Below the pieces are notes generated by a model, which searched no databases, was not told where the DNA came from, and saw only the letters and a list, made by a program, of their open reading frames with translations. The translations under genes and the position numbers were made by a program. Of a DNA stretch of 64,000 nucleotides, positions 1 to 64,000 are shown in pieces. The stretch is from Gemmatimonadota bacterium (GTDB lineage: Bacteria > Gemmatimonadota > Gemmatimonadetes > Gemmatimonadales > Gemmatimonadaceae): NCBI GenBank assembly GCA_947463135.1, contig CANHTA010000001.1, positions 108,332 through 172,331 of the forward strand, read 5' to 3'. The first letter of the stretch is position 1. Each line of letters begins with the position of its first letter.

Positions 1-175
1 GTACGGCTCTCGCCTGATCGGGCTGGCCGTACGAGCCGTGTACGATGTTCGCGCGATCGACGAGCCGCCCGAGTTCCAATCGGAGCCCGCGCCGATCGGT
101 GATCACATCGTACCGCTCGATGCCGTGGCCCTCTGCGCGCGGCACCTTCATTCAGCGGACGAGAGAGAACGGTGA
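1..175 (+). CDS. C-terminal fragment of a CheW-like coupling protein
   Basis: An open frame runs from the window edge to a TGA at 173-175. It is missing from the ORF track because its start lies outside the window. The roughly 57 visible residues begin YGSRLIGLAVRAVYDV and contain GDHIVPLD, which fits the last strands of a CheW domain. CheW links chemoreceptors to the kinase CheA in the cytoplasm. Position supports the call: its stop overlaps the GTG of cheY in a GTGA, and cheA and cheC follow. Too little is visible for certainty, and another CheW-fold protein is possible. Confidence 0.55.
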   Translation, partial: YGSRLIGLAVRAVYDVRAIDEPPEFQSEPAPIGDHIVPLDAVALCARHLHSADERER

Positions 176-537
176 GCCACACGGTACTCATTTGCGACGA
201 CTCAGTGTTCATGCGCACCATGGTGGGGGACATCCTCACGCAGGCGGGCCATGTGATCGTTGGTGAAGCGGAAACGGGCGTGGAGGCGGTTGAGCGCTAC
301 CGGCAGCTTCGTCCGGATTTTGTGACCATGGATGTGGTGATGCCGGAAATGGGCGGCATTGATGCCGTCCGGCAGATCATGGCGTTCGAGCCCAGTGCGA
401 AAATTGTGATGTGCAGTGCGATGGGCCAGCAGCCGCTTGTGGTCGAGGCCATACAGGCCGGTGCGAAGGACTTTGTGGTCAAGCCGTTCCAACCCAGCCG
501 GGTGCTCGAAGCCGTCCAGCGCGTCCTCTCCGCCTAG
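172..537 (+). CDS. cheY: CheY-type single-domain response regulator
   Basis: This 121-residue protein is one receiver domain with no output domain. The usual residues are all visible: the acidic pair D9-D10, the phosphoacceptor D54 in VTMDVVMPEMGG, S82 as the Thr/Ser switch, and K104 in VVKPF. It should take phosphate from CheA and bind a downstream target in the cytoplasm. The GTG start overlaps the upstream stop (GTGA), which implies translational coupling. cheA follows after 32 bases. The target could be a flagellar, pilus or gliding component; nothing in the window identifies it. Confidence 0.93.
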   Translation: MSHTVLICDDSVFMRTMVGDILTQAGHVIVGEAETGVEAVERYRQLRPDFVTMDVVMPEMGGIDAVRQIMAFEPSAKIVMCSAMGQQPLVVEAIQAGAKDFVVKPFQPSRVLEAVQRVLSA

Positions 538-569
538 CGCGCCGACGCCGTCGTCTCGCCTCTGTTGCC

Positions 570-2231
570 GTGAACGCCGACCGGTACGCGGCGCTCTTCC
601 TGAGCGAGTCGCGCGAGCATCTCACGGAAATCGATGACGCGTTGCTTGCCCTCGAGCGCGACGGCGTGTGGGCGGAGCCGACGTCAACCCAGGTCCATCT
701 GGCGGCGGTGTTCCGCGGGGTGCACACCATCAAAGGGATGGCTGCGTCCATGGGCTATGCGGCCGTCGCGCAACTCGCGCACACGCTGGAAAGTCGGTGT
801 GAACCACTCCGCCGCGGCGAGGAAGCCCTTGGCGGTGATGTGCTGGCGCTGCTGTTCGATGGCACCGAATTGTTGCGGGACGCCGTCGATGCGGTGCCAA
901 CCGGGCGTCTTGCCCCCACCGCGGAGATGCAGGCCTTTGTGCAGCGGAGTGGTGTCGCCCTGACGGAGGCTGTACCGGAGGCCATGGTAGAGGCTGTACC
1001 GGTACGCGATGAGGAGGCCGCCACCATGCCGCTGGCACCGCCTTCGCCAAAGCTGGAGGGCACCCGTATGCGTGAGGTCCCGCGTACGGTGCGCCTGGAT
1101 GCCCGTCGACTCGACACGCTGCTGGATCTGGTGGGTGAGCTGGTCATCACACGCGAAAGGCTCTTGCGCGCCATCGAGCACGCCGAGCACCCTGATCGCG
1201 CGGTGCTCCGCGCCGCGTCCGATTCGGCACGGTTGATCGCCACCTTGCAGGACGAAGTGCTGCAGGCGCGCATGCTGCCTGTGGCGCAGGTCTTTGATCG
1301 CTTTCCACGGTTGGTCCGGGACATCGCGCGTAATCTGGGGAAGGACGTCCACTTCACGATGGAAGGTCGGGAGATCGAACTGGACCGGTCGCTCCTTGAT
1401 GCCATCGGTGATCCGATTTTGCACCTGCTGCGCAATGCGCTCGATCATGGCGTGGAGGACGCGGACACGCGCCGCGCCTCTGGAAAAGCCGAGCGCAGCA
1501 CGCTCACGTTACGTGCCATTCGTGATCGAGCGGCTGTCATCATTCAGGTGCAGGACGACGGGCGCGGGATTGATCGTGAGGGCGTGCTGCACCGTGCGAA
1601 GGCGCTCGGTCTGGTGGAGCCGGAGGTCACGTCGCTCTCCGATGCCGAGTTGTGGTCCGTGATTGCGCATCCCGGCTTGTCCACCGCCACCACGATAACC
1701 TCGGTGTCGGGACGTGGTGTGGGCATGGATGTGGTGAATACGCGGGTGCGCGCGCTGGGCGGGCAGACGGAGCTCGAGACGCGGACGGGCGAGGGGACCG
1801 TGTGGACCATGCGCCTTCCGCTCACGCTGGCTATCATGCGCGCGCTGCTGGTACAGGTGGGTGGCGATACCTTCGCGATTCCCGCCGCCCATGTGCGCGA
1901 GGTCCTTGAATTCCATGGGGCTTCCCGACGGACCGGGGCGCTCACCATCACCGTCCGGGATGAAACCGTGCCGCTCGTGGCGCTGCAGCAGCGCTTCGAG
2001 GACGATCCGCTGGCGCCCATGGCCGCCTACGCGGACGGCGTACGTCATGTCGCCATCGTCGAGGTCGCGGGGCGGAGAACGGCCTTGCTGGTGGATGCGC
2101 TGCTGTCGCAACAGGACATTGTGGTCAAGCCCATGGACGCGGTCCGCGGGGCCCGCCCATGGTTCAGCGGCGCCACCGTGCTTGGTGACGGGAGCCCTGC
2201 GCTCGTCGTCGATGTGCGAAGCGTGGCCTGA
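570..2231 (+). CDS. cheA: chemotaxis histidine kinase CheA
   Basis: The ORF track extends this frame upstream to 411, but that part lies inside cheY. The GTG at 570 (MNADRYAALF) begins the Hpt domain directly, giving 553 residues. Domains in order are P1/Hpt with the phospho-histidine H52 in VHTIKGM, a variable stretch to about 175, the P3 dimerisation helices (LDTLLDLVGELV), the P4 ATPase with N box LLRNALDHG, G1 DDGRGID and G2 GRGVGMD, and a C-terminal CheW-like P5 from about 420. No clear P2 domain for CheY docking is apparent. It autophosphorylates and donates phosphate to CheY. No receptor, CheB or CheR gene is in the window. Confidence 0.93.
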   Translation: MNADRYAALFLSESREHLTEIDDALLALERDGVWAEPTSTQVHLAAVFRGVHTIKGMAASMGYAAVAQLAHTLESRCEPLRRGEEALGGDVLALLFDGTELLRDAVDAVPTGRLAPTAEMQAFVQRSGVALTEAVPEAMVEAVPVRDEEAATMPLAPPSPKLEGTRMREVPRTVRLDARRLDTLLDLVGELVITRERLLRAIEHAEHPDRAVLRAASDSARLIATLQDEVLQARMLPVAQVFDRFPRLVRDIARNLGKDVHFTMEGREIELDRSLLDAIGDPILHLLRNALDHGVEDADTRRASGKAERSTLTLRAIRDRAAVIIQVQDDGRGIDREGVLHRAKALGLVEPEVTSLSDAELWSVIAHPGLSTATTITSVSGRGVGMDVVNTRVRALGGQTELETRTGEGTVWTMRLPLTLAIMRALLVQVGGDTFAIPAAHVREVLEFHGASRRTGALTITVRDETVPLVALQQRFEDDPLAPMAAYADGVRHVAIVEVAGRRTALLVDALLSQQDIVVKPMDAVRGARPWFSGATVLGDGSPALVVDVRSVA

Positions 2232-2269
2232 CCACGTGCGGGCTACTCGGGCATGAAGGAAACGTGAGC

Positions 2270-2890
2270 ATGTCGGTGATTCGATCGCTGGAAGTGAGTC
2301 AGCTTGATGCACTGCGGGAAACGGCCAACATCGGGGCAGGTCATGCTGCCACTGCGTTGTCGCATGTGACCGACAGTACCATCATGATCAAGGTGTCCAA
2401 CATTACCTTGGCCAGCCAAAACGAGCTGCCCACGCAGCTCACGCCCGATGAAGAACCGGTGGCAGCCGTGCTCATGCACATTCTCGGGGACCTCAGCGGC
2501 CGCACGATGCTGGTGTGCCCGAAACCAACGGCCATGCGACTGGCGGAGCTGATGCTGCGCCGCCCGGTGGGGTCGTCAACCGCCTTCACGGAACTTGAGG
2601 CCTCCGCCATCAAGGAAGCCGGCAACATCCTGAGTGGGGCGTACATGAATGCGCTCAGTCAGTTTCTGGCGGTCTTGCTGCTGCCCTCGCCGCCGACGCT
2701 GCTCATCGACATGTCCAAGGCCGTGCTCGCCCGTGCGATCTGCGACTTTTCAGCAGATCCCAACATGATGCTGTGCGTGGAGAGTGAGTTTCAGCTGGTC
2801 CACACGGAGCCGGGGTTGCGCGGCTTTTTCCTGTTGTTCCCCGAGCCGGCGTCGGTGCATCTCATGTTGCGCGCATTGCGGCTGGCGTAG
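2270..2890 (+). CDS. cheC: CheC-type CheY-P phosphatase
   Basis: The protein of about 206 residues carries two copies of the CheC/CheX signature, LRETANIGAGHAAT near the start and IKEAGNILSGAYMNAL in the middle. Each keeps the ExxN pair that attacks phospho-aspartate, so both active sites look intact. Its expected role is dephosphorylating CheY-P. The ORF track starts at GTG 2264, but AAGGA at 2256-2260 is only 3 bases from that GTG and 9 from the ATG at 2270, so 2270 is preferred. It lies 38 bases after cheA and completes a minimal CheW-CheY-CheA-CheC set. Confidence 0.88.
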   Translation: MSVIRSLEVSQLDALRETANIGAGHAATALSHVTDSTIMIKVSNITLASQNELPTQLTPDEEPVAAVLMHILGDLSGRTMLVCPKPTAMRLAELMLRRPVGSSTAFTELEASAIKEAGNILSGAYMNALSQFLAVLLLPSPPTLLIDMSKAVLARAICDFSADPNMMLCVESEFQLVHTEPGLRGFFLLFPEPASVHLMLRALRLA

Positions 2891-2942
2891 TGGGCCATGT
2901 GACGTCTGTGCCAACACGCCACACGCCACAGCGCGTTCGTCT

Positions 2943-4037
2943 ATGACGGCGCAACGACAGCTCACGCACTGGCTGCACGCCGTCCGCCGCGGCATCGGCC
3001 GCGCCCTCTCCGTGGGCTTCGGTCGCTCCGCGGTGGCGGCGCCGGTGGCAGCCCCACCGGAGCTGCCGGCGGGTTTTGAGGAGGCCGCGCGTCTCTGTGA
3101 TGAGGCCGACGGCGCGGCGGCGCAGGCCATGCAAGAGGACGCGCTCGCGCGCTACGGGCAGGCCCGCCGCCTGATCGAGGCACCATTGGTGCCCACCGTA
3201 CCAGGGCCTTTGCCGCTGCTGTGGCAACGGGCCGCGGTCGGCGAGGCCCGATCGCTCTGCCTCCTGGGACGTGGCGAGGAGGCGCTTGCGCTGCTCAAAC
3301 GCGCGGGGGCCCTGTGGCCGCACCATGCGGAAATTCTGGCGCTGTTCGCGTTCGCCGCCGCCGCCGATGCCCAGCGGCATCCGGACAGTGCGGAGGTGGC
3401 GCGCATGGCCATGCGTCGCCTGCTGCAGCAGGATGTCCCGAGTGCCGCCTTACTCCATTTCGTCGGCGACGCGGCGATGCTCCTGCACGATGACGACTTC
3501 GCGCTCACGCTGTATCGCCGCGCCCTGGCCAAGGACCCGACGCGTTCCACCGCGCGGGTGGTAATCGCCCGTCTCCTGCGCCAACGGGGGGATCTCCTCG
3601 CGGCTCGCTTGGAGTTGCTCGCCGCGCTGTCGGCGAGGCCGAGGTGGGTGGAGGCGATGCTCGAACTCTCGCGGGTGTCGCTCGATGCCCAACGCCACGC
3701 CGACGCGCGGCGGCTCCTCGTGGACGTGCTGACGGAGCATCCGTCCCATGGCGAGGCGCTCCCGCTGCTCATGGACGTCCTCGTAAGCGAGGACCGACTG
3801 GGCGATACGCGTATCCTCGTCGACCGCGTGCTCCGCGAGGATCCTGAACACGTCGCCGCCCGTTGGTTTGATGGGGTGCTCCTGTCGAAGCAGTCGCGGA
3901 TGAGTGAGGCGCTCGCCCGGTGGGCCGGCTTGGCGCAAACCGCTGGCGAGGATCCCTTCGTGTTGCGCGCCCGTGAGGCCGTGGCCCAGGGCTGCCACGG
4001 CGACCCGACGCTCGGCGACGCCGCGCGCGTCGCATGA
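2943..4037 (+). CDS. TPR-repeat protein of the signalling cluster
   Basis: The start is placed at ATG 2943 (MTAQRQLTHWLHAV), because the track's upstream extension overlaps cheC. The 364 residues have no signal peptide. After an Ala/Pro-rich stretch come several degenerate TPR units, for example DFALTLYRRALAKDPTRSTA and RHADARRLLVDVLTEHPSHGEA. Such repeats form a helical scaffold for protein partners, so a cytoplasmic adaptor role is inferred. It lies between cheC and a PATAN-domain gene, with 7 bases to the latter, so they are probably cotranscribed. No catalytic domain is visible. Confidence 0.75.
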   Translation: MTAQRQLTHWLHAVRRGIGRALSVGFGRSAVAAPVAAPPELPAGFEEAARLCDEADGAAAQAMQEDALARYGQARRLIEAPLVPTVPGPLPLLWQRAAVGEARSLCLLGRGEEALALLKRAGALWPHHAEILALFAFAAAADAQRHPDSAEVARMAMRRLLQQDVPSAALLHFVGDAAMLLHDDDFALTLYRRALAKDPTRSTARVVIARLLRQRGDLLAARLELLAALSARPRWVEAMLELSRVSLDAQRHADARRLLVDVLTEHPSHGEALPLLMDVLVSEDRLGDTRILVDRVLREDPEHVAARWFDGVLLSKQSRMSEALARWAGLAQTAGEDPFVLRAREAVAQGCHGDPTLGDAARVA

Positions 4038-4044
4038 GCGCGCC

Positions 4045-5010
4045 ATGAGTTTGCAGGGGCGCCTGCGCGAGCTTGGCCTCCCGGAGGTGTTGCAGCTGCT
4101 GGCGGCAAACCGGAAGTCGGGGGTGCTGTTGCTTGAATCGGCCCGCGTCGCGCGTTGCGCGGCGGTGCATGTGCAGCAGGGGAGTGTGGTGAATGCAACC
4201 GCATGGAACGCGGATGCCGCCCCGGTCACGTTGCCCGCGCGGACGGCCGATGACGCGGAAGCGGTCGAAGCGGTGCTGCATGAGGTGCTGCTCTGGCGCG
4301 ATGGGACGTTCCGCTTCGCGCTCGCAGACGAACGCGTGCCGGTCAGTGCGCCGGTCCGTATACCGATCGAGCCATTCCTCATGGACGCGGCGCAGCGAGC
4401 CGCGATCTGGACGCGGATTCAGGATCGTGTCCCGCACGCGCGGGTGGTACCCGCCTTGGCCGACCTGCAGCCGCAGCAGCTGCCGTTGCTGCGCCTGGCG
4501 CCGGCCCAGTGGGAGATTTTCACGCGCGTTGACGGTCAGCGCGACCTCGTACAGTTGGCCGCCTCGATGGGGCGCAGTTTGATGGACGTGGCGGAGCAGG
4601 TCTATGATCTGATCGGGGTGGGGATGTTGACCGTGCACGAGGGACCGGTCGCCCGTCGCCCCGCCGCCGACGTCACCGACGAGGACTCCCTCTTTGATCC
4701 TGCGGCGTCGGGCGTCACCGCGCCGGCGGAGTTTCCCCGCCGCCGGGTGGCGCCGTGGGCCGCTACTCCCGTTGCCTCGCAGGCGGTTGAGCCGTCCTTG
4801 TCACAGGGAGAGGCGCCCAGTCGTCCGGCGCGCGTCGATGCCGCCGCGCTGTGCCGACTCGGAGACGAAGCGGCCCGTCGTGGTGACTTCGCGGGAGCGA
4901 TGACGCACTGGAACGAGGCCCTGAGGGTTCCGGAGCCGTTCGCTGACGCACCGCGCGTGCGCGAGGCGCTCGCGCTCACGACCCAGCTACACGCGCTGCT
5001 GCATCCGTAA
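4045..5010 (+). CDS. PATAN/DUF4388 domain protein
   Basis: The start is ATG 4045 (MSLQGRLRELGLPEVLQLLA); the reading frame upstream overlaps the TPR gene. The first 110 or so residues match the PATAN (DUF4388) pattern, in which a GxLxxxxLxEVLQLL helix is followed by a small beta domain with GSVVNA and an FRF segment. PATAN domains are known adaptors that bind response regulators in bacterial signalling and pilus-motility systems. The middle (LAPAQWEIFTRVDGQRDLVQLA) resembles the winged-helix-like module often attached to DUF4388. The C-terminal end has one TPR-like hairpin. It probably couples CheY to downstream parts; this is inference. Confidence 0.72.
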   Translation: MSLQGRLRELGLPEVLQLLAANRKSGVLLLESARVARCAAVHVQQGSVVNATAWNADAAPVTLPARTADDAEAVEAVLHEVLLWRDGTFRFALADERVPVSAPVRIPIEPFLMDAAQRAAIWTRIQDRVPHARVVPALADLQPQQLPLLRLAPAQWEIFTRVDGQRDLVQLAASMGRSLMDVAEQVYDLIGVGMLTVHEGPVARRPAADVTDEDSLFDPAASGVTAPAEFPRRRVAPWAATPVASQAVEPSLSQGEAPSRPARVDAAALCRLGDEAARRGDFAGAMTHWNEALRVPEPFADAPRVREALALTTQLHALLHP

Positions 5011-5085
5011 CGGCGTCGGAGACATACGGTGGCATGACGACCCTCGGGCGCCCTGTCACCGGCGGTGAAGAGAGGAGCGGCCCAG

Positions 5086-5796
5086 ATGCCTATTGTCGAT
5101 CACGCCTCACGGCTGATCACCTGCAAGTTGGTCTACTACGGGCCGGCACGGTCTGGCAAGACGACGAATCTGACCTACCTGCACGCGGCGTTGCCGGGCG
5201 CGCAGGTCGGTGAGCTGACGTCGCTGTCCACCCGTCGTGATCGCACGCTCTTTTTTGACTACCTCCCGGTTGATCTGGGTGCCGTCGGTCCCTATCGCGT
5301 GCGCTTTCAACTGTTCACGGTGCCGGGCCAGCCGTTTTACCGCGCCACCCGCCAGCTCGTGTTGCGAGGCGCCGATGGCGTTGCCTTCGTGGCGGATAGC
5401 CAGCGGCACCGGTGGGAAGAGAACTTCGAAAGCCTGCAGGACATGCACGCGAATCTGGCCGAGCACGGGATCGATGCGCGCGAATTGCCGCTCGTGATGC
5501 AATTCAACAAGCAGGATCTCCCCACCGCGGAGGTGGGGACGCCCGCGGAGCTGTCGGCCGCCCTGAATTTCCGCCGGGTTCCCGAGCTCGCCGGTGACGC
5601 CCTCCACGGCGTCGGTATTGTCGAGACGCTCCGGGCGCTGGGCACGTGCGTCCTCCGTCGGCTTGGCGCCGACGACAGCGCCTCATCCGCAACACCCGGC
5701 GGCCTCGCTGCTCGGGCCTCAGCCTTTGCGGAGAGTCCGGCCGCCGACGAACTCACCGTCGGTGTGCTCACGGGCGTGGCGGGAAGCACCGCGTGA
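5086..5796 (+). CDS. mglA: MglA-type Ras-like GTPase
   Basis: The start chosen is ATG 5086 (MPIVDHASRLITCKLVYYGP), with AGGAG 8 bases upstream; the track's 5065 start would place that site inside the gene. GTPase motifs are the P-loop GPARSGKT (19-26), the MglA-typical switch segment TRRDRTLFFDYLPVDLG, G3 TVPGQ near 80, and NKQD (141-144). MglA sets the leading pole in gliding and type IV pilus motility. At 236 residues it is about 40 longer than typical MglA because of an Ala/Ser-rich C-terminal tail. No MglB (roadblock) partner is adjacent. Its stop overlaps the GTG of the next gene in a GTGA. Confidence 0.88.
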   Translation: MPIVDHASRLITCKLVYYGPARSGKTTNLTYLHAALPGAQVGELTSLSTRRDRTLFFDYLPVDLGAVGPYRVRFQLFTVPGQPFYRATRQLVLRGADGVAFVADSQRHRWEENFESLQDMHANLAEHGIDARELPLVMQFNKQDLPTAEVGTPAELSAALNFRRVPELAGDALHGVGIVETLRALGTCVLRRLGADDSASSATPGGLAARASAFAESPAADELTVGVLTGVAGSTA

Positions 5797-7520
5797 CTGG
5801 CGCGCGCGATGGCGGGTATCACTTCGGCCGCTTCGTGGTTGGCTCGTCGAATCGCCTTGCCGTGTCGGCCGCGCGAGCCGTGGCCGAGGCACCGGGCCAG
5901 GTCTACAATCCCCTGTTTATCTATGGCGGGTCCGGGCTCGGGAAAACCCATCTTGCCACCGCCATTGCCCATCGGGTGCGCGCCGCCAAGCCGGGCATCC
6001 GGGTCGAATACACTTCGGGCGAGGCCGTTGCGCAACAATGGCATCGGGTCATTGCGAGCGGGCAGCCCCATCGCTTCATGGAGCACTTCCGGCAGGTAGA
6101 CCTGCTCATTGTTGACGATGTGCAGTTTCTAACCGGTCAGCGCGAGACGCAGTCGGAGCTGCTCCGTCTGTTCAACGACCTGCAGGATACGGGTCGACAG
6201 CTTGTCCTCACCAGCGATCGGCAGCCTTCGGAGATCCCCGACGTTGATGAGCGGCTGCTCTCCCGACTCAGTGGCGGGCTGGTGGTGGATGTCGGGGCAC
6301 CAGACTACGAAATGCGTTGTGCGATTGCGCGCAACGTCGCCGTAGAACGAGGCGTGCCGTTGGCTGATGGCGTCCTCAATGAGGTCGCGCGCCTCCCCTT
6401 CAGCAACGTGCGCGAACTGATCGGTGCGCTCAACAAGCTCGTGGCGTTTCAGCAACTGGAGGGAACCCCGGTGGCGCCGCCTGATGTTCGCGCAGTGCTC
6501 GGCGACGCGGCACCGCAGGCGCCGGTACTAGCCTTCCTTGACGTCGCGCCCCATGACGGCGACATGGCCGACGATCATCGCCACACGGACATCCGCCAGC
6601 AGGCGGAGCGCCATCTGGAACCGTGGCGTGCGACGATCCACGCCGCGATGACGCACTGGGCGGATCAGGGATTTCGTATTGACGTGCTCAATCGTGCCCT
6701 GACACTGCCTACGCCTCCTGACGTCGACGGGCTGCTGGCGATGTTCGCGTCGGCCACGGAGCACCTGCGGTTACTCGAGGCGCAAGCTGCCGCGCTCAAT
6801 CCGGCGCTGCGCGCTCACGCGCTGTTCCGCGATGTCGAAGCGATTGCCAAGGCCGAGCAACTGCTGGCGTACACCGTTGCCACGATACGTCCGCTGCCAG
6901 CGCCGTCTCCGCAGTTCACCCGCGAGCAGTTCGACGTGACGCATGCGAATCAGCTTGCCGTGAAGGCGGTGGACACGGTGATTCAGCAGAAGGGGACCCG
7001 CTACAACCCGTTGTTCCTCTGCGGGCCGACGGGAAGTGGGAAAACACATCTGGCCCATGCCCTGGGTAATGCGTTGCGTTCCCGGGCGGCCGTGGCGTGT
7101 CTGTCGGCGAGCGTGTTCGTTGACGAACTCATCACCGCCCTGCAGGACGGTGAGATGGACCGGTGGCGCGCGCGTTTCCGCACCGCCGAGCTGTTCATCC
7201 TTGATGACGTAGACGCGCTGGCAGGGAAGGAACGAACGCAGGAGGAGTTCTTTCACCTCTTCAATAGCCTGTATGAGCGTGGCAGCCAGATCGTGCTCAC
7301 CAGCACGCGCCCGCCGCGTGAGCTCCCTGGGCTCGCCGATCGCCTTCGCTCACGATTCGAGGGCGGGCTGGTTGTGACACTGCAGTCGCGTGAGCGTACC
7401 CCCAGTCCACCGTCGCACGGGGCTGCCGCCGGCGCGCGCGACCACTTTTTCGACGATCAGGAAAAGACGATGTGGGACTGGCCGGAAGCCGGCGGGCGCC
7501 TGATCGAGGAATACCGGTAG
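5793..7520 (+). CDS. tandem DnaA-like AAA+ ATPase, no DNA-binding domain IV
   Basis: The frame begins at GTG 5793, overlapping the mglA stop, and encodes 575 residues. Module 1 opens like DnaA domain III (YHFGRFVVGSSNRLA) with Walker A GGSGLGKT (45-52), Walker B LLIVDDVQF (D108/D109), sensor 1 TSD, finger R158 in SRLSGGL, and a lid with sensor-2 R207 in SNVRELIGAL. A helical linker (about 230-370) follows. Module 2 starts at FDVTHANQLAVKAV with Walker A GPTGSGKT (411-418), Walker B LFILDDVDAL and R521 in SRFEGGL, then ends about 45 residues later without a lid. Neither the DnaA domain IV helix-turn-helix nor domain I is seen. It is not the replication initiator; an ATP-driven assembly or switch role with MglA is inferred. 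Confidence 0.85.
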   Translation: MTGARDGGYHFGRFVVGSSNRLAVSAARAVAEAPGQVYNPLFIYGGSGLGKTHLATAIAHRVRAAKPGIRVEYTSGEAVAQQWHRVIASGQPHRFMEHFRQVDLLIVDDVQFLTGQRETQSELLRLFNDLQDTGRQLVLTSDRQPSEIPDVDERLLSRLSGGLVVDVGAPDYEMRCAIARNVAVERGVPLADGVLNEVARLPFSNVRELIGALNKLVAFQQLEGTPVAPPDVRAVLGDAAPQAPVLAFLDVAPHDGDMADDHRHTDIRQQAERHLEPWRATIHAAMTHWADQGFRIDVLNRALTLPTPPDVDGLLAMFASATEHLRLLEAQAAALNPALRAHALFRDVEAIAKAEQLLAYTVATIRPLPAPSPQFTREQFDVTHANQLAVKAVDTVIQQKGTRYNPLFLCGPTGSGKTHLAHALGNALRSRAAVACLSASVFVDELITALQDGEMDRWRARFRTAELFILDDVDALAGKERTQEEFFHLFNSLYERGSQIVLTSTRPPRELPGLADRLRSRFEGGLVVTLQSRERTPSPPSHGAAAGARDHFFDDQEKTMWDWPEAGGRLIEEYR

Positions 7521-9211
7521 TGGCGATTCGCGGCAACCTGAGCGAAGCGTCGCTGGCCGATGTCCTGCAGCTCCTGGCGCTCGGTCAGAAAACGGGATGC
7601 CTCAGTGTCGCGCAGGATGGAAGCGTGGGCACGGTCTCCTTCGTGAGCGGGCGGATTGTGCACGCGGAACTGGTGAATCGTCGCGATCGGTTTGGCGATC
7701 GGCTGGTACGCCTCGGCGTGATTACGCCTGACCATCTCGCGCTCGTCAGCACCGGCAATGTGCCCCGGGACGATCGCGACCTCGCTCAGGCGCTGTTGGC
7801 TCAAGGACTCATCGACCGTGATCGGCTCATTGGTGAGTATCGCGCCCAAGTCGATGAAGCCGTGTACGATCTGTTCCGGTGGTCGCACGGCTCGTTTACC
7901 TTCGAGCCCGAAGCTGAGGACGCGTCGGATGAGTTGTTGGTATCGGTCAGTGCGGATTCGTTGCTGCTGGAAAGCGCACGGCGTGTAGATGAGTGGACGC
8001 AGATCGCAAAGCGGATTCCCAGTCTCGATTTGATCTTCGCGCTGGATGGTGCCCGGATCGCAGAGCGGGAGTGGCCGCTCAGTCCCACGCAGGAGCGTCT
8101 CCTGCCGCTGCTCGATGGCTCGATGGATCTCCACACGGTGATCGAGCGCTCGGGGTTGGGCGAGTTCGAAGTGGGGAAGGCGGTGTTTGGGTTGCTCACG
8201 GCGGAGTACGTGCAGCGCGTGGGGCAGAGCACCGAGCGCCGTCCGCCGTCCCCGGAAAACCGGGTCGCGGAGCACCGTAACCTGGGGATCGCCTTCTATC
8301 GCACCGGCATGCACGATGAGGCGCAGCGTGAGTTTCGTCGCGTCCTCGAGCTGCGTGACTCCGACAGTGTCGCGCGCTTTTACATCGGCCTGCTGCACGT
8401 GCGTCGCGGGGCAGTGGATGACGCCCTCGAGACGTTCGTTCGTGCCTCCCAAGAGCCTGAGGCCCCCTCGGCGGTCTTTCACAACCTCGCGTATCTGTGC
8501 GAGCAGCGGGGTGAGTTCCATGCGGCCATGGGATATCTCGACGAAGCCACACGGCGCGCGAAAGTGCCAGACCCCCGGATCGCGCTCTCCCGTGCGACGC
8601 TGGCCCTGCGGATGGGCAACGTGACAGCCGCTGAGTCGGCCTTGGCGGACGCGCGGCGTGCGTGGGGCGCACGTCAGCCCTCGGCAGCGTGGTTTCATGC
8701 CGCCGGCCTCGCCGCCGCCCTTGCGGGCGATCATGCTCGCGCCGCCGCGGTGCTCGACGACGGCATTGCCCTTCATCCTCACGCCGTCGCGTTATACAAC
8801 AATCTCGCCGTCGTGCACGAACGGCGCGGACAGGCCGACTTCGCCGCGCGCCTGCTGAAGCACGCCCTTCTCGAGGACGCGCACTGTGCGCATTTGCACA
8901 AGAACCTCGGGGATTATTTCTATCGCGCCCAGCGCTACGAGGAGGCCGTGGAGGCCTATGCGCGCGTCATCCGGCTCTCGCCGTCGCACGGGCCCGATGT
9001 GTATCTCAAACTCGGCAACGTGCAGTATCGTCGTGGGGCGTTCGCTGAGGCTCGCGCGGCATGGGAGGAGGCGCTCGCCCGTGACCCCTCAAATGACATC
9101 GTGCGCGCAAACCTCGACAGCCTCCGTCACGTCGGTTCCTCCGCCTACACCGACGTGGTGCCCGGTCGCGACCGCAGGCTCGCTGGCGGCGCCGAGCGAC
9201 GTCCACAGTAA
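7520..9211 (+). CDS. PATAN/DUF4388 domain protein with C-terminal TPR array
   Basis: The start is GTG 7520, sharing a base with the upstream stop (TAGTG), which implies translational coupling to the tandem-AAA gene. The 563 residues begin with a clear DUF4388 domain (IRGNLSEASLADVLQLLALG, then GSVGTVSFVSGRIVHAEL), followed by an EYRAQVDEAVYDLFRW segment and a winged-helix-like module to about 250. The rest is a run of TPR units, for example HRNLGIAFYRTGMHDEAQRE and YEEAVEAYARVIRLSP. It is cytoplasmic with no signal peptide. It looks like a larger version of the 4045 protein with a scaffold added. A partner-binding adaptor for the MglA/CheY module is the likely role. Confidence 0.75.
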   Translation: MAIRGNLSEASLADVLQLLALGQKTGCLSVAQDGSVGTVSFVSGRIVHAELVNRRDRFGDRLVRLGVITPDHLALVSTGNVPRDDRDLAQALLAQGLIDRDRLIGEYRAQVDEAVYDLFRWSHGSFTFEPEAEDASDELLVSVSADSLLLESARRVDEWTQIAKRIPSLDLIFALDGARIAEREWPLSPTQERLLPLLDGSMDLHTVIERSGLGEFEVGKAVFGLLTAEYVQRVGQSTERRPPSPENRVAEHRNLGIAFYRTGMHDEAQREFRRVLELRDSDSVARFYIGLLHVRRGAVDDALETFVRASQEPEAPSAVFHNLAYLCEQRGEFHAAMGYLDEATRRAKVPDPRIALSRATLALRMGNVTAAESALADARRAWGARQPSAAWFHAAGLAAALAGDHARAAAVLDDGIALHPHAVALYNNLAVVHERRGQADFAARLLKHALLEDAHCAHLHKNLGDYFYRAQRYEEAVEAYARVIRLSPSHGPDVYLKLGNVQYRRGAFAEARAAWEEALARDPSNDIVRANLDSLRHVGSSAYTDVVPGRDRRLAGGAERRPQ

Positions 9212-9289
9212 TGCGGGGCGTTACGGCGGTATTGTTCTGCTCGTGCTGTTCCTCTCCCTTTCTTACCCACTCCGTGCTCGGCCTGCGCC

Positions 9290-10135
9290 ATGTCGTACCT
9301 CCGCTCTGACCTTCACACGCGCGTTGACGCGATTCAGGAGGCGTTGGCCGCCGCGCCAACGCCCGACGACCGCGAGCAGCTCAAGCAGCAGATCGCGGCG
9401 CTCTTCCGCGACGCGGAGGCCGCGTCCATCGAGGCGCGTGCGTTGAAGGACAGCGTCACGGCGCTCATTGATCGCTGGAAGCAGCTTGATCGTGCCGCTG
9501 CGCCGGTGGCCACCGCCCCATCCGCACGGATTGATCATCTCGGGGCGTCCACCTTCATCGAGAAGGGCTGGTCGAAGCTGTCACTTGACGATGCCGCCGG
9601 GGCGGAGCTCGCCTTTTGTCGGGCCTTGGAGCTGGCACCGGGTGGCAACGAGGCCGAGACGCTGCTGGGGTGGGCGCAGATGCTGCAACAGCGATCCGAC
9701 GAGGCGTTGGCCACCCTGCAGCGTGTGCTGGCGCGTGACCCCGCCTATCCCTTGGCACTGACCACGATGGGCGCCCTGTTGCTGAAAGAGGGCCGGTACG
9801 GTGAGGCGATTGAACAGCTGTCGCGCGTGATCCGTCTGGATCTCGATAGGAAGGCCACGCTGTATGCGCACCTGTATCTCGGCATGGTGTATCGCGAGCG
9901 CGAGATGTACGACGATGCGGAAACCTTCTTTCGGAAGGCGCTCGAGCTTGGACCCAACCTGCTCCAAGGCTGGTATGAACTTGGCCGTGCGCACTGGTTC
10001 GCGGCACGGTTTGACGACGCCATCATGGCGTGGCGCGCAGGTGCAGAGGCCAGCAGATTCAGTCCATGGGGGAAACGCTGTACCGAGATGCTGGGTCACG
10101 TGGCGCAGGGCGGCGTCCCACCCCGGTTCGACTAG
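9290..10135 (+). CDS. coiled-coil plus TPR protein
   Basis: The 281-residue protein starts at ATG 9290. Residues 1-65 are charged and heptad-like (REQLKQQIAALFRDAEAASI), suggesting a short coiled coil. From about 85 onward there are four or five TPR units, for example YGEAIEQLSRVIRLDL and YDDAETFFRKALELGP. There is no signal peptide or catalytic motif. It is the third TPR protein in the cluster, 78 bases after the PATAN-TPR gene. A scaffold role is the most that can be said, and a link to the chemosensory genes rests on position and shared strand only. Confidence 0.7.
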   Translation: MSYLRSDLHTRVDAIQEALAAAPTPDDREQLKQQIAALFRDAEAASIEARALKDSVTALIDRWKQLDRAAAPVATAPSARIDHLGASTFIEKGWSKLSLDDAAGAELAFCRALELAPGGNEAETLLGWAQMLQQRSDEALATLQRVLARDPAYPLALTTMGALLLKEGRYGEAIEQLSRVIRLDLDRKATLYAHLYLGMVYREREMYDDAETFFRKALELGPNLLQGWYELGRAHWFAARFDDAIMAWRAGAEASRFSPWGKRCTEMLGHVAQGGVPPRFD

Positions 10136-10173
10136 CCAGCGCGTCGCGGGGGCTGCGGTGCCAGGTTGGGCTC

Positions 10174-11175
10174 GTGGTTGCCGGGGCGCTCGCTCCCCTT
10201 GTCGGCGCGCATGCCATGGCGCACGCGCAACCCGTGATGGGGCCGGCGGCGCGGCCAGGGCAGGAGCCCGTCCCGGGGCGCCAACCGAGTGTGCGACTCG
10301 ATGGGGGGCGATTTACCGTGGTAGCCGAGGCGGGTGATGCCCGGCTGGCCCGAGCGCTGCTCACGGCCGCCCGCGCGAACGATCAGTTCCCCGGCTTGCC
10401 GCGTCCCGCAGCACGCGTCCTCATTGCGGTGGCCCCAAACGCGGCGCGGTTCCGCGAGTGGGTTGGCCCACACGCCCCCGAGTGGGGGGCGGCGATTGCG
10501 GTCCCGGACGAGCAGCGGATCATCCTGCAGGGCCGCCGTGCGGGAAGCGACGCCGGCGATCCGGTGGCCGTCCTCCGCCACGAGTTGGCCCACCTGGCCC
10601 TGCACGAGCACATGGGGCGGCTCCCCCCGCGCTGGTTTGACGAGGGCTATGCCAGCGTGGCCGCCGGCGAGTGGACGCGTGATGAGACGCTGGCCACGTC
10701 GGTCACGATGGTCTGGCGCACCTTGCCGCGTTTGGCGCAGCTCGAGCGTGGCTTTTTCGGTGGGGCCAGTGAGGCCACGTGGAGCTATGCGATGGCCTAC
10801 CGCGTGGTGAGCGAGTTACAAGCGCTTGATCCCGTCAATGGCCTGTCCAACTTTTTCATCTATTGGAAATCCACGGGCTCGCTGGAGAAAGCCATTCGGC
10901 AGGCGTACGGGATGACCGGCGATCAGTTTGAACGGCATTGGCAGGCCCGCACGCGGCGGCGCTACGGGGCGTTGGCCCTTGTGACCAACGTGTCGGCGGT
11001 CTTCGGGTTGTTCGGCGTGCTGCTGCTTCCGCTCTATGTCAGCAAGCGGCGTCGGGACCGCGTTAAGCTCGATGCGATGCGGGCGGCCGATCAGGCACAA
11101 GAGGCGGCGAGCCGGGCCTCGGCGTTACAGGCGCTGCTGGACGCCGGGGGGCCGGAGGGCGCTCGGGAGTCCTGA
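10174..11175 (+). CDS. secreted or anchored zinc peptidase, MA-like HExxH family
   Basis: The frame has HELAHLALH (136-140), with a downstream DEGYASVAAGE that would supply the third zinc ligand as in gluzincins. An N-terminal hydrophobic stretch ending AHAMAHAQP looks like a cleaved signal, and a membrane segment (FGLFGVLLLPLYV) near the C-terminus precedes a basic and then Gln/Ala-rich tail. The catalytic part therefore probably faces the periplasm. The start is uncertain: GTG 10174 is the only standard start after the previous gene, but the arginines just upstream would make a better signal-peptide n-region. It resembles peptidase MA-like proteins; the substrate is unknown. Confidence 0.7.
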   Translation: MVAGALAPLVGAHAMAHAQPVMGPAARPGQEPVPGRQPSVRLDGGRFTVVAEAGDARLARALLTAARANDQFPGLPRPAARVLIAVAPNAARFREWVGPHAPEWGAAIAVPDEQRIILQGRRAGSDAGDPVAVLRHELAHLALHEHMGRLPPRWFDEGYASVAAGEWTRDETLATSVTMVWRTLPRLAQLERGFFGGASEATWSYAMAYRVVSELQALDPVNGLSNFFIYWKSTGSLEKAIRQAYGMTGDQFERHWQARTRRRYGALALVTNVSAVFGLFGVLLLPLYVSKRRRDRVKLDAMRAADQAQEAASRASALQALLDAGGPEGARES

Positions 11176-11234
11176 CACCGGAACCGCGTGATCTCACCCT
11201 TGCCGTGTTGGATACTCTGGCGGTATCGTGCGCC

Positions 11235-11405
11235 ATGACTTCCACCGAAAAGCCTCGTTCGCGCGCGCTGTTGTACTGGGGCGCCGCCGCCTGCTCCTTG
11301 CTCGTGGGCTACCTGGACCTCGCCCGTGGTGGCGAGACCATTGCGCCGCTCCTTCTCGTGCTCGGCTACGTCGTGCTGGTACCGCTCGCGATTTTGAAGG
11401 GATGA
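11235..11405 (+). CDS. small two-helix membrane protein
   Basis: A 56-residue reading frame starts at ATG 11235 (MTSTEKPRSRALLYWGAAAC). It has a short basic N-terminus followed by two hydrophobic segments (WGAAACSLLVGYLDLA and IAPLLLVLGYVVLVPLAIL) separated by a glycine turn, ending in a lysine. This is the usual shape of a small integral inner-membrane protein. I do not recognise the family. It lies between the peptidase gene and tRNA-Val on the same strand, and its track start at 11205 would be a longer alternative. Confidence 0.55.
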   Translation: MTSTEKPRSRALLYWGAAACSLLVGYLDLARGGETIAPLLLVLGYVVLVPLAILKG

Positions 11406-11540
11406 GCGGTGGAGGCGGCGCACTAGGCGCTGGCCTCCGCTCACCGGAACGTGACAATCCGGTTAAGTTGTGCCTCGCATGGGGACCGCGTCCCGAGTTC
11501 GTGGTACCTTTCAACGGACAGCGTTGGTCCTACGTACATC

Positions 11541-11614
11541 GGGCGAATAGCTCAGTTGGTTAGAGCGCCTGCCTTACACGCAGGATGTCGGGGGTTCGAG
11601 TCCCTCTTCGCCCA
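11541..11614 (+). tRNA. tRNA-Val (anticodon UAC)
   Basis: The 74-base sequence folds as a cloverleaf. The acceptor arms GGGCGAA and TTCGCCC pair fully, with discriminator A at 11614. The D arm is GCTC..GAGC, the anticodon stem CCTGC/GCAGG holds a TTACACG-type loop with anticodon TAC, and the T arm GGGGGTTCGAGTCCC is standard. CCA is not encoded. UAC reads GUA and, with modification, other valine codons. Confidence 0.97.
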
Positions 11615-11849
11615 TTGTTCTACACTTCCCGTTTCGCGTGCGATGGCCGTGCGGTGGCCATGGCCCGCGGATCGTAACAGACAGGCCGGACTTGGATCGG
11701 TTTTCGCCGAATGCTTGCACGGTGTGTCGCTGTTCTTCAAGTTCTGCAGTCCCCCTCAAACCCGGTCGGCTCGCGCACGGCCACCCGGGTTGCAGTTATG
11801 CCGGCGTTATGCCGGGTCCACGGCTCACGGTGCGGAGGTTACGACATTG

Positions 11850-13553
11850 ATGTCACGGCATTTCCAGGCGCTCGCCGCAATCGGTCTCGCCCTCGGTGGT
11901 ACCCTCGCGGTGCCGTCGATTGCGTCCGCGCAATACAATCGGGTTCCTGACCCGAACGCCACGCGCGTGCTGGTGGCGGTGTTCAAAGGTGGTGAGAAGG
12001 GCTTGGGGGTGCAGGCGTCCGATGCGGTGCGCTCGCGCATGAACAGCGAGTTCCCGTTCAAGCAGGTGTATGTCCTGCCCAAAACCGACATCAACGCCAC
12101 GCTCGAAGCGTCCGGTTTTCCGATCACCGACGCCCTGGAGCCTCACGATCAGCGGGCGCTCGCTACCCTGTTGCGTGCCGATGAGTACGTGACGGGGTCG
12201 GCTGCCAAAACGGCCACCGGCGTGAAGGTCGAGGCCAATCTGGTATTGGCGCGCGACAACGCCTTGGTGCAGCCCATCGGCTCGTTTGATGTGAAGTCGA
12301 TGGGTGACGCGGCCAGCGCCATTTCCAAGGAACTCAAGGAAGCCCGCAAGCAGCTCGATGCAGAGAAGAAGTGCGTGAACTTGGCGCGCGACCAGAAGTA
12401 CGACGCGGCGATCGCCGCGGCCAAGGAAGGTATCGTGCTGTACCCACGTGCCACGCTCGCCCGCATCTGCATGGCGAACGTGATGATCACGCAGAAGGCG
12501 CCGGTCGCCGACCAGCTCGTGATTGCCAAGGAGATCGTGGCGATCGATCCCAAGAGCCGTCCGGGCCTCGCCATCCTCGCCTCGTCGTATCGGGCGCTCG
12601 GTCAGCAGGACTCGGCCGTGGTGGCGCTCACGCGCCTCCTCGCTACCGACCCGAAGAACCCGCGCCTCCAGAAGGACGTGGTCGAAGAGCTGGCCAGCGT
12701 GGCCAACCCGCGCCTCGCCAAGCCGGTCATCGACACGGCCGTGATGCTCAACCCGGGCGACCCCGACCTGCTGCGTCTCCGGTGGCGCATCCTCCTCGCC
12801 ACGAAGGACTACAAGGAAGCGTTCACGCAGGGCGACGAGCTGGTGAAGCTGGACACGTCGTTCGCCGACACCACGTACTTCTCGCTCTCGGCGGCGGCCA
12901 TGGCAGCCGACAGCCAGTTCCAAAAGGCAGCCGAGATGGCCGCTATGGGGTTGGCCAAGTTCCCTGGGAGCGCCGGCCTCACGTTCACGCAGATCGTAGC
13001 GCTGCAGAAGGCAGGGCAAAACCAGCAGGCACTCGAAGCGCTCGACAAGGCCAATGCGGCCAAAATCCCCGTCGAGAACGGAAGCTTCTTGCGCGTGTCG
13101 CTGCTCAAGGATCTCAACCGGTCCGCGGAAATTCTTCCGGCGGCGCGTGCGATGATCGCGTCAGGTGACACCACCACGGCCCTCCGCCAGATGGTGGTCG
13201 GTATCGCCAACGAGCAGCGTGTCGCTGCCTCCAAGTCCAACAGCCCGGACGATTTCGCGCTCGCCGTCGGCACGCTCAAGTTTGCCGATTCCGTGACCAC
13301 GGGGGCCTCGAAGGCACAGGCACAGTTCCTGTTGGGCGCAACGTACGTGGCCTTTGGTCAGCTGAAGCTGTCGCAGGCGCAAACGCAGAAGCAGTGCGCG
13401 CCGGCCAAGGAAGCGAAGGATATGTTTGTCGAAGCGCAGATCCTGCTGCCGAAGGGTGGCGCCACGGCCGTTGACGCCATGCGCCAGCTCATGGGCGCGG
13501 TCATGCAACTCGATCCGGCGGCTGACCAGATGGTGAAGGCGTTTTGTAAGTAA
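11850..13553 (+). CDS. secreted TPR-like protein with N-terminal CsgG/TolB-N-like region
   Basis: The track ORF runs back through the tRNA gene, so its start is wrong. ATG 11850 gives a classic signal peptide (MSRHFQALAAIGLALGGTLA, cleavage near SIASAQ) with GGAGG 11 bases upstream. The mature N-terminal 130 residues (VLVAVFKGG, then TLLRADEYVTGSAAKTATGV) look like the curli/TolB-N type fold found in envelope assembly proteins; this match is tentative. The remainder is weak TPR repeats (SSYRALGQQDSAVVALTRLL) to residue 567. It is monocistronic, with a strong terminator 20 bases after the stop. It probably acts in the periplasm; the function is unknown. Confidence 0.75.
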   Translation: MSRHFQALAAIGLALGGTLAVPSIASAQYNRVPDPNATRVLVAVFKGGEKGLGVQASDAVRSRMNSEFPFKQVYVLPKTDINATLEASGFPITDALEPHDQRALATLLRADEYVTGSAAKTATGVKVEANLVLARDNALVQPIGSFDVKSMGDAASAISKELKEARKQLDAEKKCVNLARDQKYDAAIAAAKEGIVLYPRATLARICMANVMITQKAPVADQLVIAKEIVAIDPKSRPGLAILASSYRALGQQDSAVVALTRLLATDPKNPRLQKDVVEELASVANPRLAKPVIDTAVMLNPGDPDLLRLRWRILLATKDYKEAFTQGDELVKLDTSFADTTYFSLSAAAMAADSQFQKAAEMAAMGLAKFPGSAGLTFTQIVALQKAGQNQQALEALDKANAAKIPVENGSFLRVSLLKDLNRSAEILPAARAMIASGDTTTALRQMVVGIANEQRVAASKSNSPDDFALAVGTLKFADSVTTGASKAQAQFLLGATYVAFGQLKLSQAQTQKQCAPAKEAKDMFVEAQILLPKGGATAVDAMRQLMGAVMQLDPAADQMVKAFCK

Positions 13554-13573
13554 CCGTACGGTTGAAGGACCCC

Positions 13574-13613
13574 GGGCCCGCCGTCGCTCAGACGGTGGGC
13601 CCGTTGTTCTTTT
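13574..13613 (+). terminator. rho-independent terminator after the secreted TPR gene
   Basis: GGGCCCGCCGTC (13574-13585) pairs with GACGGTGGGCCC (13591-13602) across a 5-base loop, with a single G-T wobble in 12 pairs. A T-rich run (GTTGTTCTTTT) follows. It separates the TPR gene from the dcw cluster. Confidence 0.9.
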
Positions 13614-13698
13614 CAGGGCGACGCTATACCACAGAGCCGCCGTATCACATCCGTGTGCTAGCACGAGTAATGCACATGTTTGAACGTGTCATCACCGC

Positions 13699-13728
13699 TT
13701 GACGGTGCACTCAGCACCTCAGTAACAT
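13699..13728 (+). promoter_or_regulatory. candidate sigma70 promoter of the dcw cluster
   Basis: TTGACG at 13699-13704 and TAACAT at 13723-13728 are 18 bases apart, about 19 bases before the rsmH start. A small inverted repeat, GGTGC-ACTCA-GCACC, occupies the spacer and could be an operator. The call is by eye. It is the best candidate between the upstream terminator and the first dcw gene, and no mraZ gene lies here. Confidence 0.4.
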
Positions 13729-13746
13729 GACGCGCCTCAACGAGCC

Positions 13747-14709
13747 TTGAATCAACCTGTGAGCCCGTTCCGTAATCTCCCCTCCGGGCGCGTTGGCGCC
13801 TACCACATCCCCGTGCTGCTGGCCGAAATCGAAACGCTGCTCGCCAGCGCGTCGACGGTGCTCGACTGCACATTGGGTGGTGGTGGGCACACCGCTGCCC
13901 TCCTCGAACGCGGCATGCACGTGACTGGCGTGGACCGCGATCCGCGGGCGCTCGCTGCCGCGCGTGAACGGGTAGCTGAGTACGAGCGTACCGGTCAGTT
14001 TCGTGCCTTTCTCGGGAACTATGCCGCGCTCGCGGCGGCCGGACTCCCTGACGGCGAGTGTTTTGACGGGATCCTCCTCGACCTCGGCGTTTCATCGCAC
14101 CAGTTTGACGACCTCGCCCGAGGGTTCACCTTCCGCGAGGGGGCCCCGCTTGATATGCGGATGGGTACCGATGCGGAGACGGACGCCGGGGAGTTGCTGA
14201 ATACCATCGATGAGGTGGACCTCTCCGCGCTGCTGCGCGCCTACGCCGACGAACCGCGGGCCGCCCGCATGGCACGGGAAATTGTGCGGCGACGGGAGCG
14301 TCGACCATTCGCCACCGCCGACGACCTCGTGGATGCCATTCGGGCCGTACTCGGTCCGCGGAGTGGCGCCCCCGATTTCGCCCGCATTTTTCAGGCAATC
14401 CGCATCGCGGTGAACGACGAGCTGTCCGGGCTTGAGCAGGCGTTGCCGTTGCTGCGCGATCGATTAACCCCCGGTGGTGTCTTGGCCATCATCAGCTATC
14501 ACTCTGGTGAAGATCGCCTCGTGAAGAATGCCTTCCGCGACTGGAGCACGGCGTGTGTGTGCCCGCCGCGGCAGATGCTCTGCACCTGTCGCGGTACACC
14601 GCTCGGGGAGACGCTCACCCGCAAGCCCATTAACGCCACCGACGACGAAATCGATGGCAATTCGCGGGCGCGGAGCGCCCGCTTGCGTGCCTGGAAACGC
14701 GCGATCTGA
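13747..14709 (+). CDS. rsmH: 16S rRNA (cytosine-1402-N4)-methyltransferase RsmH
   Basis: The 320-residue protein has all the RsmH (MraW) hallmarks: HIPVLLAEI at the start, the SAM-binding loop DCTLGGGGHT, ILLDLGVSSHQ, GFTFREGAPLDMRM, FQAIRIAVNDEL, and C-terminal ISYHSGEDR with RKP(I). It methylates C1402 of 16S rRNA. It is the first gene of the dcw cluster; the usual preceding mraZ is absent. The start is TTG 13747 or GTG 13759, with no clear Shine-Dalgarno to decide. The stop overlaps the ftsL start (TGATG). Confidence 0.95.
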   Translation: MNQPVSPFRNLPSGRVGAYHIPVLLAEIETLLASASTVLDCTLGGGGHTAALLERGMHVTGVDRDPRALAAARERVAEYERTGQFRAFLGNYAALAAAGLPDGECFDGILLDLGVSSHQFDDLARGFTFREGAPLDMRMGTDAETDAGELLNTIDEVDLSALLRAYADEPRAARMAREIVRRRERRPFATADDLVDAIRAVLGPRSGAPDFARIFQAIRIAVNDELSGLEQALPLLRDRLTPGGVLAIISYHSGEDRLVKNAFRDWSTACVCPPRQMLCTCRGTPLGETLTRKPINATDDEIDGNSRARSARLRAWKRAI

Positions 14710-15086
14710 TGGCCACGACCTCCACCAAACAGACCGCCCGTCGGGCGGCGCGCGGTCCGCTTAAAGGTCGCGCGTGGGTTGCCATTGGGCTGGTGGCCTT
14801 CCTCATGGTCGCCTCCATGGTGGTGTGGCGGCGAAGTGTCGGCGTGGCGGCTGCGCGTGACATGCGACGGATGTCCGAGGTGGAACGAGGGCTTCTCTCT
14901 GAGAAAACAACCCTCGAGCGCGATATTCGGGCGGCGATGGCGCGACGTCGGGTGATTGCGGAGGCCGAGCGACGGTTGGGGCTGCACGTGGCCACCGACG
15001 CGCAAACCCGGATCCTCTCCGATTCACTGCTCGCCATTCCGGCCCGTCCGGATGCCGCGGTGTCCGATTCGGCGTCGCGCTCATGA
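14709..15086 (+). CDS. ftsL: FtsL-like division protein
   Basis: The 125-residue bitopic protein has a basic cytoplasmic N-terminus (residues 1-22), one membrane helix (AWVAIGLVAFLMVASMVVW), then a heptad-rich periplasmic region (ERGLLSEKTTLERDIRAAMA) ending in a Ser/Ala tail. The sequence is poorly conserved, but its size, topology and place between rsmH and the division PBP are those of FtsL, which with FtsQ and FtsB activates FtsWI at the septum. Its ATG overlaps the rsmH stop. Confidence 0.82.
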   Translation: MATTSTKQTARRAARGPLKGRAWVAIGLVAFLMVASMVVWRRSVGVAAARDMRRMSEVERGLLSEKTTLERDIRAAMARRRVIAEAERRLGLHVATDAQTRILSDSLLAIPARPDAAVSDSASRS

Positions 15087-15107
15087 GGCACGGATGAGCG
15101 TCGCGTG

Positions 15108-17264
15108 ATGTTCGGACCGATCCGCGAAACCGCTGGGCCACGCGACACCCGGCTGCCGGCCGATGAGCTGCACCTGCCGGTGACCGTCAGTCGCGGACGT
15201 ACGATGGTCGTGCACGCTGCCCTCGTCCTGTTCGCCGTGGCCATTCTGGCGCGGGCGGTGCAACTGCAGATTGTGGAACACGAGACCTGGCTGCGCCTGG
15301 CGGACCGCCAGCACGTTGATCAGCAAACCGTGAAGCCCCTGCGCGGGGCCATCGTTGATGCCACGGGGACGGTGCTGGTGGAATCGCGGGAGGAAGTGAA
15401 GGTGAGTATCGCGCCGCGCGAGATTCGCGATGTCCGCCGGAAGAACGCGAAGCGAGGCGCCCCGCTGTTGAAAACGCGGGCCGAGCTACGCAAGGGACTC
15501 CAGGCGCTGTCGGTGCCGGAGGCACAGATACGAAAGGCGCTCGACTCCACCCGCAAATGGGTCCCGTTGCCGAAGCTCTATCTGCCCACCGATGTGGAGC
15601 GTCTTTCGGGATTGCCTGGGGTGCATCTCGATCGCGTTCGCCGTCGGATCAACTCGGCGAGTGACAACTTGCGCGGCCTCCTCGGTGCCGTTGATGCTGA
15701 TGGAACGCCTATGGGCGGCATTGAACTCGAACTCGATCAGTTCCTGCGCGGACAGGACGGCAGCCGCGCCGTCGTCAAGGATCCCAAGGCTGGCTATGTG
15801 GAGTCTCCGGAGCTCGCCAGCGTAGACGCCCTGCCCGGGCATACCGTTGCACTCACCATTCATCAATCGTTGCAGGAGATCGCGGAGAACGAGCTCCAAC
15901 AGGCACTCGCGCGTACCGGCGGTACCGGCGGCGATGTGGTGATTCTCGATCCGCGCGATGGTGCCGTCCTTGCGCTGGCCGGCATCCGTGATGGCCGGGC
16001 GGCGACCACCAGCACACCGATGGCGCTCGCCTACGAACCCGGCTCGGTGATGAAGCCGTTTCTCGTGTCCCGCCTGTTCGATTTGGGCAAAGCCACACCG
16101 GATGAAATCGTGAACACCGAGAATGGCAGCGCCATGTTGCCGGGGCGGAAGCGCGCCCTCACGGATGAGCACAAGGCGGCGCAGATGCCGGTGCGCGACG
16201 TGATCCGGTTCTCCAGTAACATCGGTACGGCGAAGCTGGCGTTACGGCTCACCCCGCGCGAAGAGTTCGAAACCCTGCGTGATTTCGGTTTCGGGTCACT
16301 CACGGGCGTTCCGTATCCCGCCGAGTCGAAAGGATCGCTGCCGCTGCCCTCGCGGTGGAGCGGTACCACCCAAACCGCGGTGGCGATTGGCTACGAAGTA
16401 CTCGCTACGCCGTTGCAGATTGCGGTGGCCTACGCCGCCATCGCGAACGGGGGCGACCTGTTGCAGCCGGCGCTGGTCCGCCATGTGCGCAATGCCCAGG
16501 GCGACACCATCTATCACCACGAGCGGCGTGTGGTGCGGCGCGTGCTCACGGCGCAGACGGCCAGCATCATGCGCGGCCTGCTCGCGTCGGTGGTGGACAG
16601 CGGCACGGGGACGGCGGCTGAGCTCGCGACGTTTCACGTGGCCGGGAAGTCGGGGACGGCGCGTCGTAGTGAGAATGGGCGGTATCTCGACGGCAAGTAC
16701 AACGCCACCTTTGCCGGGATGTTTCCGGCACAGGCGCCGCAGTACGTGCTCGTGGCGCGCATCATCGATCCGCAGGGGACGTATTATGGCGGCATCGTAT
16801 CGGGCAGTCTCGTCAACGGCATTCTGCAGGCCGCTCTGGCCACGCGTAATTCGGCACTCGACCGGAACGCACTCGCCGAGGTGACCAAAAGCATGCCGGA
16901 GCCCACCGCCACGCCGGCATCGGAACGGGCGCTGGCTGTTGCCGCGCGTGATTCCGTCCGGCGGGATTCGCTGTTGGCCCCGCCGCCACCGCGCGCTGAA
17001 CCGGTGCCTGCCGCGGCGCGCGTAGTCATTTCGCTGGTGAGTCCCGCGCAGAAACTACAGGAGCCGGTGAAGCGTGAACTCCGCGTGGTGCCGTCGGTGT
17101 TCGGGCTCAACGTCCGGCAGGCCACGCGTACGCTGTATGCGGCCGGCTTTCAGGTCAGCATTGTACCGGGAGGCGAGGTCCGCACGCGTCCCGCGGCCGG
17201 CACCATGCTGCGCGCGGGGAGCACCGTGCAATTGGAGATACCGCGTATGGAGGTGCTCAAGTGA
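15108..17264 (+). CDS. ftsI: class B penicillin-binding protein (FtsI/PBP3 type) with PASTA domain
   Basis: The 718-residue protein crosses the membrane once near the N-terminus (MVVHAALVLFAVAILARAVQ), then has a PBP dimerisation region and a transpeptidase domain. The active serine is S313 in PGSVMKPF, the SxN motif is S369-S-N in RFSSN, and the KTG-like motif is K514-S-G in AGKSGTARR. One PASTA repeat (VVPSVFGLNVRQATRTLYAA) ends the protein, as in PBP2x and SpoVD and unlike E. coli FtsI. It cross-links septal peptidoglycan with FtsW. GTG 15105 is an alternative start. The end overlaps the murE start (GTGA). Confidence 0.93.
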   Translation: MFGPIRETAGPRDTRLPADELHLPVTVSRGRTMVVHAALVLFAVAILARAVQLQIVEHETWLRLADRQHVDQQTVKPLRGAIVDATGTVLVESREEVKVSIAPREIRDVRRKNAKRGAPLLKTRAELRKGLQALSVPEAQIRKALDSTRKWVPLPKLYLPTDVERLSGLPGVHLDRVRRRINSASDNLRGLLGAVDADGTPMGGIELELDQFLRGQDGSRAVVKDPKAGYVESPELASVDALPGHTVALTIHQSLQEIAENELQQALARTGGTGGDVVILDPRDGAVLALAGIRDGRAATTSTPMALAYEPGSVMKPFLVSRLFDLGKATPDEIVNTENGSAMLPGRKRALTDEHKAAQMPVRDVIRFSSNIGTAKLALRLTPREEFETLRDFGFGSLTGVPYPAESKGSLPLPSRWSGTTQTAVAIGYEVLATPLQIAVAYAAIANGGDLLQPALVRHVRNAQGDTIYHHERRVVRRVLTAQTASIMRGLLASVVDSGTGTAAELATFHVAGKSGTARRSENGRYLDGKYNATFAGMFPAQAPQYVLVARIIDPQGTYYGGIVSGSLVNGILQAALATRNSALDRNALAEVTKSMPEPTATPASERALAVAARDSVRRDSLLAPPPPRAEPVPAAARVVISLVSPAQKLQEPVKRELRVVPSVFGLNVRQATRTLYAAGFQVSIVPGGEVRTRPAAGTMLRAGSTVQLEIPRMEVLK

Positions 17265-18811
17265 CGGGCCCTACTCGCCACGTGCCGCTCGCCGTGGTGT
17301 TGGACGCACTGCGTGATGCCGGGTTGCTGGTATCGGCCGCGCAGGATCTGCCGTCCACCATCTCCGACCTCGTTGACGACAGTCGGCGCGTCACCCCTGG
17401 CTCCGCGTTCATCGCGGTGAAGGGTGCCGTGCAGGATGGGCATGTCTGGTTGCCGTCGGCGCAGGCCAGCGGCGCGGTGGTGGCGCTGGTGGAGCAGGCG
17501 GCGAATGGGGCGGCCCTGGCGGCGCACGTCGCACTGCCAGCCATTGTGGTCCGTGATGGACGCCGTGCCGCAGCCGTGGCGGCGGCCGCGTTTCATGACT
17601 GGCCCGCACGGCACCTCACGCTGATCGGGGTCACGGGCACTAACGGCAAGACCACCACCGTTGGGCTTGTGCGTCACCTCCTCGATGCCCCCGACCGGCC
17701 GGCGGCGTCCATCGGGACGCTCGGCGTCCTGCGCGGGAGCGTCGGTACACCGATTCCCGGCGGCAGTGGGCTGACCACACCCGGCCCCGTGGAGTTACAG
17801 CGGGTGTTGCGCGCGCTCCTGGACGACGGCGTGCGCACCGTGGTGATGGAAGTGTCCTCGCACTCACTCGATCAGCGTCGGGTGGATGGCCTCGCGTTCG
17901 CGGCGGCCGTCTTCACGAATCTCACGCGTGATCACCTCGACTATCATGGCACGATGGAGGCGTATCGCGCCGCCAAGCTGCGGTTGGTGGGGCTACTCGC
18001 GCGGGATGGCGTGGCCCTCTTCAACGCCGATGATCCGGCGTGGCGCGGCGTAACCCATGCGCCGACGACATGGACCTTCGGCAGTGAGTCGGGCGCCGAC
18101 ATCTCCGCGCGCGATATCACCTTTACCAGTCACGGCAGTCGGTTTCTCCTCGTCACCCCGCACGGCGCGCAGGCCGTCGACCTCCCACTCATCGGCGACT
18201 TCAATATCGCGAATGCGCTGGGGGCTGCTGCCGTGGCCTTGGCGGTGGGAATGCCGATCGCCGAAGTGGCGCGACGCCTGTCCCACGCGCCTCAGGTGCC
18301 GGGTCGGCTGGAACGGGTGGCGACAGCACCAACCGTACTGCGGGACTATGCTCACACGCCCGACGCACTCGATCGCGCCCTCCGCGCGGTGCGTCCGTTT
18401 ACGCGGCAGGACGATGGCACGGCGAGCCGCCTGATTGTGCTGTTCGGGTGCGGCGGTGATCGCGATCGAGGCAAACGCCCGGAGATGGGGCGCATTGCGG
18501 AAGCGCTGGCCGACGTCGTGATCGTGACCAGCGATAATCCACGCACCGAAGACCCCGATCGCATTCTCGACGACATTGAGGCGGGCATGCTGCGTCGTGA
18601 TCATGTCCGCGTCGTCGATCGCCTTGAGGCGATCGCCTACGCGCTGCGCATCGCCACCCCCAATGACGTGGTGTTGCTGGCTGGCAAGGGCCACGAGACG
18701 TACCAAATTCGTGGGACCACGTCCTATCCCTTTGATGAACGTGACATCGTTCACGAGCTCATGGCGCTGACACCCGCCGTTGGTTCTCACCGTCCTCCCT
18801 CTTCCGCGTGA
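17261..18811 (+). CDS. murE: UDP-MurNAc-L-Ala-D-Glu:meso-diaminopimelate ligase MurE
   Basis: This 516-residue Mur ligase adds the third residue to the peptidoglycan stem peptide in the cytoplasm. It has the ATP loop TGTNGKTTTV near 125, the central SSHSLDQRRVDG and FTNLTRDHLDYHGTM, and the C-terminal TSDNPRTEDP near 425. The DNPR motif is the known specificity determinant for meso-diaminopimelate rather than lysine, so the wall is probably of the A1gamma type. Start GTG 17261 and the end at 18811 overlap both neighbours by four bases. Confidence 0.96.
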   Translation: MTGPTRHVPLAVVLDALRDAGLLVSAAQDLPSTISDLVDDSRRVTPGSAFIAVKGAVQDGHVWLPSAQASGAVVALVEQAANGAALAAHVALPAIVVRDGRRAAAVAAAAFHDWPARHLTLIGVTGTNGKTTTVGLVRHLLDAPDRPAASIGTLGVLRGSVGTPIPGGSGLTTPGPVELQRVLRALLDDGVRTVVMEVSSHSLDQRRVDGLAFAAAVFTNLTRDHLDYHGTMEAYRAAKLRLVGLLARDGVALFNADDPAWRGVTHAPTTWTFGSESGADISARDITFTSHGSRFLLVTPHGAQAVDLPLIGDFNIANALGAAAVALAVGMPIAEVARRLSHAPQVPGRLERVATAPTVLRDYAHTPDALDRALRAVRPFTRQDDGTASRLIVLFGCGGDRDRGKRPEMGRIAEALADVVIVTSDNPRTEDPDRILDDIEAGMLRRDHVRVVDRLEAIAYALRIATPNDVVLLAGKGHETYQIRGTTSYPFDERDIVHELMALTPAVGSHRPPSSA

Positions 18812-20217
18812 GTGCATTCTCCACTGCCGGGACGGCGTTCCCCGCCATCCCCCCCGTGTCGCCGGACCGTGCGCACCCGTACTGGACATTCGAACGCGTA
18901 GCGGATGCACTCGGCACCGGTCCGCGTATCCCGCGGCCGCTCTCAGGGATCTCCACCGACTCCCGCACGATCACCCGCGGCGATGTCTTCGTGGCGCTCG
19001 TGGGCGAGCGCTTTGACGCCCACGACTTGCTGGCGGGCGCACGCGAGGCCGGTGCCGCGGCGTTTGTGGTCAGCGATGCCACGAAGGCCGCCGGTCTTGG
19101 CGTGCCCACCTATGTGGTCCCGGATACCCTCGTGGCCCTCGGTCACCTCGCGCAGGCATGGCGACGCGCGTGGGGGCGGAGTGTAATCGCCGTTGCCGGC
19201 TCCAATGGGAAGACCAGCACGAAGGAATTACTCAAGGCCGCCTTCGCACGGACGCTCACGGTGCACGCCACCACGGGTAACCTGAACAACCGGATCGGGG
19301 TGCCGCTGACGCTTTTGGCGATCCCGTCAGAGGCCGAAGTGGCGATCATCGAGGTCGGGACCAACACCCCGGGGGAAGTGGCGCTGTTGCGGGACATTGC
19401 CGAACCGGACATCGCCGTGCTCACCTCCATCGGGGAAGAACATCTTGAAGGACTCGGGGATCTGGCCGGCGTGTTGCGCGAGGAAAGCGACATCTTCGAT
19501 CGCGCGACGCTCGCCATTGTGCCCTCCGCGCATCCGGAGCTCTTCGGCCTTGCGCAGGCCCGCGCCACAACCGTGCTGTCAGCCGGCCTGGCCGATGCCA
19601 CGGTCACGCCAACCGCCTGGGGGCTCGATCCCGAAGGACGCCCGTGGCTTGAGGTGGATGGCGTCCACTGGACGCTGCCACTGCGCGGCGCGCATCAGGC
19701 GGCCAATGCCATGCTCGCCATTGCCGCGGCTGGCGCCTGTGGTGTCCCGTTGGCCGATGCGGCAGCGGGGATGGCGGCTATGTCCGTTCCGAGCATGCGT
19801 GGCGAATGGGAGCAGCACGGCCAGTTGGTGCTCATCAACGATGCCTATAATGCCAATCCCGCCTCGATGCGGGCCGCGCTGGACCTGCTGGATCGCGTGG
19901 GAACGGGGCAACAGCGGGTGGCTATTCTTGGCACCATGCGCGAACTCGGGGCACAGTCGGCGCAACAACATCGCCTGGTCGCGTCGGCGGCGCTGGCGTC
20001 CACGGCCAACCTCCTTGTCGGCGTGGGCGACTTCGCCTCGGCGTTCCAAGAGGTCGCACCGTCCGACCCGCGCGTCGTGGCGACGCCGGATTTCGATGCC
20101 CTGTGGCCGCTCCTCGCTCCACGACTCGAACGAAATGCTATCGTGCTACTCAAGGGATCCCGCGGGATGCGTCTTGAGCGGCTGGTTCCCACGCTCTCGA
20201 CTTGGGCCAAAGCCTAG
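18808..20217 (+). CDS. murF: UDP-MurNAc-tripeptide:D-Ala-D-Ala ligase MurF
   Basis: The 469-residue ligase shows the MurF pattern: STDSRTITRGDVFVAL in the N-terminal domain, the ATP loop AGSNGKTSTKELL near 131, TGNLNNRIGVPLTLL, EVGTNTPGEV and INDAYNANPASMRAAL. It adds D-Ala-D-Ala to complete the UDP-MurNAc-pentapeptide. No ddl gene is in the window, so D-Ala-D-Ala must come from elsewhere, although alr is at about 42 kb. Starts with GTG in a GTGA overlap with murE and shares its last stop base with the mraY GTG. Confidence 0.96.
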   Translation: MSAFSTAGTAFPAIPPVSPDRAHPYWTFERVADALGTGPRIPRPLSGISTDSRTITRGDVFVALVGERFDAHDLLAGAREAGAAAFVVSDATKAAGLGVPTYVVPDTLVALGHLAQAWRRAWGRSVIAVAGSNGKTSTKELLKAAFARTLTVHATTGNLNNRIGVPLTLLAIPSEAEVAIIEVGTNTPGEVALLRDIAEPDIAVLTSIGEEHLEGLGDLAGVLREESDIFDRATLAIVPSAHPELFGLAQARATTVLSAGLADATVTPTAWGLDPEGRPWLEVDGVHWTLPLRGAHQAANAMLAIAAAGACGVPLADAAAGMAAMSVPSMRGEWEQHGQLVLINDAYNANPASMRAALDLLDRVGTGQQRVAILGTMRELGAQSAQQHRLVASAALASTANLLVGVGDFASAFQEVAPSDPRVVATPDFDALWPLLAPRLERNAIVLLKGSRGMRLERLVPTLSTWAKA

Positions 20218-21359
20218 TGCTCTATTCTCTGTTCCAACCGTTCGCGCGCGACGTGCGCGTGCTCAACCTGCTGAATTACATCACCTTCCGGTCGGCGGCG
20301 GCGTTCGTGTCGGCGCTGCTGCTCACGTTCGTTTTTGGCCCGGTCATTATCCGCCGGCTCCGCGCCATGGCGGTGCACCAAGTGGTGCGCGAAGGCACCC
20401 CCGACACGCACGCGGGGAAGGGCACCACCCCAACGATGGGTGGCCTCATCATTCTCGCCGCCACCTTTGTGCCGGTGCTGCTCTGGGCGCGGCTCAGTAA
20501 TCGGTATGTGCTGCTGGCGATGGCCGTAACGGCTTGGATGGGACTCATCGGCTTTCTCGACGATTACCTCAAGCTGCGGCAGAAGCGGGAGGGGAAGAAA
20601 AACGAAGGATTGGTTGAGCGATATAAGCTTGCCGGACAGATCATCTGCGGCCTTGGGCTGGGCCTCATCCTGCTGCGCTTCCCGATTTCGACGCTCCCCG
20701 GCGCCAGCACAACGTTGCCCTTTTTCAAGCACGTGTTGGTCGTCCCCGCGGTGGCGTGGGCGGCATGGATGTATATCCCGTGGGTCACGTTCATTCTCAC
20801 CGGTTTCACTAACGCCGTAAATCTCACCGACGGCCTCGACGGGTTGGCCGCCGGCTTGATGGCGATCGCTGTGCTGACGCTGGGGCTCTTTGCCTACGTC
20901 GCTGGTCGGGTGGATACGAGTGTCTATCTGCAGATCTTCTATTTGCGAGGGGCTGGTGAGCTCACGGTTTTTTGCGCCGCGGTTGCGGGGGCCTGTCTGG
21001 GCTTCCTCTGGTACAACGCGCATCCGGCGCAAGTCTTCATGGGGGACACCGGTTCGCTTGCGCTGGGCGGCGCGCTGGGTTCCATCGCGATTCTGCTCAA
21101 GAGTGAGTTTCTCCTGCTCATCGTCGGCGCGGTGTTTGTCGCGGAAACCGTGTCCGTGATTGTGCAGCGCTCGGTCTTCAAGTACCGGCGGAAGCGCTTC
21201 GGCCTAGACTATGCGCAGCGACATCGCGTATTCAAGCGGGCGCCGCTGCACCATCACTTCGAGCTGTCCGGCTGGCCGGAAACGCAGGTCGTCGTTCGCT
21301 TCTGGATCATCGGCATCCTCTGCGCGATTGTTGCGCTCAGTACGCTCAAACTGCGGTAA
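20217..21359 (+). CDS. mraY: phospho-N-acetylmuramoyl-pentapeptide transferase MraY
   Basis: The start is GTG 20217 (MLYSLFQPFARD), overlapping the murF stop in TAGTG; the track's 20202 start lies inside murF. The 380-residue polytopic membrane enzyme makes lipid I. Conserved loops are GKGTTPTMGGLIIL, LDDYLKLRQK, NLTDGLDGLAAG, FMGDTGSLALGG and RAPLHHHFE, including the aspartates needed for Mg and catalysis. About ten hydrophobic segments are evident. Confidence 0.96.
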   Translation: MLYSLFQPFARDVRVLNLLNYITFRSAAAFVSALLLTFVFGPVIIRRLRAMAVHQVVREGTPDTHAGKGTTPTMGGLIILAATFVPVLLWARLSNRYVLLAMAVTAWMGLIGFLDDYLKLRQKREGKKNEGLVERYKLAGQIICGLGLGLILLRFPISTLPGASTTLPFFKHVLVVPAVAWAAWMYIPWVTFILTGFTNAVNLTDGLDGLAAGLMAIAVLTLGLFAYVAGRVDTSVYLQIFYLRGAGELTVFCAAVAGACLGFLWYNAHPAQVFMGDTGSLALGGALGSIAILLKSEFLLLIVGAVFVAETVSVIVQRSVFKYRRKRFGLDYAQRHRVFKRAPLHHHFELSGWPETQVVVRFWIIGILCAIVALSTLKLR

Positions 21360-21371
21360 CGGAGCGTTTTT

Positions 21372-22814
21372 ATGGTTGACACCGGGTCGTCGCAGGCGCT
21401 GGCATCGCGCGTGGCACAACGCCTTGCCGAGCGTCGTGGCGAGTTTGCGGTGCTCGGGCTTGGCCGTAGCGGCATCGCTGCCGTGCGCCTGTTGCGTGCG
21501 GCTGGGCTATCGGTGTATGCCTCGGATGCGTCACCGGCTGACTCGGTGCGTCGCGCGGCAGCGCTGCTTGAGCGCGAAGGCGCCAGCGTGGACGTTGGGG
21601 GCCATAACATTCCGCGCATCGCGCATTGCGTGATGCTGGTGGTCAGCCCGGGGATTCCCCCAAACGCGCCACCCATTGTCGCGGCACACCGCGCCGGTGT
21701 ACCGGTGGTCAGTGAAGTTGAGGTGGCACTGCGGTTGCAGCCGGCACTCCGCTACATCGCGGTGACCGGCACGAATGGCAAGACCACCACCACGGCGCTC
21801 ATTGGTCATCTCTTGCGCGCACTCGGGCATGACGCCGCCGACGTGGGGAACATCGGGACGCCAGTCTCTGAACTCGCGCTCCGCCCCACGCCGCCCGCAT
21901 GGGCCGCGCTTGAAATCTCCTCGTTTCAGTTGCATGACACGCCGGGGATCTCGCCCGATGTCGGTGTGCTCACCACGCTCAGTCCCGATCATCTCGATCG
22001 CTATGCGAATGTGCATGAGTACTACGCCGATAAGAAACGTCTGTTTGCCAACGCCGAGGCAACCTCACGATGGGTGACCACGGCTGACAGCGCTGATGTG
22101 AACGCGTTGGTGGCCGGTATTCCCGGGCAGTGGTTTCGCTTCTCGGTGCATCGCGCCGACGTCGACGGCTACTACGATCCCGCCAGCGACATGCTGCACC
22201 TGTTTGGTGAACCGCTGGTCCCACGATCGCACGTCGCATTGGTGGGCGAGCACAACGTTGCGAATGTGTTGGCGGCCTTGCTCGCGGTGATGGCGGCTGA
22301 TCCGGCACACCGGACTCCCGGTGCACGAGCGCAACTCGCCACCGCCATCGCGACCTTTGGGGCGTTACCGCATCGCCTCGAACCCACCGTTGATCGCCAT
22401 GGCATTTTGTGGCTGAATGACTCGAAAGCCACCAACATTGATTCCACGCTGGTGGCATTGTCGAGCATGACGCGCCCCACGATTGTCCTGCTGGGCGGTC
22501 GCCACAAGGGGGAATCGTACACCAGGCTTGTCCCCCAGTTGCTGCGTACCGCCAAGGTGGTATTGGCCTACGGTGAAGCCGGCGCCCTGATTACCGCCGA
22601 TCTCGAGGGGCCGCTGCATGGACGCGTGCCCGTGGAACACTGCGGCGATGATGCTTTCGCCCAGGTCATGCAGCGGGCGCGCGCCTTGGCCGTATCCGGT
22701 GACGTGGTGCTGCTGTCGCCGGCGTGCTCCAGCTACGACATGTTCGCCAACTTCGAAGCGCGCGGTCAGGAGTTTGCGCGCTTGGCGGACGTGCTGGCCG
22801 GTGAGCAGCCGTGA
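21372..22814 (+). CDS. murD: UDP-MurNAc-L-alanine:D-glutamate ligase MurD
   Basis: The 480-residue protein begins with the MurD Rossmann-like N-domain (AVLGLGRSGIAAVRLLRAAG), then VSPGIPP, the ATP loop TGTNGKTTTTALIG, LEISSFQL, LSPDHLDRY, and the C-terminal NDSKATNIDSTLVAL and LLGGRHKG. It adds D-glutamate to UDP-MurNAc-L-Ala. ATG 21372 follows mraY by 12 bases with GGAG at 21360-21363. The stop overlaps the ftsW GTG. Confidence 0.96.
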   Translation: MVDTGSSQALASRVAQRLAERRGEFAVLGLGRSGIAAVRLLRAAGLSVYASDASPADSVRRAAALLEREGASVDVGGHNIPRIAHCVMLVVSPGIPPNAPPIVAAHRAGVPVVSEVEVALRLQPALRYIAVTGTNGKTTTTALIGHLLRALGHDAADVGNIGTPVSELALRPTPPAWAALEISSFQLHDTPGISPDVGVLTTLSPDHLDRYANVHEYYADKKRLFANAEATSRWVTTADSADVNALVAGIPGQWFRFSVHRADVDGYYDPASDMLHLFGEPLVPRSHVALVGEHNVANVLAALLAVMAADPAHRTPGARAQLATAIATFGALPHRLEPTVDRHGILWLNDSKATNIDSTLVALSSMTRPTIVLLGGRHKGESYTRLVPQLLRTAKVVLAYGEAGALITADLEGPLHGRVPVEHCGDDAFAQVMQRARALAVSGDVVLLSPACSSYDMFANFEARGQEFARLADVLAGEQP

Positions 22815-24001
22815 GTGGTACCACCGCAACTCTGGCCGGTACACGCGAGCGCTGGCGTATGTCGATCGAGGCCCGCGCGCTCTTGCTGGTCACGGCGCTG
22901 CTCATGACCTTCGGGCTCGCGGTGCTGTACAGCGCCAGTGCCCTGCAGGCGATTTCCACGAACAGTCCCGGTCATTCTTTTGTGCTCCGGCAGTTCAGCG
23001 GTGTCGTGGTGGGTGTAGTCGTGTTCGCACTCTGTGCAAAGGTAGACGCCGAGCGCTGGCGGCGCGCAGCGTGGTTCATCATGGCCGTGAGCATGCTCCT
23101 CATGCTCATTGTGATTTTGCCGGGGACAGAGGCCATCTCGAAGAGCATGTACGGGTCGCGTCGCTACCTGTTTAACGGCTCCATTCAACCGTCCGAGCTG
23201 GCCAAGTTTGCCGTACTGGTATGGACGCCCATGCTCCTGGTGAAGAAGGGCGCTGCGGTGAAGCAGCTGGGTAAAGGCGTCCTGCCGTTTATGGTGGTCA
23301 TCGGCGTGTTGAGCGTGTTGGCCATTCTTGAGCCTGATATCTCCGTGGCCTTCATGTTTTGTCTCACGATGGCCGTCTTGCTGTACGTCGGTGGGGCGCG
23401 GGTATTCCACTTCCTGTTGTTCGGTGTGATTGGGCTCTTTCTGATCGGCTTCCAAGCCTCCCAGAGTACGTACGTACGCAAACGCGTCCAGAGCTTTCTC
23501 GCTAAAGAACAGGAATCCACCACGCGCACGGCCACGGCTGATCAACAGTTCCAGTCGTTTGTCGCGGTGGGATCGGGGGGGCTGGTGGGCGTGGGCTTCA
23601 GTCAAGGCAATCAGCAACGGGGATGGCTGCCCTTGGCGTACAACGATTTCATCGGCTCGGTGGTGGGGGAAGAGTTCGGCTTCCTTGGGATGGGGGGACT
23701 CACCATCGCCTTCGCGTTGTACGGTTGGCTTGGATTCCGTATCGCCCGGCGAGCGCGAAGTCCGTTTACCGCGCTGCTGGCCATCGGGATCACCTTTGTC
23801 ACCGTCTTTACCGCCTTCATTCACCTCGGTGTCGTGATCGGCTTGCTCCCCAACACCGGTCTCACACTGCCCTTCGTGTCCTACGGGCGCTCCAACCTCG
23901 TCCTCACGTTGGCCATGACGGGCATTTTGGTCAATATCGGCAGTGATCGCGAGCGCGTGTACGGCGCCAGCGCTACCGATCCCTTGGTCGCCATGCCATG
24001 A
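22811..24001 (+). CDS. ftsW: SEDS glycosyltransferase FtsW
   Basis: The 396-residue polytopic protein has the SEDS signatures: LYSASAL in helix 1, QPSELAKFAVLVW, ILEPDISVAFMF with the catalytic-region aspartate, a large loop before VGVGFSQGNQQRGWLP, and DFIGSVVGEEFGFLG. It polymerises septal glycan strands with the adjacent class B PBP. Two motifs depart from the common form: the last conserved loop reads PFVSYGRSNL where SYGGSS is usual, and QQRGWLPLAYNDF replaces the familiar PEAHTDF segment. Position between murD and murG is standard. Confidence 0.93.
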   Translation: MSGTTATLAGTRERWRMSIEARALLLVTALLMTFGLAVLYSASALQAISTNSPGHSFVLRQFSGVVVGVVVFALCAKVDAERWRRAAWFIMAVSMLLMLIVILPGTEAISKSMYGSRRYLFNGSIQPSELAKFAVLVWTPMLLVKKGAAVKQLGKGVLPFMVVIGVLSVLAILEPDISVAFMFCLTMAVLLYVGGARVFHFLLFGVIGLFLIGFQASQSTYVRKRVQSFLAKEQESTTRTATADQQFQSFVAVGSGGLVGVGFSQGNQQRGWLPLAYNDFIGSVVGEEFGFLGMGGLTIAFALYGWLGFRIARRARSPFTALLAIGITFVTVFTAFIHLGVVIGLLPNTGLTLPFVSYGRSNLVLTLAMTGILVNIGSDRERVYGASATDPLVAMP

Positions 24002-25110
24002 CCCCCCCGGCAACGCGCGTCTTTTTCGCGGGCGGTGGCACCGGCGGCCATTTGTATCCCGGGCTCGCGATTGCGCGGGCGCTTGTAAAGCAGGCGCCAC
24101 ATATCGAGCCGTATTTCATCGGCGCGCGACGCGGCATCGAGCGTGAGGTGTTGCCCACCACGGAGTTTGCGCATACGCTGCTCGATTTGCATCCGCTGTA
24201 CCGGACCTCGCCGTGGAGGAACTGGCGCACGGTGGTGGGCGCGGTGGGGGCGTGGCGCGCCATCACGCAACTGGCAGCGCAGCAGGCGCCGCGCGCGGTT
24301 ATCGGCACAGGGGGGTATGCGGCGGGGGTCGCGCTGGCTTGGGGGCGTGCGCATCAGGTACCCACCATGCTCCATGAGCCCGATTCCCATCCCGGGCTCA
24401 CTACGCGACGGTTCGCGAAGGGCGCCCACTCGCTGTTTCTCGGCTTTCCCGAGGCGGCAGACCGCCTTGTAACGGGAGCGCAGACGCGGGTGCTGGCCTA
24501 TGGATGTCCTATTGAGCCGCCACCCGCCTCCGCGAAGTCACGCGCCGAGGCGCGCCGTGCGTGGGGGTTCCCGGCGGATGCGTTCGTGGTGCTGGTGGTT
24601 GGGGGGAGTCAAGGAGCCCGCGCACTCAACGAGGCCGTCGCGGCGTGGACCGCGCAGGGGCTTCCGGAAGGGATTGCGGTCATCTGGGCTACGGGGAAAC
24701 AGCAAGCGGCCGCCTACATCAGCCGCGAGGCGACCATGGTGCGGGTGCGTCCGTATCTGGCTCCGATCGCCGAGGCCTACGCCGCCGCAGATCTGGCCGT
24801 GACGCGCGCTGGCGCCATGACGATTGCTGAGCTCTGCGCGTGGGGGATCCCGGCACTGTTAGTGCCGCTCCCGTCGGCGGCACAGGATCACCAAACGCAC
24901 AATGCGCGAGTCACACAGGCGTCTGGTGCGGCCCGGTACCTTCCGCAACATGACCTGAGCGCGGATACACTCGGTGCCGCCGTGCTGGCGCTGCGCGACG
25001 ATCCGGCCGCACGCACGGCGATGCAGGCGGCGGCCCTGCAGCGTGCCCGTCCCAGCGCCGCCGCCGACATCGCACGGGCCATCCTCGACACCATCACGCA
25101 GGAACCGTAG
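23998..25110 (+). CDS. murG: UDP-GlcNAc transferase MurG
   Basis: The 370-residue GT28 enzyme converts lipid I to lipid II at the inner face of the membrane. Visible motifs are GGGTGGHLYPGLAIA at the N-terminus, HEPDSHPGLTTR (usually HEQN-type), VVGGSQGARALNEAV at the start of the second domain, and the donor-binding TRAGAMTIAELCAWGIPALL followed by AAQDHQTHNA. ATG 23998 overlaps the ftsW stop. murC follows after 32 bases. Confidence 0.96.
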   Translation: MTPPATRVFFAGGGTGGHLYPGLAIARALVKQAPHIEPYFIGARRGIEREVLPTTEFAHTLLDLHPLYRTSPWRNWRTVVGAVGAWRAITQLAAQQAPRAVIGTGGYAAGVALAWGRAHQVPTMLHEPDSHPGLTTRRFAKGAHSLFLGFPEAADRLVTGAQTRVLAYGCPIEPPPASAKSRAEARRAWGFPADAFVVLVVGGSQGARALNEAVAAWTAQGLPEGIAVIWATGKQQAAAYISREATMVRVRPYLAPIAEAYAAADLAVTRAGAMTIAELCAWGIPALLVPLPSAAQDHQTHNARVTQASGAARYLPQHDLSADTLGAAVLALRDDPAARTAMQAAALQRARPSAAADIARAILDTITQEP

Positions 25111-25142
25111 GGATCGGCGCAGCGCGTCGCCATATTGCAGGT

Positions 25143-26597
25143 ATGTCTGCCTTGCCTCCACGTCCTGACATCGCCGCATCCGGGGCCCGCGCGCCGTCCA
25201 CCACGGCGGCCATCTTGCTCGATCGTACCGACCCGCGGCCCGTGCACTTTATCGGAATCGCCGGGGCCGGCATGAGTGCGCTCGCTGAACTCCTCGCCCG
25301 TCGGGGCGTGCCTATTCAGGGCACCGATGCCAATCCTGGTGGCGCTCCGGATCTCGCACGGTATGGAATCGTGGTGGCGCCGCATGATGCGGCGCTGGTT
25401 CGAGGTGCGCGTGCGGTGGTCTACTCCTCGGCCATTGCGGCGACGCACCCCGAAATGACGGCGGCGCGTGACGCCGGTATGACGCTGGTGCGTCGCGCCG
25501 AAGCGCTCGCGGATGCGGTGAGCGGTGGCACACTCGTGGGCATTGCCGGGACACACGGCAAAACGACCACCACCGTGATGACAACCGAGGCACTGATCGC
25601 GGCGGGACGGGAACCCACGGGCGTGGTTGGCGGGCGCGTTGAACGGTGGGCGGGGAATCTGCGGCTTGGCGGTGACACGTATGTGGTGGAGGCCGATGAA
25701 TACGATCGGTCCTTCCTCGCCCTCGATCCCACCGTGGCCGTCGTGTTGAACGTGGAAGCCGACCATCTCGACATTTATCGGGATCTTGACGACATCCGCC
25801 ACACGTTCGAGCAGTATGTGGCGCCGGCGCGCGTCGTCGTGCGCTGCGCCGATGATGAGGGCGCGATGGCGCTCCGCCTCCCGTCGCGGCACGAGGTGAT
25901 GGCGTACAGTGCAACCGCCCCCGGCACCGCACCCGCTCCCCATGCGGGGGAAGCCCGACTCGTGGCCGATGCGCTCGTGCTCGATGCCACCGGTTCGCGT
26001 TTTACCGTGCGCGTGGATGGGGAACCGCTCGGGAACATCGCGCTCGCAGTGCCCGGCCTGCACAACGTCCGGAACGCCCTCGCGGCGCTCGGTGCTGGCC
26101 TGGCACTGGGCTGTTCTGTGCCCGCGATGGCACCCGGACTCGCCGCCTTTCGCGGCGTGGAGCGCCGATTCCAGCGTCTGGGGGCGGTGCAGGGCATCGA
26201 TGTCGTGGACGACTACGCACACCACCCCACGGAAGTGCGGGCCACCCTGGCCGCGGCGCGACATGCCTTTCCGCAGCGTCGTCTCGTGCTCGCCTTCCAA
26301 CCGCACCTGTACTCGCGCACGCGTGAGTTACAGGTCGATTTCGCAAGTGCGTTGGCCGCCGCCGATGTGCTGATGTTGTGCGACATCTACGGCGCGCGTG
26401 AAGCACCGGAGCCGGGGGTGACCTCGGCGCTGATTGGCGACCGGGTCCCACCGGGTATCCTGGCGTGGCACGGTCCGCGTACCGCGGCCGCGGCGGCGCT
26501 GCGCGCCGTGGTTCAGGAGGGCGACGTGGTGATCACCATGGGCGCCGGTGATATCACGAAAACCGGTCCGGAGTTGCTGGAGGCGCTGCGCGCCTGA
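25143..26597 (+). CDS. murC: UDP-MurNAc:L-alanine ligase MurC
   Basis: The 484-residue ligase attaches the first stem residue, L-alanine, to UDP-MurNAc. It has the N-domain FIGIAGAGMSALAELLARRG, the ATP loop GIAGTHGKTTTTVM, EADEYDRSFL, VLNVEADHLDIY, RRFQRLG and DDYAHHPTEVRATLAA, all MurC-specific. The N-terminus is about 25 residues longer than needed, so the start could lie downstream of ATG 25143. murB, often next, is missing; ftsQ follows directly with a TGATG overlap. Confidence 0.96.
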   Translation: MSALPPRPDIAASGARAPSTTAAILLDRTDPRPVHFIGIAGAGMSALAELLARRGVPIQGTDANPGGAPDLARYGIVVAPHDAALVRGARAVVYSSAIAATHPEMTAARDAGMTLVRRAEALADAVSGGTLVGIAGTHGKTTTTVMTTEALIAAGREPTGVVGGRVERWAGNLRLGGDTYVVEADEYDRSFLALDPTVAVVLNVEADHLDIYRDLDDIRHTFEQYVAPARVVVRCADDEGAMALRLPSRHEVMAYSATAPGTAPAPHAGEARLVADALVLDATGSRFTVRVDGEPLGNIALAVPGLHNVRNALAALGAGLALGCSVPAMAPGLAAFRGVERRFQRLGAVQGIDVVDDYAHHPTEVRATLAAARHAFPQRRLVLAFQPHLYSRTRELQVDFASALAAADVLMLCDIYGAREAPEPGVTSALIGDRVPPGILAWHGPRTAAAAALRAVVQEGDVVITMGAGDITKTGPELLEALRA

Positions 26598-27352
26598 TGG
26601 CGACGGTACCCGCTGACCTCGGCGCACCACGCGCAACGGCCAAGGGTGAGCCAACCGTGGCACGTCCTCGCTGGCTTCGCTGGGTTCGGGGCATTGGGGC
26701 GTTGGTCACCGTCGGTGCGCTGTTAGGGGTGCCATGGTGGGGGCCGCGGGTCCTCGCACGCCTCGAGTATTTCCATGCCCGTGAGGTGGTGCTGGAGGGC
26801 GTGCAGTATGCCCGGCCCACCGAGCTCGTTGCGCTCCTCAAGCTGGATACCCTGCAATCGGTGTGGCAGCCGCTCGAGCCCTTGGCCATCCGCGTGGGGG
26901 CTCATCCGCTCGTGGCCTCGGTGGTCGTATCGCGGCAGTTGCCGGGAACCCTGCTGATTCGCGTGGTGGAGCGGGTACCGGTGGCGTATGTGCCCCAGCG
27001 CGGGCGACTCGAACCGACGGACGAGTCCGGTCGCGCGCTCCCGATCGACCCTGCGCGCTTTCCCCTGGACGTCCCGCTGGCCGCCACGGCCGATAGTGCG
27101 CTGCTGCACCTGTTGGACGGGTTGCGGAAGGATGCCCCGCGCCTCTTCGCCCGGGTCTTGCGGGGGGAACGTGCCGGACCGGACGAATTACGCGTGCAAT
27201 TGGCCGGGATCACCGTTCGGACAACCCCCGACGTGACCGTAGCCCGCTTTCAAGACATATTACCTGTGGAAGCGGACCTCGCGCGGAATCATCTGCGTGC
27301 GGTGGAGCTTGACCTCCGCTTTCGTGACCAGGTGATCGCCAGACAGCCATGA
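26597..27352 (+). CDS. ftsQ: cell division protein FtsQ/DivIB
   Basis: The 251-residue bitopic protein has a basic cytoplasmic N-terminus ending at PRWLRWVRG, a membrane helix (IGALVTVGALLGVPWWG), then a POTRA domain (YFHAREVVLEGVQYARPTEL and ISVxxxLPGTLLIRVVERVPV-type strand) and an FtsQ region with AYVPQRGRLEPTDESG. It recruits and regulates the FtsWI synthase. The sequence is weakly conserved, as is usual for FtsQ, but topology and the murC-ftsQ-ftsA order are convincing. ATG 26597 overlaps murC and the stop overlaps ftsA (ATGA). Confidence 0.9.
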   Translation: MATVPADLGAPRATAKGEPTVARPRWLRWVRGIGALVTVGALLGVPWWGPRVLARLEYFHAREVVLEGVQYARPTELVALLKLDTLQSVWQPLEPLAIRVGAHPLVASVVVSRQLPGTLLIRVVERVPVAYVPQRGRLEPTDESGRALPIDPARFPLDVPLAATADSALLHLLDGLRKDAPRLFARVLRGERAGPDELRVQLAGITVRTTPDVTVARFQDILPVEADLARNHLRAVELDLRFRDQVIARQP

Positions 27353-28602
27353 CTTCCGAACCTATTGTTGCCACCCTCGATATCGGCACCGCCTACACCA
27401 CTGCGATCGTCGCGGCGGTCCATGGCGATTTGCCGCGCACGCCGACGCTGCGTGTCCTCGGGGTCGGGAGCACCCGCACCATGGGCCTGCGTCGCGGCGT
27501 CGTGTCTGACATCGAAGAGGCCACGCGCAGTATCCGCAAAGCCGTTGAGGAGGCCAGCCGCGTGGCTGGCGTCGCTCCGGACTCGCTCTACGGGGGTCTT
27601 GCGGGAGAGCACGTGCGCGCGATGTGCTCCACGGGTGTGGTGGCCATTAGCGGCCATGAGATTGTGCGTGCCGATGTCGATCGCGTGAACGAAGTTGCCC
27701 GCGCCATGGCTATCCCTCAGGATCGTGAGCTCTTGCACGCGATTCCGCAGGAATACCGCGTGGACAAAACCGATGGCATTCGTGATCCGGTCGGCATGAT
27801 CGGCACGCGCCTCGAAACAGAGATGTACCTCGTGACGATCGGCAGTTCGCCGGCCATGAACCTGCGCAAAAGTATCGAGCGCGCGGGCTACAAAACGCGC
27901 GAACTCGTGTTGGAGCCGCTCGCCAGTGCTTTGGCGGTACTCACCGAGGAGGAACGTGAACTGGGCGTAATCCTCGTGGAGCTCGGGGCGGGAACCACCG
28001 ACCTCGCCGTGTTTCATGAAGGCAAGATCCGGCACTTAGCCACGATTCCCCATGGTGGGAATGCCGTCACCAGCGATCTTGTGCAGGGACTTGGCATTAC
28101 CAACAACGACGCCGAGCAGCTGAAGGAAGCCTACGGGTGTGCGTACGAACCGATGGTCGATCCGGAGCAGGTCATCGCCATGCCTGCGTCGGCGTCACAC
28201 GGTGAACGCCACATCTCGCGCGAGCTCATGACCCACATCATTCATCAGCGGATGGATGAGATCTTTGATAAAGTGCAGCGCGAGGTGCAAACGGCGGGAT
28301 TTGCCGGTCGCCTCAACGCCGGCATCGTGCTCACCGGAGGCGGTGCGGCGCTGGAAGGCATCAGCGAACTCGCCGCCGATGTCTTCGGTCTTGGTGTGCG
28401 TGTCGGCGTGCCCGGCGAAAACGTGGGCGGGCTTGTGGAGCAGATTGCCGAACCGCGCTATGCGACGGCGCTCGGGCTGGCGCTGTATGGCGCGCATCGC
28501 GTTGCGCTCGGCGGCGTCATTGCGCGTCGCCCATCGCTCACCGGCGCCGGCGTTGATAAACTCGCCCTGCGCGTGAAGACGTGGTTGCAGGACTGGTTCT
28601 AA
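27349..28602 (+). CDS. ftsA: actin-like division protein FtsA
   Basis: The 417-residue protein has the actin-family phosphate loops (VATLDIGTAYTTAIVA and VELGAGTTDLAVF), the SHS2-type 1C insert (ISGHEIVRADVDRVNEVARA), EYRVDKTDGIRDPVGM, and GIVLTGGGAALEGI. The C-terminal VDKLALRVKTWLQDWF is an amphipathic membrane-targeting helix. FtsA anchors FtsZ to the membrane. Unusually, ftsZ does not follow directly: a 2.9-kb M14 peptidase gene and two palindromic elements lie between. Confidence 0.96.
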   Translation: MTSEPIVATLDIGTAYTTAIVAAVHGDLPRTPTLRVLGVGSTRTMGLRRGVVSDIEEATRSIRKAVEEASRVAGVAPDSLYGGLAGEHVRAMCSTGVVAISGHEIVRADVDRVNEVARAMAIPQDRELLHAIPQEYRVDKTDGIRDPVGMIGTRLETEMYLVTIGSSPAMNLRKSIERAGYKTRELVLEPLASALAVLTEEERELGVILVELGAGTTDLAVFHEGKIRHLATIPHGGNAVTSDLVQGLGITNNDAEQLKEAYGCAYEPMVDPEQVIAMPASASHGERHISRELMTHIIHQRMDEIFDKVQREVQTAGFAGRLNAGIVLTGGGAALEGISELAADVFGLGVRVGVPGENVGGLVEQIAEPRYATALGLALYGAHRVALGGVIARRPSLTGAGVDKLALRVKTWLQDWF

Positions 28603-28613
28603 CGGAACGGCGG

Positions 28614-28719
28614 AGTAGGGAGTAAGACGTACGGGGTACGGAGACAGCCGTCTCGGTGCCCCGTCGTTGCATGCGCCCTAGGCCGTACGCCTTACTCCGT
28701 ACTCCATACTCCCTACTTT
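28614..28719. repeat. heptad-repeat palindromic element, copy A
   Basis: The ftsA-M14 gap holds degenerate 7-base units of the form GTAnnnn: on the left GTAGGGA, GTAAGAC, GTACGGG, GTACGGA (28615-28642); on the right the complement, GCCGTAC, GCCTTAC, TCCGTAC, TCCATAC, TCCCTAC (ending at 28716). The arms pair well; GGAGTAAGACGTACGG pairs with CCGTACGCCTTACTCC at 15 of 16 positions. It may act as a terminator or be a small non-coding mobile repeat; a matching copy is at 41055. Confidence 0.75.
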
Positions 28720-28734
28720 GTTAGGAGCATTGTC

Positions 28735-31638
28735 GTGATCGTCGGTCTCTCCCGTTTTCGAGCAGTGCGTCATGCGCTCACGCGCCACGCGCTGCTGCTG
28801 GCATGCGTCCCCTTCGCGTCGGTGGCGGCTCAGCAGCTCACCACCGACACGCGTGATCCGAATCAGAAACAGGACACCACCTTCGCCAAGAGCTATCAGG
28901 AGTGGCTCGCGAACCCCAAGCATGGCAGTCCGCTGGTTGATCACTTACCGGTGGTTGCCGGCATTCCCACACCACGGGACGTGCTGGGCTATCACATCGG
29001 GGCTCCGCGGAAGCTCACGTATTACGCCGATCAGCTGAAGTACTATCGGGCGCTGGCTGCGGCCTCCCCGCGCGTGAAAATCGAAACCATCGGCCGATCC
29101 GATGAAGGGCGCGAGTTAGTCGTGGTGTGGATCACCTCCGAGGCGAACATGCAGCGTCTCGACCACAACCGGAAAAACCTCGCGCGCATTGCCGATCCCC
29201 GTGGATTCACCGAGGCGCAGGTGAAGGCGCTGCTGGCCGATACCAAGCCGCATTATCACCTCATGGGTGGTTTGCACAGCGGCGAAACCGGCCCGTCTGA
29301 AATGCTGATGGAATTGGCGTACCGTTTGGTAACGGAGACTTCACCACTCATCAATCAGATCCGCGAGCAGTTGTATGTGTCGTTCACACCGGCGGCGGAT
29401 GCGGACGGGCGTGATCGCAACGTGGATTGGTTCTTCCGCGGCCTCGATATGGCCGCCGCCATCCCGGCCCCGGCGATCGCCCCCGCTTCCGCACCGGTGC
29501 CGGCCGCTCCCTCGGCCGCCTCGCCGGGCGGCGGTGGTGGTGGTGGTGGTGGTGGTGCCGGTGTGCCGTATTGGGGGAAGTACGTGTATCACGACAACAA
29601 TCGCGATATCAACATCAAGCTCGTGCAAATGCGCGCGATTATTGATTGGTACTTCACGGCGTTCCCGCCGATTATGCACGATTTGCACGAAGCCCAACCC
29701 TTGCTCTACACCTACACCGGTGGACCGCCGCAAAACCCGAACCTCGATCCGTTGTTGTTCGCCGAGTTGCCCTGGTTTGGGAACTGGGAAATGGCACAGA
29801 TGACGAAGTGGGGGATGCCCGGGGTGTATACCCACGCGTTCATGGACGGCTGGTCTCCCGGGTATCTCGGGTCAGTGGCCTACAATCACAACGGCCTCAT
29901 GAAAATGTACGAGACGCAGTCCGGCCGTGATCTGGACAGTGCCGCGATGGCGAGCGCGCGGAGCGCGGGCAGTCGTGGTGCACCGGCACCCGGTGGTGGC
30001 TTCGGAGGACGTGCCGGGGCACTGCCAACCGGGCGCGGGGGCGCGCAGGATCGCGAGTGGTATCGCGGGAATCCCATTGGCTTCAACGATGTGGCCACGT
30101 TTACGCGCCGTTCCAATACCAACTACATGCAAACCGGTGTGCTCACGGCGATGCAGTTGGCGTCGATGTTCCCGGCTACCGTGATTGAAAACTTCTACAT
30201 CAAAACGCGCAACAGCATTGAGGAAGGGAAGGTCAAGGCGCCGTACGGATTTGTGATTCCGCTGCAACGCGACATGACGCGCGCGGCGGAATTCGTCAAT
30301 CTGTTGCGCGTGCAACGCATTGAAGTGGGGCAGGCCACGGCGCCGATCACGATCGGCTCGGTCACGTATCCCGTGGGCTCGTACGTGATTAAGCGTGATC
30401 AGCCCTATGGCCGCCTCGCCAAGAATCTGCTTGAGCGTCAGCAATACCCCGATGCCCGCTTGAACACGTATGACGACAGCGGCTGGTCGATGGGGCTCGC
30501 GATGAACGTTGACGTGGTCGAGATAGCCGACCGCGCCATTCTGTCGGCGCCCGTCGCACCGGTGACCAATGTGGTGCCGAAGGGACGTACCACGGGAACG
30601 GGAACGGCCGCGATTGCCGTGGCGCATTTGGGCTCCAACAGCATGGTCACGCTGCGGTACCTGTTGCGGTCGGTGCCCATGAAGGTGGCGGAACAGCCGT
30701 TTGCCGCGGGCGATAGCAGCTTTCCCGCCGGGTCGTTCCTAATCGAGGGGAAGTACGCGCCACGGGTGCGCGCTGTAGTTGATTCGCTTGGCCTCACGGC
30801 AGCGATGCTCAGCGCCATGCCGTCGGTGGGGATGCATGACGCCGATGTCCCCCGCGTGGCGATCTATTCCCAGTGGTCGGGGACGCAGAATCTGGGGTGG
30901 TATCGACTCACTTTCGACGCCTTTCACATCCCCTTCGACCTGATCTACAAAGAGCGGGTGGTACAGGGAAACCTGCGTCGTGATTACGACGTGATTCTGG
31001 TGGCGGAGCAGAATCTGAGCCGCCAAACCGTCATGCAAGCCAAAGCGGCACGCCCGCAGCCGTATCTGAAAAATGACAAGTACCGGTTCCTCGGCATGTA
31101 TGGCGAAACCCCTGATCTCACGGGCGGATTTGGTCAGCCTGGGGTCGATGCGTTCTCGGCGTTCCTGTCGGCGGGGGGCACCATGATCGCCATCGGTGAA
31201 GCGGCGCGGCTTCCCATTGAGTTTGGGTGGGCGCGCACGGTGGATAAGACGCCCGTGCCGGGACTCAGCGCGCAGCGTCCGCTGATTGAGGCCACGATCA
31301 CCCGTCCCGAGCATCCGGTGTTTTATGGCATGGGCAAAACCATTATCCCGGTGAAGTACGTGGGTGGGACCCCGTTCAAGGTGGGCATTGCCGACGAGGG
31401 GAACGTGCTCGCCCGCTACGTCGGCGGCGAGAAGGCCGTCCTCTCCGGATTAATGACCGGGGCGGATTCCCTGAAGAGTCGTCCCTTTGCGGTGGATGTG
31501 CCGAACGCGGTCAACGGCAACGGCCGCGTGATCCTGTTCGCCAACAACCCGATCTACCGGTGGCAGAACCATGGGGAGTTCAACATGGTGTTCAACAGCC
31601 TCATCAACTGGAACGATCGAGGCTCGGTACCGAAATAA
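28735..31638 (+). CDS. secreted M14-family zinc carboxypeptidase
   Basis: The 967-residue protein starts at GTG 28735, 7 bases after AGGAG, with a signal peptide (cleavage near ASVAAQ). The M14 domain shows the zinc pair in GGLHSGETGPSEM (HxxE), ADADGRDRNVDWFFRG, YVYHDNNRDIN, and MHDLHEAQPL with a likely third ligand. A Pro/Ala/Gly-rich insert of about 45 residues, including ten glycines, interrupts the catalytic domain. The C-terminal 350 residues have no motif I can name. It is probably a periplasmic or extracellular peptidase. It separates ftsA from ftsZ and is flanked by palindromes on both sides, which suggests an acquired cassette. Confidence 0.87.
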   Translation: MIVGLSRFRAVRHALTRHALLLACVPFASVAAQQLTTDTRDPNQKQDTTFAKSYQEWLANPKHGSPLVDHLPVVAGIPTPRDVLGYHIGAPRKLTYYADQLKYYRALAAASPRVKIETIGRSDEGRELVVVWITSEANMQRLDHNRKNLARIADPRGFTEAQVKALLADTKPHYHLMGGLHSGETGPSEMLMELAYRLVTETSPLINQIREQLYVSFTPAADADGRDRNVDWFFRGLDMAAAIPAPAIAPASAPVPAAPSAASPGGGGGGGGGGAGVPYWGKYVYHDNNRDINIKLVQMRAIIDWYFTAFPPIMHDLHEAQPLLYTYTGGPPQNPNLDPLLFAELPWFGNWEMAQMTKWGMPGVYTHAFMDGWSPGYLGSVAYNHNGLMKMYETQSGRDLDSAAMASARSAGSRGAPAPGGGFGGRAGALPTGRGGAQDREWYRGNPIGFNDVATFTRRSNTNYMQTGVLTAMQLASMFPATVIENFYIKTRNSIEEGKVKAPYGFVIPLQRDMTRAAEFVNLLRVQRIEVGQATAPITIGSVTYPVGSYVIKRDQPYGRLAKNLLERQQYPDARLNTYDDSGWSMGLAMNVDVVEIADRAILSAPVAPVTNVVPKGRTTGTGTAAIAVAHLGSNSMVTLRYLLRSVPMKVAEQPFAAGDSSFPAGSFLIEGKYAPRVRAVVDSLGLTAAMLSAMPSVGMHDADVPRVAIYSQWSGTQNLGWYRLTFDAFHIPFDLIYKERVVQGNLRRDYDVILVAEQNLSRQTVMQAKAARPQPYLKNDKYRFLGMYGETPDLTGGFGQPGVDAFSAFLSAGGTMIAIGEAARLPIEFGWARTVDKTPVPGLSAQRPLIEATITRPEHPVFYGMGKTIIPVKYVGGTPFKVGIADEGNVLARYVGGEKAVLSGLMTGADSLKSRPFAVDVPNAVNGNGRVILFANNPIYRWQNHGEFNMVFNSLINWNDRGSVPK
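29533..29556 (+). repeat. in-frame (GGT)8 microsatellite
   Basis: Eight exact GGT codons follow two GGC codons inside the M14 peptidase gene and encode a ten-glycine run. Unit length is three, so slippage would change loop length without shifting frame. It lies in the Pro/Ala/Gly-rich insert of the catalytic domain. Confidence 0.9.
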
Positions 31639-31717
31639 GCGCCACGTTGGAATCGCCCGCGGGGGCGCCCGCACGGCGCGTTGTGCCCTGAACGTGACGG
31701 CCAGAGCGGCATGAACG

Positions 31718-31744
31718 CAGGGGGTACGTGGGTCGTACTCCCTG
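31718..31744. repeat. hairpin after the M14 gene, related to the heptad-repeat elements
   Basis: CAGGGGGTACG pairs with CGTACTCCCTG across a 5-base loop, with one wobble in 11. The sequence shares GGGGTACG and GTACTCCCT with copy A at 28.6 kb. It lacks a T-run, so it is a weak classical terminator. It may be a reduced member of the same family. Confidence 0.6.
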
Positions 31745-31784
31745 CTCATTCGCGAATGTCACAAGACCGGAATTGCTGCCGTAA

Positions 31785-31793
31785 TGTGGATAA
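31785..31793 (-). promoter_or_regulatory. DnaA box (perfect TTATCCACA on the minus strand)
   Basis: TGTGGATAA on the + strand is the exact complement of the consensus DnaA box TTATCCACA. In GC-rich DNA such an AT-rich 9-mer is rare, and this is the only perfect one I noticed in the window. It lies 265 bases upstream of ftsZ. Confidence 0.5.
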
Positions 31794-31859
31794 ATCGGGC
31801 CGACTCCGTGATGGCCCCCCCGCGTGACGAATTGGTCCAACATCAACTCCAATCGCGGG

Positions 31860-31887
31860 TTGCGCGGTACACGCCGTTGTGTATTCT
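31860..31887 (+). promoter_or_regulatory. candidate ftsZ promoter
   Basis: TTGCGC (31860-31865) and TATTCT (31882-31887) are separated by 16 bases, with a predicted leader of about 160 bases to the ftsZ start. The match is moderate and made by eye. DnaA-box-like sites lie on either side of it. Confidence 0.3.
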
Positions 31888-31914
31888 AGGAAAGTGCGTG
31901 CAGTCTGCAGAACA

Positions 31915-31931
31915 TCATCCACATTTCCACA
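31915..31931 (+). promoter_or_regulatory. pair of near-consensus DnaA boxes
   Basis: TCATCCACA (31915-31923) differs from the consensus at one base. It abuts ATTTCCACA (31923-31931), which differs at two. Both point toward ftsZ and are about 125 bases from the perfect box at 31785. Confidence 0.4.
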
Positions 31932-32057
31932 GAGTCCGTGCGCGGACCGCCGAGAGTGGCGGAGCTCGCTGCTTTAGGACTCGCGGCGGTCCAGCAGATG
32001 CCGGATTGCCATGCGTATCACCCTGAGCCCACCAAGCCCCGTATGGAGCTCCCACGC

Positions 32058-33317
32058 ATGACCTTCGAGTTCGAAGAGAGCACCGCCCAAAACGCCCGCA
32101 TGAAGGTGGTCGGCGTTGGTGGCGGCGGCGGCAACGCCGTCAATCGCATGATCGAGGAGCACCTCGAGGGCGTGGAGTTCATCTCGGTGAACACCGACGC
32201 GCAGGCGCTCATGAACTCCAAGGCCGATGTCAAGATTCAGATCGGCAAGAAGCTCACGCGTGGGCTTGGCGCCGGCGCCCGTCCTGATATCGGTCGTCAG
32301 GCCATCGACGAAAACCGGGAGGACACCAAGCGGGTGCTTGGCAACGCCGACCTAGTGTTCATTACGTGTGGGATGGGGGGCGGTACGGGGACCGGTGCCG
32401 CGCCGGTGATCTGTGAGCTGGCGCGCGAAGCGGGCGCCCTCACGGTTGGCATCGTGACGCGTCCCTTCCTGTTCGAAGGGCGCAAGCGCATGCGTCAGGC
32501 GGAAGAGGGCATCGCCGAAATGCGGAAGCATGTTGACACGATGATCATCGTGCCGAACGAGCGGCTGCTGGCGGTGGTGGGGAAGGGCATCCCCTTCCAC
32601 GAGGCGCTCAAAAAGGCCGACGAAGTGCTGCTGCACGCCACCCAAGGTATCTCGCTGCTCATCAGCCAGACGGGGCTCGTGAACGTCGACTTTGCCGACG
32701 TGCGTACGGTCATGCAGAATGGGGGCTCGGCGCTCATGGGCACCGGCATCGGTCGCGGCGAAAACCGCGCCCTGGAAGCCGCTCAGCAGGCCATTGCGTC
32801 GCCACTCCTCGACAATGTGTCCATCTCCGGCGCCACCGGTGTGCTGGTCAACATCACGGGCGGCGAAGACCTCACGCTCGGTGAGGTCACCCAGATCAGC
32901 GATATCGTGCACGATGCCGTGGGCGACGGCGCAGAGATTATCTTCGGCGCCGTGCATGAGCCCGCCATGATGAACGAGATCCGGGTAACGGTCATTGCGA
33001 CCGGATTCGATCGGCAGATGCAGGGTGCCTCAGGAAACGGCGTCGTCCGGAATGTGCCGCAGGGCACCACGGCCCCTTCCGCTGGCACCCCGGCGGCCTC
33101 ATCTTTCCCGAGTTCGGCGGCCGCCAAGCCGAATCCGTCGGTCCTGCCGTTCCCGACACGGGACCGGCCCGCTGTACGGCCCGCGGCCGCGCCAGCCCGT
33201 CCGATGTGGGAGGGGGTCTCGTCACGGCCGCCTCGTGTACCTCCCGTTTCTCCGTCGAGCGACACCGAGCTCGACGACATGGAAATCCCGACGTTTATAC
33301 GGAGACAGATGGATTGA
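32058..33317 (+). CDS. ftsZ: tubulin-like division protein FtsZ
   Basis: The start is ATG 32058 ([20 protein letters not shown]), with GGAG 9 bases upstream; the track's 31938 start has no such support. The 419 residues include the GTP-binding [11 protein letters not shown], the tubulin signature [13 protein letters not shown] near 107, the T7 loop [11 protein letters not shown] near 210, a Pro/Ala-rich linker, and the C-terminal peptide [12 protein letters not shown], which binds FtsA. It polymerises into the Z ring. The stop overlaps the TTG start of the M23 gene. Confidence 0.97.
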
Positions 33318-34603
33318 CCAGCGCTCGCGCACGGCTCCTGATGGCCGCTCTCTGTGCCGGTATCGGAGCCTCGGCGATTGCGTTGGGACGTCCCGTCCCC
33401 GAGCGCCCCGCTGCGACTGTGCTCGCCGCGGGGTCTCGTGTTTCTGTCGGTGCCAAATGGCGCGTGCGCGTTGACACGGTGAAGCGTGGGGAACCGCTGG
33501 TCGCGGTGCTCGAACGCGCCGGTGTCCCACGCCATGAAGCGTCCCGGGTGCTGCTGGAGTCACAGGCCATCGACGCGCGGAAGATTCGCGCGGGCACGAC
33601 CATCACGTCCACCGTGAACCCGGACTCCGGGGCCTCCGAAGTCGTGCTGCAGCTCGCCATCGACCGTCTCGTGCGCTTTACCCGGTCAGCCGCCGCCGCT
33701 TCGGGATGGATCGAAACGGAAGAAACGTTGCCGTGGACCACCGATACCGTCGTCGTCGGCGGGGTGGTGTCGTCCACGCTCACCGGGGCGATTGCGCAGA
33801 GCGCCGCCGCGTTCCCCTCGGCCGTCCGTAATGAGGTGGCGTATGCGTTGGCTGACATTCTCGAGTATCGCGTTGACCTCAGCCGCGATCTTCGCGTAGG
33901 CGATTCAATCGCGGTCCTCATGGAGCGTCAGCGCGCGCCCAACGGCGCCGTACGCCCCGGCAGCGTGCTCGCCGCGCGTCTCACGGTGGATGGCCGCCGC
34001 GTGGAAACCATGCGTTTCGCGCAGGGGGCCACGGCCTCGTACTTCGACGGTGACGGGAAGTCGATGCGCGCCGCGTTCCTCCGCGCGCCGCTCGCCTTCC
34101 GGCGCATCTCCAGCGTGTTCGGACTGCGACGGCATCCCATCCTCGGCACCGTGCGCGCGCATCAGGGCATGGACTATGCGGCCCCACGTGGCACGCCAGT
34201 GCGCGCCTTGGGCAACGGGACCGTCATCTTTGCCGGATGGAAAGGCGGATACGGTCGCGTGCTCGAAATTCGGCATCCCAATGGCTTCGTGACCCGTTAC
34301 GGTCACCTCAACGGCTTTGCGCCGGGCATCCGTCGCGGCACGAGTGTCGCAATCTCCCGTACGGTGGCCTTTGTCGGCTCGACCGGCCTGTCCACGGCGC
34401 CGCACCTGCACTTTGAGGTGCTCGTCAATGGGAAGCACCGTGATCCCCGGGTGGCGCTGCGTAACGTCACGGGAGAGCCGCTTGCTCCGGGGCAGCGCGC
34501 CACCTTCGTGCAACTCAAGGCGCGCCTGTTTGCGCTCCTCGATTCCCCGCCCGCCAATACCCGTTCGGCTCCGTCAGTCGCCTCGGGCGGCGCTGGCGAC
34601 TGA
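33314..34603 (+). CDS. M23-family peptidoglycan endopeptidase
   Basis: The best start is TTG 33314, overlapping the ftsZ stop (ATTGA); it gives an N-terminal signal or anchor ([20 protein letters not shown]) and 429 residues. A LysM/OapA-like segment ([16 protein letters not shown]) precedes the Csd3-like central region, and the catalytic M23 domain has [28 protein letters not shown] and the HLHFEV zinc motif. It should cut peptide cross-links in the periplasm, and its coupling to ftsZ suggests a role in septal wall splitting. M23 paralogues that lack activity exist (EnvC), but the zinc ligands here look intact. Confidence 0.9.
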
Positions 34604-34686
34604 ACTGATCGGGAGCCTTCCGCGTAAAGGGCAAAGAGGCTTCGGCTTCTTTGCCCTTTGCCCTTTCTCCGACCGCGCCGATCAGT
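34604..34686. repeat. nested inverted repeat around a terminator hairpin
   Basis: ACTGATCGG (34604-34612), beginning at the stop codon of the M23 gene, is repeated exactly inverted as CCGATCAGT at 34678-34686, just before the next gene. The 15-pair terminator hairpin lies between. The whole gap can therefore fold as a long stem with an inner hairpin. Confidence 0.7.
34626..34659 (+). terminator. rho-independent terminator after the ftsZ-M23 unit
   Basis: AAAGGGCAAAGAGGC pairs with GCTTCTTTGCCCTTT across a TTCG tetraloop, with one wobble in 15 pairs. The UUCG loop and T-ended stem, followed by GCCCTTTCTCC, fit an intrinsic terminator. The A-rich 5' arm would also let it work on the opposite strand. 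Confidence 0.85.
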
Positions 34687-34698
34687 GACGTTACTGTC

Positions 34699-36588
34699 GT
34701 GATTCGTTGGATCCTTGCTCTCGCCCTCGGTGCTCTCGCCGCTTGGCTCGCTTACGGGCGCGCCGGCGCGCTGGGGCGTTCCCGTGCGCTGCTGCTTGGT
34801 CTCGTACGCGCCCTCGCCGTCACGTTGGTGGCGGCGATCCTCTTCGGCGCCCCCTCGGCACCACCCACCCCCGCCGCCCCGTTGGTGGCGCTTGATGTGT
34901 CGGCCTCGTGGCGTCGCGCCGTTGGCGACGAGAACACGGCCGTCAACCAATGGCGCACGCAGCTTGCCACCGCCGTGTCGCGTTACGCCTCGGGGGGCGC
35001 CTTGTTGGCCGTGTTGGGTGACTCCATCCGCGACATCAGCGCGTCCGATATCGGGACACTATCGGCCAACGATCAGGCGTCGCGGGTACGTGTCGCGGTA
35101 GATCGGGCGGCATCGCTGGGGCGTCCGCTGTTCCTCGTCACCGACGGCGAAGTGGATGACGCCGAGTCGCTCGCGGAGGCACCGGCAGGCTCGGTGGTGC
35201 GGGTGCTGACCAACACGCCGCGAACCGACGGCGCCATTGTTGATATGGCGGTACCAAGCACGGCAACGGCTGGTGATACCATTACGGTGGCGGCCACCAT
35301 TATGGCGGGCGCCAAAACGACGCCCGAGGGGCAGCTCAGCGTCCTCGTTGACGGACTCGCGCCCGTGACGCTCCCGGTTCCGGCGCTGGCCCCGCTGGCG
35401 TCAACCCGAGTGACGGCTACGCTGCCGTTGCCTCGTGGGGCGCGCGCTTCGCTGGTTCGGTCGGTGTTGCGGGTACCCGGTGATGCCGAACCACGAAACG
35501 ACACCCTGATCAGTACCCTCGACATTGGCGATCGGCCGTCGGCGGTGTTGGTATCCACCGCGCCTGATCTCGACGTTCGGGAAGCCCTCGTGGTACTGCG
35601 CGGGGCTCTGAATGTCCCCACACGGGCATTCCTGCGCGTGGCGCCCGGTCTCTGGCGCGTGGAAGGGTCGCTCGGCCCCATCAGTGAGGCCGACGTGAAG
35701 ACGCAGGCCGCTGCCGCCGGCATGCTCATCGTGCACGGTGACACCGCGTGGCGTCCGCGCTCCGGTGTGCGCACGGCTACCGGTGCGCGCGCGCTCTGGG
35801 TTCCAGCGCCACCAACGGCCACGGCACGCGCCGGGGAGGTGGCACGGACGCCGGAATGGTATGCCTCCGGGGTACCGGTGTCGCCGCTGGCGGCCGCACT
35901 GGCGGGATTGCCTCTCGATTCATTGCCGCCGCTCACCTTGGCGGGCCCCGCAGCCGGCGCCATGCCGGTGATCACGGCGCAGTTGGGCAAGCGAGGCGAG
36001 GCGGTGCCCGCCATTGCGGCCCGCACCGAGAACGGCGTGCGCACCATCGTCGTCTCCGGTTCCGGCTATGCGGGGTGGTCGTTGCGTGGTGGGCGTTCGG
36101 CTGACGCCTTCGGCGCGCTCTGGGGGGCGATCTTCGACTGGTTGGCAGCCGGCCGTGGTGACGTGCGTGCGGCCCGCCCCATCGCCTCGCTGTTGCGTGC
36201 CGGTGAACCGGTGGTGTGGCGACGTGGTGGCTCCGATTCGATTGTGACGGTGCGGATCAGCCGCCGCGGTGCCGACCCAACGGGCGCGAGTAGCACCGGC
36301 GCTGAGTCCCTGCAGCTGCGCTTTCCCGCGGGCCGGTACGAAACCACTTCGCCGCCTCTGGCGGCCGGCGTGTACGATGTGCAGGCCGATGGCGGGGCCA
36401 GCGTGCTCGTGGTGAACGTCTCCCGCGAATGGGTCCCGCGTGCACCGACGGTGCGCGAGGGGGTGATCTCGCGCGGCGCCCTCACATCGGATGCGCCCCG
36501 CCTGGCCGATGCAGGGTGGCCGTTCGTCCTTGCCCTCCTGCTGCTCTGCGGCGAGTGGATTGCCCGCCGCGCTGGCGGCTATCGCTGA
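34699..36588 (+). CDS. membrane protein with vWA-like domain, BatA/BatB style
   Basis: GTG 34699 (MIRWILALALGALAAW) is preferred over the track start, which lies in the terminator. The 629-residue protein has two N-terminal hydrophobic helices, then PLVALDVSASWRRA, where DVSAS matches the metal-binding DxSxS of von Willebrand A domains, and LFLVTDGEVDD. A long beta-rich region follows, and a final membrane helix (WPFVLALLLLCGEWI) with a basic end. This layout resembles BatA/BatB-type or DUF4159-associated envelope proteins. The function is unknown. It lies between the division genes and ftsY. Confidence 0.65.
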   Translation: MIRWILALALGALAAWLAYGRAGALGRSRALLLGLVRALAVTLVAAILFGAPSAPPTPAAPLVALDVSASWRRAVGDENTAVNQWRTQLATAVSRYASGGALLAVLGDSIRDISASDIGTLSANDQASRVRVAVDRAASLGRPLFLVTDGEVDDAESLAEAPAGSVVRVLTNTPRTDGAIVDMAVPSTATAGDTITVAATIMAGAKTTPEGQLSVLVDGLAPVTLPVPALAPLASTRVTATLPLPRGARASLVRSVLRVPGDAEPRNDTLISTLDIGDRPSAVLVSTAPDLDVREALVVLRGALNVPTRAFLRVAPGLWRVEGSLGPISEADVKTQAAAAGMLIVHGDTAWRPRSGVRTATGARALWVPAPPTATARAGEVARTPEWYASGVPVSPLAAALAGLPLDSLPPLTLAGPAAGAMPVITAQLGKRGEAVPAIAARTENGVRTIVVSGSGYAGWSLRGGRSADAFGALWGAIFDWLAAGRGDVRAARPIASLLRAGEPVVWRRGGSDSIVTVRISRRGADPTGASSTGAESLQLRFPAGRYETTSPPLAAGVYDVQADGGASVLVVNVSREWVPRAPTVREGVISRGALTSDAPRLADAGWPFVLALLLLCGEWIARRAGGYR

Positions 36589-36634
36589 ACCGCCTTTCGC
36601 GTTCGCCTTTTCGTTTCTCGTTGCCTGGTTCCGC

Positions 36635-37564
36635 ATGTCTCGCCTGTTTCGCCGGAAGGATGAAGCTCCCAAGCGCTCGTTGTGGCAGCGCTTCAAGGAC
36701 ATCGCACGCACCGACATCTCGGTGCTCTTCAAAGGAGTCGATGAGGGATCGCTGGAAGCCCTTGAGACGCTCCTCATCGAGTCCGATTTTGGCGTCTCCA
36801 CGGCGTTGGCGCTGGTGGCGGATGTGGAGCTCCGCGCCAAGCGCGGGGAGGTCAAAACGGAGGCTGAGTTTCGGGCCGCGTTGGCGGCTGGCATCGAAGC
36901 CTCGTTACGCAAGGGGAACGCCGATCCGGCGCTCCGCATGGCAACCGCTGGCCCTACCGTGGTGCTCGTCATCGGCGTGAACGGGGCAGGGAAGACCACC
37001 TTCATCGGGAAGTTGTCCGCACAGCTCATGAAGGAGGGGAAACAGGTCCTCCTCGGCGCCGCGGATACCTTCCGTGCGGGCGCCATCGATCAACTGCGCG
37101 TATGGGCCGAGCGTTCGGGCGTGGACTTTGTAGGCGGTGCTCCCGGCGCTGATCCCGCCTCGGTGGCGTTTGATGCTGTCGATGCCGGTCTCACCCGCGG
37201 CGCTGACGTGGTGATCGTGGATACGGCCGGACGGCTGCACACCAGCGACGATCTGATGACCGAGCTGCGCAAGATTCATCGCGTCATCATGAAGCGACTT
37301 CCGGACGCCCCCCACGAAGTGCTGTTGGTCCTGGATGGCACCATCGGGCAAAATGCGCTGTCGCAAGCGCGTACCTTTTCGGCCGCAGTGCCGGTGACCG
37401 GCGTGGTGGTGACGAAGCTCGACGGTACCGCCAAGGGGGGCATTGTGGTGGCGGTGCACGATGTGCTCAACGTGCCCATCAAGTTCGTCGGGCTGGGTGA
37501 GCAGATTGGTGACCTCGAGCCCTTCGATGCGCAACGCTACGCCACGGAGTTGGTGGACGCGTGA
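36635..37564 (+). CDS. ftsY: signal recognition particle receptor FtsY
   Basis: ATG 36635 (MSRLFRRKDEAPKRSLWQRF) starts a compact 309-residue SRP GTPase without the long acidic A domain of E. coli FtsY; the basic amphipathic start may serve for membrane binding. The N domain is followed by G1 GVNGAGKTT near 115, DTFRAGAIDQL, DTAGR near 195 and TKLDGTAKGG near 260, and the closing GEQIGDLEPF. It docks Ffh-ribosome complexes at the translocon. The stop overlaps the recG start. Confidence 0.95.
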   Translation: MSRLFRRKDEAPKRSLWQRFKDIARTDISVLFKGVDEGSLEALETLLIESDFGVSTALALVADVELRAKRGEVKTEAEFRAALAAGIEASLRKGNADPALRMATAGPTVVLVIGVNGAGKTTFIGKLSAQLMKEGKQVLLGAADTFRAGAIDQLRVWAERSGVDFVGGAPGADPASVAFDAVDAGLTRGADVVIVDTAGRLHTSDDLMTELRKIHRVIMKRLPDAPHEVLLVLDGTIGQNALSQARTFSAAVPVTGVVVTKLDGTAKGGIVVAVHDVLNVPIKFVGLGEQIGDLEPFDAQRYATELVDA

Positions 37565-39693
37565 TGGCGTTTGGCGGTGAGCGTGACCCGCAGGAGCGGA
37601 AACGACGTCCGCCCGCGCGGCCCGCCCCGCGGCTCGCGCTCGATACCCCCGTCACCTACCTGAAAGGGGTGGGGCCCGCCCGCGCCGACTTGCTGGCGCG
37701 TCTTGGGATCACGGTGGCCGGCGACCTGCTGCGTCATGTGCCGCACCGGTATGAGGACGCCAGCACGGTCACCCGTATTGCGCAGGCGGTCGTGGGGGCC
37801 GACCTCACGGTGCTCGGGCAGGTTATCGCCAAGGGCGTGCTGCCCACACGGAAAGGGTTACGGGTGTTTCAAGCGGTGGTGCAAGACGCCAGTGGGATGA
37901 TCGAAGTGGCGTGGCCTGGCCAGCCCTTCCTCGATCGTACCATCAACAAAGGCGACTGGCTGTTGTGCACGGGTCAAGTCCGCTTCTTCCATGGGCGCCG
38001 ACTCCAGCCGCGCGAGTATGTCAATCTGGGGCCGGAGGAGGAAGGCACGAACGAAGGACGCGTGCTCGCCGTGTATCCGAGTACGGAAGGGCTGTCTGTC
38101 CGGGTGCTGCGCGCCATGGTACAACAGCATCTCGATGTGCTCTTGCCGCTGGTGCAGGAAACCCTCCCACTCACCATCCTCGCGCAAGCGCATGTGCCGC
38201 CGCTGCCCGAAGCCCTTCGGCTCGTGCATCGCCCCTCGTCGGTAGCAGAAGCCGTTCGCGGCCGTGCGCGGCTGGCGTTTGAAGAGCTGCTGTGCGTGCA
38301 ACTGCTGCACCGGAAAGCCAATCAGGTGGCCCGCGAGGCACGCGGTGGCACCGCCTTCGTGAACCGGCGTGATCTCACCACCAAGCTGCGTGCCGCACTG
38401 CCCTACACGCTCACTGGCGCGCAGGTACGCGCCGTCCGGGAGATCGTCGCCGACATGGAGAGCCCGCGTCGTATGCATCGGCTGCTGCAGGGCGACGTCG
38501 GCGCGGGGAAAACCGTGGTCGCACTGTTCTCGGCGTTACTGGCGATGGAAAACGGTGCGCAGGTGGCTCTGATGGCGCCCACGGAATTGCTGGCTGAGCA
38601 ACATGCGCGCAGCATCGGCACGCTGCTGGCACCACTCGGCATCACCCCCGTGCTGCTTACGGGTCGCCTCGGTGCGAAGGAGCGTCGCGCGGCGCTGTCG
38701 CGGCTGGCGTCGCACGAACCGGTCCTCGCCATCGGCACGCACGCCCTGATTCAGGGGGACGTGGCCTTTGCCAATCTTGGACTCGCCATTATCGACGAGC
38801 AGCACCGTTTCGGTGTGGAGCAGCGCGCCTCGTTGGGGCAAAAGGGAAAGGCCCCGGACGTCCTCCTCATGAGCGCGACGCCCATTCCTCGCTCGCTCGC
38901 TCTCACGCTCTACGGCGATCTCGATGTGAGCGTGCTGGATGAGCGCCCCCCCGGTCGACAGCCCATCACGACGGTGGTGCGTCCGGAATCGGGACGCGCG
39001 AAGGTGTTGGAGTTTGCCAACGCCCAGCTCGACGCGGGCCGTCAGGTCTACGTGGTGTATCCCCTCATTGAGACCTCCGAGAAGATGGAGCTCAAGGCGG
39101 CGACGGCCATGTATGAGGAGCTGGCGGGGGGACCGTTTGCACATCGGCGCGTGGCGTTGCTGCACGGACGTTTACGCGCCGACGAGCGGGACGACATCAT
39201 GCGCAGCTTTCGCGATGGCGACCTGGATGTCCTGGTGGCCACCACGGTAATTGAAGTCGGGATCGACGTGGGCAATGCCACGGTGATGATCATTGAGCAC
39301 CCCGAGCGCTTCGGGTTGTCGCAATTGCATCAGCTGCGTGGTCGCGTGGGTCGCGGTGCCGAACAGTCGTACTGTGTACTGCTGGGTGATGTGGGTGTCG
39401 AGGCGGCCGAACGCCTGTCTCTCTTTGCCGGCACCGAGGATGGGTTTGAGATCGCGCGCGCTGACTTGCAACTGCGCGGCATGGGGGATCTGTTTGGCGC
39501 CAAACAGCATGGTCTTCCCGCCTTTCGCATTGCCGATCCCCTGCGTGACGAAGCGCTTAACGAGACCGCCCGCGTGGTGGCCGAGCGGCTGCTGCAGGAG
39601 GACCCGCAGCTGATCAGTCCGTCGCATCAGGGACTGCGGCACGTCCTTACGGTGGGATATGAGCGCGCCCTCGCCCTGTTCCGGGTCGGATAG
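37564..39693 (+). CDS. recG: ATP-dependent DNA helicase RecG
   Basis: The 709-residue protein (start ATG 37564; GTG 37561 is possible) has the RecG wedge/OB domain (LKGVGPARADLLARLGI, then a strand-rich region to about 250) and SF2 helicase motifs: Walker A LLQGDVGAGKTVVA near 310, TELLAEQH, IIDEQHRFGVEQR, LMSATPIPRSLALT, and QLRGRVGRG. The C-terminal DLFGAKQHGLPAFRIADP is RecG-specific. It remodels stalled replication forks and branched DNA. A 12-base perfect palindrome (CCTGTGCACAGG) lies just after its stop. Confidence 0.95.
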   Translation: MAFGGERDPQERKRRPPARPAPRLALDTPVTYLKGVGPARADLLARLGITVAGDLLRHVPHRYEDASTVTRIAQAVVGADLTVLGQVIAKGVLPTRKGLRVFQAVVQDASGMIEVAWPGQPFLDRTINKGDWLLCTGQVRFFHGRRLQPREYVNLGPEEEGTNEGRVLAVYPSTEGLSVRVLRAMVQQHLDVLLPLVQETLPLTILAQAHVPPLPEALRLVHRPSSVAEAVRGRARLAFEELLCVQLLHRKANQVAREARGGTAFVNRRDLTTKLRAALPYTLTGAQVRAVREIVADMESPRRMHRLLQGDVGAGKTVVALFSALLAMENGAQVALMAPTELLAEQHARSIGTLLAPLGITPVLLTGRLGAKERRAALSRLASHEPVLAIGTHALIQGDVAFANLGLAIIDEQHRFGVEQRASLGQKGKAPDVLLMSATPIPRSLALTLYGDLDVSVLDERPPGRQPITTVVRPESGRAKVLEFANAQLDAGRQVYVVYPLIETSEKMELKAATAMYEELAGGPFAHRRVALLHGRLRADERDDIMRSFRDGDLDVLVATTVIEVGIDVGNATVMIIEHPERFGLSQLHQLRGRVGRGAEQSYCVLLGDVGVEAAERLSLFAGTEDGFEIARADLQLRGMGDLFGAKQHGLPAFRIADPLRDEALNETARVVAERLLQEDPQLISPSHQGLRHVLTVGYERALALFRVG

Positions 39694-39746
39694 CCTGTGC
39701 ACAGGCCCCAGTGTAGCTTCACGGCTCTCCTTCAACTTGTCGTCCG

Positions 39747-41048
39747 ATGAACCAATCCAGCACTCGCATTGCCGACCTGAAGCATCATGCCGGCACCGTC
39801 GTGACCGTTCGCGCGTGGGTCACGCACCTCCGTTCCAAGGGAAAAGTGGCGTTCGCCGTCGTGCGTGATGGCACCGGCATTCTGCAGGCGGTCTTGGTGA
39901 AGTCGGAGGTGCCGGAGGCCTCGTGGAATGCCTTTGCGGAGCTCACGCAGGAGGCGTCGGTCGCGCTCACGGGTGAGGTCCGGGCCGACGCCCGGGCGCC
40001 CGGCGGCTATGAGATGGGCGTCCAATCGCTTGAGGTGATCGGCACGAGCCCCAACGACTATCCGATCCAGCCCAAGGAGCACGGCATCGACTTTCTGCTC
40101 GACAACCGCACCTTCTGGCTGCGCAGTCAGCGGCAGGTCGCGATTATGCGCGTGCGGCACGAGCTCGAACAGGCGGTGCACGACTTCTTCTATGCCCGCG
40201 ACTTTATCCGGTGCGACACGCCCATCCTCACCGCCGCGATCGGCGAACGGGCCGGCCTGTTCAGCACCGACTACTTCGACGAAGGCACGGCCTATCTCGC
40301 GCAGACGGGCCAGCTGTACGGCGAAGCCCTCGCCGCCGCGATGGGGAGGATCTACACCTTCGGCCCCACGTTCCGCGCCGAGAAGTCGAAGACGCGTCGT
40401 CACCTCACCGAGTTCTGGATGATCGAACCGGAAATGGCGTGGTACGATCAGGACGACAACATGGATCTACAGGAGGCGTTCGTGCGCTACCTCGTGGAGC
40501 GTGTCCTGGAGCGTCGTCAGGAAGAGCTCAAGGTGCTGGAACGGGATACCAGCAAGCTGGATTGCGTGGCCCAGCCGTTTGTGCGCCTCGATTACGGTGA
40601 CGCTGTGACGCTCGCGCAGGGGAAGGGCAGTGATATGGTGTGGGGCGATGACCTCGGTGCCCCCGATGAAGCCCTCATCGTCGACGAGTATCAGCGCCCG
40701 GTGTTCGTGGTGAACTATCCGAAGGAAGCGAAGGCGTTCTACATGAAGGAGAATCCCCTCGATCCGCGCACCGTGCGCTGTGCCGATCTGCTCGCGCCCG
40801 AAGGGCGCGGTGAGATCATCGGCGGCTCGCAACGTGAAGACGACTACGACAAGATCCTCGCACGCCTCACGCACGAGGGCCTCCCGGTTGAGGCCTACGG
40901 CTGGTACCTCGACCTCCGCAAATACGGCACGTTCACGCACTCGGGCTTCGGCCTCGGACTCGAGCGCACCATCGCCTGGATCTGCGGCATTGAGCATATC
41001 CGCGAAGTCATTCCATTCCCGCGGATGATGGGAAGGTTGGCGCCGTAA
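39747..41048 (+). CDS. asnS: asparaginyl-tRNA synthetase
   Basis: The 433-residue class II synthetase has the N-terminal OB anticodon-binding domain (VVTVRAWVTHLRSKGKVAF) and AsnRS-type catalytic motifs: motif 2 FGPTFRAEKSKTRRHLTEFW, IEPEMAWYDQ, and motif 3 GFGLGLERTIAWICG, with the typical ending REVIPFPRM. The short length without the bacterial AspRS insertion (GAD) domain supports AsnRS rather than AspRS. It charges tRNA-Asn directly. A long hairpin separates it from the convergent mazG. Confidence 0.93.
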   Translation: MNQSSTRIADLKHHAGTVVTVRAWVTHLRSKGKVAFAVVRDGTGILQAVLVKSEVPEASWNAFAELTQEASVALTGEVRADARAPGGYEMGVQSLEVIGTSPNDYPIQPKEHGIDFLLDNRTFWLRSQRQVAIMRVRHELEQAVHDFFYARDFIRCDTPILTAAIGERAGLFSTDYFDEGTAYLAQTGQLYGEALAAAMGRIYTFGPTFRAEKSKTRRHLTEFWMIEPEMAWYDQDDNMDLQEAFVRYLVERVLERRQEELKVLERDTSKLDCVAQPFVRLDYGDAVTLAQGKGSDMVWGDDLGAPDEALIVDEYQRPVFVVNYPKEAKAFYMKENPLDPRTVRCADLLAPEGRGEIIGGSQREDDYDKILARLTHEGLPVEAYGWYLDLRKYGTFTHSGFGLGLERTIAWICGIEHIREVIPFPRMMGRLAP

Positions 41049-41054
41049 CGGCGA

Positions 41055-41119
41055 AGTAGGGAGTAAGAAGTAGGGGGTAGGGAGTCGAACTCCGTACCCC
41101 CTACTTCTTACCCCTTACT
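41055..41119. repeat. heptad-repeat palindromic element, copy B
   Basis: Two 31-base arms flank a CGA loop and pair with only three mismatches. The left arm consists of 7-base units GTAGGGA, GTAAGAA, GTAGGGG, GTAGGGA; the right arm is their complement. It lies between convergent asnS and mazG, overlaps the last codons of mazG (stop at 41108), and could terminate both genes. It shares unit length and sequence with copy A. Confidence 0.8.
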
Positions 41120-41881
41120 CTGCTGTTGTCGTTCCGTCGCTTTGACCTGATCCCAGTACCGGTCCTGCTCCTCCAGCGACAGCGCGGTCAACTCCACCCC
41201 ATCCGCCGCCGCCAGCGCCTCCATGGCCGCGTAGCGCCGCACGAACTTGGCATTCGTCCGATCCAGCGCCAGCGCACCGTGCACGCCCGTCTTTCGCGCC
41301 AGATTCACTACCGCAAACAGCAAGTCACCCAGCTCCGCCTCGAACGCGTCCTGATCGGCCACCGCTCCCTCCGCGTTGACGTGGACCGCCAGTTCGTCAA
41401 TCTCCTCTCGCACCTTCGCCAGCGGCCCCAGCGCGTTGGGCCAGTCAAATCCGACGCCGGCGGCACGGTCCTGCAGCCGATGCGCGCGGTGCAGCGACGG
41501 GAGCCCCGACGGCAGGCCATCTTCCAGCGTGCTGCGCCTGGCCTTCTCCGCCTTCATCGACTCCCAGCTGCGCTTGATCCCGTCGCCGTACAGGTGCGGG
41601 TGCCGGGCGTGCATCTTCGCCACCAGCGCACCGGCCACGTCCTGCATCGTGAACGCGCCGCGCTCCTCGGCCACCACCGCGTGAAAAAGCACCTGCAGGA
41701 ACAGATCGCCCAACTCGTCGCGCATCGTCGCGTCGTCACCGCTGGCGATGGCGTCGTCGACCTCGTGCGCCTCCTCGATCAGATACGGGCGGAGCGAGCT
41801 GTGCGTCTGCGCGCGGTCCCACTCGCAGCGAGCCCGCAGATCACGCATGAGGGCCAGCGCGTCGTCCATTGTCCGTTGCAT
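41108..41881 (-). CDS. mazG: nucleoside triphosphate pyrophosphohydrolase MazG
   Basis: The 257-residue protein has two MazG half-domains, each with the metal-binding ExxE/ExxD pattern: PYLIEEAHEVDDAI with DELGDLFLQVLFH, then KVREEIDELA with AELGDLLFAVVN. The intermediate MHARHPHLYG and KRSWESMKAEK are MazG-typical. It hydrolyses NTPs or dNTPs to the monophosphate and limits damaged nucleotides. It is one of few minus-strand genes and is divergent from alr with 39 bases between. The last codons lie in the palindrome at 41055. Confidence 0.94.
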   Translation of the reverse strand: MQRTMDDALALMRDLRARCEWDRAQTHSSLRPYLIEEAHEVDDAIASGDDATMRDELGDLFLQVLFHAVVAEERGAFTMQDVAGALVAKMHARHPHLYGDGIKRSWESMKAEKARRSTLEDGLPSGLPSLHRAHRLQDRAAGVGFDWPNALGPLAKVREEIDELAVHVNAEGAVADQDAFEAELGDLLFAVVNLARKTGVHGALALDRTNAKFVRRYAAMEALAAADGVELTALSLEEQDRYWDQVKATERQQQSKG

Positions 41882-41920
41882 CGACTTCTCCGTACGTCGT
41901 TGGCTGCTTAGGATGTGCGA

Positions 41921-43063
41921 GTGACCGCGTCAATATATCCCCCTGCCGATCGCGCTTGGCTCGACGTCGATCTCGACGCCCTGCGCCACAATGTGCGCCA
42001 GCTGCGCGCCCACGCCGGCGTGCCGCTGGTGGTGATGGTGAAAGCCGATGCGTACGGCGTTGGCGCCGTCACGGTCAGTCGAGCCCTCGGCGTGCCCTTC
42101 GATGGGTCGCCTGCTACCGCGGAGGCCCCGTGGGGGCTTGGCATTGCCACCCTCGACGAGGCGGCGGCCCTGCGCGACGCGGGGTGCCGAGCGCGCATCC
42201 TGTGCCTCACCCCCATCCTCCCCACGGAACTCGCCCGGGCCTTGCTGCTGGGTGTTCGCCCCGCGCTGCACCGGGCGGCCGACATCGCCGCCTGGGCGGC
42301 GCTCGGGCAGCCGCACGGCGGTCGCCCGTATCACCTGGCCATCGATACGGGTATGGCGCGCGCCGGTGTGCGTTGGGACCAGACGGATACCCTGCGCGAG
42401 TCGGTGCGCGCGCACCCGCCGGAAGGGGTGTTTACGCACTTTCACTCCGCCGACGACGATCTTGATTCGCGCGACGAGCAGGACGCTCGCTTCGTTGATG
42501 CCTTGCTCGCACTCGGTGACGCCCTGCCGGCCGCCATTCTCCGGCACAGCGACAACAGCGCCGGCATTGCCAGCCGCACGCGCCAATCGCCCGGCGCCCT
42601 CGCCCGACCGGGTATCGCCGTCTACGGCGGGATGTTCAGCATACCGCTGGGGCTGCAGCAGGTGGTGCACCTCCGGGCTCGCGTCGTTGATCTTCGTGAG
42701 GTGGCCATCGGCGAGACGGTGAGCTACGGCGCCACTTGGACCGCCGCGCGCCCCTCGCGTATTGCGACCATCTCAGCCGGTTATGGCGATGGATACCGGC
42801 GGCACTTGTCGAATCGCGGCGAGGTGCTGCTCGGGGGGCTACATTGTCCTGTTGTGGGGCGGGTGACGATGGACATGGTCATGGTGGACGTCACCAACGT
42901 ACCCTGTGCCATTGGGGATGTCGCAACGCTCCTCGGCACTGATGGCACGGCCACGCTCAGTACGGAGCACGTGGCCGAGGTCGCCGGGCTCTCACCGTAT
43001 GAACTTCTGGTCGGACTCGCGTTGCGCGTCCCCTCCCGTGCTATCTCCTCGAGCCCCGAATGA
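41921..43063 (+). CDS. alr: alanine racemase
   Basis: GTG 41921 is preferred to the track's GTG 41915 because AGGA (41910-41913) is 7 bases from the former and 1 from the latter. The 380-residue fold-type III PLP enzyme has the PLP lysine K41 in VVMVKADAYGVGA and the catalytic tyrosine region SAGYGDGYRR near 288, plus HSDNSAGI and RPGIAVYG. It interconverts L- and D-alanine, supplying D-Ala for the MurF substrate. It overlaps deoB by four bases (ATGA). Confidence 0.95.
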   Translation: MTASIYPPADRAWLDVDLDALRHNVRQLRAHAGVPLVVMVKADAYGVGAVTVSRALGVPFDGSPATAEAPWGLGIATLDEAAALRDAGCRARILCLTPILPTELARALLLGVRPALHRAADIAAWAALGQPHGGRPYHLAIDTGMARAGVRWDQTDTLRESVRAHPPEGVFTHFHSADDDLDSRDEQDARFVDALLALGDALPAAILRHSDNSAGIASRTRQSPGALARPGIAVYGGMFSIPLGLQQVVHLRARVVDLREVAIGETVSYGATWTAARPSRIATISAGYGDGYRRHLSNRGEVLLGGLHCPVVGRVTMDMVMVDVTNVPCAIGDVATLLGTDGTATLSTEHVAEVAGLSPYELLVGLALRVPSRAISSSPE

Positions 43064-44244
43064 CCACCCTCCAAGCCAACCGCCGCGCCGTGATGTTGGT
43101 GCTCGATGGGGTGGGGTGCGGCGAAGCGCCCGATGCGGCCGCATACGGGGACGTTGGTAGCCACACCATTGGGAACGTCGCGCGGGCGGTCGGTGGCCTT
43201 ACCTTGCCAAACATGGCGCGTCTGGGGCTCGGCCATGTCGCCGATATTCCGGGGGTGGTGGCCGTGCCCCATCCCATTGGCGGATGGGGTACCCTGACCC
43301 CTCGCTCCGCGGGCAAGGACTCAACCACCGGGCACTGGGAGCTGGCAGGAGTACAACTCGCCACGCCGTTCCCAACCTACCCGCAGGGGTTTCCCGCCAG
43401 CGTGATCCAGGCGTTCGCCCAGGCCACCGGTCGACCGGTCCTCGCCAACTGTGTGGCCAGCGGCACCGCCGTCATCGCGGAGTACGCAGAGCAGGCCCGG
43501 ACCACGGGGGCTTGGATCGTCTATACCTCGGCGGATTCGGTCTTTCAGGTGGCGGCACACGAGGCCTGGATCCCGCTGCACGAGCTGTATCGGGCATGCG
43601 AGATCGCGCGCGAGCTGTTGGTGGCGCCGCACAATGTGTCGCGGGTGATTGCACGCCCGTTTGTCGGATCATCGGGGGCGTGGCAGCGCACCGCGAACCG
43701 GCGCGATTACTCCCTTCAGCCCCCTGGCGTCACGCTGCTCGACGCCCTCGCCGCAGCGGGGATTCCGCGGTCTGGGCTTGGCAAGGTGGACGATTTGTTC
43801 GCCGGTCGGGCCATCACCGCCCGGCATACCACGGACAACGCGGACGGGATCACCGCTGTCCTGGAATGGCTGAATTCGGCCCCTCGTGGGTTCTGCTTTG
43901 CGAATCTGGTAGATTTCGATCAGCTCTTCGGCCATCGGAACGATGTCCGTGGTTTTCAGGGGGCGCTCGAAGCATTCGATCGCGCCTTGCCCAGCCTGTT
44001 GGCTGCACTTCAGGAGGACGACCTGCTCTTCATTACGGCCGATCACGGCAACGATCCTACCACGCCCTCTACCGATCACGCGCGCGAGTGTGTGCCGTTG
44101 TTGGTGGCTGGCGCGCGGGTGCGCGGTGGTGGCGTTGGGGTGCGGGACACGTTCGCCGACGTGGGGGCCACCGTGGCCGAGTGGTTCGGGCTGTCGTGGC
44201 GCGGTGGCGGTGCGTCGTTTCTGCCAGCCCTGTTGCACGCATGA
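43060..44244 (+). CDS. deoB: phosphopentomutase DeoB
   Basis: The 394-residue alkaline-phosphatase-fold enzyme begins with the metal motif VMLVLDGVGCGEAPDA and contains GKDSTTGHWELAG with the phosphorylated threonine, IVYTSADSVFQVAAHE, RPFVGSSGAW, GKVDDLFAGR, NLVDFDQLFGHRND and ITADHGNDPTTPSTDHARE. It converts ribose-1-phosphate to ribose-5-phosphate in nucleoside salvage. It forms an operon with cdd, whose ATG overlaps its stop. Confidence 0.95.
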   Translation: MTTLQANRRAVMLVLDGVGCGEAPDAAAYGDVGSHTIGNVARAVGGLTLPNMARLGLGHVADIPGVVAVPHPIGGWGTLTPRSAGKDSTTGHWELAGVQLATPFPTYPQGFPASVIQAFAQATGRPVLANCVASGTAVIAEYAEQARTTGAWIVYTSADSVFQVAAHEAWIPLHELYRACEIARELLVAPHNVSRVIARPFVGSSGAWQRTANRRDYSLQPPGVTLLDALAAAGIPRSGLGKVDDLFAGRAITARHTTDNADGITAVLEWLNSAPRGFCFANLVDFDQLFGHRNDVRGFQGALEAFDRALPSLLAALQEDDLLFITADHGNDPTTPSTDHARECVPLLVAGARVRGGGVGVRDTFADVGATVAEWFGLSWRGGGASFLPALLHA

Positions 44245-44639
44245 CCATCGCGCATCTGCGCACCGCGGCCGACGCGGCGCGGGCCCACGCGTGGTGCCCA
44301 TACTCGCAGTACCCGGTCGGAGCCGCACTGGAAACCGATACCGGGCGCGTGTACGTGGGGTGCAATGTGGAAAATGCGTCATATCCGGCGGGGACCTGTG
44401 CCGAGCGCGTTGCGCTTGGCGCGGCGATCGCCGACGGCGCGCGCCGTTTTGTTCGGATCGTGATCACCACGGCGGCGTCAGCACCGACGCCGCCGTGTGG
44501 AATTTGCCGACAGGCGCTGGTGGAGTTCGCCCCAGCGCTCGAAATTGTCGCCGTGACGCCCGAAGGGCGTACGGCGCGCTGGTCGCTGGCGGATCTGTTG
44601 CCCGCGCCATTCACGCCTGCTTCGCTCGAGAATGCCTGA
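44241..44639 (+). CDS. cdd: cytidine deaminase (tetrameric type)
   Basis: The track lists only a long fused frame from 43284; the real start is ATG 44241 and the product is 132 residues. The zinc ligands fall at C53, C86 and C89 (CAERVAL and PCGIC), and E55 is the proton shuttle, the same numbering as the small three-cysteine type of Bacillus. NVENASYPAGTCAE and YSQYPVGAAL are typical. It deaminates cytidine and deoxycytidine. Adjacent deoB handles the released pentose phosphate. It overlaps the next gene by 8 bases. Confidence 0.95.
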   Translation: MTIAHLRTAADAARAHAWCPYSQYPVGAALETDTGRVYVGCNVENASYPAGTCAERVALGAAIADGARRFVRIVITTAASAPTPPCGICRQALVEFAPALEIVAVTPEGRTARWSLADLLPAPFTPASLENA

Positions 44640-45927
44640 GCGCCATCGATTTGCCCCCTGGCCGCGCGCGCGCGGCCTTCTGGTCCTGTGCGGACTTGCG
44701 GTTGCGGCCGTCACAGCCGCCGCTTGCACCGAGTCCCTCGACGGCGGCGCGGCCTGCCCGTCTTTGTGTCCGTCGAAGGCGGAGTCCTTCCGCGACACGA
44801 TTGTCGATGCGGTGGTCCTCGACAGTTCGCTCGGCGGTTATCCAACGCTTGGGCTGTCGCCCTTTATCCTCATTGCGAACCGTCCCGATACGGTGGTCAC
44901 CAACGCCATCATTCGGTTTGATGTGCTTCCCACCGTGTTCAGCCCGAACAAGGGGGCCACGGTGGATTCCATCACCGCGGTCGACTCGGTTTTCCTGCGT
45001 TTTCCGCTGGACAGCAGCGGTCGCCGTGGCACCACACCCGTGACGCTCGAGGTGTACGATGTGGACACCACGGCGTCCGACACGGTGACGGCGGTCGTAC
45101 GATCGCTGTTCCGCCCGGATCGTCGGATTGGCTCGTTGGTCGTCACACCATCGGCAATTGGCGACTCGCTTCGGATCCCCTTCTCGAAATCGGTGTTGGC
45201 GGCCAAAATCGCAGCGAAGGGGCGCCTGCGGTTAGGGGTGCGGATGCGCGGGGGATCGGGGCAGCTCCGCACGGTGGCGTTTGTCGCCGGCGCGGGTGCG
45301 CCCACCGTGGTCTTTGACCCCAGCACCGACACCACGTACGCACCGCAACAGATTTCGCCCAGTACCACCGTGCCCAATGCCACCGCTGACGTGGAACTGG
45401 CCTATACGGTGTACATGATCAGCGATCTGGCCTCGCCACCCCCGGGGGCGGGTACGCTGCTCGTGGGGGGATTCCCGGCGTATCGCTCGTATCTGCGCTT
45501 TAACGTCCCGGCGCGCATCACCGACTCCAGCACCATTGTGCGCGCCGAAGTGTTACTCACCCAGCAGGCCTCCACCTTCGGCAACGCGGCGGAGTCTGTG
45601 GGGCTGTTTGCCCTCGTGCCCACCACCACGAATCTGGTCACCGACCTGCGCCGTATCCTGGATCTCGCCGCCGCCGGCTCGTTCGCTGGTGTCGATTCGT
45701 CGGCGTTGGTCCCGTCATCGGCTGGCGTGCGGGCGGTTAACGTGCTCGCCCTCGCCCGCACGTGGCGTACGTTGCCCCCCGATGTTCCGCGCGCGATCGC
45801 CTTCAAAATCGGTCTCGAAGGTTCGCAGCCGTCGGAATTGCGCTTTTACTCCAGCGAAGCGCCAGCGGCGCTCCGCCCACGTTTGCGTATCACTTATCTC
45901 CCCCGTTCGGAGTTTGCCCTTCCGTGA
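44632..45927 (+). CDS. unrecognised beta-rich lipoprotein
   Basis: The 431-residue protein starts at ATG 44632, inside the end of cdd. A twin-basic N-terminus and hydrophobic helix end in VTAAACTES, a plausible lipobox, so it is probably a lipoprotein. The rest is strand-rich with two similar halves, each containing an FLRF or YLRFNVP strand with Val/Thr-rich stretches, which faintly recalls DNRLRE-type stalk domains. I do not recognise the family. Its stop overlaps the GTG of the next gene, so the two probably work together at the outer membrane. Confidence 0.6.
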   Translation: MPERHRFAPWPRARGLLVLCGLAVAAVTAAACTESLDGGAACPSLCPSKAESFRDTIVDAVVLDSSLGGYPTLGLSPFILIANRPDTVVTNAIIRFDVLPTVFSPNKGATVDSITAVDSVFLRFPLDSSGRRGTTPVTLEVYDVDTTASDTVTAVVRSLFRPDRRIGSLVVTPSAIGDSLRIPFSKSVLAAKIAAKGRLRLGVRMRGGSGQLRTVAFVAGAGAPTVVFDPSTDTTYAPQQISPSTTVPNATADVELAYTVYMISDLASPPPGAGTLLVGGFPAYRSYLRFNVPARITDSSTIVRAEVLLTQQASTFGNAAESVGLFALVPTTTNLVTDLRRILDLAAAGSFAGVDSSALVPSSAGVRAVNVLALARTWRTLPPDVPRAIAFKIGLEGSQPSELRFYSSEAPAALRPRLRITYLPRSEFALP

Positions 45928-47087
45928 TCCGCCACACACTCCGAGCGTTTGTTTTTTCCGCGACCCGAGTGGTGGCGGCGACCTCCGTTCTGGCCTCCGT
46001 CGCCGGTGCGCAGGGCGCGATTGCGAATCAGGGTTTCGGTTATCCCGTAGGCGGCGGCAGTGTCCGGACGAATGGCACGGGCGGTGCCTTCGCGGAATTC
46101 GACGCGCTCACGCCCACCAACCCGGCGGCGCTCGGTGGCGTCGCACGCCCCGTGGTGACTGCGCAGGCGGAGCCGGAATTACGGACGCTTTCCATTAATG
46201 GTGTGAGCGAGAAGAGCCGGCTGCAGCGCGTTCCACTGCTCATGCTGATTTTTCCGGCGAGCCACGGTGTGGCGGTTGGCATCAGCGCCACCACCTTCCT
46301 CGATCGGACCTTCTCCACCGCCACCACGGGGAGCGCGCAGGTCAACGGCCTAAGCATCCCCACCACCGACCAAATCGAAGTGCGCGGGGCCATCAACGAC
46401 CTCCGCGCCGGTGTCGGCTGGCAGCTGTCGTCGCGTTTCCGCGTTGGGGCGGCGGGGCATCTCTACACCGGGGAACACCGGGCCACCCGTGAACGCACCT
46501 TTGCTGACACGCTCAAGTTCGGGAGCGTGCTCGACTCATCACGCGTGACCTACTACGGCACCGCGTTGTCCGTGGGGGGCGAAGCCACGCTCGGTAAGGG
46601 ATTCACGGCGCTCGCGTCGTACCGTCGTGGCAACGAGATCAATGCCCGCGTTCGCGACACCATTGTGTCGAGGGCCACGGCCCCGGCTCGCACTGGGTTC
46701 GCGCTACGCTTCGATGGGATCGTCGGTTCTGTCTTCGCGGTTGGGTTTGAGCACATTGGCTGGTCTCAAATGGCGGCCTTGGGCTCAACGGCCGCGACGT
46801 CGCGCGATGCCATGAACTGGCACGCCGGTGCGGAGGTCGCCGGTCCCCGGTTCCGCGGTTTTCCGACGCTCCTTCGCGGAGGAATGGCGCGGAACGAGTT
46901 ACCCTTTGTTCTGCCTGGCCAAACGGCGAGGGAAAATCGTCTGTCCGCCGGGATTGGGCTGCCGGTTGCCGGGGAGGATGCCGTCATCGACCTCTCCGTT
47001 CAGCGCGCGACACGCTCGATGTCAGCGTCGAGCACGAAGGAATCGGCGTGGCTGCTCGGGATTGGCGTCCAAATCCGTCCGCGCTAA
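45924..47087 (+). CDS. putative outer-membrane beta-barrel protein
   Basis: GTG 45924 (MIRHTLRAFVFSATRVVAAT) overlaps the lipoprotein stop and gives a signal peptide cut near ASVAGAQ. The track's earlier start lacks one. The 387-residue product has alternating, Gly/Thr-rich strands (FALRFDGIVGSVFAVGFEHI, RLSAGIGLPVAGEDAVIDLS) and ends GIGVQIRPR, consistent with a transmembrane barrel of the PorV/FadL style. The motif GGAFAEFDALTPTNPAAL near the start is also seen in such proteins. Function is unknown; coupling to the lipoprotein suggests an envelope pair. Confidence 0.6.
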   Translation: MIRHTLRAFVFSATRVVAATSVLASVAGAQGAIANQGFGYPVGGGSVRTNGTGGAFAEFDALTPTNPAALGGVARPVVTAQAEPELRTLSINGVSEKSRLQRVPLLMLIFPASHGVAVGISATTFLDRTFSTATTGSAQVNGLSIPTTDQIEVRGAINDLRAGVGWQLSSRFRVGAAGHLYTGEHRATRERTFADTLKFGSVLDSSRVTYYGTALSVGGEATLGKGFTALASYRRGNEINARVRDTIVSRATAPARTGFALRFDGIVGSVFAVGFEHIGWSQMAALGSTAATSRDAMNWHAGAEVAGPRFRGFPTLLRGGMARNELPFVLPGQTARENRLSAGIGLPVAGEDAVIDLSVQRATRSMSASSTKESAWLLGIGVQIRPR

Positions 47088-47090
47088 TCC

Positions 47091-48458
47091 ATGAGTGAGA
47101 TGTCCGAACGCGCGATGCCGCGACCCACGGTGTACATCGAAACATACGGCTGCCAGATGAATGTGGCCGATTCCGAACTCATGTACGGCAAGCTCATCGC
47201 CAGCGGCTATGACGCCGTCGATGTGCCCGATGGTGCTGACGTGATTCTCGTGAACACCTGTGCCATTCGCGAGAACGCGGAAACGCGCGTGATTGGGCGC
47301 CTTGGTGAACTCAAGAAGTTCATGCGCACCGGCAGCGTCATGGGCGTCACGGGGTGCATGGCGCAGCGCTTAGGACCTCGCGTGCTGGAGCAGGCGCGGC
47401 ACGTGTCCATCGTGGTTGGTCCCGACGGGTATCGGGCGTTGCCCGCCCTGTTAGACGGGGCCCGTCGTGGAGAGAAGTTTACCGCCACCGACTTCGATCT
47501 CGAAGAGCACTACGAAGACGTCGTGGCGCGCCGCTTCGAAGGGGTCAAGGCGTGGATCCCCGTGCAGCGGGGCTGTGACTATCGATGCACCTATTGCATT
47601 GTGCCGACCACGCGCGGCCCGGAGCGGAGCCGGAAGCTGCACGAGGTGGTACGTGAAGTCCACGAGGTGGTGGCGCAGGGGCTCACCGAAGTTGTGCTGC
47701 TGGGGCAAACGGTCAATTCGTACAACGATGGCACGCATGATTTTGCCGATTTGCTGCGTGCCGTCGGTACGGTTGATGGCATTCGCCGCGTGCGCTATAC
47801 CAGCCCCCATCCAAACGACTTCTCGGATCGTGTGATTGCGGCCATGGCGGAGGTCCCCACCGTCTGCGAACACATTCATTTGCCCATGCAAAGCGGTTCC
47901 ACGTCGATGCTCAAAAAAATGCTGCGTCGCTACTCACGCGAAGACTATCTCGCGTGCGTGGAACGTATGCGTGCCGCCATCCCCGGCTTGGCCCTGACTA
48001 CGGATATTATCGTCGGATTTCCCAGTGAAACCGACGAGGAGTTTGCCGATACGTTGTCGTTGTGTCAGGAGGTGCGATTCGACGACGCGTTCATGTTCAA
48101 GTTCTCGCCGCGTGAAGGCACGCCGGCGACGCGCATGCCGGCCGAATGGACAATTCCCGACGAGCTCGTGGCCACCCGGTTTGAACGGCTGCTTACAACG
48201 GTGCGTGGCATTTCGCGCGAGAACAACATGCGCCGATTGGGTGATACCGTGGAAGTGCTCATTGAAAAGGTGGCCCGCGATGGCGAGCTGCTGCAGGCGC
48301 GCTCGCGGGACTTCAAAACCATCATGGTGCCGACGGACGCGGGAGCGATTGGCGAGTACCTCATGGTGACGCTCAGCGGGACAACAGGTGCCACCTTCAC
48401 GGGCACACCGGTGGCCGCACCGACATCACGCACGGCGCTGCCCTTGCTGGCCGGCTAG
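47091..48458 (+). CDS. miaB: tRNA-2-methylthio-N6-dimethylallyladenosine synthase MiaB
   Basis: The 455-residue radical-SAM methylthiotransferase has three N-terminal auxiliary-cluster cysteines (YGCQMN, NTCAIREN, TGCMAQ) and the SAM cluster C162/C166/C169 in GCDYRCTYCIVP. EVVLLGQTVNSY, HLPMQSGS and IIVGFPSETDEEF are MiaB-typical, and a TRAM domain ends the protein. It adds the methylthio group to i6A37 of tRNAs. It starts 3 bases after the barrel gene, so may be cotranscribed with it. Confidence 0.95.
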   Translation: MSEMSERAMPRPTVYIETYGCQMNVADSELMYGKLIASGYDAVDVPDGADVILVNTCAIRENAETRVIGRLGELKKFMRTGSVMGVTGCMAQRLGPRVLEQARHVSIVVGPDGYRALPALLDGARRGEKFTATDFDLEEHYEDVVARRFEGVKAWIPVQRGCDYRCTYCIVPTTRGPERSRKLHEVVREVHEVVAQGLTEVVLLGQTVNSYNDGTHDFADLLRAVGTVDGIRRVRYTSPHPNDFSDRVIAAMAEVPTVCEHIHLPMQSGSTSMLKKMLRRYSREDYLACVERMRAAIPGLALTTDIIVGFPSETDEEFADTLSLCQEVRFDDAFMFKFSPREGTPATRMPAEWTIPDELVATRFERLLTTVRGISRENNMRRLGDTVEVLIEKVARDGELLQARSRDFKTIMVPTDAGAIGEYLMVTLSGTTGATFTGTPVAAPTSRTALPLLAG

Positions 48459-48547
48459 ACAGCGGCAACTCGCGTGGTCCCCGCGTGCGTCGGGGAACGC
48501 CCGCGCACTTTTGATGCGGCATCTGTGCCGGTGGATGATCACCGTGC

Positions 48548-51064
48548 GTGATGCCGCTTCTTATTCATGCCACGGGCTGGTGGTTGGCCGGCCTCTTCGT
48601 TGGCGCCACGCTCAGCGATTCGGCGTGGCTTCGCCTCAGGGGAGTGTGGTTGCACGCGGCGTCCGCGTGGCCGCACCCGCTGGTTCTCCTCCTCGTGATC
48701 GTGCTGGCCACCTTGGCGGCCCGTGCGGCGCGAGCCCGCGGGCGAACGCGCGCCCTCCCGTTCCCACCCGCCACCCGCACCCTCGTCGCCTGTGCCGTGA
48801 TTGCACTGTCCGGTGTCCTCACGAGTCGGGCGGCGACCGTGCACGCGCGGCGCTGCCGGACGGCGGCCGTGCAGCGCTTCGCGCATGGGATGCTCACGCC
48901 TTTGGCGTTTGATGGCCTGCTCCCGCTCCGCTCTGGCCCCTCGCCGTTCCCGCTCCGCCGCGGCCTGATCGCCGCCGACTCGTCACCCCGTGTGCCCCTC
49001 AATCGGGGACGTGGCGACGTCTATGTCGAGGTGGGTGGGCAGCCCTGCGCGGTGGCCACGACGCTTCGGCTCCCGCCCCGCATGCCGAGCCCGTTGCCGG
49101 CCGGTGCCGTGGCCATGGTGCAGGGGGATGCTCTGGCCACCGATCGTGGCGTACGCCTCAACGTGGATACGGTACACGCCGTCGTCGGCCGCGAGTGGCG
49201 GCGTGCGGCGCGCGCACGTACCGGCGCTACGATCGATCGCCTCTTCGGGGCACGTGCGCCACTGGTGCGCGCCCTGGTGATCGCCGATCAGGATGGGATT
49301 GCCACCTCGGTGCGAGACCGATTCGCCGATGCCGGACTCGTGCACATGCTCTCGGTGTCGGGGATGCACGTGGCCATTATCGCGTCGGCTCTGATAACCA
49401 TCACCGCGGCCCTGCGCTTGCCCTCCGTCCTGGGGGCGCTGGTATCACTCGCATTGGTGCTGGCGTACGTGATCATGCTGGGGGCACCCGCGCCGGCGGT
49501 GCGGAGCGCCGTCATGCTGTTCACCGTCATGCTGTCCAAAGCATGGCAGCGTCCCCTCCATGATTGGACGGCGCTCGCCCTCGGCGCCACCATCCCAACC
49601 GTACATCCGCTGGTGGTGCTCGACTTGGGGTGGCAGCTGAGCGTGAGCGGCATGGCGGCGCTGGTCGCCGCGCGAGCCATCTGGAGACGCTGGCAGGGCT
49701 ACGCCCTCGCGCTGCCCCTGTCTTCGGCTGGAAGGGCTGATAGGGGGTGGCGTCGGGCCCTTCGTCGCGCGCAGCGGTGGCTCGCCAGGCAACGGGGGGT
49801 ATCGCGCTGGCTGGCGCGCGAAACACTCACCGGTGTCGTGGCCACCGTCGCTACCGCCCCGCTTATCGCGTGGACCTTTGGGCGCGTCAGCGTACTGGCA
49901 CCGATCACCAATATCCTGGCTGGTCCCATTGTGGCCTTCCTGCAGCCGGCGCTCTTTCTGGCCCTTGTGGCCAGCCCCATGGATCCGCTGGCACAGGTCA
50001 TCGCCGATGCCAGTGCGTGGCCAATCCAACTGCTCGATCGCATCGCGGCCCACGCGGCCGCGATACCCTTCGCGGTGTTTCACGTGGCACCCACGCTGCC
50101 AACAGCGCTGGCAGGCGGGGTGGCCTCCATGGCACTCATCCGGGCCACGGCCACGCGTCGGGCCGGTCCTTGGATGCAGCTGAGCGCCGTTGCCCTGGTG
50201 GCAGCGGCGGGGTTGCCCTTCATGACCGTTGGGTCGGGGGTGCTGGAGCTCCACATGATCGATGTCGGACAGGGTGATGCCTTCGCACTCCGGACGCCCC
50301 GCGGGCGCTGGGTCCTCATCGATGCCGGCCCCTCGTGGGACGGGGGGGACGCCGGTCGTCGCACGGTGATACCGTACGTGCAGCGCCGTGGCGGGCCCGT
50401 GGTGCTCATGGTGCTCTCGCATGCCCACGAGGATCATGTGGGTGGCGCCGCCAGCGTGATCAACGCACTCGCGCCGCGGCAATGGTGGGAGCCCGCCTTT
50501 GTGACATCAAGCAGTGGATACCGGAAGGCGCTGGCGGCGTTGCGTGCGCGCGCCCTCCCGTGGCGGCGCGTGCAGCCCGGTCAACGCTGGCAGCTTGATG
50601 GCGTCACCCTCGACGTGCTGGCGCCCGACTCCGCATGGACCACCGCCCAGGTCGATGCCAACGAGACGTCGGTCGTCCTGCGCGTCTCCTACGGTCGTCG
50701 CCGATTTCTCTTTATGGGGGACGCCGAGCAGCACGAAGAAGCGTGGTTGCTGAACCAACTCCCCGTTGAGGCGCTCCGCGCTGACGTGCTCAAGCTGGGC
50801 CACCACGGCAGCCGGACAAGCTCCGGCCTCGATTTCGTGCGGGCGGTGGCGCCACGGGTGGGGTTGGTCTCCGTTGGCGCGGGAAACCGCTATGGTCACC
50901 CGTCCCTCGAGGTGCTCGATCGCTTTGCCGCCCTTCAGGTGCCACTCCTGCGCTCGGATCGCGAGGGGACCGTGGTCATCCGTACCAATGGCCACTGGCT
51001 CGACGCCTCGGCCCGAGGCGACTACTGGCGCGTGCCCGACCGCCCCGCCGGGCGCTTCCCCTAA
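48548..51064 (+). CDS. comEC: ComEC/Rec2 competence DNA channel
   Basis: The 838-residue protein has N-terminal membrane helices, an OB-like periplasmic domain, the competence core with LVHMLSVSGMHVAIIA and DLGWQLSVSGMAAL, further helices, and a C-terminal metallo-beta-lactamase domain with MIDVGQGDAFAL, LSHAHEDHVGGA and LKLGHHGSRTSSG. ComEC carries transforming DNA across the inner membrane, and the lactamase-like domain may degrade one strand. This suggests natural competence. GTG 48548 and ATG 48551 are both possible starts. Confidence 0.92.
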   Translation: MMPLLIHATGWWLAGLFVGATLSDSAWLRLRGVWLHAASAWPHPLVLLLVIVLATLAARAARARGRTRALPFPPATRTLVACAVIALSGVLTSRAATVHARRCRTAAVQRFAHGMLTPLAFDGLLPLRSGPSPFPLRRGLIAADSSPRVPLNRGRGDVYVEVGGQPCAVATTLRLPPRMPSPLPAGAVAMVQGDALATDRGVRLNVDTVHAVVGREWRRAARARTGATIDRLFGARAPLVRALVIADQDGIATSVRDRFADAGLVHMLSVSGMHVAIIASALITITAALRLPSVLGALVSLALVLAYVIMLGAPAPAVRSAVMLFTVMLSKAWQRPLHDWTALALGATIPTVHPLVVLDLGWQLSVSGMAALVAARAIWRRWQGYALALPLSSAGRADRGWRRALRRAQRWLARQRGVSRWLARETLTGVVATVATAPLIAWTFGRVSVLAPITNILAGPIVAFLQPALFLALVASPMDPLAQVIADASAWPIQLLDRIAAHAAAIPFAVFHVAPTLPTALAGGVASMALIRATATRRAGPWMQLSAVALVAAAGLPFMTVGSGVLELHMIDVGQGDAFALRTPRGRWVLIDAGPSWDGGDAGRRTVIPYVQRRGGPVVLMVLSHAHEDHVGGAASVINALAPRQWWEPAFVTSSSGYRKALAALRARALPWRRVQPGQRWQLDGVTLDVLAPDSAWTTAQVDANETSVVLRVSYGRRRFLFMGDAEQHEEAWLLNQLPVEALRADVLKLGHHGSRTSSGLDFVRAVAPRVGLVSVGAGNRYGHPSLEVLDRFAALQVPLLRSDREGTVVIRTNGHWLDASARGDYWRVPDRPAGRFP

Positions 51065-51253
51065 CGATCCGCGCGGCGCGGCTCTTGCCCGAGCTTGCCC
51101 AAGTACGCCACTTTCCCCATGAGGCGGCGGGGGGCGTTGGCAGCGCCCCGCTGTGCCCTGTTTCTGAACGTGTCTGTTACCGGTCCGTTGCGGATCGGAT
51201 TCAATCTCTTCTGCTGCGCTCCTGCGCGCCCGTCTCCACTCAGGAGTTATAAC

Positions 51254-52333
51254 GTGGTCAGGCATACGGCAACGTCGGTTGTGACGATCGAACGTTTCAT
51301 CATTGAGCAGGAACGCATGTTTCCGGAGGCCACCGGCGAGTTATCCGGCATCCTCTACGACATGGCCCTCGCGGGCAAGATGATCGCGAACAAGGTGCGA
51401 AGTGCCGGACTCGTGGATATCCTCGGCGCAACCAGTGACGTGAATGTTCAGGGCGAGGTCCAGCAGAAGCTCGACGTGATCGCCAATGAGATCGTCGTCA
51501 AAGCCTTCGATCATGGCGGCCGGTTGTGTGCCATGGCCTCCGAAGAGGAACCGGACATCATTCACATCCCCGAGGGCTTCCGCGCCGGCAAGTATGTGCT
51601 GCTGTTCGATCCCCTCGATGGATCATCGAACATCGATGTGAATGTGCCCGTTGGAACGATCTTCTCGGTGTACAAGAAGATCACCCGCGGTTCGCGCGGG
51701 GAAATGGAAGACATGCTCCAGCCGGGGCGCCGTCAGGTGGCGGCAGGGTATGTCATCTATGGCTCGAGCACCATGCTGGTGTATACCACGGGACAAGGGG
51801 CTCACGGCTTCACCCTCGATCCCTCCATCGGGGAGTTCCTGCTGTCGCACCCCAATATCCGAATCCCGCAGCGCGCGCGGTACCTGTCGGTGAACGATGC
51901 GTACGAGCAGGATTGGCCCGAACCCACCCGCGCGCTGATGCGTCGCTATCGTGGGCTCGACGGTCAACGGGCGCCCCTCAACGTGCGCTACGTGGGATCA
52001 CTGGTCGCGGACTTCCACCGCAACCTGCTCGGTGGCGGCGTCTTCTGCTATCCGGCCAACACGAAGTCGCCCAAGGGGAAGCTGCGCCTCCTCTACGAGG
52101 CCAACCCGTTGGCTTTCATTGCCGAGCAGGCCGGCGGCATGGCCACCAATGGCTATGGTCGTATCATGGATGTCCAGCCCACGGAGCTGCACGAGCGCAC
52201 GCCGCTCTACCTCGGCAGTACGGCCGAAGTGGAAACGGTGGCCGAGTTTCCCCTGCCGCGGTACGTCGCGCCGGGTGTCGCCGAGCGGCGCGGTACGCAT
52301 CCCACGCCAGCGACTCCGGCTGACCCGTCCTGA
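51254..52333 (+). CDS. fbp: class I fructose-1,6-bisphosphatase
   Basis: The start is GTG 51254 ([20 protein letters not shown]), with AGGAG 7 bases upstream; the track's earlier start covers non-coding sequence. The 359-residue enzyme has [14 protein letters not shown] near 119 with the metal-binding Asp/Glu, [22 protein letters not shown], and the C-terminal [16 protein letters not shown]. It removes the 1-phosphate in gluconeogenesis. The 189-base gap upstream holds a GC-rich hairpin that may end comEC transcription, but no strong promoter was seen. Confidence 0.94.
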
Positions 52334-52349
52334 TCGCTACATTGGGGGG

Positions 52350-53945
52350 ATGAGCGAGCGACTCTCCCCCTCCGGCATTCCCATTCCCGGCGTGGTCCGT
52401 CCGGACGACGTCCAGCTGTCCTACGCGCGTGATCTGGCCGACCCCGGTCACTTTCCGTTCACGCGCGGGGTGCAGCCCACCATGTACCGCGGTCGTCTCT
52501 GGACGATGCGCCAGTACGCGGGCTTTGGCACCGCGCGATCTACCAACGAGCGCTTCCGCATGTTGCTCGAGGCCGGGCAGACCGGCCTCTCCGTTGCGTT
52601 CGATCTGCCCACGCAAATGGGCATCGATTCCGATGCGCCGCGTGCACAAGGGGAAGTGGGCCGCGTGGGCGTCGCCATCGACACCGTCGATGACATGCAC
52701 GTCCTGCTCGACGGTATCCCGCTCGATAAAGTCTCGTCGTCCATGACCATCAACGCCACCGCGTCGACGCTGCTGGCGATGTACATCGTGGTGGCTGAAG
52801 AGCGGGGGATTCCACGCGCGTCGCTGTCCGGCACGGTACAGAACGACATTCTGAAGGAGTATATCGCGCGCGGCACCTACATCTATCCGCCTGATCCGTC
52901 ACTGGCGCTCACGGCTGACATGTTTCGGTTCTGCGCCACGGACGTGCCACAGTGGAATCCGATTTCCATTTCGGGATACCACATCCGCGAGGCGGGCGCC
53001 ACGGCGGTGCAGGAAGTCGCGTTTACCTTTGCTGATGCCATCGCGTATGTGCAGCAGGCCGTGGACACGGGCCTTGCCGTTGACGCCTTTGCGCCGCGCC
53101 TCTCCTTTTTCTTTGCGGCGCACAGCGATTTGTTTGAAGAAGTCGCCAAGTTCCGCGCGGCACGTCGGTTGTGGGCGCGCCTCATGCGCGACCGTTTCGG
53201 TGCGGCCGACGCCAGTTGCAAGCTGCGCTTTCATACGCAAACCGGCGGCGTCACCCTGACGGCGCAGCAGCCACTCAACAACGTGGTGCGCGTCACAGTA
53301 CAAGCGCTTGCCGCCACGCTTGGCGGCACGCAGTCGTTGCACACCAACGGCTACGACGAAGCGCTGGCGCTCCCCACCGCCGAAGCCGCCACGCTCGCGC
53401 TGCGCACGCAGCAAATCGTGGGCTACGAATCCGGTGTGGCGCAAACCGCGGATCCTCTGGCGGGGAGTTGGTACGTCGAGCAGCTCACCGACGCCATTGA
53501 AACGCGAGCGCTGGCGTTACTCGAGAAAGTGGACGCCCTCGGCGGGGCGGCCGCTGCCATTCGGGCCGGATTCTTTCAGGAAGAGATCGCACGCAGTGCG
53601 TACGAGTATCAGCTGCGCGTGGAAGCGGGCGAAACGGTAGTCGTGGGGGTGAACCGGTTTGGCGACGGGCAGGATCCGCCGGTGATCCCCGCGCCGGACT
53701 TCAGTGCGCTCGAGACCGGACAGGTGGCGCAGCTGAAGATGGTGAAAGCCAAACGCGATCCTCAGGCGCTGCACGCGGCACTGCAAGCCATCGCCGACAT
53801 CGCGCCAGAGTATCTGCCGGCGCACGTGGGGGCACGTACGCCGCTTATGCCCCGGATCATTGACGCCGTTCGGTTGCGTGCCTCGGTTGGTGAAATTGCC
53901 GATACGCTCGAACGGGTGTGGGGGCGGTACCAGCCCACGGTCTAG
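52350..53945 (+). CDS. methylmalonyl-CoA mutase-family large subunit
   Basis: ATG 52350 ([20 protein letters not shown]) is preceded by a GGGGGGA run; the track start lies inside fbp. The 531 residues form the TIM-barrel substrate domain: [59 protein letters not shown], and [10 protein letters not shown]. The B12-binding domain (DxHxxG) is absent, so a separate small subunit is needed and is not in the window. It could act on methylmalonyl-CoA or isobutyryl-CoA; the length and lack of the B12 domain resemble IcmA-type subunits. Confidence 0.88.
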
Positions 53946-53971
53946 CGGTCCGCCCCGTCGCCGCGGGCCCG

Positions 53972-56029
53972 TTACGGCGTAATGGCTTTCGCTTTCGGTT
54001 CGAGCTTCGCCGACCACAGCCCCGAGTTGAAATCGGTAAACAGAACCTGTCCCTTCCACGGCATCGCGTTCATCACAAAGGGCGCGTTCGCCGTGAAGGC
54101 GGTCGGATCGTAGGGCTTGAACACCGCGATTTCGCGCTTCTGATCCGCGAGGTTGCCCATGAGTTCACCGCTCACATCGACGACACGCACACCGCCGTCG
54201 TAATACGCCTGGTACAGCACGTCGTCTTCGACGATGATGTCATGTGCGCCGTAGTCTTCCAGGTGATAGCGGCCCACTTTGCGCGGATGCATCGGGTCGG
54301 TGGCATCCACGATGTGCACGTATCCGCCGGATGTCTGCGCGATACCACCGGATTTGCCGAGGGTGGCGCCGTAGTTCGTTCCTTCCCACACGCGGCCGGC
54401 GCGATTCATCTCTTCGTCGCCAAGAAACAGGTACGTGCGGCCCGTGGATTTCTGGAAGTACGGATAAATCTCGTGACCGGAGTTGATCGGGAACACGTTG
54501 ATGAGCTTGGGTTTTTCGATCGTCCCACCGTACTTCCCGTTGCCCACGTCCACCATCACTGCCCCCACACCACCCTGTGCGGAATAGGCGATCCCGTCGC
54601 GCACCCACAAGTCGTGAATGCGGGCATTGGGATGCTGATACTCACTCACGTACTTCGGCTTGTAGATGTCCTTCACGTCAATGATGACGTACTTCTGCCC
54701 ACCGGAAATGGCGAACAGGTAGTCGTTGGTGGCGAACATATTGTGCACGCCACCGGTGAGCTCCTGATCGAACGTCGCCGCAATTTTCGGATGCGCCGGT
54801 ACCGCCAGATCCAGAATCACCACGCCATTCACGCGATTCGAGGCCCCTTCGCGCGCCAGAACACCGTACCGGCCATCAGGTGAGACCGTCACGTCGTTAA
54901 TCGTGCGGGCATCGATCTTGATGGAATCCGTTTTTACGATGTTGCTCATGTCGGTGATGTCGAACACCATGCCGTAGCCATCGCCGCCCCACGTGCCAAC
55001 CAAGACGTAGTCTCGGCCATCCTTGCCGGTCCACGGCCATAAGTCCGACGTGGCGCTGCCGGCGATGGCACCGCGTCCCGTCACGGTAATGCGGCGCACC
55101 ACATCACGAGGCTTTGCTTCGATGACTTTGCGCGCCGTCACATTCCCCGACTGCGCGAGCAGCGTGAAACGGCCAGGATAGTTGGCCGTGAATCGCCCCC
55201 AGTCCACAATGCCGGGGCCACCAGGCGCTACCGTGGTGTCATCGGGGGTGTACGTGTAGCTCCAGGTAATCACGGCGTCCTTCACCGTTGCTCCCGTGGC
55301 CGTCTTTGCGGTCGCATCGAGACGCACGACCTGACCGGTGAGGATGACGTCGTCGGCGATGTTCATGGCAATCGACGTCACTGGATTGGCCACGATCGTG
55401 TACGACCGTTTGGCGATCACACCTTCGGCGTCGGCGCTGATCACTACCGCGCCCGCTTTGTGGGCGGTGACCGTACCAAAGCGATCCACCGAGGCGATCG
55501 CCGGCGCGCTGCTGCGCCACGTGGGAATCACCCCGGGGCGCGGAGTCCCGTCGGCGTGCGTGGCCTCCACTCGGTGGCCAAGGGAGATCCCGGTGTAGAG
55601 ACGCCCCGAGTCGGCCCTGATGGTGAGCGACGTGAGGGCGGGCCACGTCACCAGCACCGGGATGTCGAGCGTAATCGGTCCGTTGGCACCGGCCGTAGTC
55701 GCGGTGGCGGTGTACGACCCTGCACGAAATGCGCGGACCTGGCCGTCCGCAAACGCCACGGCTTGGCGCGGTCCGCCCACGCGAATCACCGCGCTCACGA
55801 TGGCCGTGCCAGCCGCATCGTAGGCGGTCACGGTAAACGGCTGCGACTCGCCCGCTCGGATCGTGATCTTGGCCGGTTCCGCGACCAACCTGGCGGCCAC
55901 GCGCACAGCCGGGCTTGGCGCCACGCCCTGAGCCACGAGTCCATACGGTGCAGCAACCCCGCTTGCCAACACGGCGGCAAGGATCAGGGCGGTCGTCGTG
56001 ACGAACTGCCGCGGGCGCGCTACGTTCAT
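53972..56029 (-). CDS. secreted Ig-like plus LVIVD-repeat beta-propeller protein
   Basis: The start is placed at 56029 (MNVARPRQFVTTTALILAAV), with a GGAG about 8 bases upstream and a signal peptide, rather than the track's 56203, which lies inside the divergent gene. The 685 residues have Big2/Ig-like domains at about 45-300 (RFGTVTAHKAGAVVISADAE, then a second copy), followed by repeats such as GVVILDLAVPAHPKIAAT and YVIIDVKDIYKPKYVSE that match the LVIVD pattern. It is probably a cell-surface or periplasmic propeller; the ligand is unknown. It converges with the mutase gene. Confidence 0.78.
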   Translation of the reverse strand: MNVARPRQFVTTTALILAAVLASGVAAPYGLVAQGVAPSPAVRVAARLVAEPAKITIRAGESQPFTVTAYDAAGTAIVSAVIRVGGPRQAVAFADGQVRAFRAGSYTATATTAGANGPITLDIPVLVTWPALTSLTIRADSGRLYTGISLGHRVEATHADGTPRPGVIPTWRSSAPAIASVDRFGTVTAHKAGAVVISADAEGVIAKRSYTIVANPVTSIAMNIADDVILTGQVVRLDATAKTATGATVKDAVITWSYTYTPDDTTVAPGGPGIVDWGRFTANYPGRFTLLAQSGNVTARKVIEAKPRDVVRRITVTGRGAIAGSATSDLWPWTGKDGRDYVLVGTWGGDGYGMVFDITDMSNIVKTDSIKIDARTINDVTVSPDGRYGVLAREGASNRVNGVVILDLAVPAHPKIAATFDQELTGGVHNMFATNDYLFAISGGQKYVIIDVKDIYKPKYVSEYQHPNARIHDLWVRDGIAYSAQGGVGAVMVDVGNGKYGGTIEKPKLINVFPINSGHEIYPYFQKSTGRTYLFLGDEEMNRAGRVWEGTNYGATLGKSGGIAQTSGGYVHIVDATDPMHPRKVGRYHLEDYGAHDIIVEDDVLYQAYYDGGVRVVDVSGELMGNLADQKREIAVFKPYDPTAFTANAPFVMNAMPWKGQVLFTDFNSGLWSAKLEPKAKAITP

Positions 56030-56072
56030 ACTGTCGTCTCCAGTGTGATGGTTCCTGCTGAGCCCCTCGATC

Positions 56073-57401
56073 ATGCCTCTCGTGCCAAGCCCTCGCAAGA
56101 CGCGGCGTGCAATCGGCGCTGCCTGTGTACTCGCGGTGACCGCGCTGCCCATGCGACCCGTCTCACTGGCGGGGCAGGCTCGCACGCCGGTCGCCGTCAC
56201 CACCGTGGCGCCGGCCCCCGTGGCTCCGCAGCGTGACTACTGGGTGTACGTAGGCGCCGAATCGGCCGACAAGATCTACCGGGTGCGATTCGGATCCGGC
56301 GGGGCCGTCGTTGAAAAGACGATTGGCGTTGGAGAGCTGGCCGCCGAAATGGAGGGGCCGCACGGTCTCGCGATCTCGGCCGATGGCAAATATCTGCACA
56401 TGACCACGGGACATGGATTTCCCGATGGCAAGTATTGGCGCTACGCACTTGGCCCCGATACGCTGGTCGGTCCCGGACTCTTACTGGGAAATTTCCCCGC
56501 CTCCATTGATGTCACCCCTGACGGTCTGTACGCGCTGTCGGTGAACTTCAACTTGCACGGCGACATGATTCCCTCAACGGTGTCGGTGATTTACACGCCC
56601 ACCCATACGGAAATCGCCCGCATTGTCACCTGCACCATGCCGCACGGGAGTCGCGTCTCACCCAACGGGTTGCACCAGTACTCCACCTGTATGATGGATG
56701 ACCAGCTCGTGGAGCTGGACACCAAGGACTTCGTGGTGTCGCGACGCTTCTCGTTGGCTAAAGGCGCCGAGGGGCCAGTCGCTCTGGATGCGTCCACCAC
56801 GATGGCTGCCATGGACGGCATGGACCACGCCGCTGGTCATCACCCGCCGTCTACCGCTGGCACCGCCGGCGCTGCGCTATCGCCGCGTGCGGGCCCAACC
56901 ATCGATCCGGCGCAGGTTGGGCGTGTGGGCATGGGGATGCAGAAGCATGACATGGCGCCCGCCTCCTGTTCCCCCACATGGGCCCAGCCATCCGTTAACG
57001 GCGCGGCCATCTTCGTGGCCTGCAACAAAGCCGATGAGATTCTGGAAATCGACACCGCCACCTGGACGCTCACGCGCCGCCTGAAAACGGGACGTGGCGT
57101 TTACAACCTCGCGGTGACCGCAGATGGTCGGCTGTTGGTCGCCACGCTCAAGCAGGGGAACGCGATCGAAATCTTTGATCTCGCCACCGGCACCAGTCTC
57201 GCCCAGCTGCCAACATCTACACGGGTCGCCCACGGCGTCACCATCAGTGCCGATTCGCGCTACGCGTTTGTCAGCAGTGAGGGGCAGGGCGCGCAGCCGG
57301 GCAAGGTTGACGTCATCGATCTCATGGCGAGAGCGAAGGTGGCCACCGTAGACGTGGGCCCGCAGGCCAGCGGCATCGCCTTCTGGAAAATGTCACCGTG
57401 A
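56073..57401 (+). CDS. secreted YVTN-type beta-propeller with Met/His-rich insert
   Basis: ATG 56073 gives a signal peptide (RRAIGAACVLAVTALPMRPV, cleavage near SLAGQA). The 442 residues have propeller blades such as GPHGLAISADGKYLHMTTGH and VTPDGLYALSVNFN, and at the end YNLAVTADGRLLVATLKQGN and VTISADSRYAFVSSEGQGAQ. Between about residues 250 and 300 a loop rich in Met and His (MAAMDGMDHAAGHH, then MGMQKHDMAPASC) breaks the repeat and looks like a metal-binding, possibly copper, site. It is divergent from the LVIVD gene with 43 bases between, so their promoters must overlap each other's coding regions. Confidence 0.72.
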   Translation: MPLVPSPRKTRRAIGAACVLAVTALPMRPVSLAGQARTPVAVTTVAPAPVAPQRDYWVYVGAESADKIYRVRFGSGGAVVEKTIGVGELAAEMEGPHGLAISADGKYLHMTTGHGFPDGKYWRYALGPDTLVGPGLLLGNFPASIDVTPDGLYALSVNFNLHGDMIPSTVSVIYTPTHTEIARIVTCTMPHGSRVSPNGLHQYSTCMMDDQLVELDTKDFVVSRRFSLAKGAEGPVALDASTTMAAMDGMDHAAGHHPPSTAGTAGAALSPRAGPTIDPAQVGRVGMGMQKHDMAPASCSPTWAQPSVNGAAIFVACNKADEILEIDTATWTLTRRLKTGRGVYNLAVTADGRLLVATLKQGNAIEIFDLATGTSLAQLPTSTRVAHGVTISADSRYAFVSSEGQGAQPGKVDVIDLMARAKVATVDVGPQASGIAFWKMSP

Positions 57402-57410
57402 TGGTCCGTC

Positions 57411-58187
57411 GTGGCTGATACCCCGCGACCGCTGTCCGAGGTGCGTGACATGATCGACGCGCTCGATCGTGACCTGTTGCGGCTCATGGCGAAGCGTATC
57501 GCGCTGGTGTCTGAAGTGGCCGCCGTGAAGCACCAGCACGGACTCGGCATTCGTGACGGAGCGCGTGAGCGCGACCTGTTGCGCGACCGACTCGCCTATG
57601 CGAACACCCTTGGTCTGCCCAGCGCGGAGATTGAGTCCATCTTCCGCGTCCTGATGCAATACAGCCGCGATCATCAGGCGGCGCTGCGCCACGATGTGCC
57701 GGTTGGGGTGGTCGAACAGATCTGGCTCAAGCGGGCCAGGCGTGCCCCAATGGATCCCGTGACCACCGCGCGCGTGCGCGCGCAGCGCGGCCTCGTGGGG
57801 AATGCGAATCAAGGTGGACGACGGCAGATCACGCTGCTGGAGGCGGAGCGGTGGGCCGAGCATCTCGTGGCGGTTGGCCGCGACGGTGATCCCACGCTGA
57901 GCCCGGCGCGGCGGCGTGCCAATGTGCTCGTGCGCGGAGTGTCCCTCGTGAATTCCCGCGGGCGGGTGCTCTGTATCGGTGCCGTGCGCATTCAGATTGC
58001 GGGAGAAACGAAGCCCTGCCATCAAATGGACGAGGTGTGCCCGGGGCTGCAGGCCGTGATGCGGCCGGCGTGGGGGGGAGGTGCCTTCGGCATCATTCTC
58101 GACGATGGTGACATCGCTGTCGGGGATCCCATCCGCTGGGATGACTCGTCAGATGCACCGTCGCTCTTTGACCACGTCCCCGCATGA
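57411..58187 (+). CDS. chorismate mutase-MOSC domain fusion
   Basis: The 258-residue protein starts at GTG 57411. Residues 8-90 are an AroQ chorismate mutase, with R12, R29, K40, D49, R52, E53, S85 and Q89 each one position after the E. coli active-site residues (R11, R28, K39, D48, R51, E52, S84, Q88), so activity is likely. Residues from about 115 are a MOSC domain: GNANQGGRRQITLLEAERW, RRANVLVRGVSL, GAVRIQIAGETKPCHQMDE with the conserved cysteine, and GGAFGIILDDGDIAVGDPI. MOSC domains bind molybdopterin-type cofactors or sulfur species. Joining the two is unusual. It follows the propeller gene by 9 bases. Confidence 0.8.
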   Translation: MADTPRPLSEVRDMIDALDRDLLRLMAKRIALVSEVAAVKHQHGLGIRDGARERDLLRDRLAYANTLGLPSAEIESIFRVLMQYSRDHQAALRHDVPVGVVEQIWLKRARRAPMDPVTTARVRAQRGLVGNANQGGRRQITLLEAERWAEHLVAVGRDGDPTLSPARRRANVLVRGVSLVNSRGRVLCIGAVRIQIAGETKPCHQMDEVCPGLQAVMRPAWGGGAFGIILDDGDIAVGDPIRWDDSSDAPSLFDHVPA

Positions 58188-58367
58188 ACCGGCCTCGTAC
58201 TGCGCGTGCCGCAGGCTACCGCGGTACGACGCTGCGCGGCATCTGCTGCTGGTGAAAGACCAACAACGCCGGCAGTACCCTTGTTGCGAACGCCGTCGTC
58301 CCGGCCGATGGTTGGTGCTCTGCTCGGTGTTGCCCCGTTCCTGTCCATCTCACTTCAGGAGTCACGA

Positions 58368-58811
58368 ATGCCCCGTCACACCATGATCCGCTGGATGGCG
58401 CTGAGCGCTGCGATGGTTGGCCAGAGCGCGCTGCTCTTCGCACTCACTCGGCCCGCCACCGAGTACACCGCTACGCTCGTCGGCAAGGACGGCCGGAAGG
58501 TGCGTGGTACGGCCACCGCTACTCCCACCAAAGACGGCACGGGTACCGAGGTGATGGTGACGCTCACCGATGAGACACCCGGTGCCACACGTCCCTGGCA
58601 CATTCACGCGGGAAGCTGTGAGAAGGGCGGTGGGGTCGTCGGAGGCGGACGTGTGTACACCCCGATCGCCATCAACGACAAAGGGCAGGGCACCGGTAAG
58701 GCGACCCTCCCCGTGGCTCTTGCCGATACCGCGGCCTACTACGTGAACATCCACGACGCGGCGGCGGCGATGGGCATCATCGTGGCCTGTGGTGACCTGA
58801 AGAAGAAATAG
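58368..58811 (+). CDS. small secreted SodC/CHRD-like protein
   Basis: ATG 58368 has AGGAG about 6 bases upstream and a signal peptide or anchor (MIRWMALSAAMVGQSALLFA). The remaining 120 residues are a beta-domain with RPWHIHAGSC, GGGRVYTPIAINDKG, YYVNIHDAAAAMGIIVACGDL. The HIHxGSC, NIHD and ACGDL arrangement recalls Cu/Zn superoxide dismutase and the related CHRD fold, but the full set of copper histidines is not present, so enzymatic activity is doubtful. It ends in a lysine run. It is preceded by 180 bases in which I see no gene. Confidence 0.6.
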   Translation: MPRHTMIRWMALSAAMVGQSALLFALTRPATEYTATLVGKDGRKVRGTATATPTKDGTGTEVMVTLTDETPGATRPWHIHAGSCEKGGGVVGGGRVYTPIAINDKGQGTGKATLPVALADTAAYYVNIHDAAAAMGIIVACGDLKKK

Positions 58812-58825
58812 GCAGCGCCCCGCAT

Positions 58826-58869
58826 AACCCGTCGCTCGTCCGCTAACCTGCGGGTCGCAGCGACGGGTT
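58826..58869. terminator. candidate bidirectional terminator between convergent genes
   Basis: AACCCGTCGCT (58826-58836) is exactly inverted as AGCGACGGGTT (58859-58869), and the 22-base loop has a small CCGC/GCGG stem of its own. It lies between the SodC-like gene and the convergent M1 peptidase gene. The T-run is short, so confidence is moderate. Confidence 0.5.
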
Positions 58870-58878
58870 GTTCGGTCG

Positions 58879-61527
58879 CTATGGCCGAACGCCCTGCCGG
58901 ATTCGGACCGTGCGCTCCAGCTCGTCTCGGCTCTGCAAAATCTTTTGCCGCAAATCCACCGCAAGGTTGCGGTGCCGCGCGAGCCAGTCATCCAACAGCG
59001 CCAGCGATGCGGCGTCCCCTTGACCGCCAATCGTGGCCCCGAGCCAGCTCCCCAAAAAGAAGATCCGCCGGTTTTGCTGAATCCATGGCAACGTGTCCAG
59101 CGCCGGGACCAGATACCGCCGCGTCAGCTCGGCTTGGTCCCCGTCGTGGAAGCTGCGTAAGCTCGACGTGACCCACTCCTCATTCAGCGCGGCATCAGTG
59201 AACCAGCGTGAAAAGAGCGCCGCCTTGTGTGCCGAATCCGGGCGCGCGGCGTCAGCCACAAACGCCTGACGCTGCCCCTCACTGGTGGAATCGCGTCGTG
59301 ATTCCGCCGCCAACCGCGAGGACGCCGTGGGGGCCGACCGCGCGACCAACCGCGTGACAATCGACCACCGCGTGGGCGCGCGCAGCGCCAGCCCCGCCAC
59401 ACTGTCGGCGTCCAGCCATCCGTCCAGTCGTTGCAGCGATGCGGGAGAGCGCGCCAACCCGATCACCGCATCAAGCTGCGCCTTGCGTTGTCCGTAGCTC
59501 CGTCCGCTGTCCGCCGCTCCGCGCAACAACAGCGGCTCCGCGCGGGCGGCCAGCTCTGCTCGGGCTGCAACGTCCGTGTAGCGCCCAATCACGGTGGTCA
59601 GGCGGCCCACCAGCGTTCCCGTGATCTGTTCGTCTCGCTCCGCAGGAAGCTCCCGTAACACCATGTCGGCATACCGCATGGGCGAGAGGCGTGCCTCTCG
59701 CACCAGATCCCAGAGCGCGCCCCATACCATGGCCCGCAAGAAGTCGTCGCGGACACTGCCGATATGCTGCTCCAGCCACGTCACGCTGGCTGTGTCGGGG
59801 AGTACAAGGGCATAGCCGTGGTCACCGTCGTTGGCGAACACAAAATCGGGCACGGGCCGGTCGGTCGCCGCTGTTACCACCGTGGTGTCACCGCGAAGTT
59901 CTACCGGGAGGCGCACCGCCGGTTGGTTGGCGTAATACAACAGCACCTGCACTTTGAGCGGCCACGCCCCACGCCCCGAGAGCGCCGGCTGCGCCGCCCG
60001 CTGTACCAGCGCCAGCCGCTGCACACGGCCGTTGCGCACGGTGAGCCGCTGCTCCACCAACGGCATGCCAGGGCGTAGGATCCACGCCCGTCCCCACGCG
60101 GTCAGATCACGATTGGCGGCGCGTCCAACACTGCCAAGCAGTTCCCGCCACGTGCCGTTGCCGTACGCATGCGTGCGCAGGAAGTGCTGCACACCGCGCT
60201 GAAAGGCGGTCGCCCCAACCAGATACTCCAACTGCTTGAGCACCCCGGGGGCTTTGTTGTACACGATCGGGCCATAGTTGCTCTTGGCCTGGTCCAGATT
60301 CCCCAGCTGTTGCCAAATCGGTGTCGTGCCAGCTGTGGCATCGGTGGCGTACGCCACCGGCTTATTGCGCAAGTAGAACGTCTTCCACGCGTTTGATGCG
60401 GGCTCGAGGTCGGCCTGCATGCGCGCCGCCATGTAGGTCGCGAAGCCCTCCTTCAGCCACAAATCATCAAACCACCGCATGGTCAGGTAGTCGCCAAACC
60501 ATTGATGCGCGACCTCATGAAACGTGGTGGCTTGGCGACCGAGCAGCTGCGACATGGTGGGCCGCTCCCGGAAAATGAAGCTCTCTTCGTTGTAGAACAC
60601 CGCGCCCGGATGCTCCATGCCGCCAAACGGAAACGCCGGTGCCAACAGCGCATCGTACTTGTCGAAGGCGTATGGAATGCCAAACCAATCCCCCAGCCAC
60701 CGCAACGCCCGTGCGTTCATCGCAATCAGCGTGTCGCTCTCGGCCTCGGCCAGCCGCGACTGCCGCATCCATAGCGACACCGGGACCGGCGCTGCCTTCG
60801 TGCTCGTTGCCACCGTGCGCGTGACGCTTGCCCACGGACCGGCCGCAAACGCGATGAGATACGTGCTGATACGCTGTGTCGTCGCGAACCGATGCGTGAC
60901 CGTCGTGCTCGCGCTATCCGTGCGGAGGAGTGCGCCATTGGCCAGGGCGCGCCAGCCCATCGGAGTGGTGAGGGACAGCCGTACAGTGGCCTTGAGGTCG
61001 GGCTGGTCGAAGCACGGGAAGAGCAGATTGGCGTCTGACGGGACGAGGAGGGTATACAGGTACACGTTGCCGTCGGTCGCGTCGCGGTGGCGGATAATGC
61101 TCGCCCCGGCTTGAGCCACTGGGGTGGCAAACGCCACGTCGACCCGGTTTCGCCCCGGGCGAAGGCGTGCCGCCGGAACCACGAGGTGATGGCGATTCCA
61201 GGCGCTGGTGACCTCGGGCCACGCCTCCCCGTTGATCTGTCCTTCGCTCACCCGCAGTCCACGAAAGTCCAGCACCACGTCCCCGGCCGTCCGCGTGGTA
61301 AACGACACCGTGACGCGACCCGTTGCCGTGTCACCGGCACTCACCTGCAGTGCCATGTCGTAGGCCACGTCGGTCAGCTGAGCGGCACGTTGGCGGGCCA
61401 AGGTGGCCGACACCCCAGGCTCGGTGAGGGCCGACGGTTGTGCGCCAAGGGGGAGCAGCGCCGCGCAGGAGACTAGCGCGGCGGCGATGCCAGCGCGCGA
61501 ACGGTAAGCCAGATGAGGTCGGGACAT
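58879..61527 (-). CDS. secreted M1-family aminopeptidase
   Basis: The 882-residue protein has a signal peptide (AGIAAALVSCAALLPLGAQP), the M1 N-terminal domain (LFPCFDQPDLKATVRLSL), the exopeptidase motif in a variant form GGMEHPGAVFYNEE, the zinc site HEVAHQWFGDYLT with the third ligand in WLKEGFATY, and a long helical C-terminal region (ERAP1-like). It should cleave N-terminal residues from peptides in the periplasm or outside. The canonical GAMEN reads GGMEH. It is divergent from the Rieske gene with 114 bases between. Confidence 0.9.
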   Translation of the reverse strand: MSRPHLAYRSRAGIAAALVSCAALLPLGAQPSALTEPGVSATLARQRAAQLTDVAYDMALQVSAGDTATGRVTVSFTTRTAGDVVLDFRGLRVSEGQINGEAWPEVTSAWNRHHLVVPAARLRPGRNRVDVAFATPVAQAGASIIRHRDATDGNVYLYTLLVPSDANLLFPCFDQPDLKATVRLSLTTPMGWRALANGALLRTDSASTTVTHRFATTQRISTYLIAFAAGPWASVTRTVATSTKAAPVPVSLWMRQSRLAEAESDTLIAMNARALRWLGDWFGIPYAFDKYDALLAPAFPFGGMEHPGAVFYNEESFIFRERPTMSQLLGRQATTFHEVAHQWFGDYLTMRWFDDLWLKEGFATYMAARMQADLEPASNAWKTFYLRNKPVAYATDATAGTTPIWQQLGNLDQAKSNYGPIVYNKAPGVLKQLEYLVGATAFQRGVQHFLRTHAYGNGTWRELLGSVGRAANRDLTAWGRAWILRPGMPLVEQRLTVRNGRVQRLALVQRAAQPALSGRGAWPLKVQVLLYYANQPAVRLPVELRGDTTVVTAATDRPVPDFVFANDGDHGYALVLPDTASVTWLEQHIGSVRDDFLRAMVWGALWDLVREARLSPMRYADMVLRELPAERDEQITGTLVGRLTTVIGRYTDVAARAELAARAEPLLLRGAADSGRSYGQRKAQLDAVIGLARSPASLQRLDGWLDADSVAGLALRAPTRWSIVTRLVARSAPTASSRLAAESRRDSTSEGQRQAFVADAARPDSAHKAALFSRWFTDAALNEEWVTSSLRSFHDGDQAELTRRYLVPALDTLPWIQQNRRIFFLGSWLGATIGGQGDAASLALLDDWLARHRNLAVDLRQKILQSRDELERTVRIRQGVRP

Positions 61528-61641
61528 GTGCCCAAGCTGCCGGACGCGCCAACCGCTGTCCAGCGCCCCGCCCGTTCACACCGCGGAAACGGAGCCGCCG
61601 GTTGCTGGAGCCCCGAGGGCACCGAGGTTAACATCCAACAC

Positions 61642-63135
61642 ATGTCACCAGCGCCGTGCTCCGATTCCTCGCCTGAGTCCGCACCCGATTCGTCACTCGA
61701 GTCCTCGTCGTGTGCACACTGCCCGCAGGTCGATCGCCAACTGGTCGACCGCCGTGGCTTCCTCACCTCGGCCTCGGTGCTCTCGCTTGGCGTGTTCATG
61801 GCCGGTTGCGGTGATGGCATTATCAGTGGTCCGGAATTGGTGCCCGACGCAATCCCTGAGCCCTTTCGCGTAGATCCCGCCACCATCCCCGCGTTGGCCA
61901 CGATTGGTGGGCGCACCGTTGTGGTGTCTGGCAGCGCGGCACCGGTGATGGTGGAACGCATCGGGGCGGCCCAGTTCCGGGCCCTTTCGCTGGTGTGCCC
62001 GCACCGCGGTACCATCGTCGACGTCACCGCTACTGGCCTCCGCTGCCCCAATCATGCGGCGCGCTTTGCGAACGACGGCACGTGGCTCGATGGACAACCC
62101 ACCGCCAATCTCGCCGCGCTGGATGTACGGCAGAACGCCGATGGCTCACTCACCGTGGGCGGCGCGATCACACCGCCGGTGCTTGGGCTCGACCGCAGCG
62201 CCGTGGTCTTTCTGGCCACGCGCACCGGTAATAGCCCGTCCGCGCAGACCGTGGCGATCGCGAATCTGGGTGGGGGCGTCCTGAGCGGTCTCTCCGTCTC
62301 GCTCACCTATGGTCCGGGCCAACGCACCGGTTGGCTCTCGCTGGCACTGAGTCAGGGGTCGGCCCCCGCCACGCTTACCCTCACCGCGCAGCTGGGTACT
62401 CTGCCGGTGGGCACGTATTCCGCCACCGTGACGGTGGCGGGCGCTGGAACCAGCAATGGCCCGCAGACGCTGGCCGTTTCGTTGCTGGTGCAGGACCCTG
62501 CGGCGCCCCCCGATTTGCAGCTCTCCACCGCCGCGCTCGCGTTTTCGGCACCAGTTGGCACCACGCCTCCCACGCAGGTGGTGCAGTGCAACAACAGCGG
62601 GGGCGGATCGCTGGTTGGGTTGGCGGCTACGGTGGCCTATGGCGCGGGCGCCACCGGTTGGCTCTCCACCACGTTCAACCAAACCACGGCGCCGGCGTCC
62701 CTCACCGTACGCGCCACGGCTGGGGCCTTGGCGGCCGGGACCTACACCGCCACGGTTACCGTGAGCGCGACTGGTGTGACCGCACGTACGTTCGCGGTGA
62801 CCCTGACCGTGACCGCCGCCGGCCTGGTGGTCACTATCGCCGCGTGGCCCGCACTGGCCAATCCCGGTGGGGTGGCCGGGAGTGTGGGTAACGTGAATGG
62901 CGGACCGGTGGCCGTCACCCGCCTCAGCGCCACCAGCTTTGCGGCGTTCTCGATGCGCTGTCCCCATGCCGGCACCACTATCAACGTGGTCAACGGTGCC
63001 AGCTTCCGCTGCCCGAATCACGGCGCCCTCTTCAACAGTGCCGGCGTATGGCAAGATTCCGCGCAGCGCGCGGACAACTTGACCCCGCTCACCGTGACCT
63101 ACACACCAGGCGCCACGACGCTCACGGTTCGCTGA
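61642..63135 (+). CDS. exported lipoprotein: Rieske, two BACON-like repeats, Rieske
   Basis: ATG 61642 starts 497 residues; the track's earlier start adds non-coding sequence. After an acidic N-terminus comes a Tat-like signal (DRRGFLTSASVLSLGVFMAG) ending in a lipobox cysteine. A Rieske 2Fe-2S domain follows with C119-P-H121 and C135-PN-H138, then two Ig-like repeats (about 175-280 and 285-390, containing TGWLSLALSQGSAP and TGWLSTTFNQTTAP) of the BACON type, then a second Rieske domain with C440/H442 and C457/H460. Both sites keep all four ligands. Export by Tat suits a cofactor protein folded before export. Partners are unknown; two clusters in one chain suggest electron relay. Confidence 0.75.
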   Translation: MSPAPCSDSSPESAPDSSLESSSCAHCPQVDRQLVDRRGFLTSASVLSLGVFMAGCGDGIISGPELVPDAIPEPFRVDPATIPALATIGGRTVVVSGSAAPVMVERIGAAQFRALSLVCPHRGTIVDVTATGLRCPNHAARFANDGTWLDGQPTANLAALDVRQNADGSLTVGGAITPPVLGLDRSAVVFLATRTGNSPSAQTVAIANLGGGVLSGLSVSLTYGPGQRTGWLSLALSQGSAPATLTLTAQLGTLPVGTYSATVTVAGAGTSNGPQTLAVSLLVQDPAAPPDLQLSTAALAFSAPVGTTPPTQVVQCNNSGGGSLVGLAATVAYGAGATGWLSTTFNQTTAPASLTVRATAGALAAGTYTATVTVSATGVTARTFAVTLTVTAAGLVVTIAAWPALANPGGVAGSVGNVNGGPVAVTRLSATSFAAFSMRCPHAGTTINVVNGASFRCPNHGALFNSAGVWQDSAQRADNLTPLTVTYTPGATTLTVR

Positions 63136-63145
63136 GGCACACCCG

Positions 63146-63174
63146 TTGAACCCGCGGGCTACGTTGGCTATATT
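63146..63174 (+). promoter_or_regulatory. sigma70-type promoter before the FmdB-like gene and argS
   Basis: TTGAAC (63146-63151) and TATATT (63169-63174) are separated by 17 bases, and the -10 differs from consensus at one base. A start site near 63181 would leave a leader of about 30 bases. This is the best promoter match I found in the window. Confidence 0.6.
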
Positions 63175-63209
63175 TCAGGGCTGTCTGACCCTAGCCAAGT
63201 AACGTAGCC

Positions 63210-63536
63210 ATGCCAACTTACGAGTTCCGCTGCCCCGACGGCTCCATCATCGAAGCGCGGTTCAAGATCTCTGAGGTGCCGGAGAGTATCCCAACCCCCG
63301 ATGGCACGGGCGTCGCCACCCGTATCATTTCGGGCGGAGCCAGTCTGCTCTTCAAGGGCTCGGGTTTCTACATCACCGACTACGGAAAAGACGGCAAGAA
63401 GGATCAGCGCACGGGTGGTGCGTCGGCCGCTGAGGGCGGCTCCTCCTCCGACTCCAAGAGCGACAGCAGTTCAAGCGCAAAGCCCGCGGCCAGTGCGCCG
63501 TCTGCGTCATCCTCGTCCACGTCGTCTTCCGAGTGA
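63210..63536 (+). CDS. FmdB-family protein lacking most zinc-ribbon cysteines
   Basis: The 108-residue protein starts MPTYEFRCPDGSIIEARFKI and keeps the family ending KGSGFYITDYG, both diagnostic of the FmdB/zinc-ribbon family. In the family the first CxxC and a second CxxC bind zinc. Here only C8 remains, the first pair reads CPDG and the region of the second reads IPTPDGTG, so zinc binding is unlikely. A Ser-rich tail fills the last 35 residues. It is 4 bases before argS and shares the promoter above. FmdB proteins are small, poorly understood regulators. Confidence 0.75.
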   Translation: MPTYEFRCPDGSIIEARFKISEVPESIPTPDGTGVATRIISGGASLLFKGSGFYITDYGKDGKKDQRTGGASAAEGGSSSDSKSDSSSSAKPAASAPSASSSSTSSSE

Positions 63537-63540
63537 ATCT

Positions 63541-64000
63541 GTGACTCACGCCGATGCCCTGCGCGCCGAGCTCGTGCGCGCGGCGCGCACGCTCGGTGCG
63601 CCAGACGACGTTGCCCCAATCCTTGAGCGCCCGCGCGACCCGTCATTCGGTGACTGGGCCACCAATCTCGCGATGACGCTCGCCAAACCGCTCGGCAAAA
63701 AGCCGCGGGAGATCGCCGAGGCGCTGATCGCAGCCATGGACACCGCAACCGTTGGTGTCATCGCAGCCGAAATCGCCGGACCCGGCTTCCTCAACTTCCG
63801 CCTCGACCCGGGATTCCAGGCGCGGGGGCTCCTCGCCATTCTCGAGGCGCCGCACGCCTTCGGTCGGCTCGATATCGGCCACGGCGAGCGCGTGGTGGTG
63901 GAGTTTGTCTCTGCCAATCCCACTGGCCCACTGCACGTGGGCCACGGACGGCAGGCCGCACTCGGTGACGCCATCAGTACGCTGCTCGAATACACCGGCT
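63541..64000 (+). CDS. argS: arginyl-tRNA synthetase, N-terminal part (runs off the window)
   Basis: The frame opens at GTG 63541 and has no stop before the window ends, so it is missing from the ORF track. The visible 153 residues include the ArgRS N-terminal Add1 domain (RDPSFGDWATNLAMTLAKPL, IAGPGFLNFRL) and the start of the catalytic fold with VEFVSANPTGPLHVGHGRQA, where HVGH is the class I HIGH motif. It charges tRNA-Arg. It directly follows the FmdB-like gene. Confidence 0.95.
   Translation, partial: MTHADALRAELVRAARTLGAPDDVAPILERPRDPSFGDWATNLAMTLAKPLGKKPREIAEALIAAMDTATVGVIAAEIAGPGFLNFRLDPGFQARGLLAILEAPHAFGRLDIGHGERVVVEFVSANPTGPLHVGHGRQAALGDAISTLLEYTG

Follow-up and report, generated by a model that had tools for sequence, protein, structure and literature searches.

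In the 64,000-nucleotide stretch of Gemmatimonadota DNA analysed here (the window), we identified an intact open reading frame that encodes a predicted lipoprotein with a Rieske domain at either end and two Ig-like repeats between them. An alternative upstream ATG at 61513 opens a longer frame, and the downstream ATG at 61642 is preferred over it because the orthologs start near this position. The features of the locus are as follows, with the evidence for each:

61642..63135 (stop codon within), forward strand: gene for the 497-aa double-Rieske lipoprotein (intact ORF, Pfam matches, orthologs)
61711..61722, forward strand: cysteine pair C24-x-x-C27 in the Tat n-region, 5' of the twin arginine (ortholog alignment)
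61744..61809, forward strand: predicted Tat signal peptide VDRRGFLTSASVLSLGVFMAGC with putative lipobox cysteine C56 (all 21 sequences have R37, R38 and C56)
61840..62175, forward strand: Rieske domain A, about residues 67-178 (PF00355; weak match to the NCBIfam arsenite oxidase small subunit)
61996..62055, forward strand: cluster site A, formed by C119, H121, C135 and H138 (invariant in 21 of 21)
62176..62502, forward strand: Ig-like (BACON_2-like) repeat 1, residues 179-287 (identity to repeat 2, BACON_2 match in orthologs, all-beta model)
62503..62820, forward strand: Ig-like (BACON_2-like) repeat 2, residues 288-393 (BACON_2 match in orthologs, model, identity to repeat 1)
62821..63132, forward strand: Rieske domain B, residues 394-497 (PF00355, best stretch 417-472; model)
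62959..63021, forward strand: cluster site B, formed by C440, H442, C457 and H460 (invariant in 21 of 21)
63210..63536, forward strand: FmdB-like zinc-ribbon gene, a conserved downstream neighbour that is separate from the double-Rieske protein (PF09723 and synteny)

An earlier, sequence-only reading of this DNA had described two complete 2Fe-2S Rieske sites, and all eight ligands lie where it placed them (C119-x-H121...C135-x2-H138 and C440-x-H442...C457-x2-H460) and are identical in the 21 aligned sequences. The Tat lipoprotein signal that it predicted is upheld by the same alignment, in which R37/R38 and C56 are also identical throughout, and the domain search that it proposed recovered the Pfam Rieske profile PF00355 in two stretches, one towards each end of the protein (E = 4e-15 for the protein; 55.9 bits, cut-off 20.3). 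Over 93 residues, the two domains share 43% identity. The textbook Rieske protein has one cluster, and by this norm two Rieske modules in a single exported chain are an unusual design.

The whole-chain AlphaFold model (pLDDT 78.6, pTM 0.52) contains four largely beta domains, the relative placement of which is not fixed by it, and domain A combines C-x-H ... C-x2-H ligands with the Rieske fold in this model. In a Foldseek search with the whole chain, the Ig spacers drove the result: the matches were mainly multi-Ig proteins of the cadherin type and were uninformative on the Rieske part; domain B was therefore modelled separately (pLDDT 95.1, pTM 0.87). The Rieske fold again accompanies the C-x-H ... 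C-x2-H ligands in domain B modelled alone, and every one of its best 50 structural matches in the PDB is a Rieske protein or a Rieske oxygenase; PetC3 (5cxm) is among them, as are the ferredoxins of carbazole dioxygenase and 3-nitrotoluene dioxygenase. These matches have modest E-values (2.5e-4 at best) and probability 1.00.

Both clusters appear to have surroundings that differ from those of respiratory Rieske proteins. At the positions that we take, from motif spacing and the bovine sequence, to correspond to the disulfide-forming cysteine pair, Ser163 and Tyr165 of the bovine bc1 Rieske protein, domain A carries T/S124, N137, A140 and F142 and domain B carries T445, N459, A462 and F464, all of them invariant in the 21 sequences save T/S124. 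The second cysteine pair and the Ser and Tyr hydrogen bonds of high-potential bc1/b6f Rieske proteins are lacking in both domains in all 21 sequences. According to a review (PMC12445004), respiratory Rieske proteins of high potential are set apart by the disulfide and the Ser/Tyr hydrogen bonds; given the replacement of these features here, clusters A and B are predicted from sequence to have potentials below those of the bc1 type.

Full-length orthologs (53-78% identity) were found in 21 of the 29 other genomes of the genus, with a further, extended one in genome G010, and the genomes that bear them belong to Gemmatimonas / Gemmatimonadaceae in the GTDB-based collection. The double-Rieske gene is vertically inherited within Gemmatimonas. 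Of the seven genomes in which no full-length ortholog was matched, six are assemblies of 57-86% completeness, while the seventh, G015 (99% complete), retains a decayed remnant of domain B (L043:9642-9938) with one stop and with the last histidine ligand changed to glutamine. At least the species of G015 can do without the protein, since only this remnant persists in a near-complete genome. Estimates of dN/dS from six pairs, rough for the wider pairs where dS is near or above 1, are ~0.1 for either Rieske domain and range from about 0.03 to 0.20 across the Ig repeats. A chance origin of the two motifs is excluded because no ortholog lacks either of them, even at 51% identity, and dN/dS is ~0.1 in both Rieske domains, and the double-Rieske protein is, as judged from these substitution rates, under genus-wide purifying selection.

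The two Ig-like repeats that had been reported between the Rieske domains were recovered at residues 179-287 and 288-393; each is about 105-107 aa long, they are 46% identical to one another (E 1e-16), and both are beta in the model. The label "BACON-like" holds at the family level, in that BACON_2 (PF19190) matches six of the 21 ortholog sequences (best E = 3e-5), but not for the window protein itself, which has no BACON match above the Pfam threshold. BACON and BACON_2 proteins have Ig-like repeats of about 105 residues, as does the family described here, and there is a fair sequence-based case that the repeats belong near BACON_2.

The number of repeats varies among relatives. In G010, six Ig repeats separate the corresponding two Rieske domains of the ortholog, which lies at the same locus as the window gene, adjoining fmdB, and tandem double-Rieske proteins with no spacer are found in other Gemmatimonadota (L035, L036, L080, L081, L082, L096 and L101, and further in genomes G124, G130 and G142). 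In two other Gemmatimonadota genomes, G094 and G095, an Ig-array gene directly follows the tandem double-Rieske gene, and its repeats are 39-52% identical to the spacers. This occurrence of separate neighbours in one lineage and a fused chain in another suggests that the Rieske and Ig parts work together. Further long Ig-array genes, with repeats of this same family, occur at L040 and L052 (genomes G007 and G010), and no Rieske motif was found on the examined stretches around them.

On balance, we think it probable that the protein is a Tat-exported, lipid-anchored electron carrier of low potential, in which two Rieske 2Fe-2S domains are joined by an Ig-like tether and act independently. The chain would fold and receive both clusters in the cytoplasm, after which the folded protein would be exported by Tat and lipidated at C56. 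Each Rieske domain would then serve as its own one-electron carrier, and the Ig spacers could lengthen the reach of the protein, or offer its two modules to partners that are different or duplicated, with no fixed tunnelling distance. Two consecutive Ig domains in an extended chain would put the clusters far beyond direct tunnelling range. The earlier suggestion of two redox centres held apart is the best reading of the anatomy in its general sense, but not in the sense of a precisely set distance between the clusters, which is unlikely with a spacer number of 0, 2 or 6.

This variable repeat number also favours a tether over an intramolecular relay, in which folding back or dimerization would bring clusters A and B within tunnelling distance as a two-cluster wire or two-electron store. 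A relay would make use of the two conserved clusters per chain, and the spacer-less tandem relatives could have their clusters close together. The AlphaFold model has no confident packing between domains, however, and the Ig spacers are the least conserved part of the protein, with 12% invariant columns in each repeat as against 29% in domain A and 36% in domain B (21-sequence alignment). We consider such a relay improbable.

Downstream of the window gene come fmdB and argS, an order shared by most of the loci compared within the genus, and further along are a sugar kinase, purM and riboflavin genes; apart from fmdB, these names (argS included) are what we take the genes to be from their sequences. 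The upstream neighbours vary, and the FmdB-like neighbour matches PF09723 at E 1e-4, under the family cut-off. No redox partner, respiratory, signalling or oxygenase gene was found at the window locus, and the lack of an adjacent partner gene counts against the carrier model, as do the whole-chain pTM of 0.52 and the decayed gene of G015. Elsewhere in the window, an exported-looking beta-propeller protein (56073-57401) scores above cut-off against the YNCE and cytochrome D1 haem-domain profiles. A single ORF at 57411-58187 joins a chorismate mutase type II domain (11-89) to a MOSC domain (145-242), a pairing that is, to our knowledge, unusual.

Candidate membrane partners are found beside the relatives. 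Single-Rieske paralogs in the same genome as the window (G000:C3) adjoin two membrane proteins, and a candidate redox operon with two membrane and two Rieske proteins lies at L036:6756-11673, L035:929-6984 and L038:7405-9677; its version in G094/G095 also encodes the Ig-array protein. One membrane protein family has four invariant histidines among six sequences (H78, H114, H152 and H184), with a weak DUF4079 match in all six and a prokaryotic cytochrome b561 match in one (E 0.066, below cut-off), and a second family has two invariant histidines (H30 and H70) and weak DUF6644 and UPF0093 matches. These sequence features make the four- and two-histidine proteins a possible haem-b partner of the Rieske class, and the donor to the window protein would most likely be a membrane quinol/haem-b system like that possibly encoded beside its single- and tandem-Rieske relatives. 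In Bacteroidota, inspection of the single-Rieske loci by eye found no shared gene context.

A locus free of respiratory genes would also suit redox, oxygen or nitric-oxide sensing, or another non-respiratory role, with the Ig part binding cell-wall or sugar ligands, and extracellular binding proteins often carry Ig domains of the BACON type. We hold out little hope for such a role, as no signalling gene is linked and the relatives adjoin membrane proteins with conserved histidines.

Comparison with known systems helps to place the protein. The closest relatives are single-domain exported Rieske lipoproteins of Gemmatimonadota and Bacteroidota, which share the subfamily motif C-P/T-H...C-P-N-H and a Tat-like signal, mostly with a lipobox, and fall within the larger clade of the window domains in the domain tree. 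They have one cluster and no Ig spacer; one of them, a paralog in the same genome (G000:C3:13218-13706), is 38% identical to residues 16-184 of the window protein. Unlike the window gene, the Gemmatimonadota members adjoin a second Rieske gene and two membrane protein genes. The tandem double-Rieske proteins of Gemmatimonadota likewise carry two Rieske domains per exported chain, differing in their lack of an Ig spacer. In a tree of 117 Rieske domains, the A domains form one clade (100/98) and the B domains another (97/100); these are not sisters in the best tree, and domain B is nearest the single-domain proteins of its family (82/77, weak). A forced joint clade of A and B was not rejected (AU p = 0.204), so that neither internal duplication nor fusion of two Rieske lineages is preferred, and the tandem proteins, the domains of which are scattered across the tree, may have arisen more than once. 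In a Chloroflexi protein (L123:2022-3101), a DoxD/DoxX membrane domain is followed by a fused Rieske domain of the window type at the C-terminus.

Among characterized proteins, the best PDB match to a profile of domain B and its single-domain relatives was PetC3 of Synechocystis (3e-15), followed by many b6f, AioB and oxygenase Rieske proteins. PetC3 is a stand-alone exported Rieske protein of the plasma membrane and, in contrast to the two clusters and Ig domains of the window protein, it has one cluster and no Ig domains. The arsenite oxidase small subunit AioB is a Tat-exported Rieske protein, and its profile TIGR02694 matches two stretches of the window protein weakly, at 30.8 bits against a cut-off of 95.65, which does not place the protein in that family. 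AioB needs the molybdopterin subunit AioA, whereas no AioA gene was recognised at the window locus.

The Rieske ferredoxins of ring-hydroxylating dioxygenases (CarAc, 1vck) resemble the window domains in sequence and fold and, like them, lack the disulfide and have ferredoxin-like cluster surroundings. These ferredoxins are cytoplasmic, single-domain and dedicated to their oxygenases. A Rieske-type ferredoxin supplying a periplasmic oxygenase or reductase would accord with the ferredoxin-like second sphere of both domains and with the two dioxygenase ferredoxins among the structural matches of domain B, but the window protein is predicted to be exported, Rieske oxygenase systems are cytoplasmic, and no oxygenase is linked; we therefore rate this role as quite doubtful. 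That the protein serves a cytochrome bc or b6f complex as its Rieske subunit, as might be implied by b6f-type Rieske proteins giving the best PDB matches to the profile of domain B and its relatives, is very improbable, since it lacks both the disulfide cysteines and the Ser/Tyr hydrogen-bond donors, has a lipoprotein signal in place of an uncleaved membrane anchor, has two Rieske domains, and occurs in a genome with other Rieske genes.

We also identified a cysteine pair in the Tat n-region, of which C24 is present in 19 and C27 in 20 of the 21 ortholog sequences. No alternative start codon lies between the pair and the twin arginine in 19 of 21 orthologs, and so the pair is very likely translated. 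Counted as C-x2-5-C within 28 residues before the twin arginine, such a pair occurs in 94 of 97 relatives in the Gemmatimonadota Rieske class (L034-L042 and L071-L112 included), many of which are close relatives and hence not independent, in a pattern that had been spotted before counting. By class, sorted by motif post hoc, it occurs in 21 of 21 double-Rieske proteins with Ig repeats, 7 of 7 tandem proteins, 35 of 37 single-domain proteins and 31 of 32 proteins of a second Rieske type, as against none of 15 relatives from other phyla. Of 28 further proteins with Tat signals, drawn from six genomes in the genus, none has C-x2-4-C in the 25 residues before the twin arginine, a slightly narrower window and spacing than in the Rieske count. 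We found no earlier description of this Tat n-region cysteine pair in the open-access papers searched.

We hypothesize, tentatively and with more doubt than conviction, that in Gemmatimonadota the exported Rieske proteins, with the double-Rieske tether among their branches, make up an electron-transfer system of their own, the members of which are marked by the n-region cysteine pair; this pair would bind metal or the nascent cluster and restrict export to loaded protein. If the Tat signal were left uncleaved, the pair would instead remain as a cytoplasmic thiol site.

A phrase search of a collection of open-access papers, a weak test, returned no chain with two Rieske domains, and a phrase search there for a Rieske and BACON combination also found none; outside Gemmatimonadota, the occurrence of double-Rieske proteins was judged only by a contig scan with motifs of the window's Rieske subfamily. 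The cysteine pair of the Rieske class, being absent from the other Tat substrates checked in the genus, provides a testable handle on the control of cofactor loading in Tat export. More generally, a two-cluster lipoprotein that is strongly conserved across a genus, and the Ig tether of which is variable, lends itself to asking how electrons are carried over distance in the periplasm.
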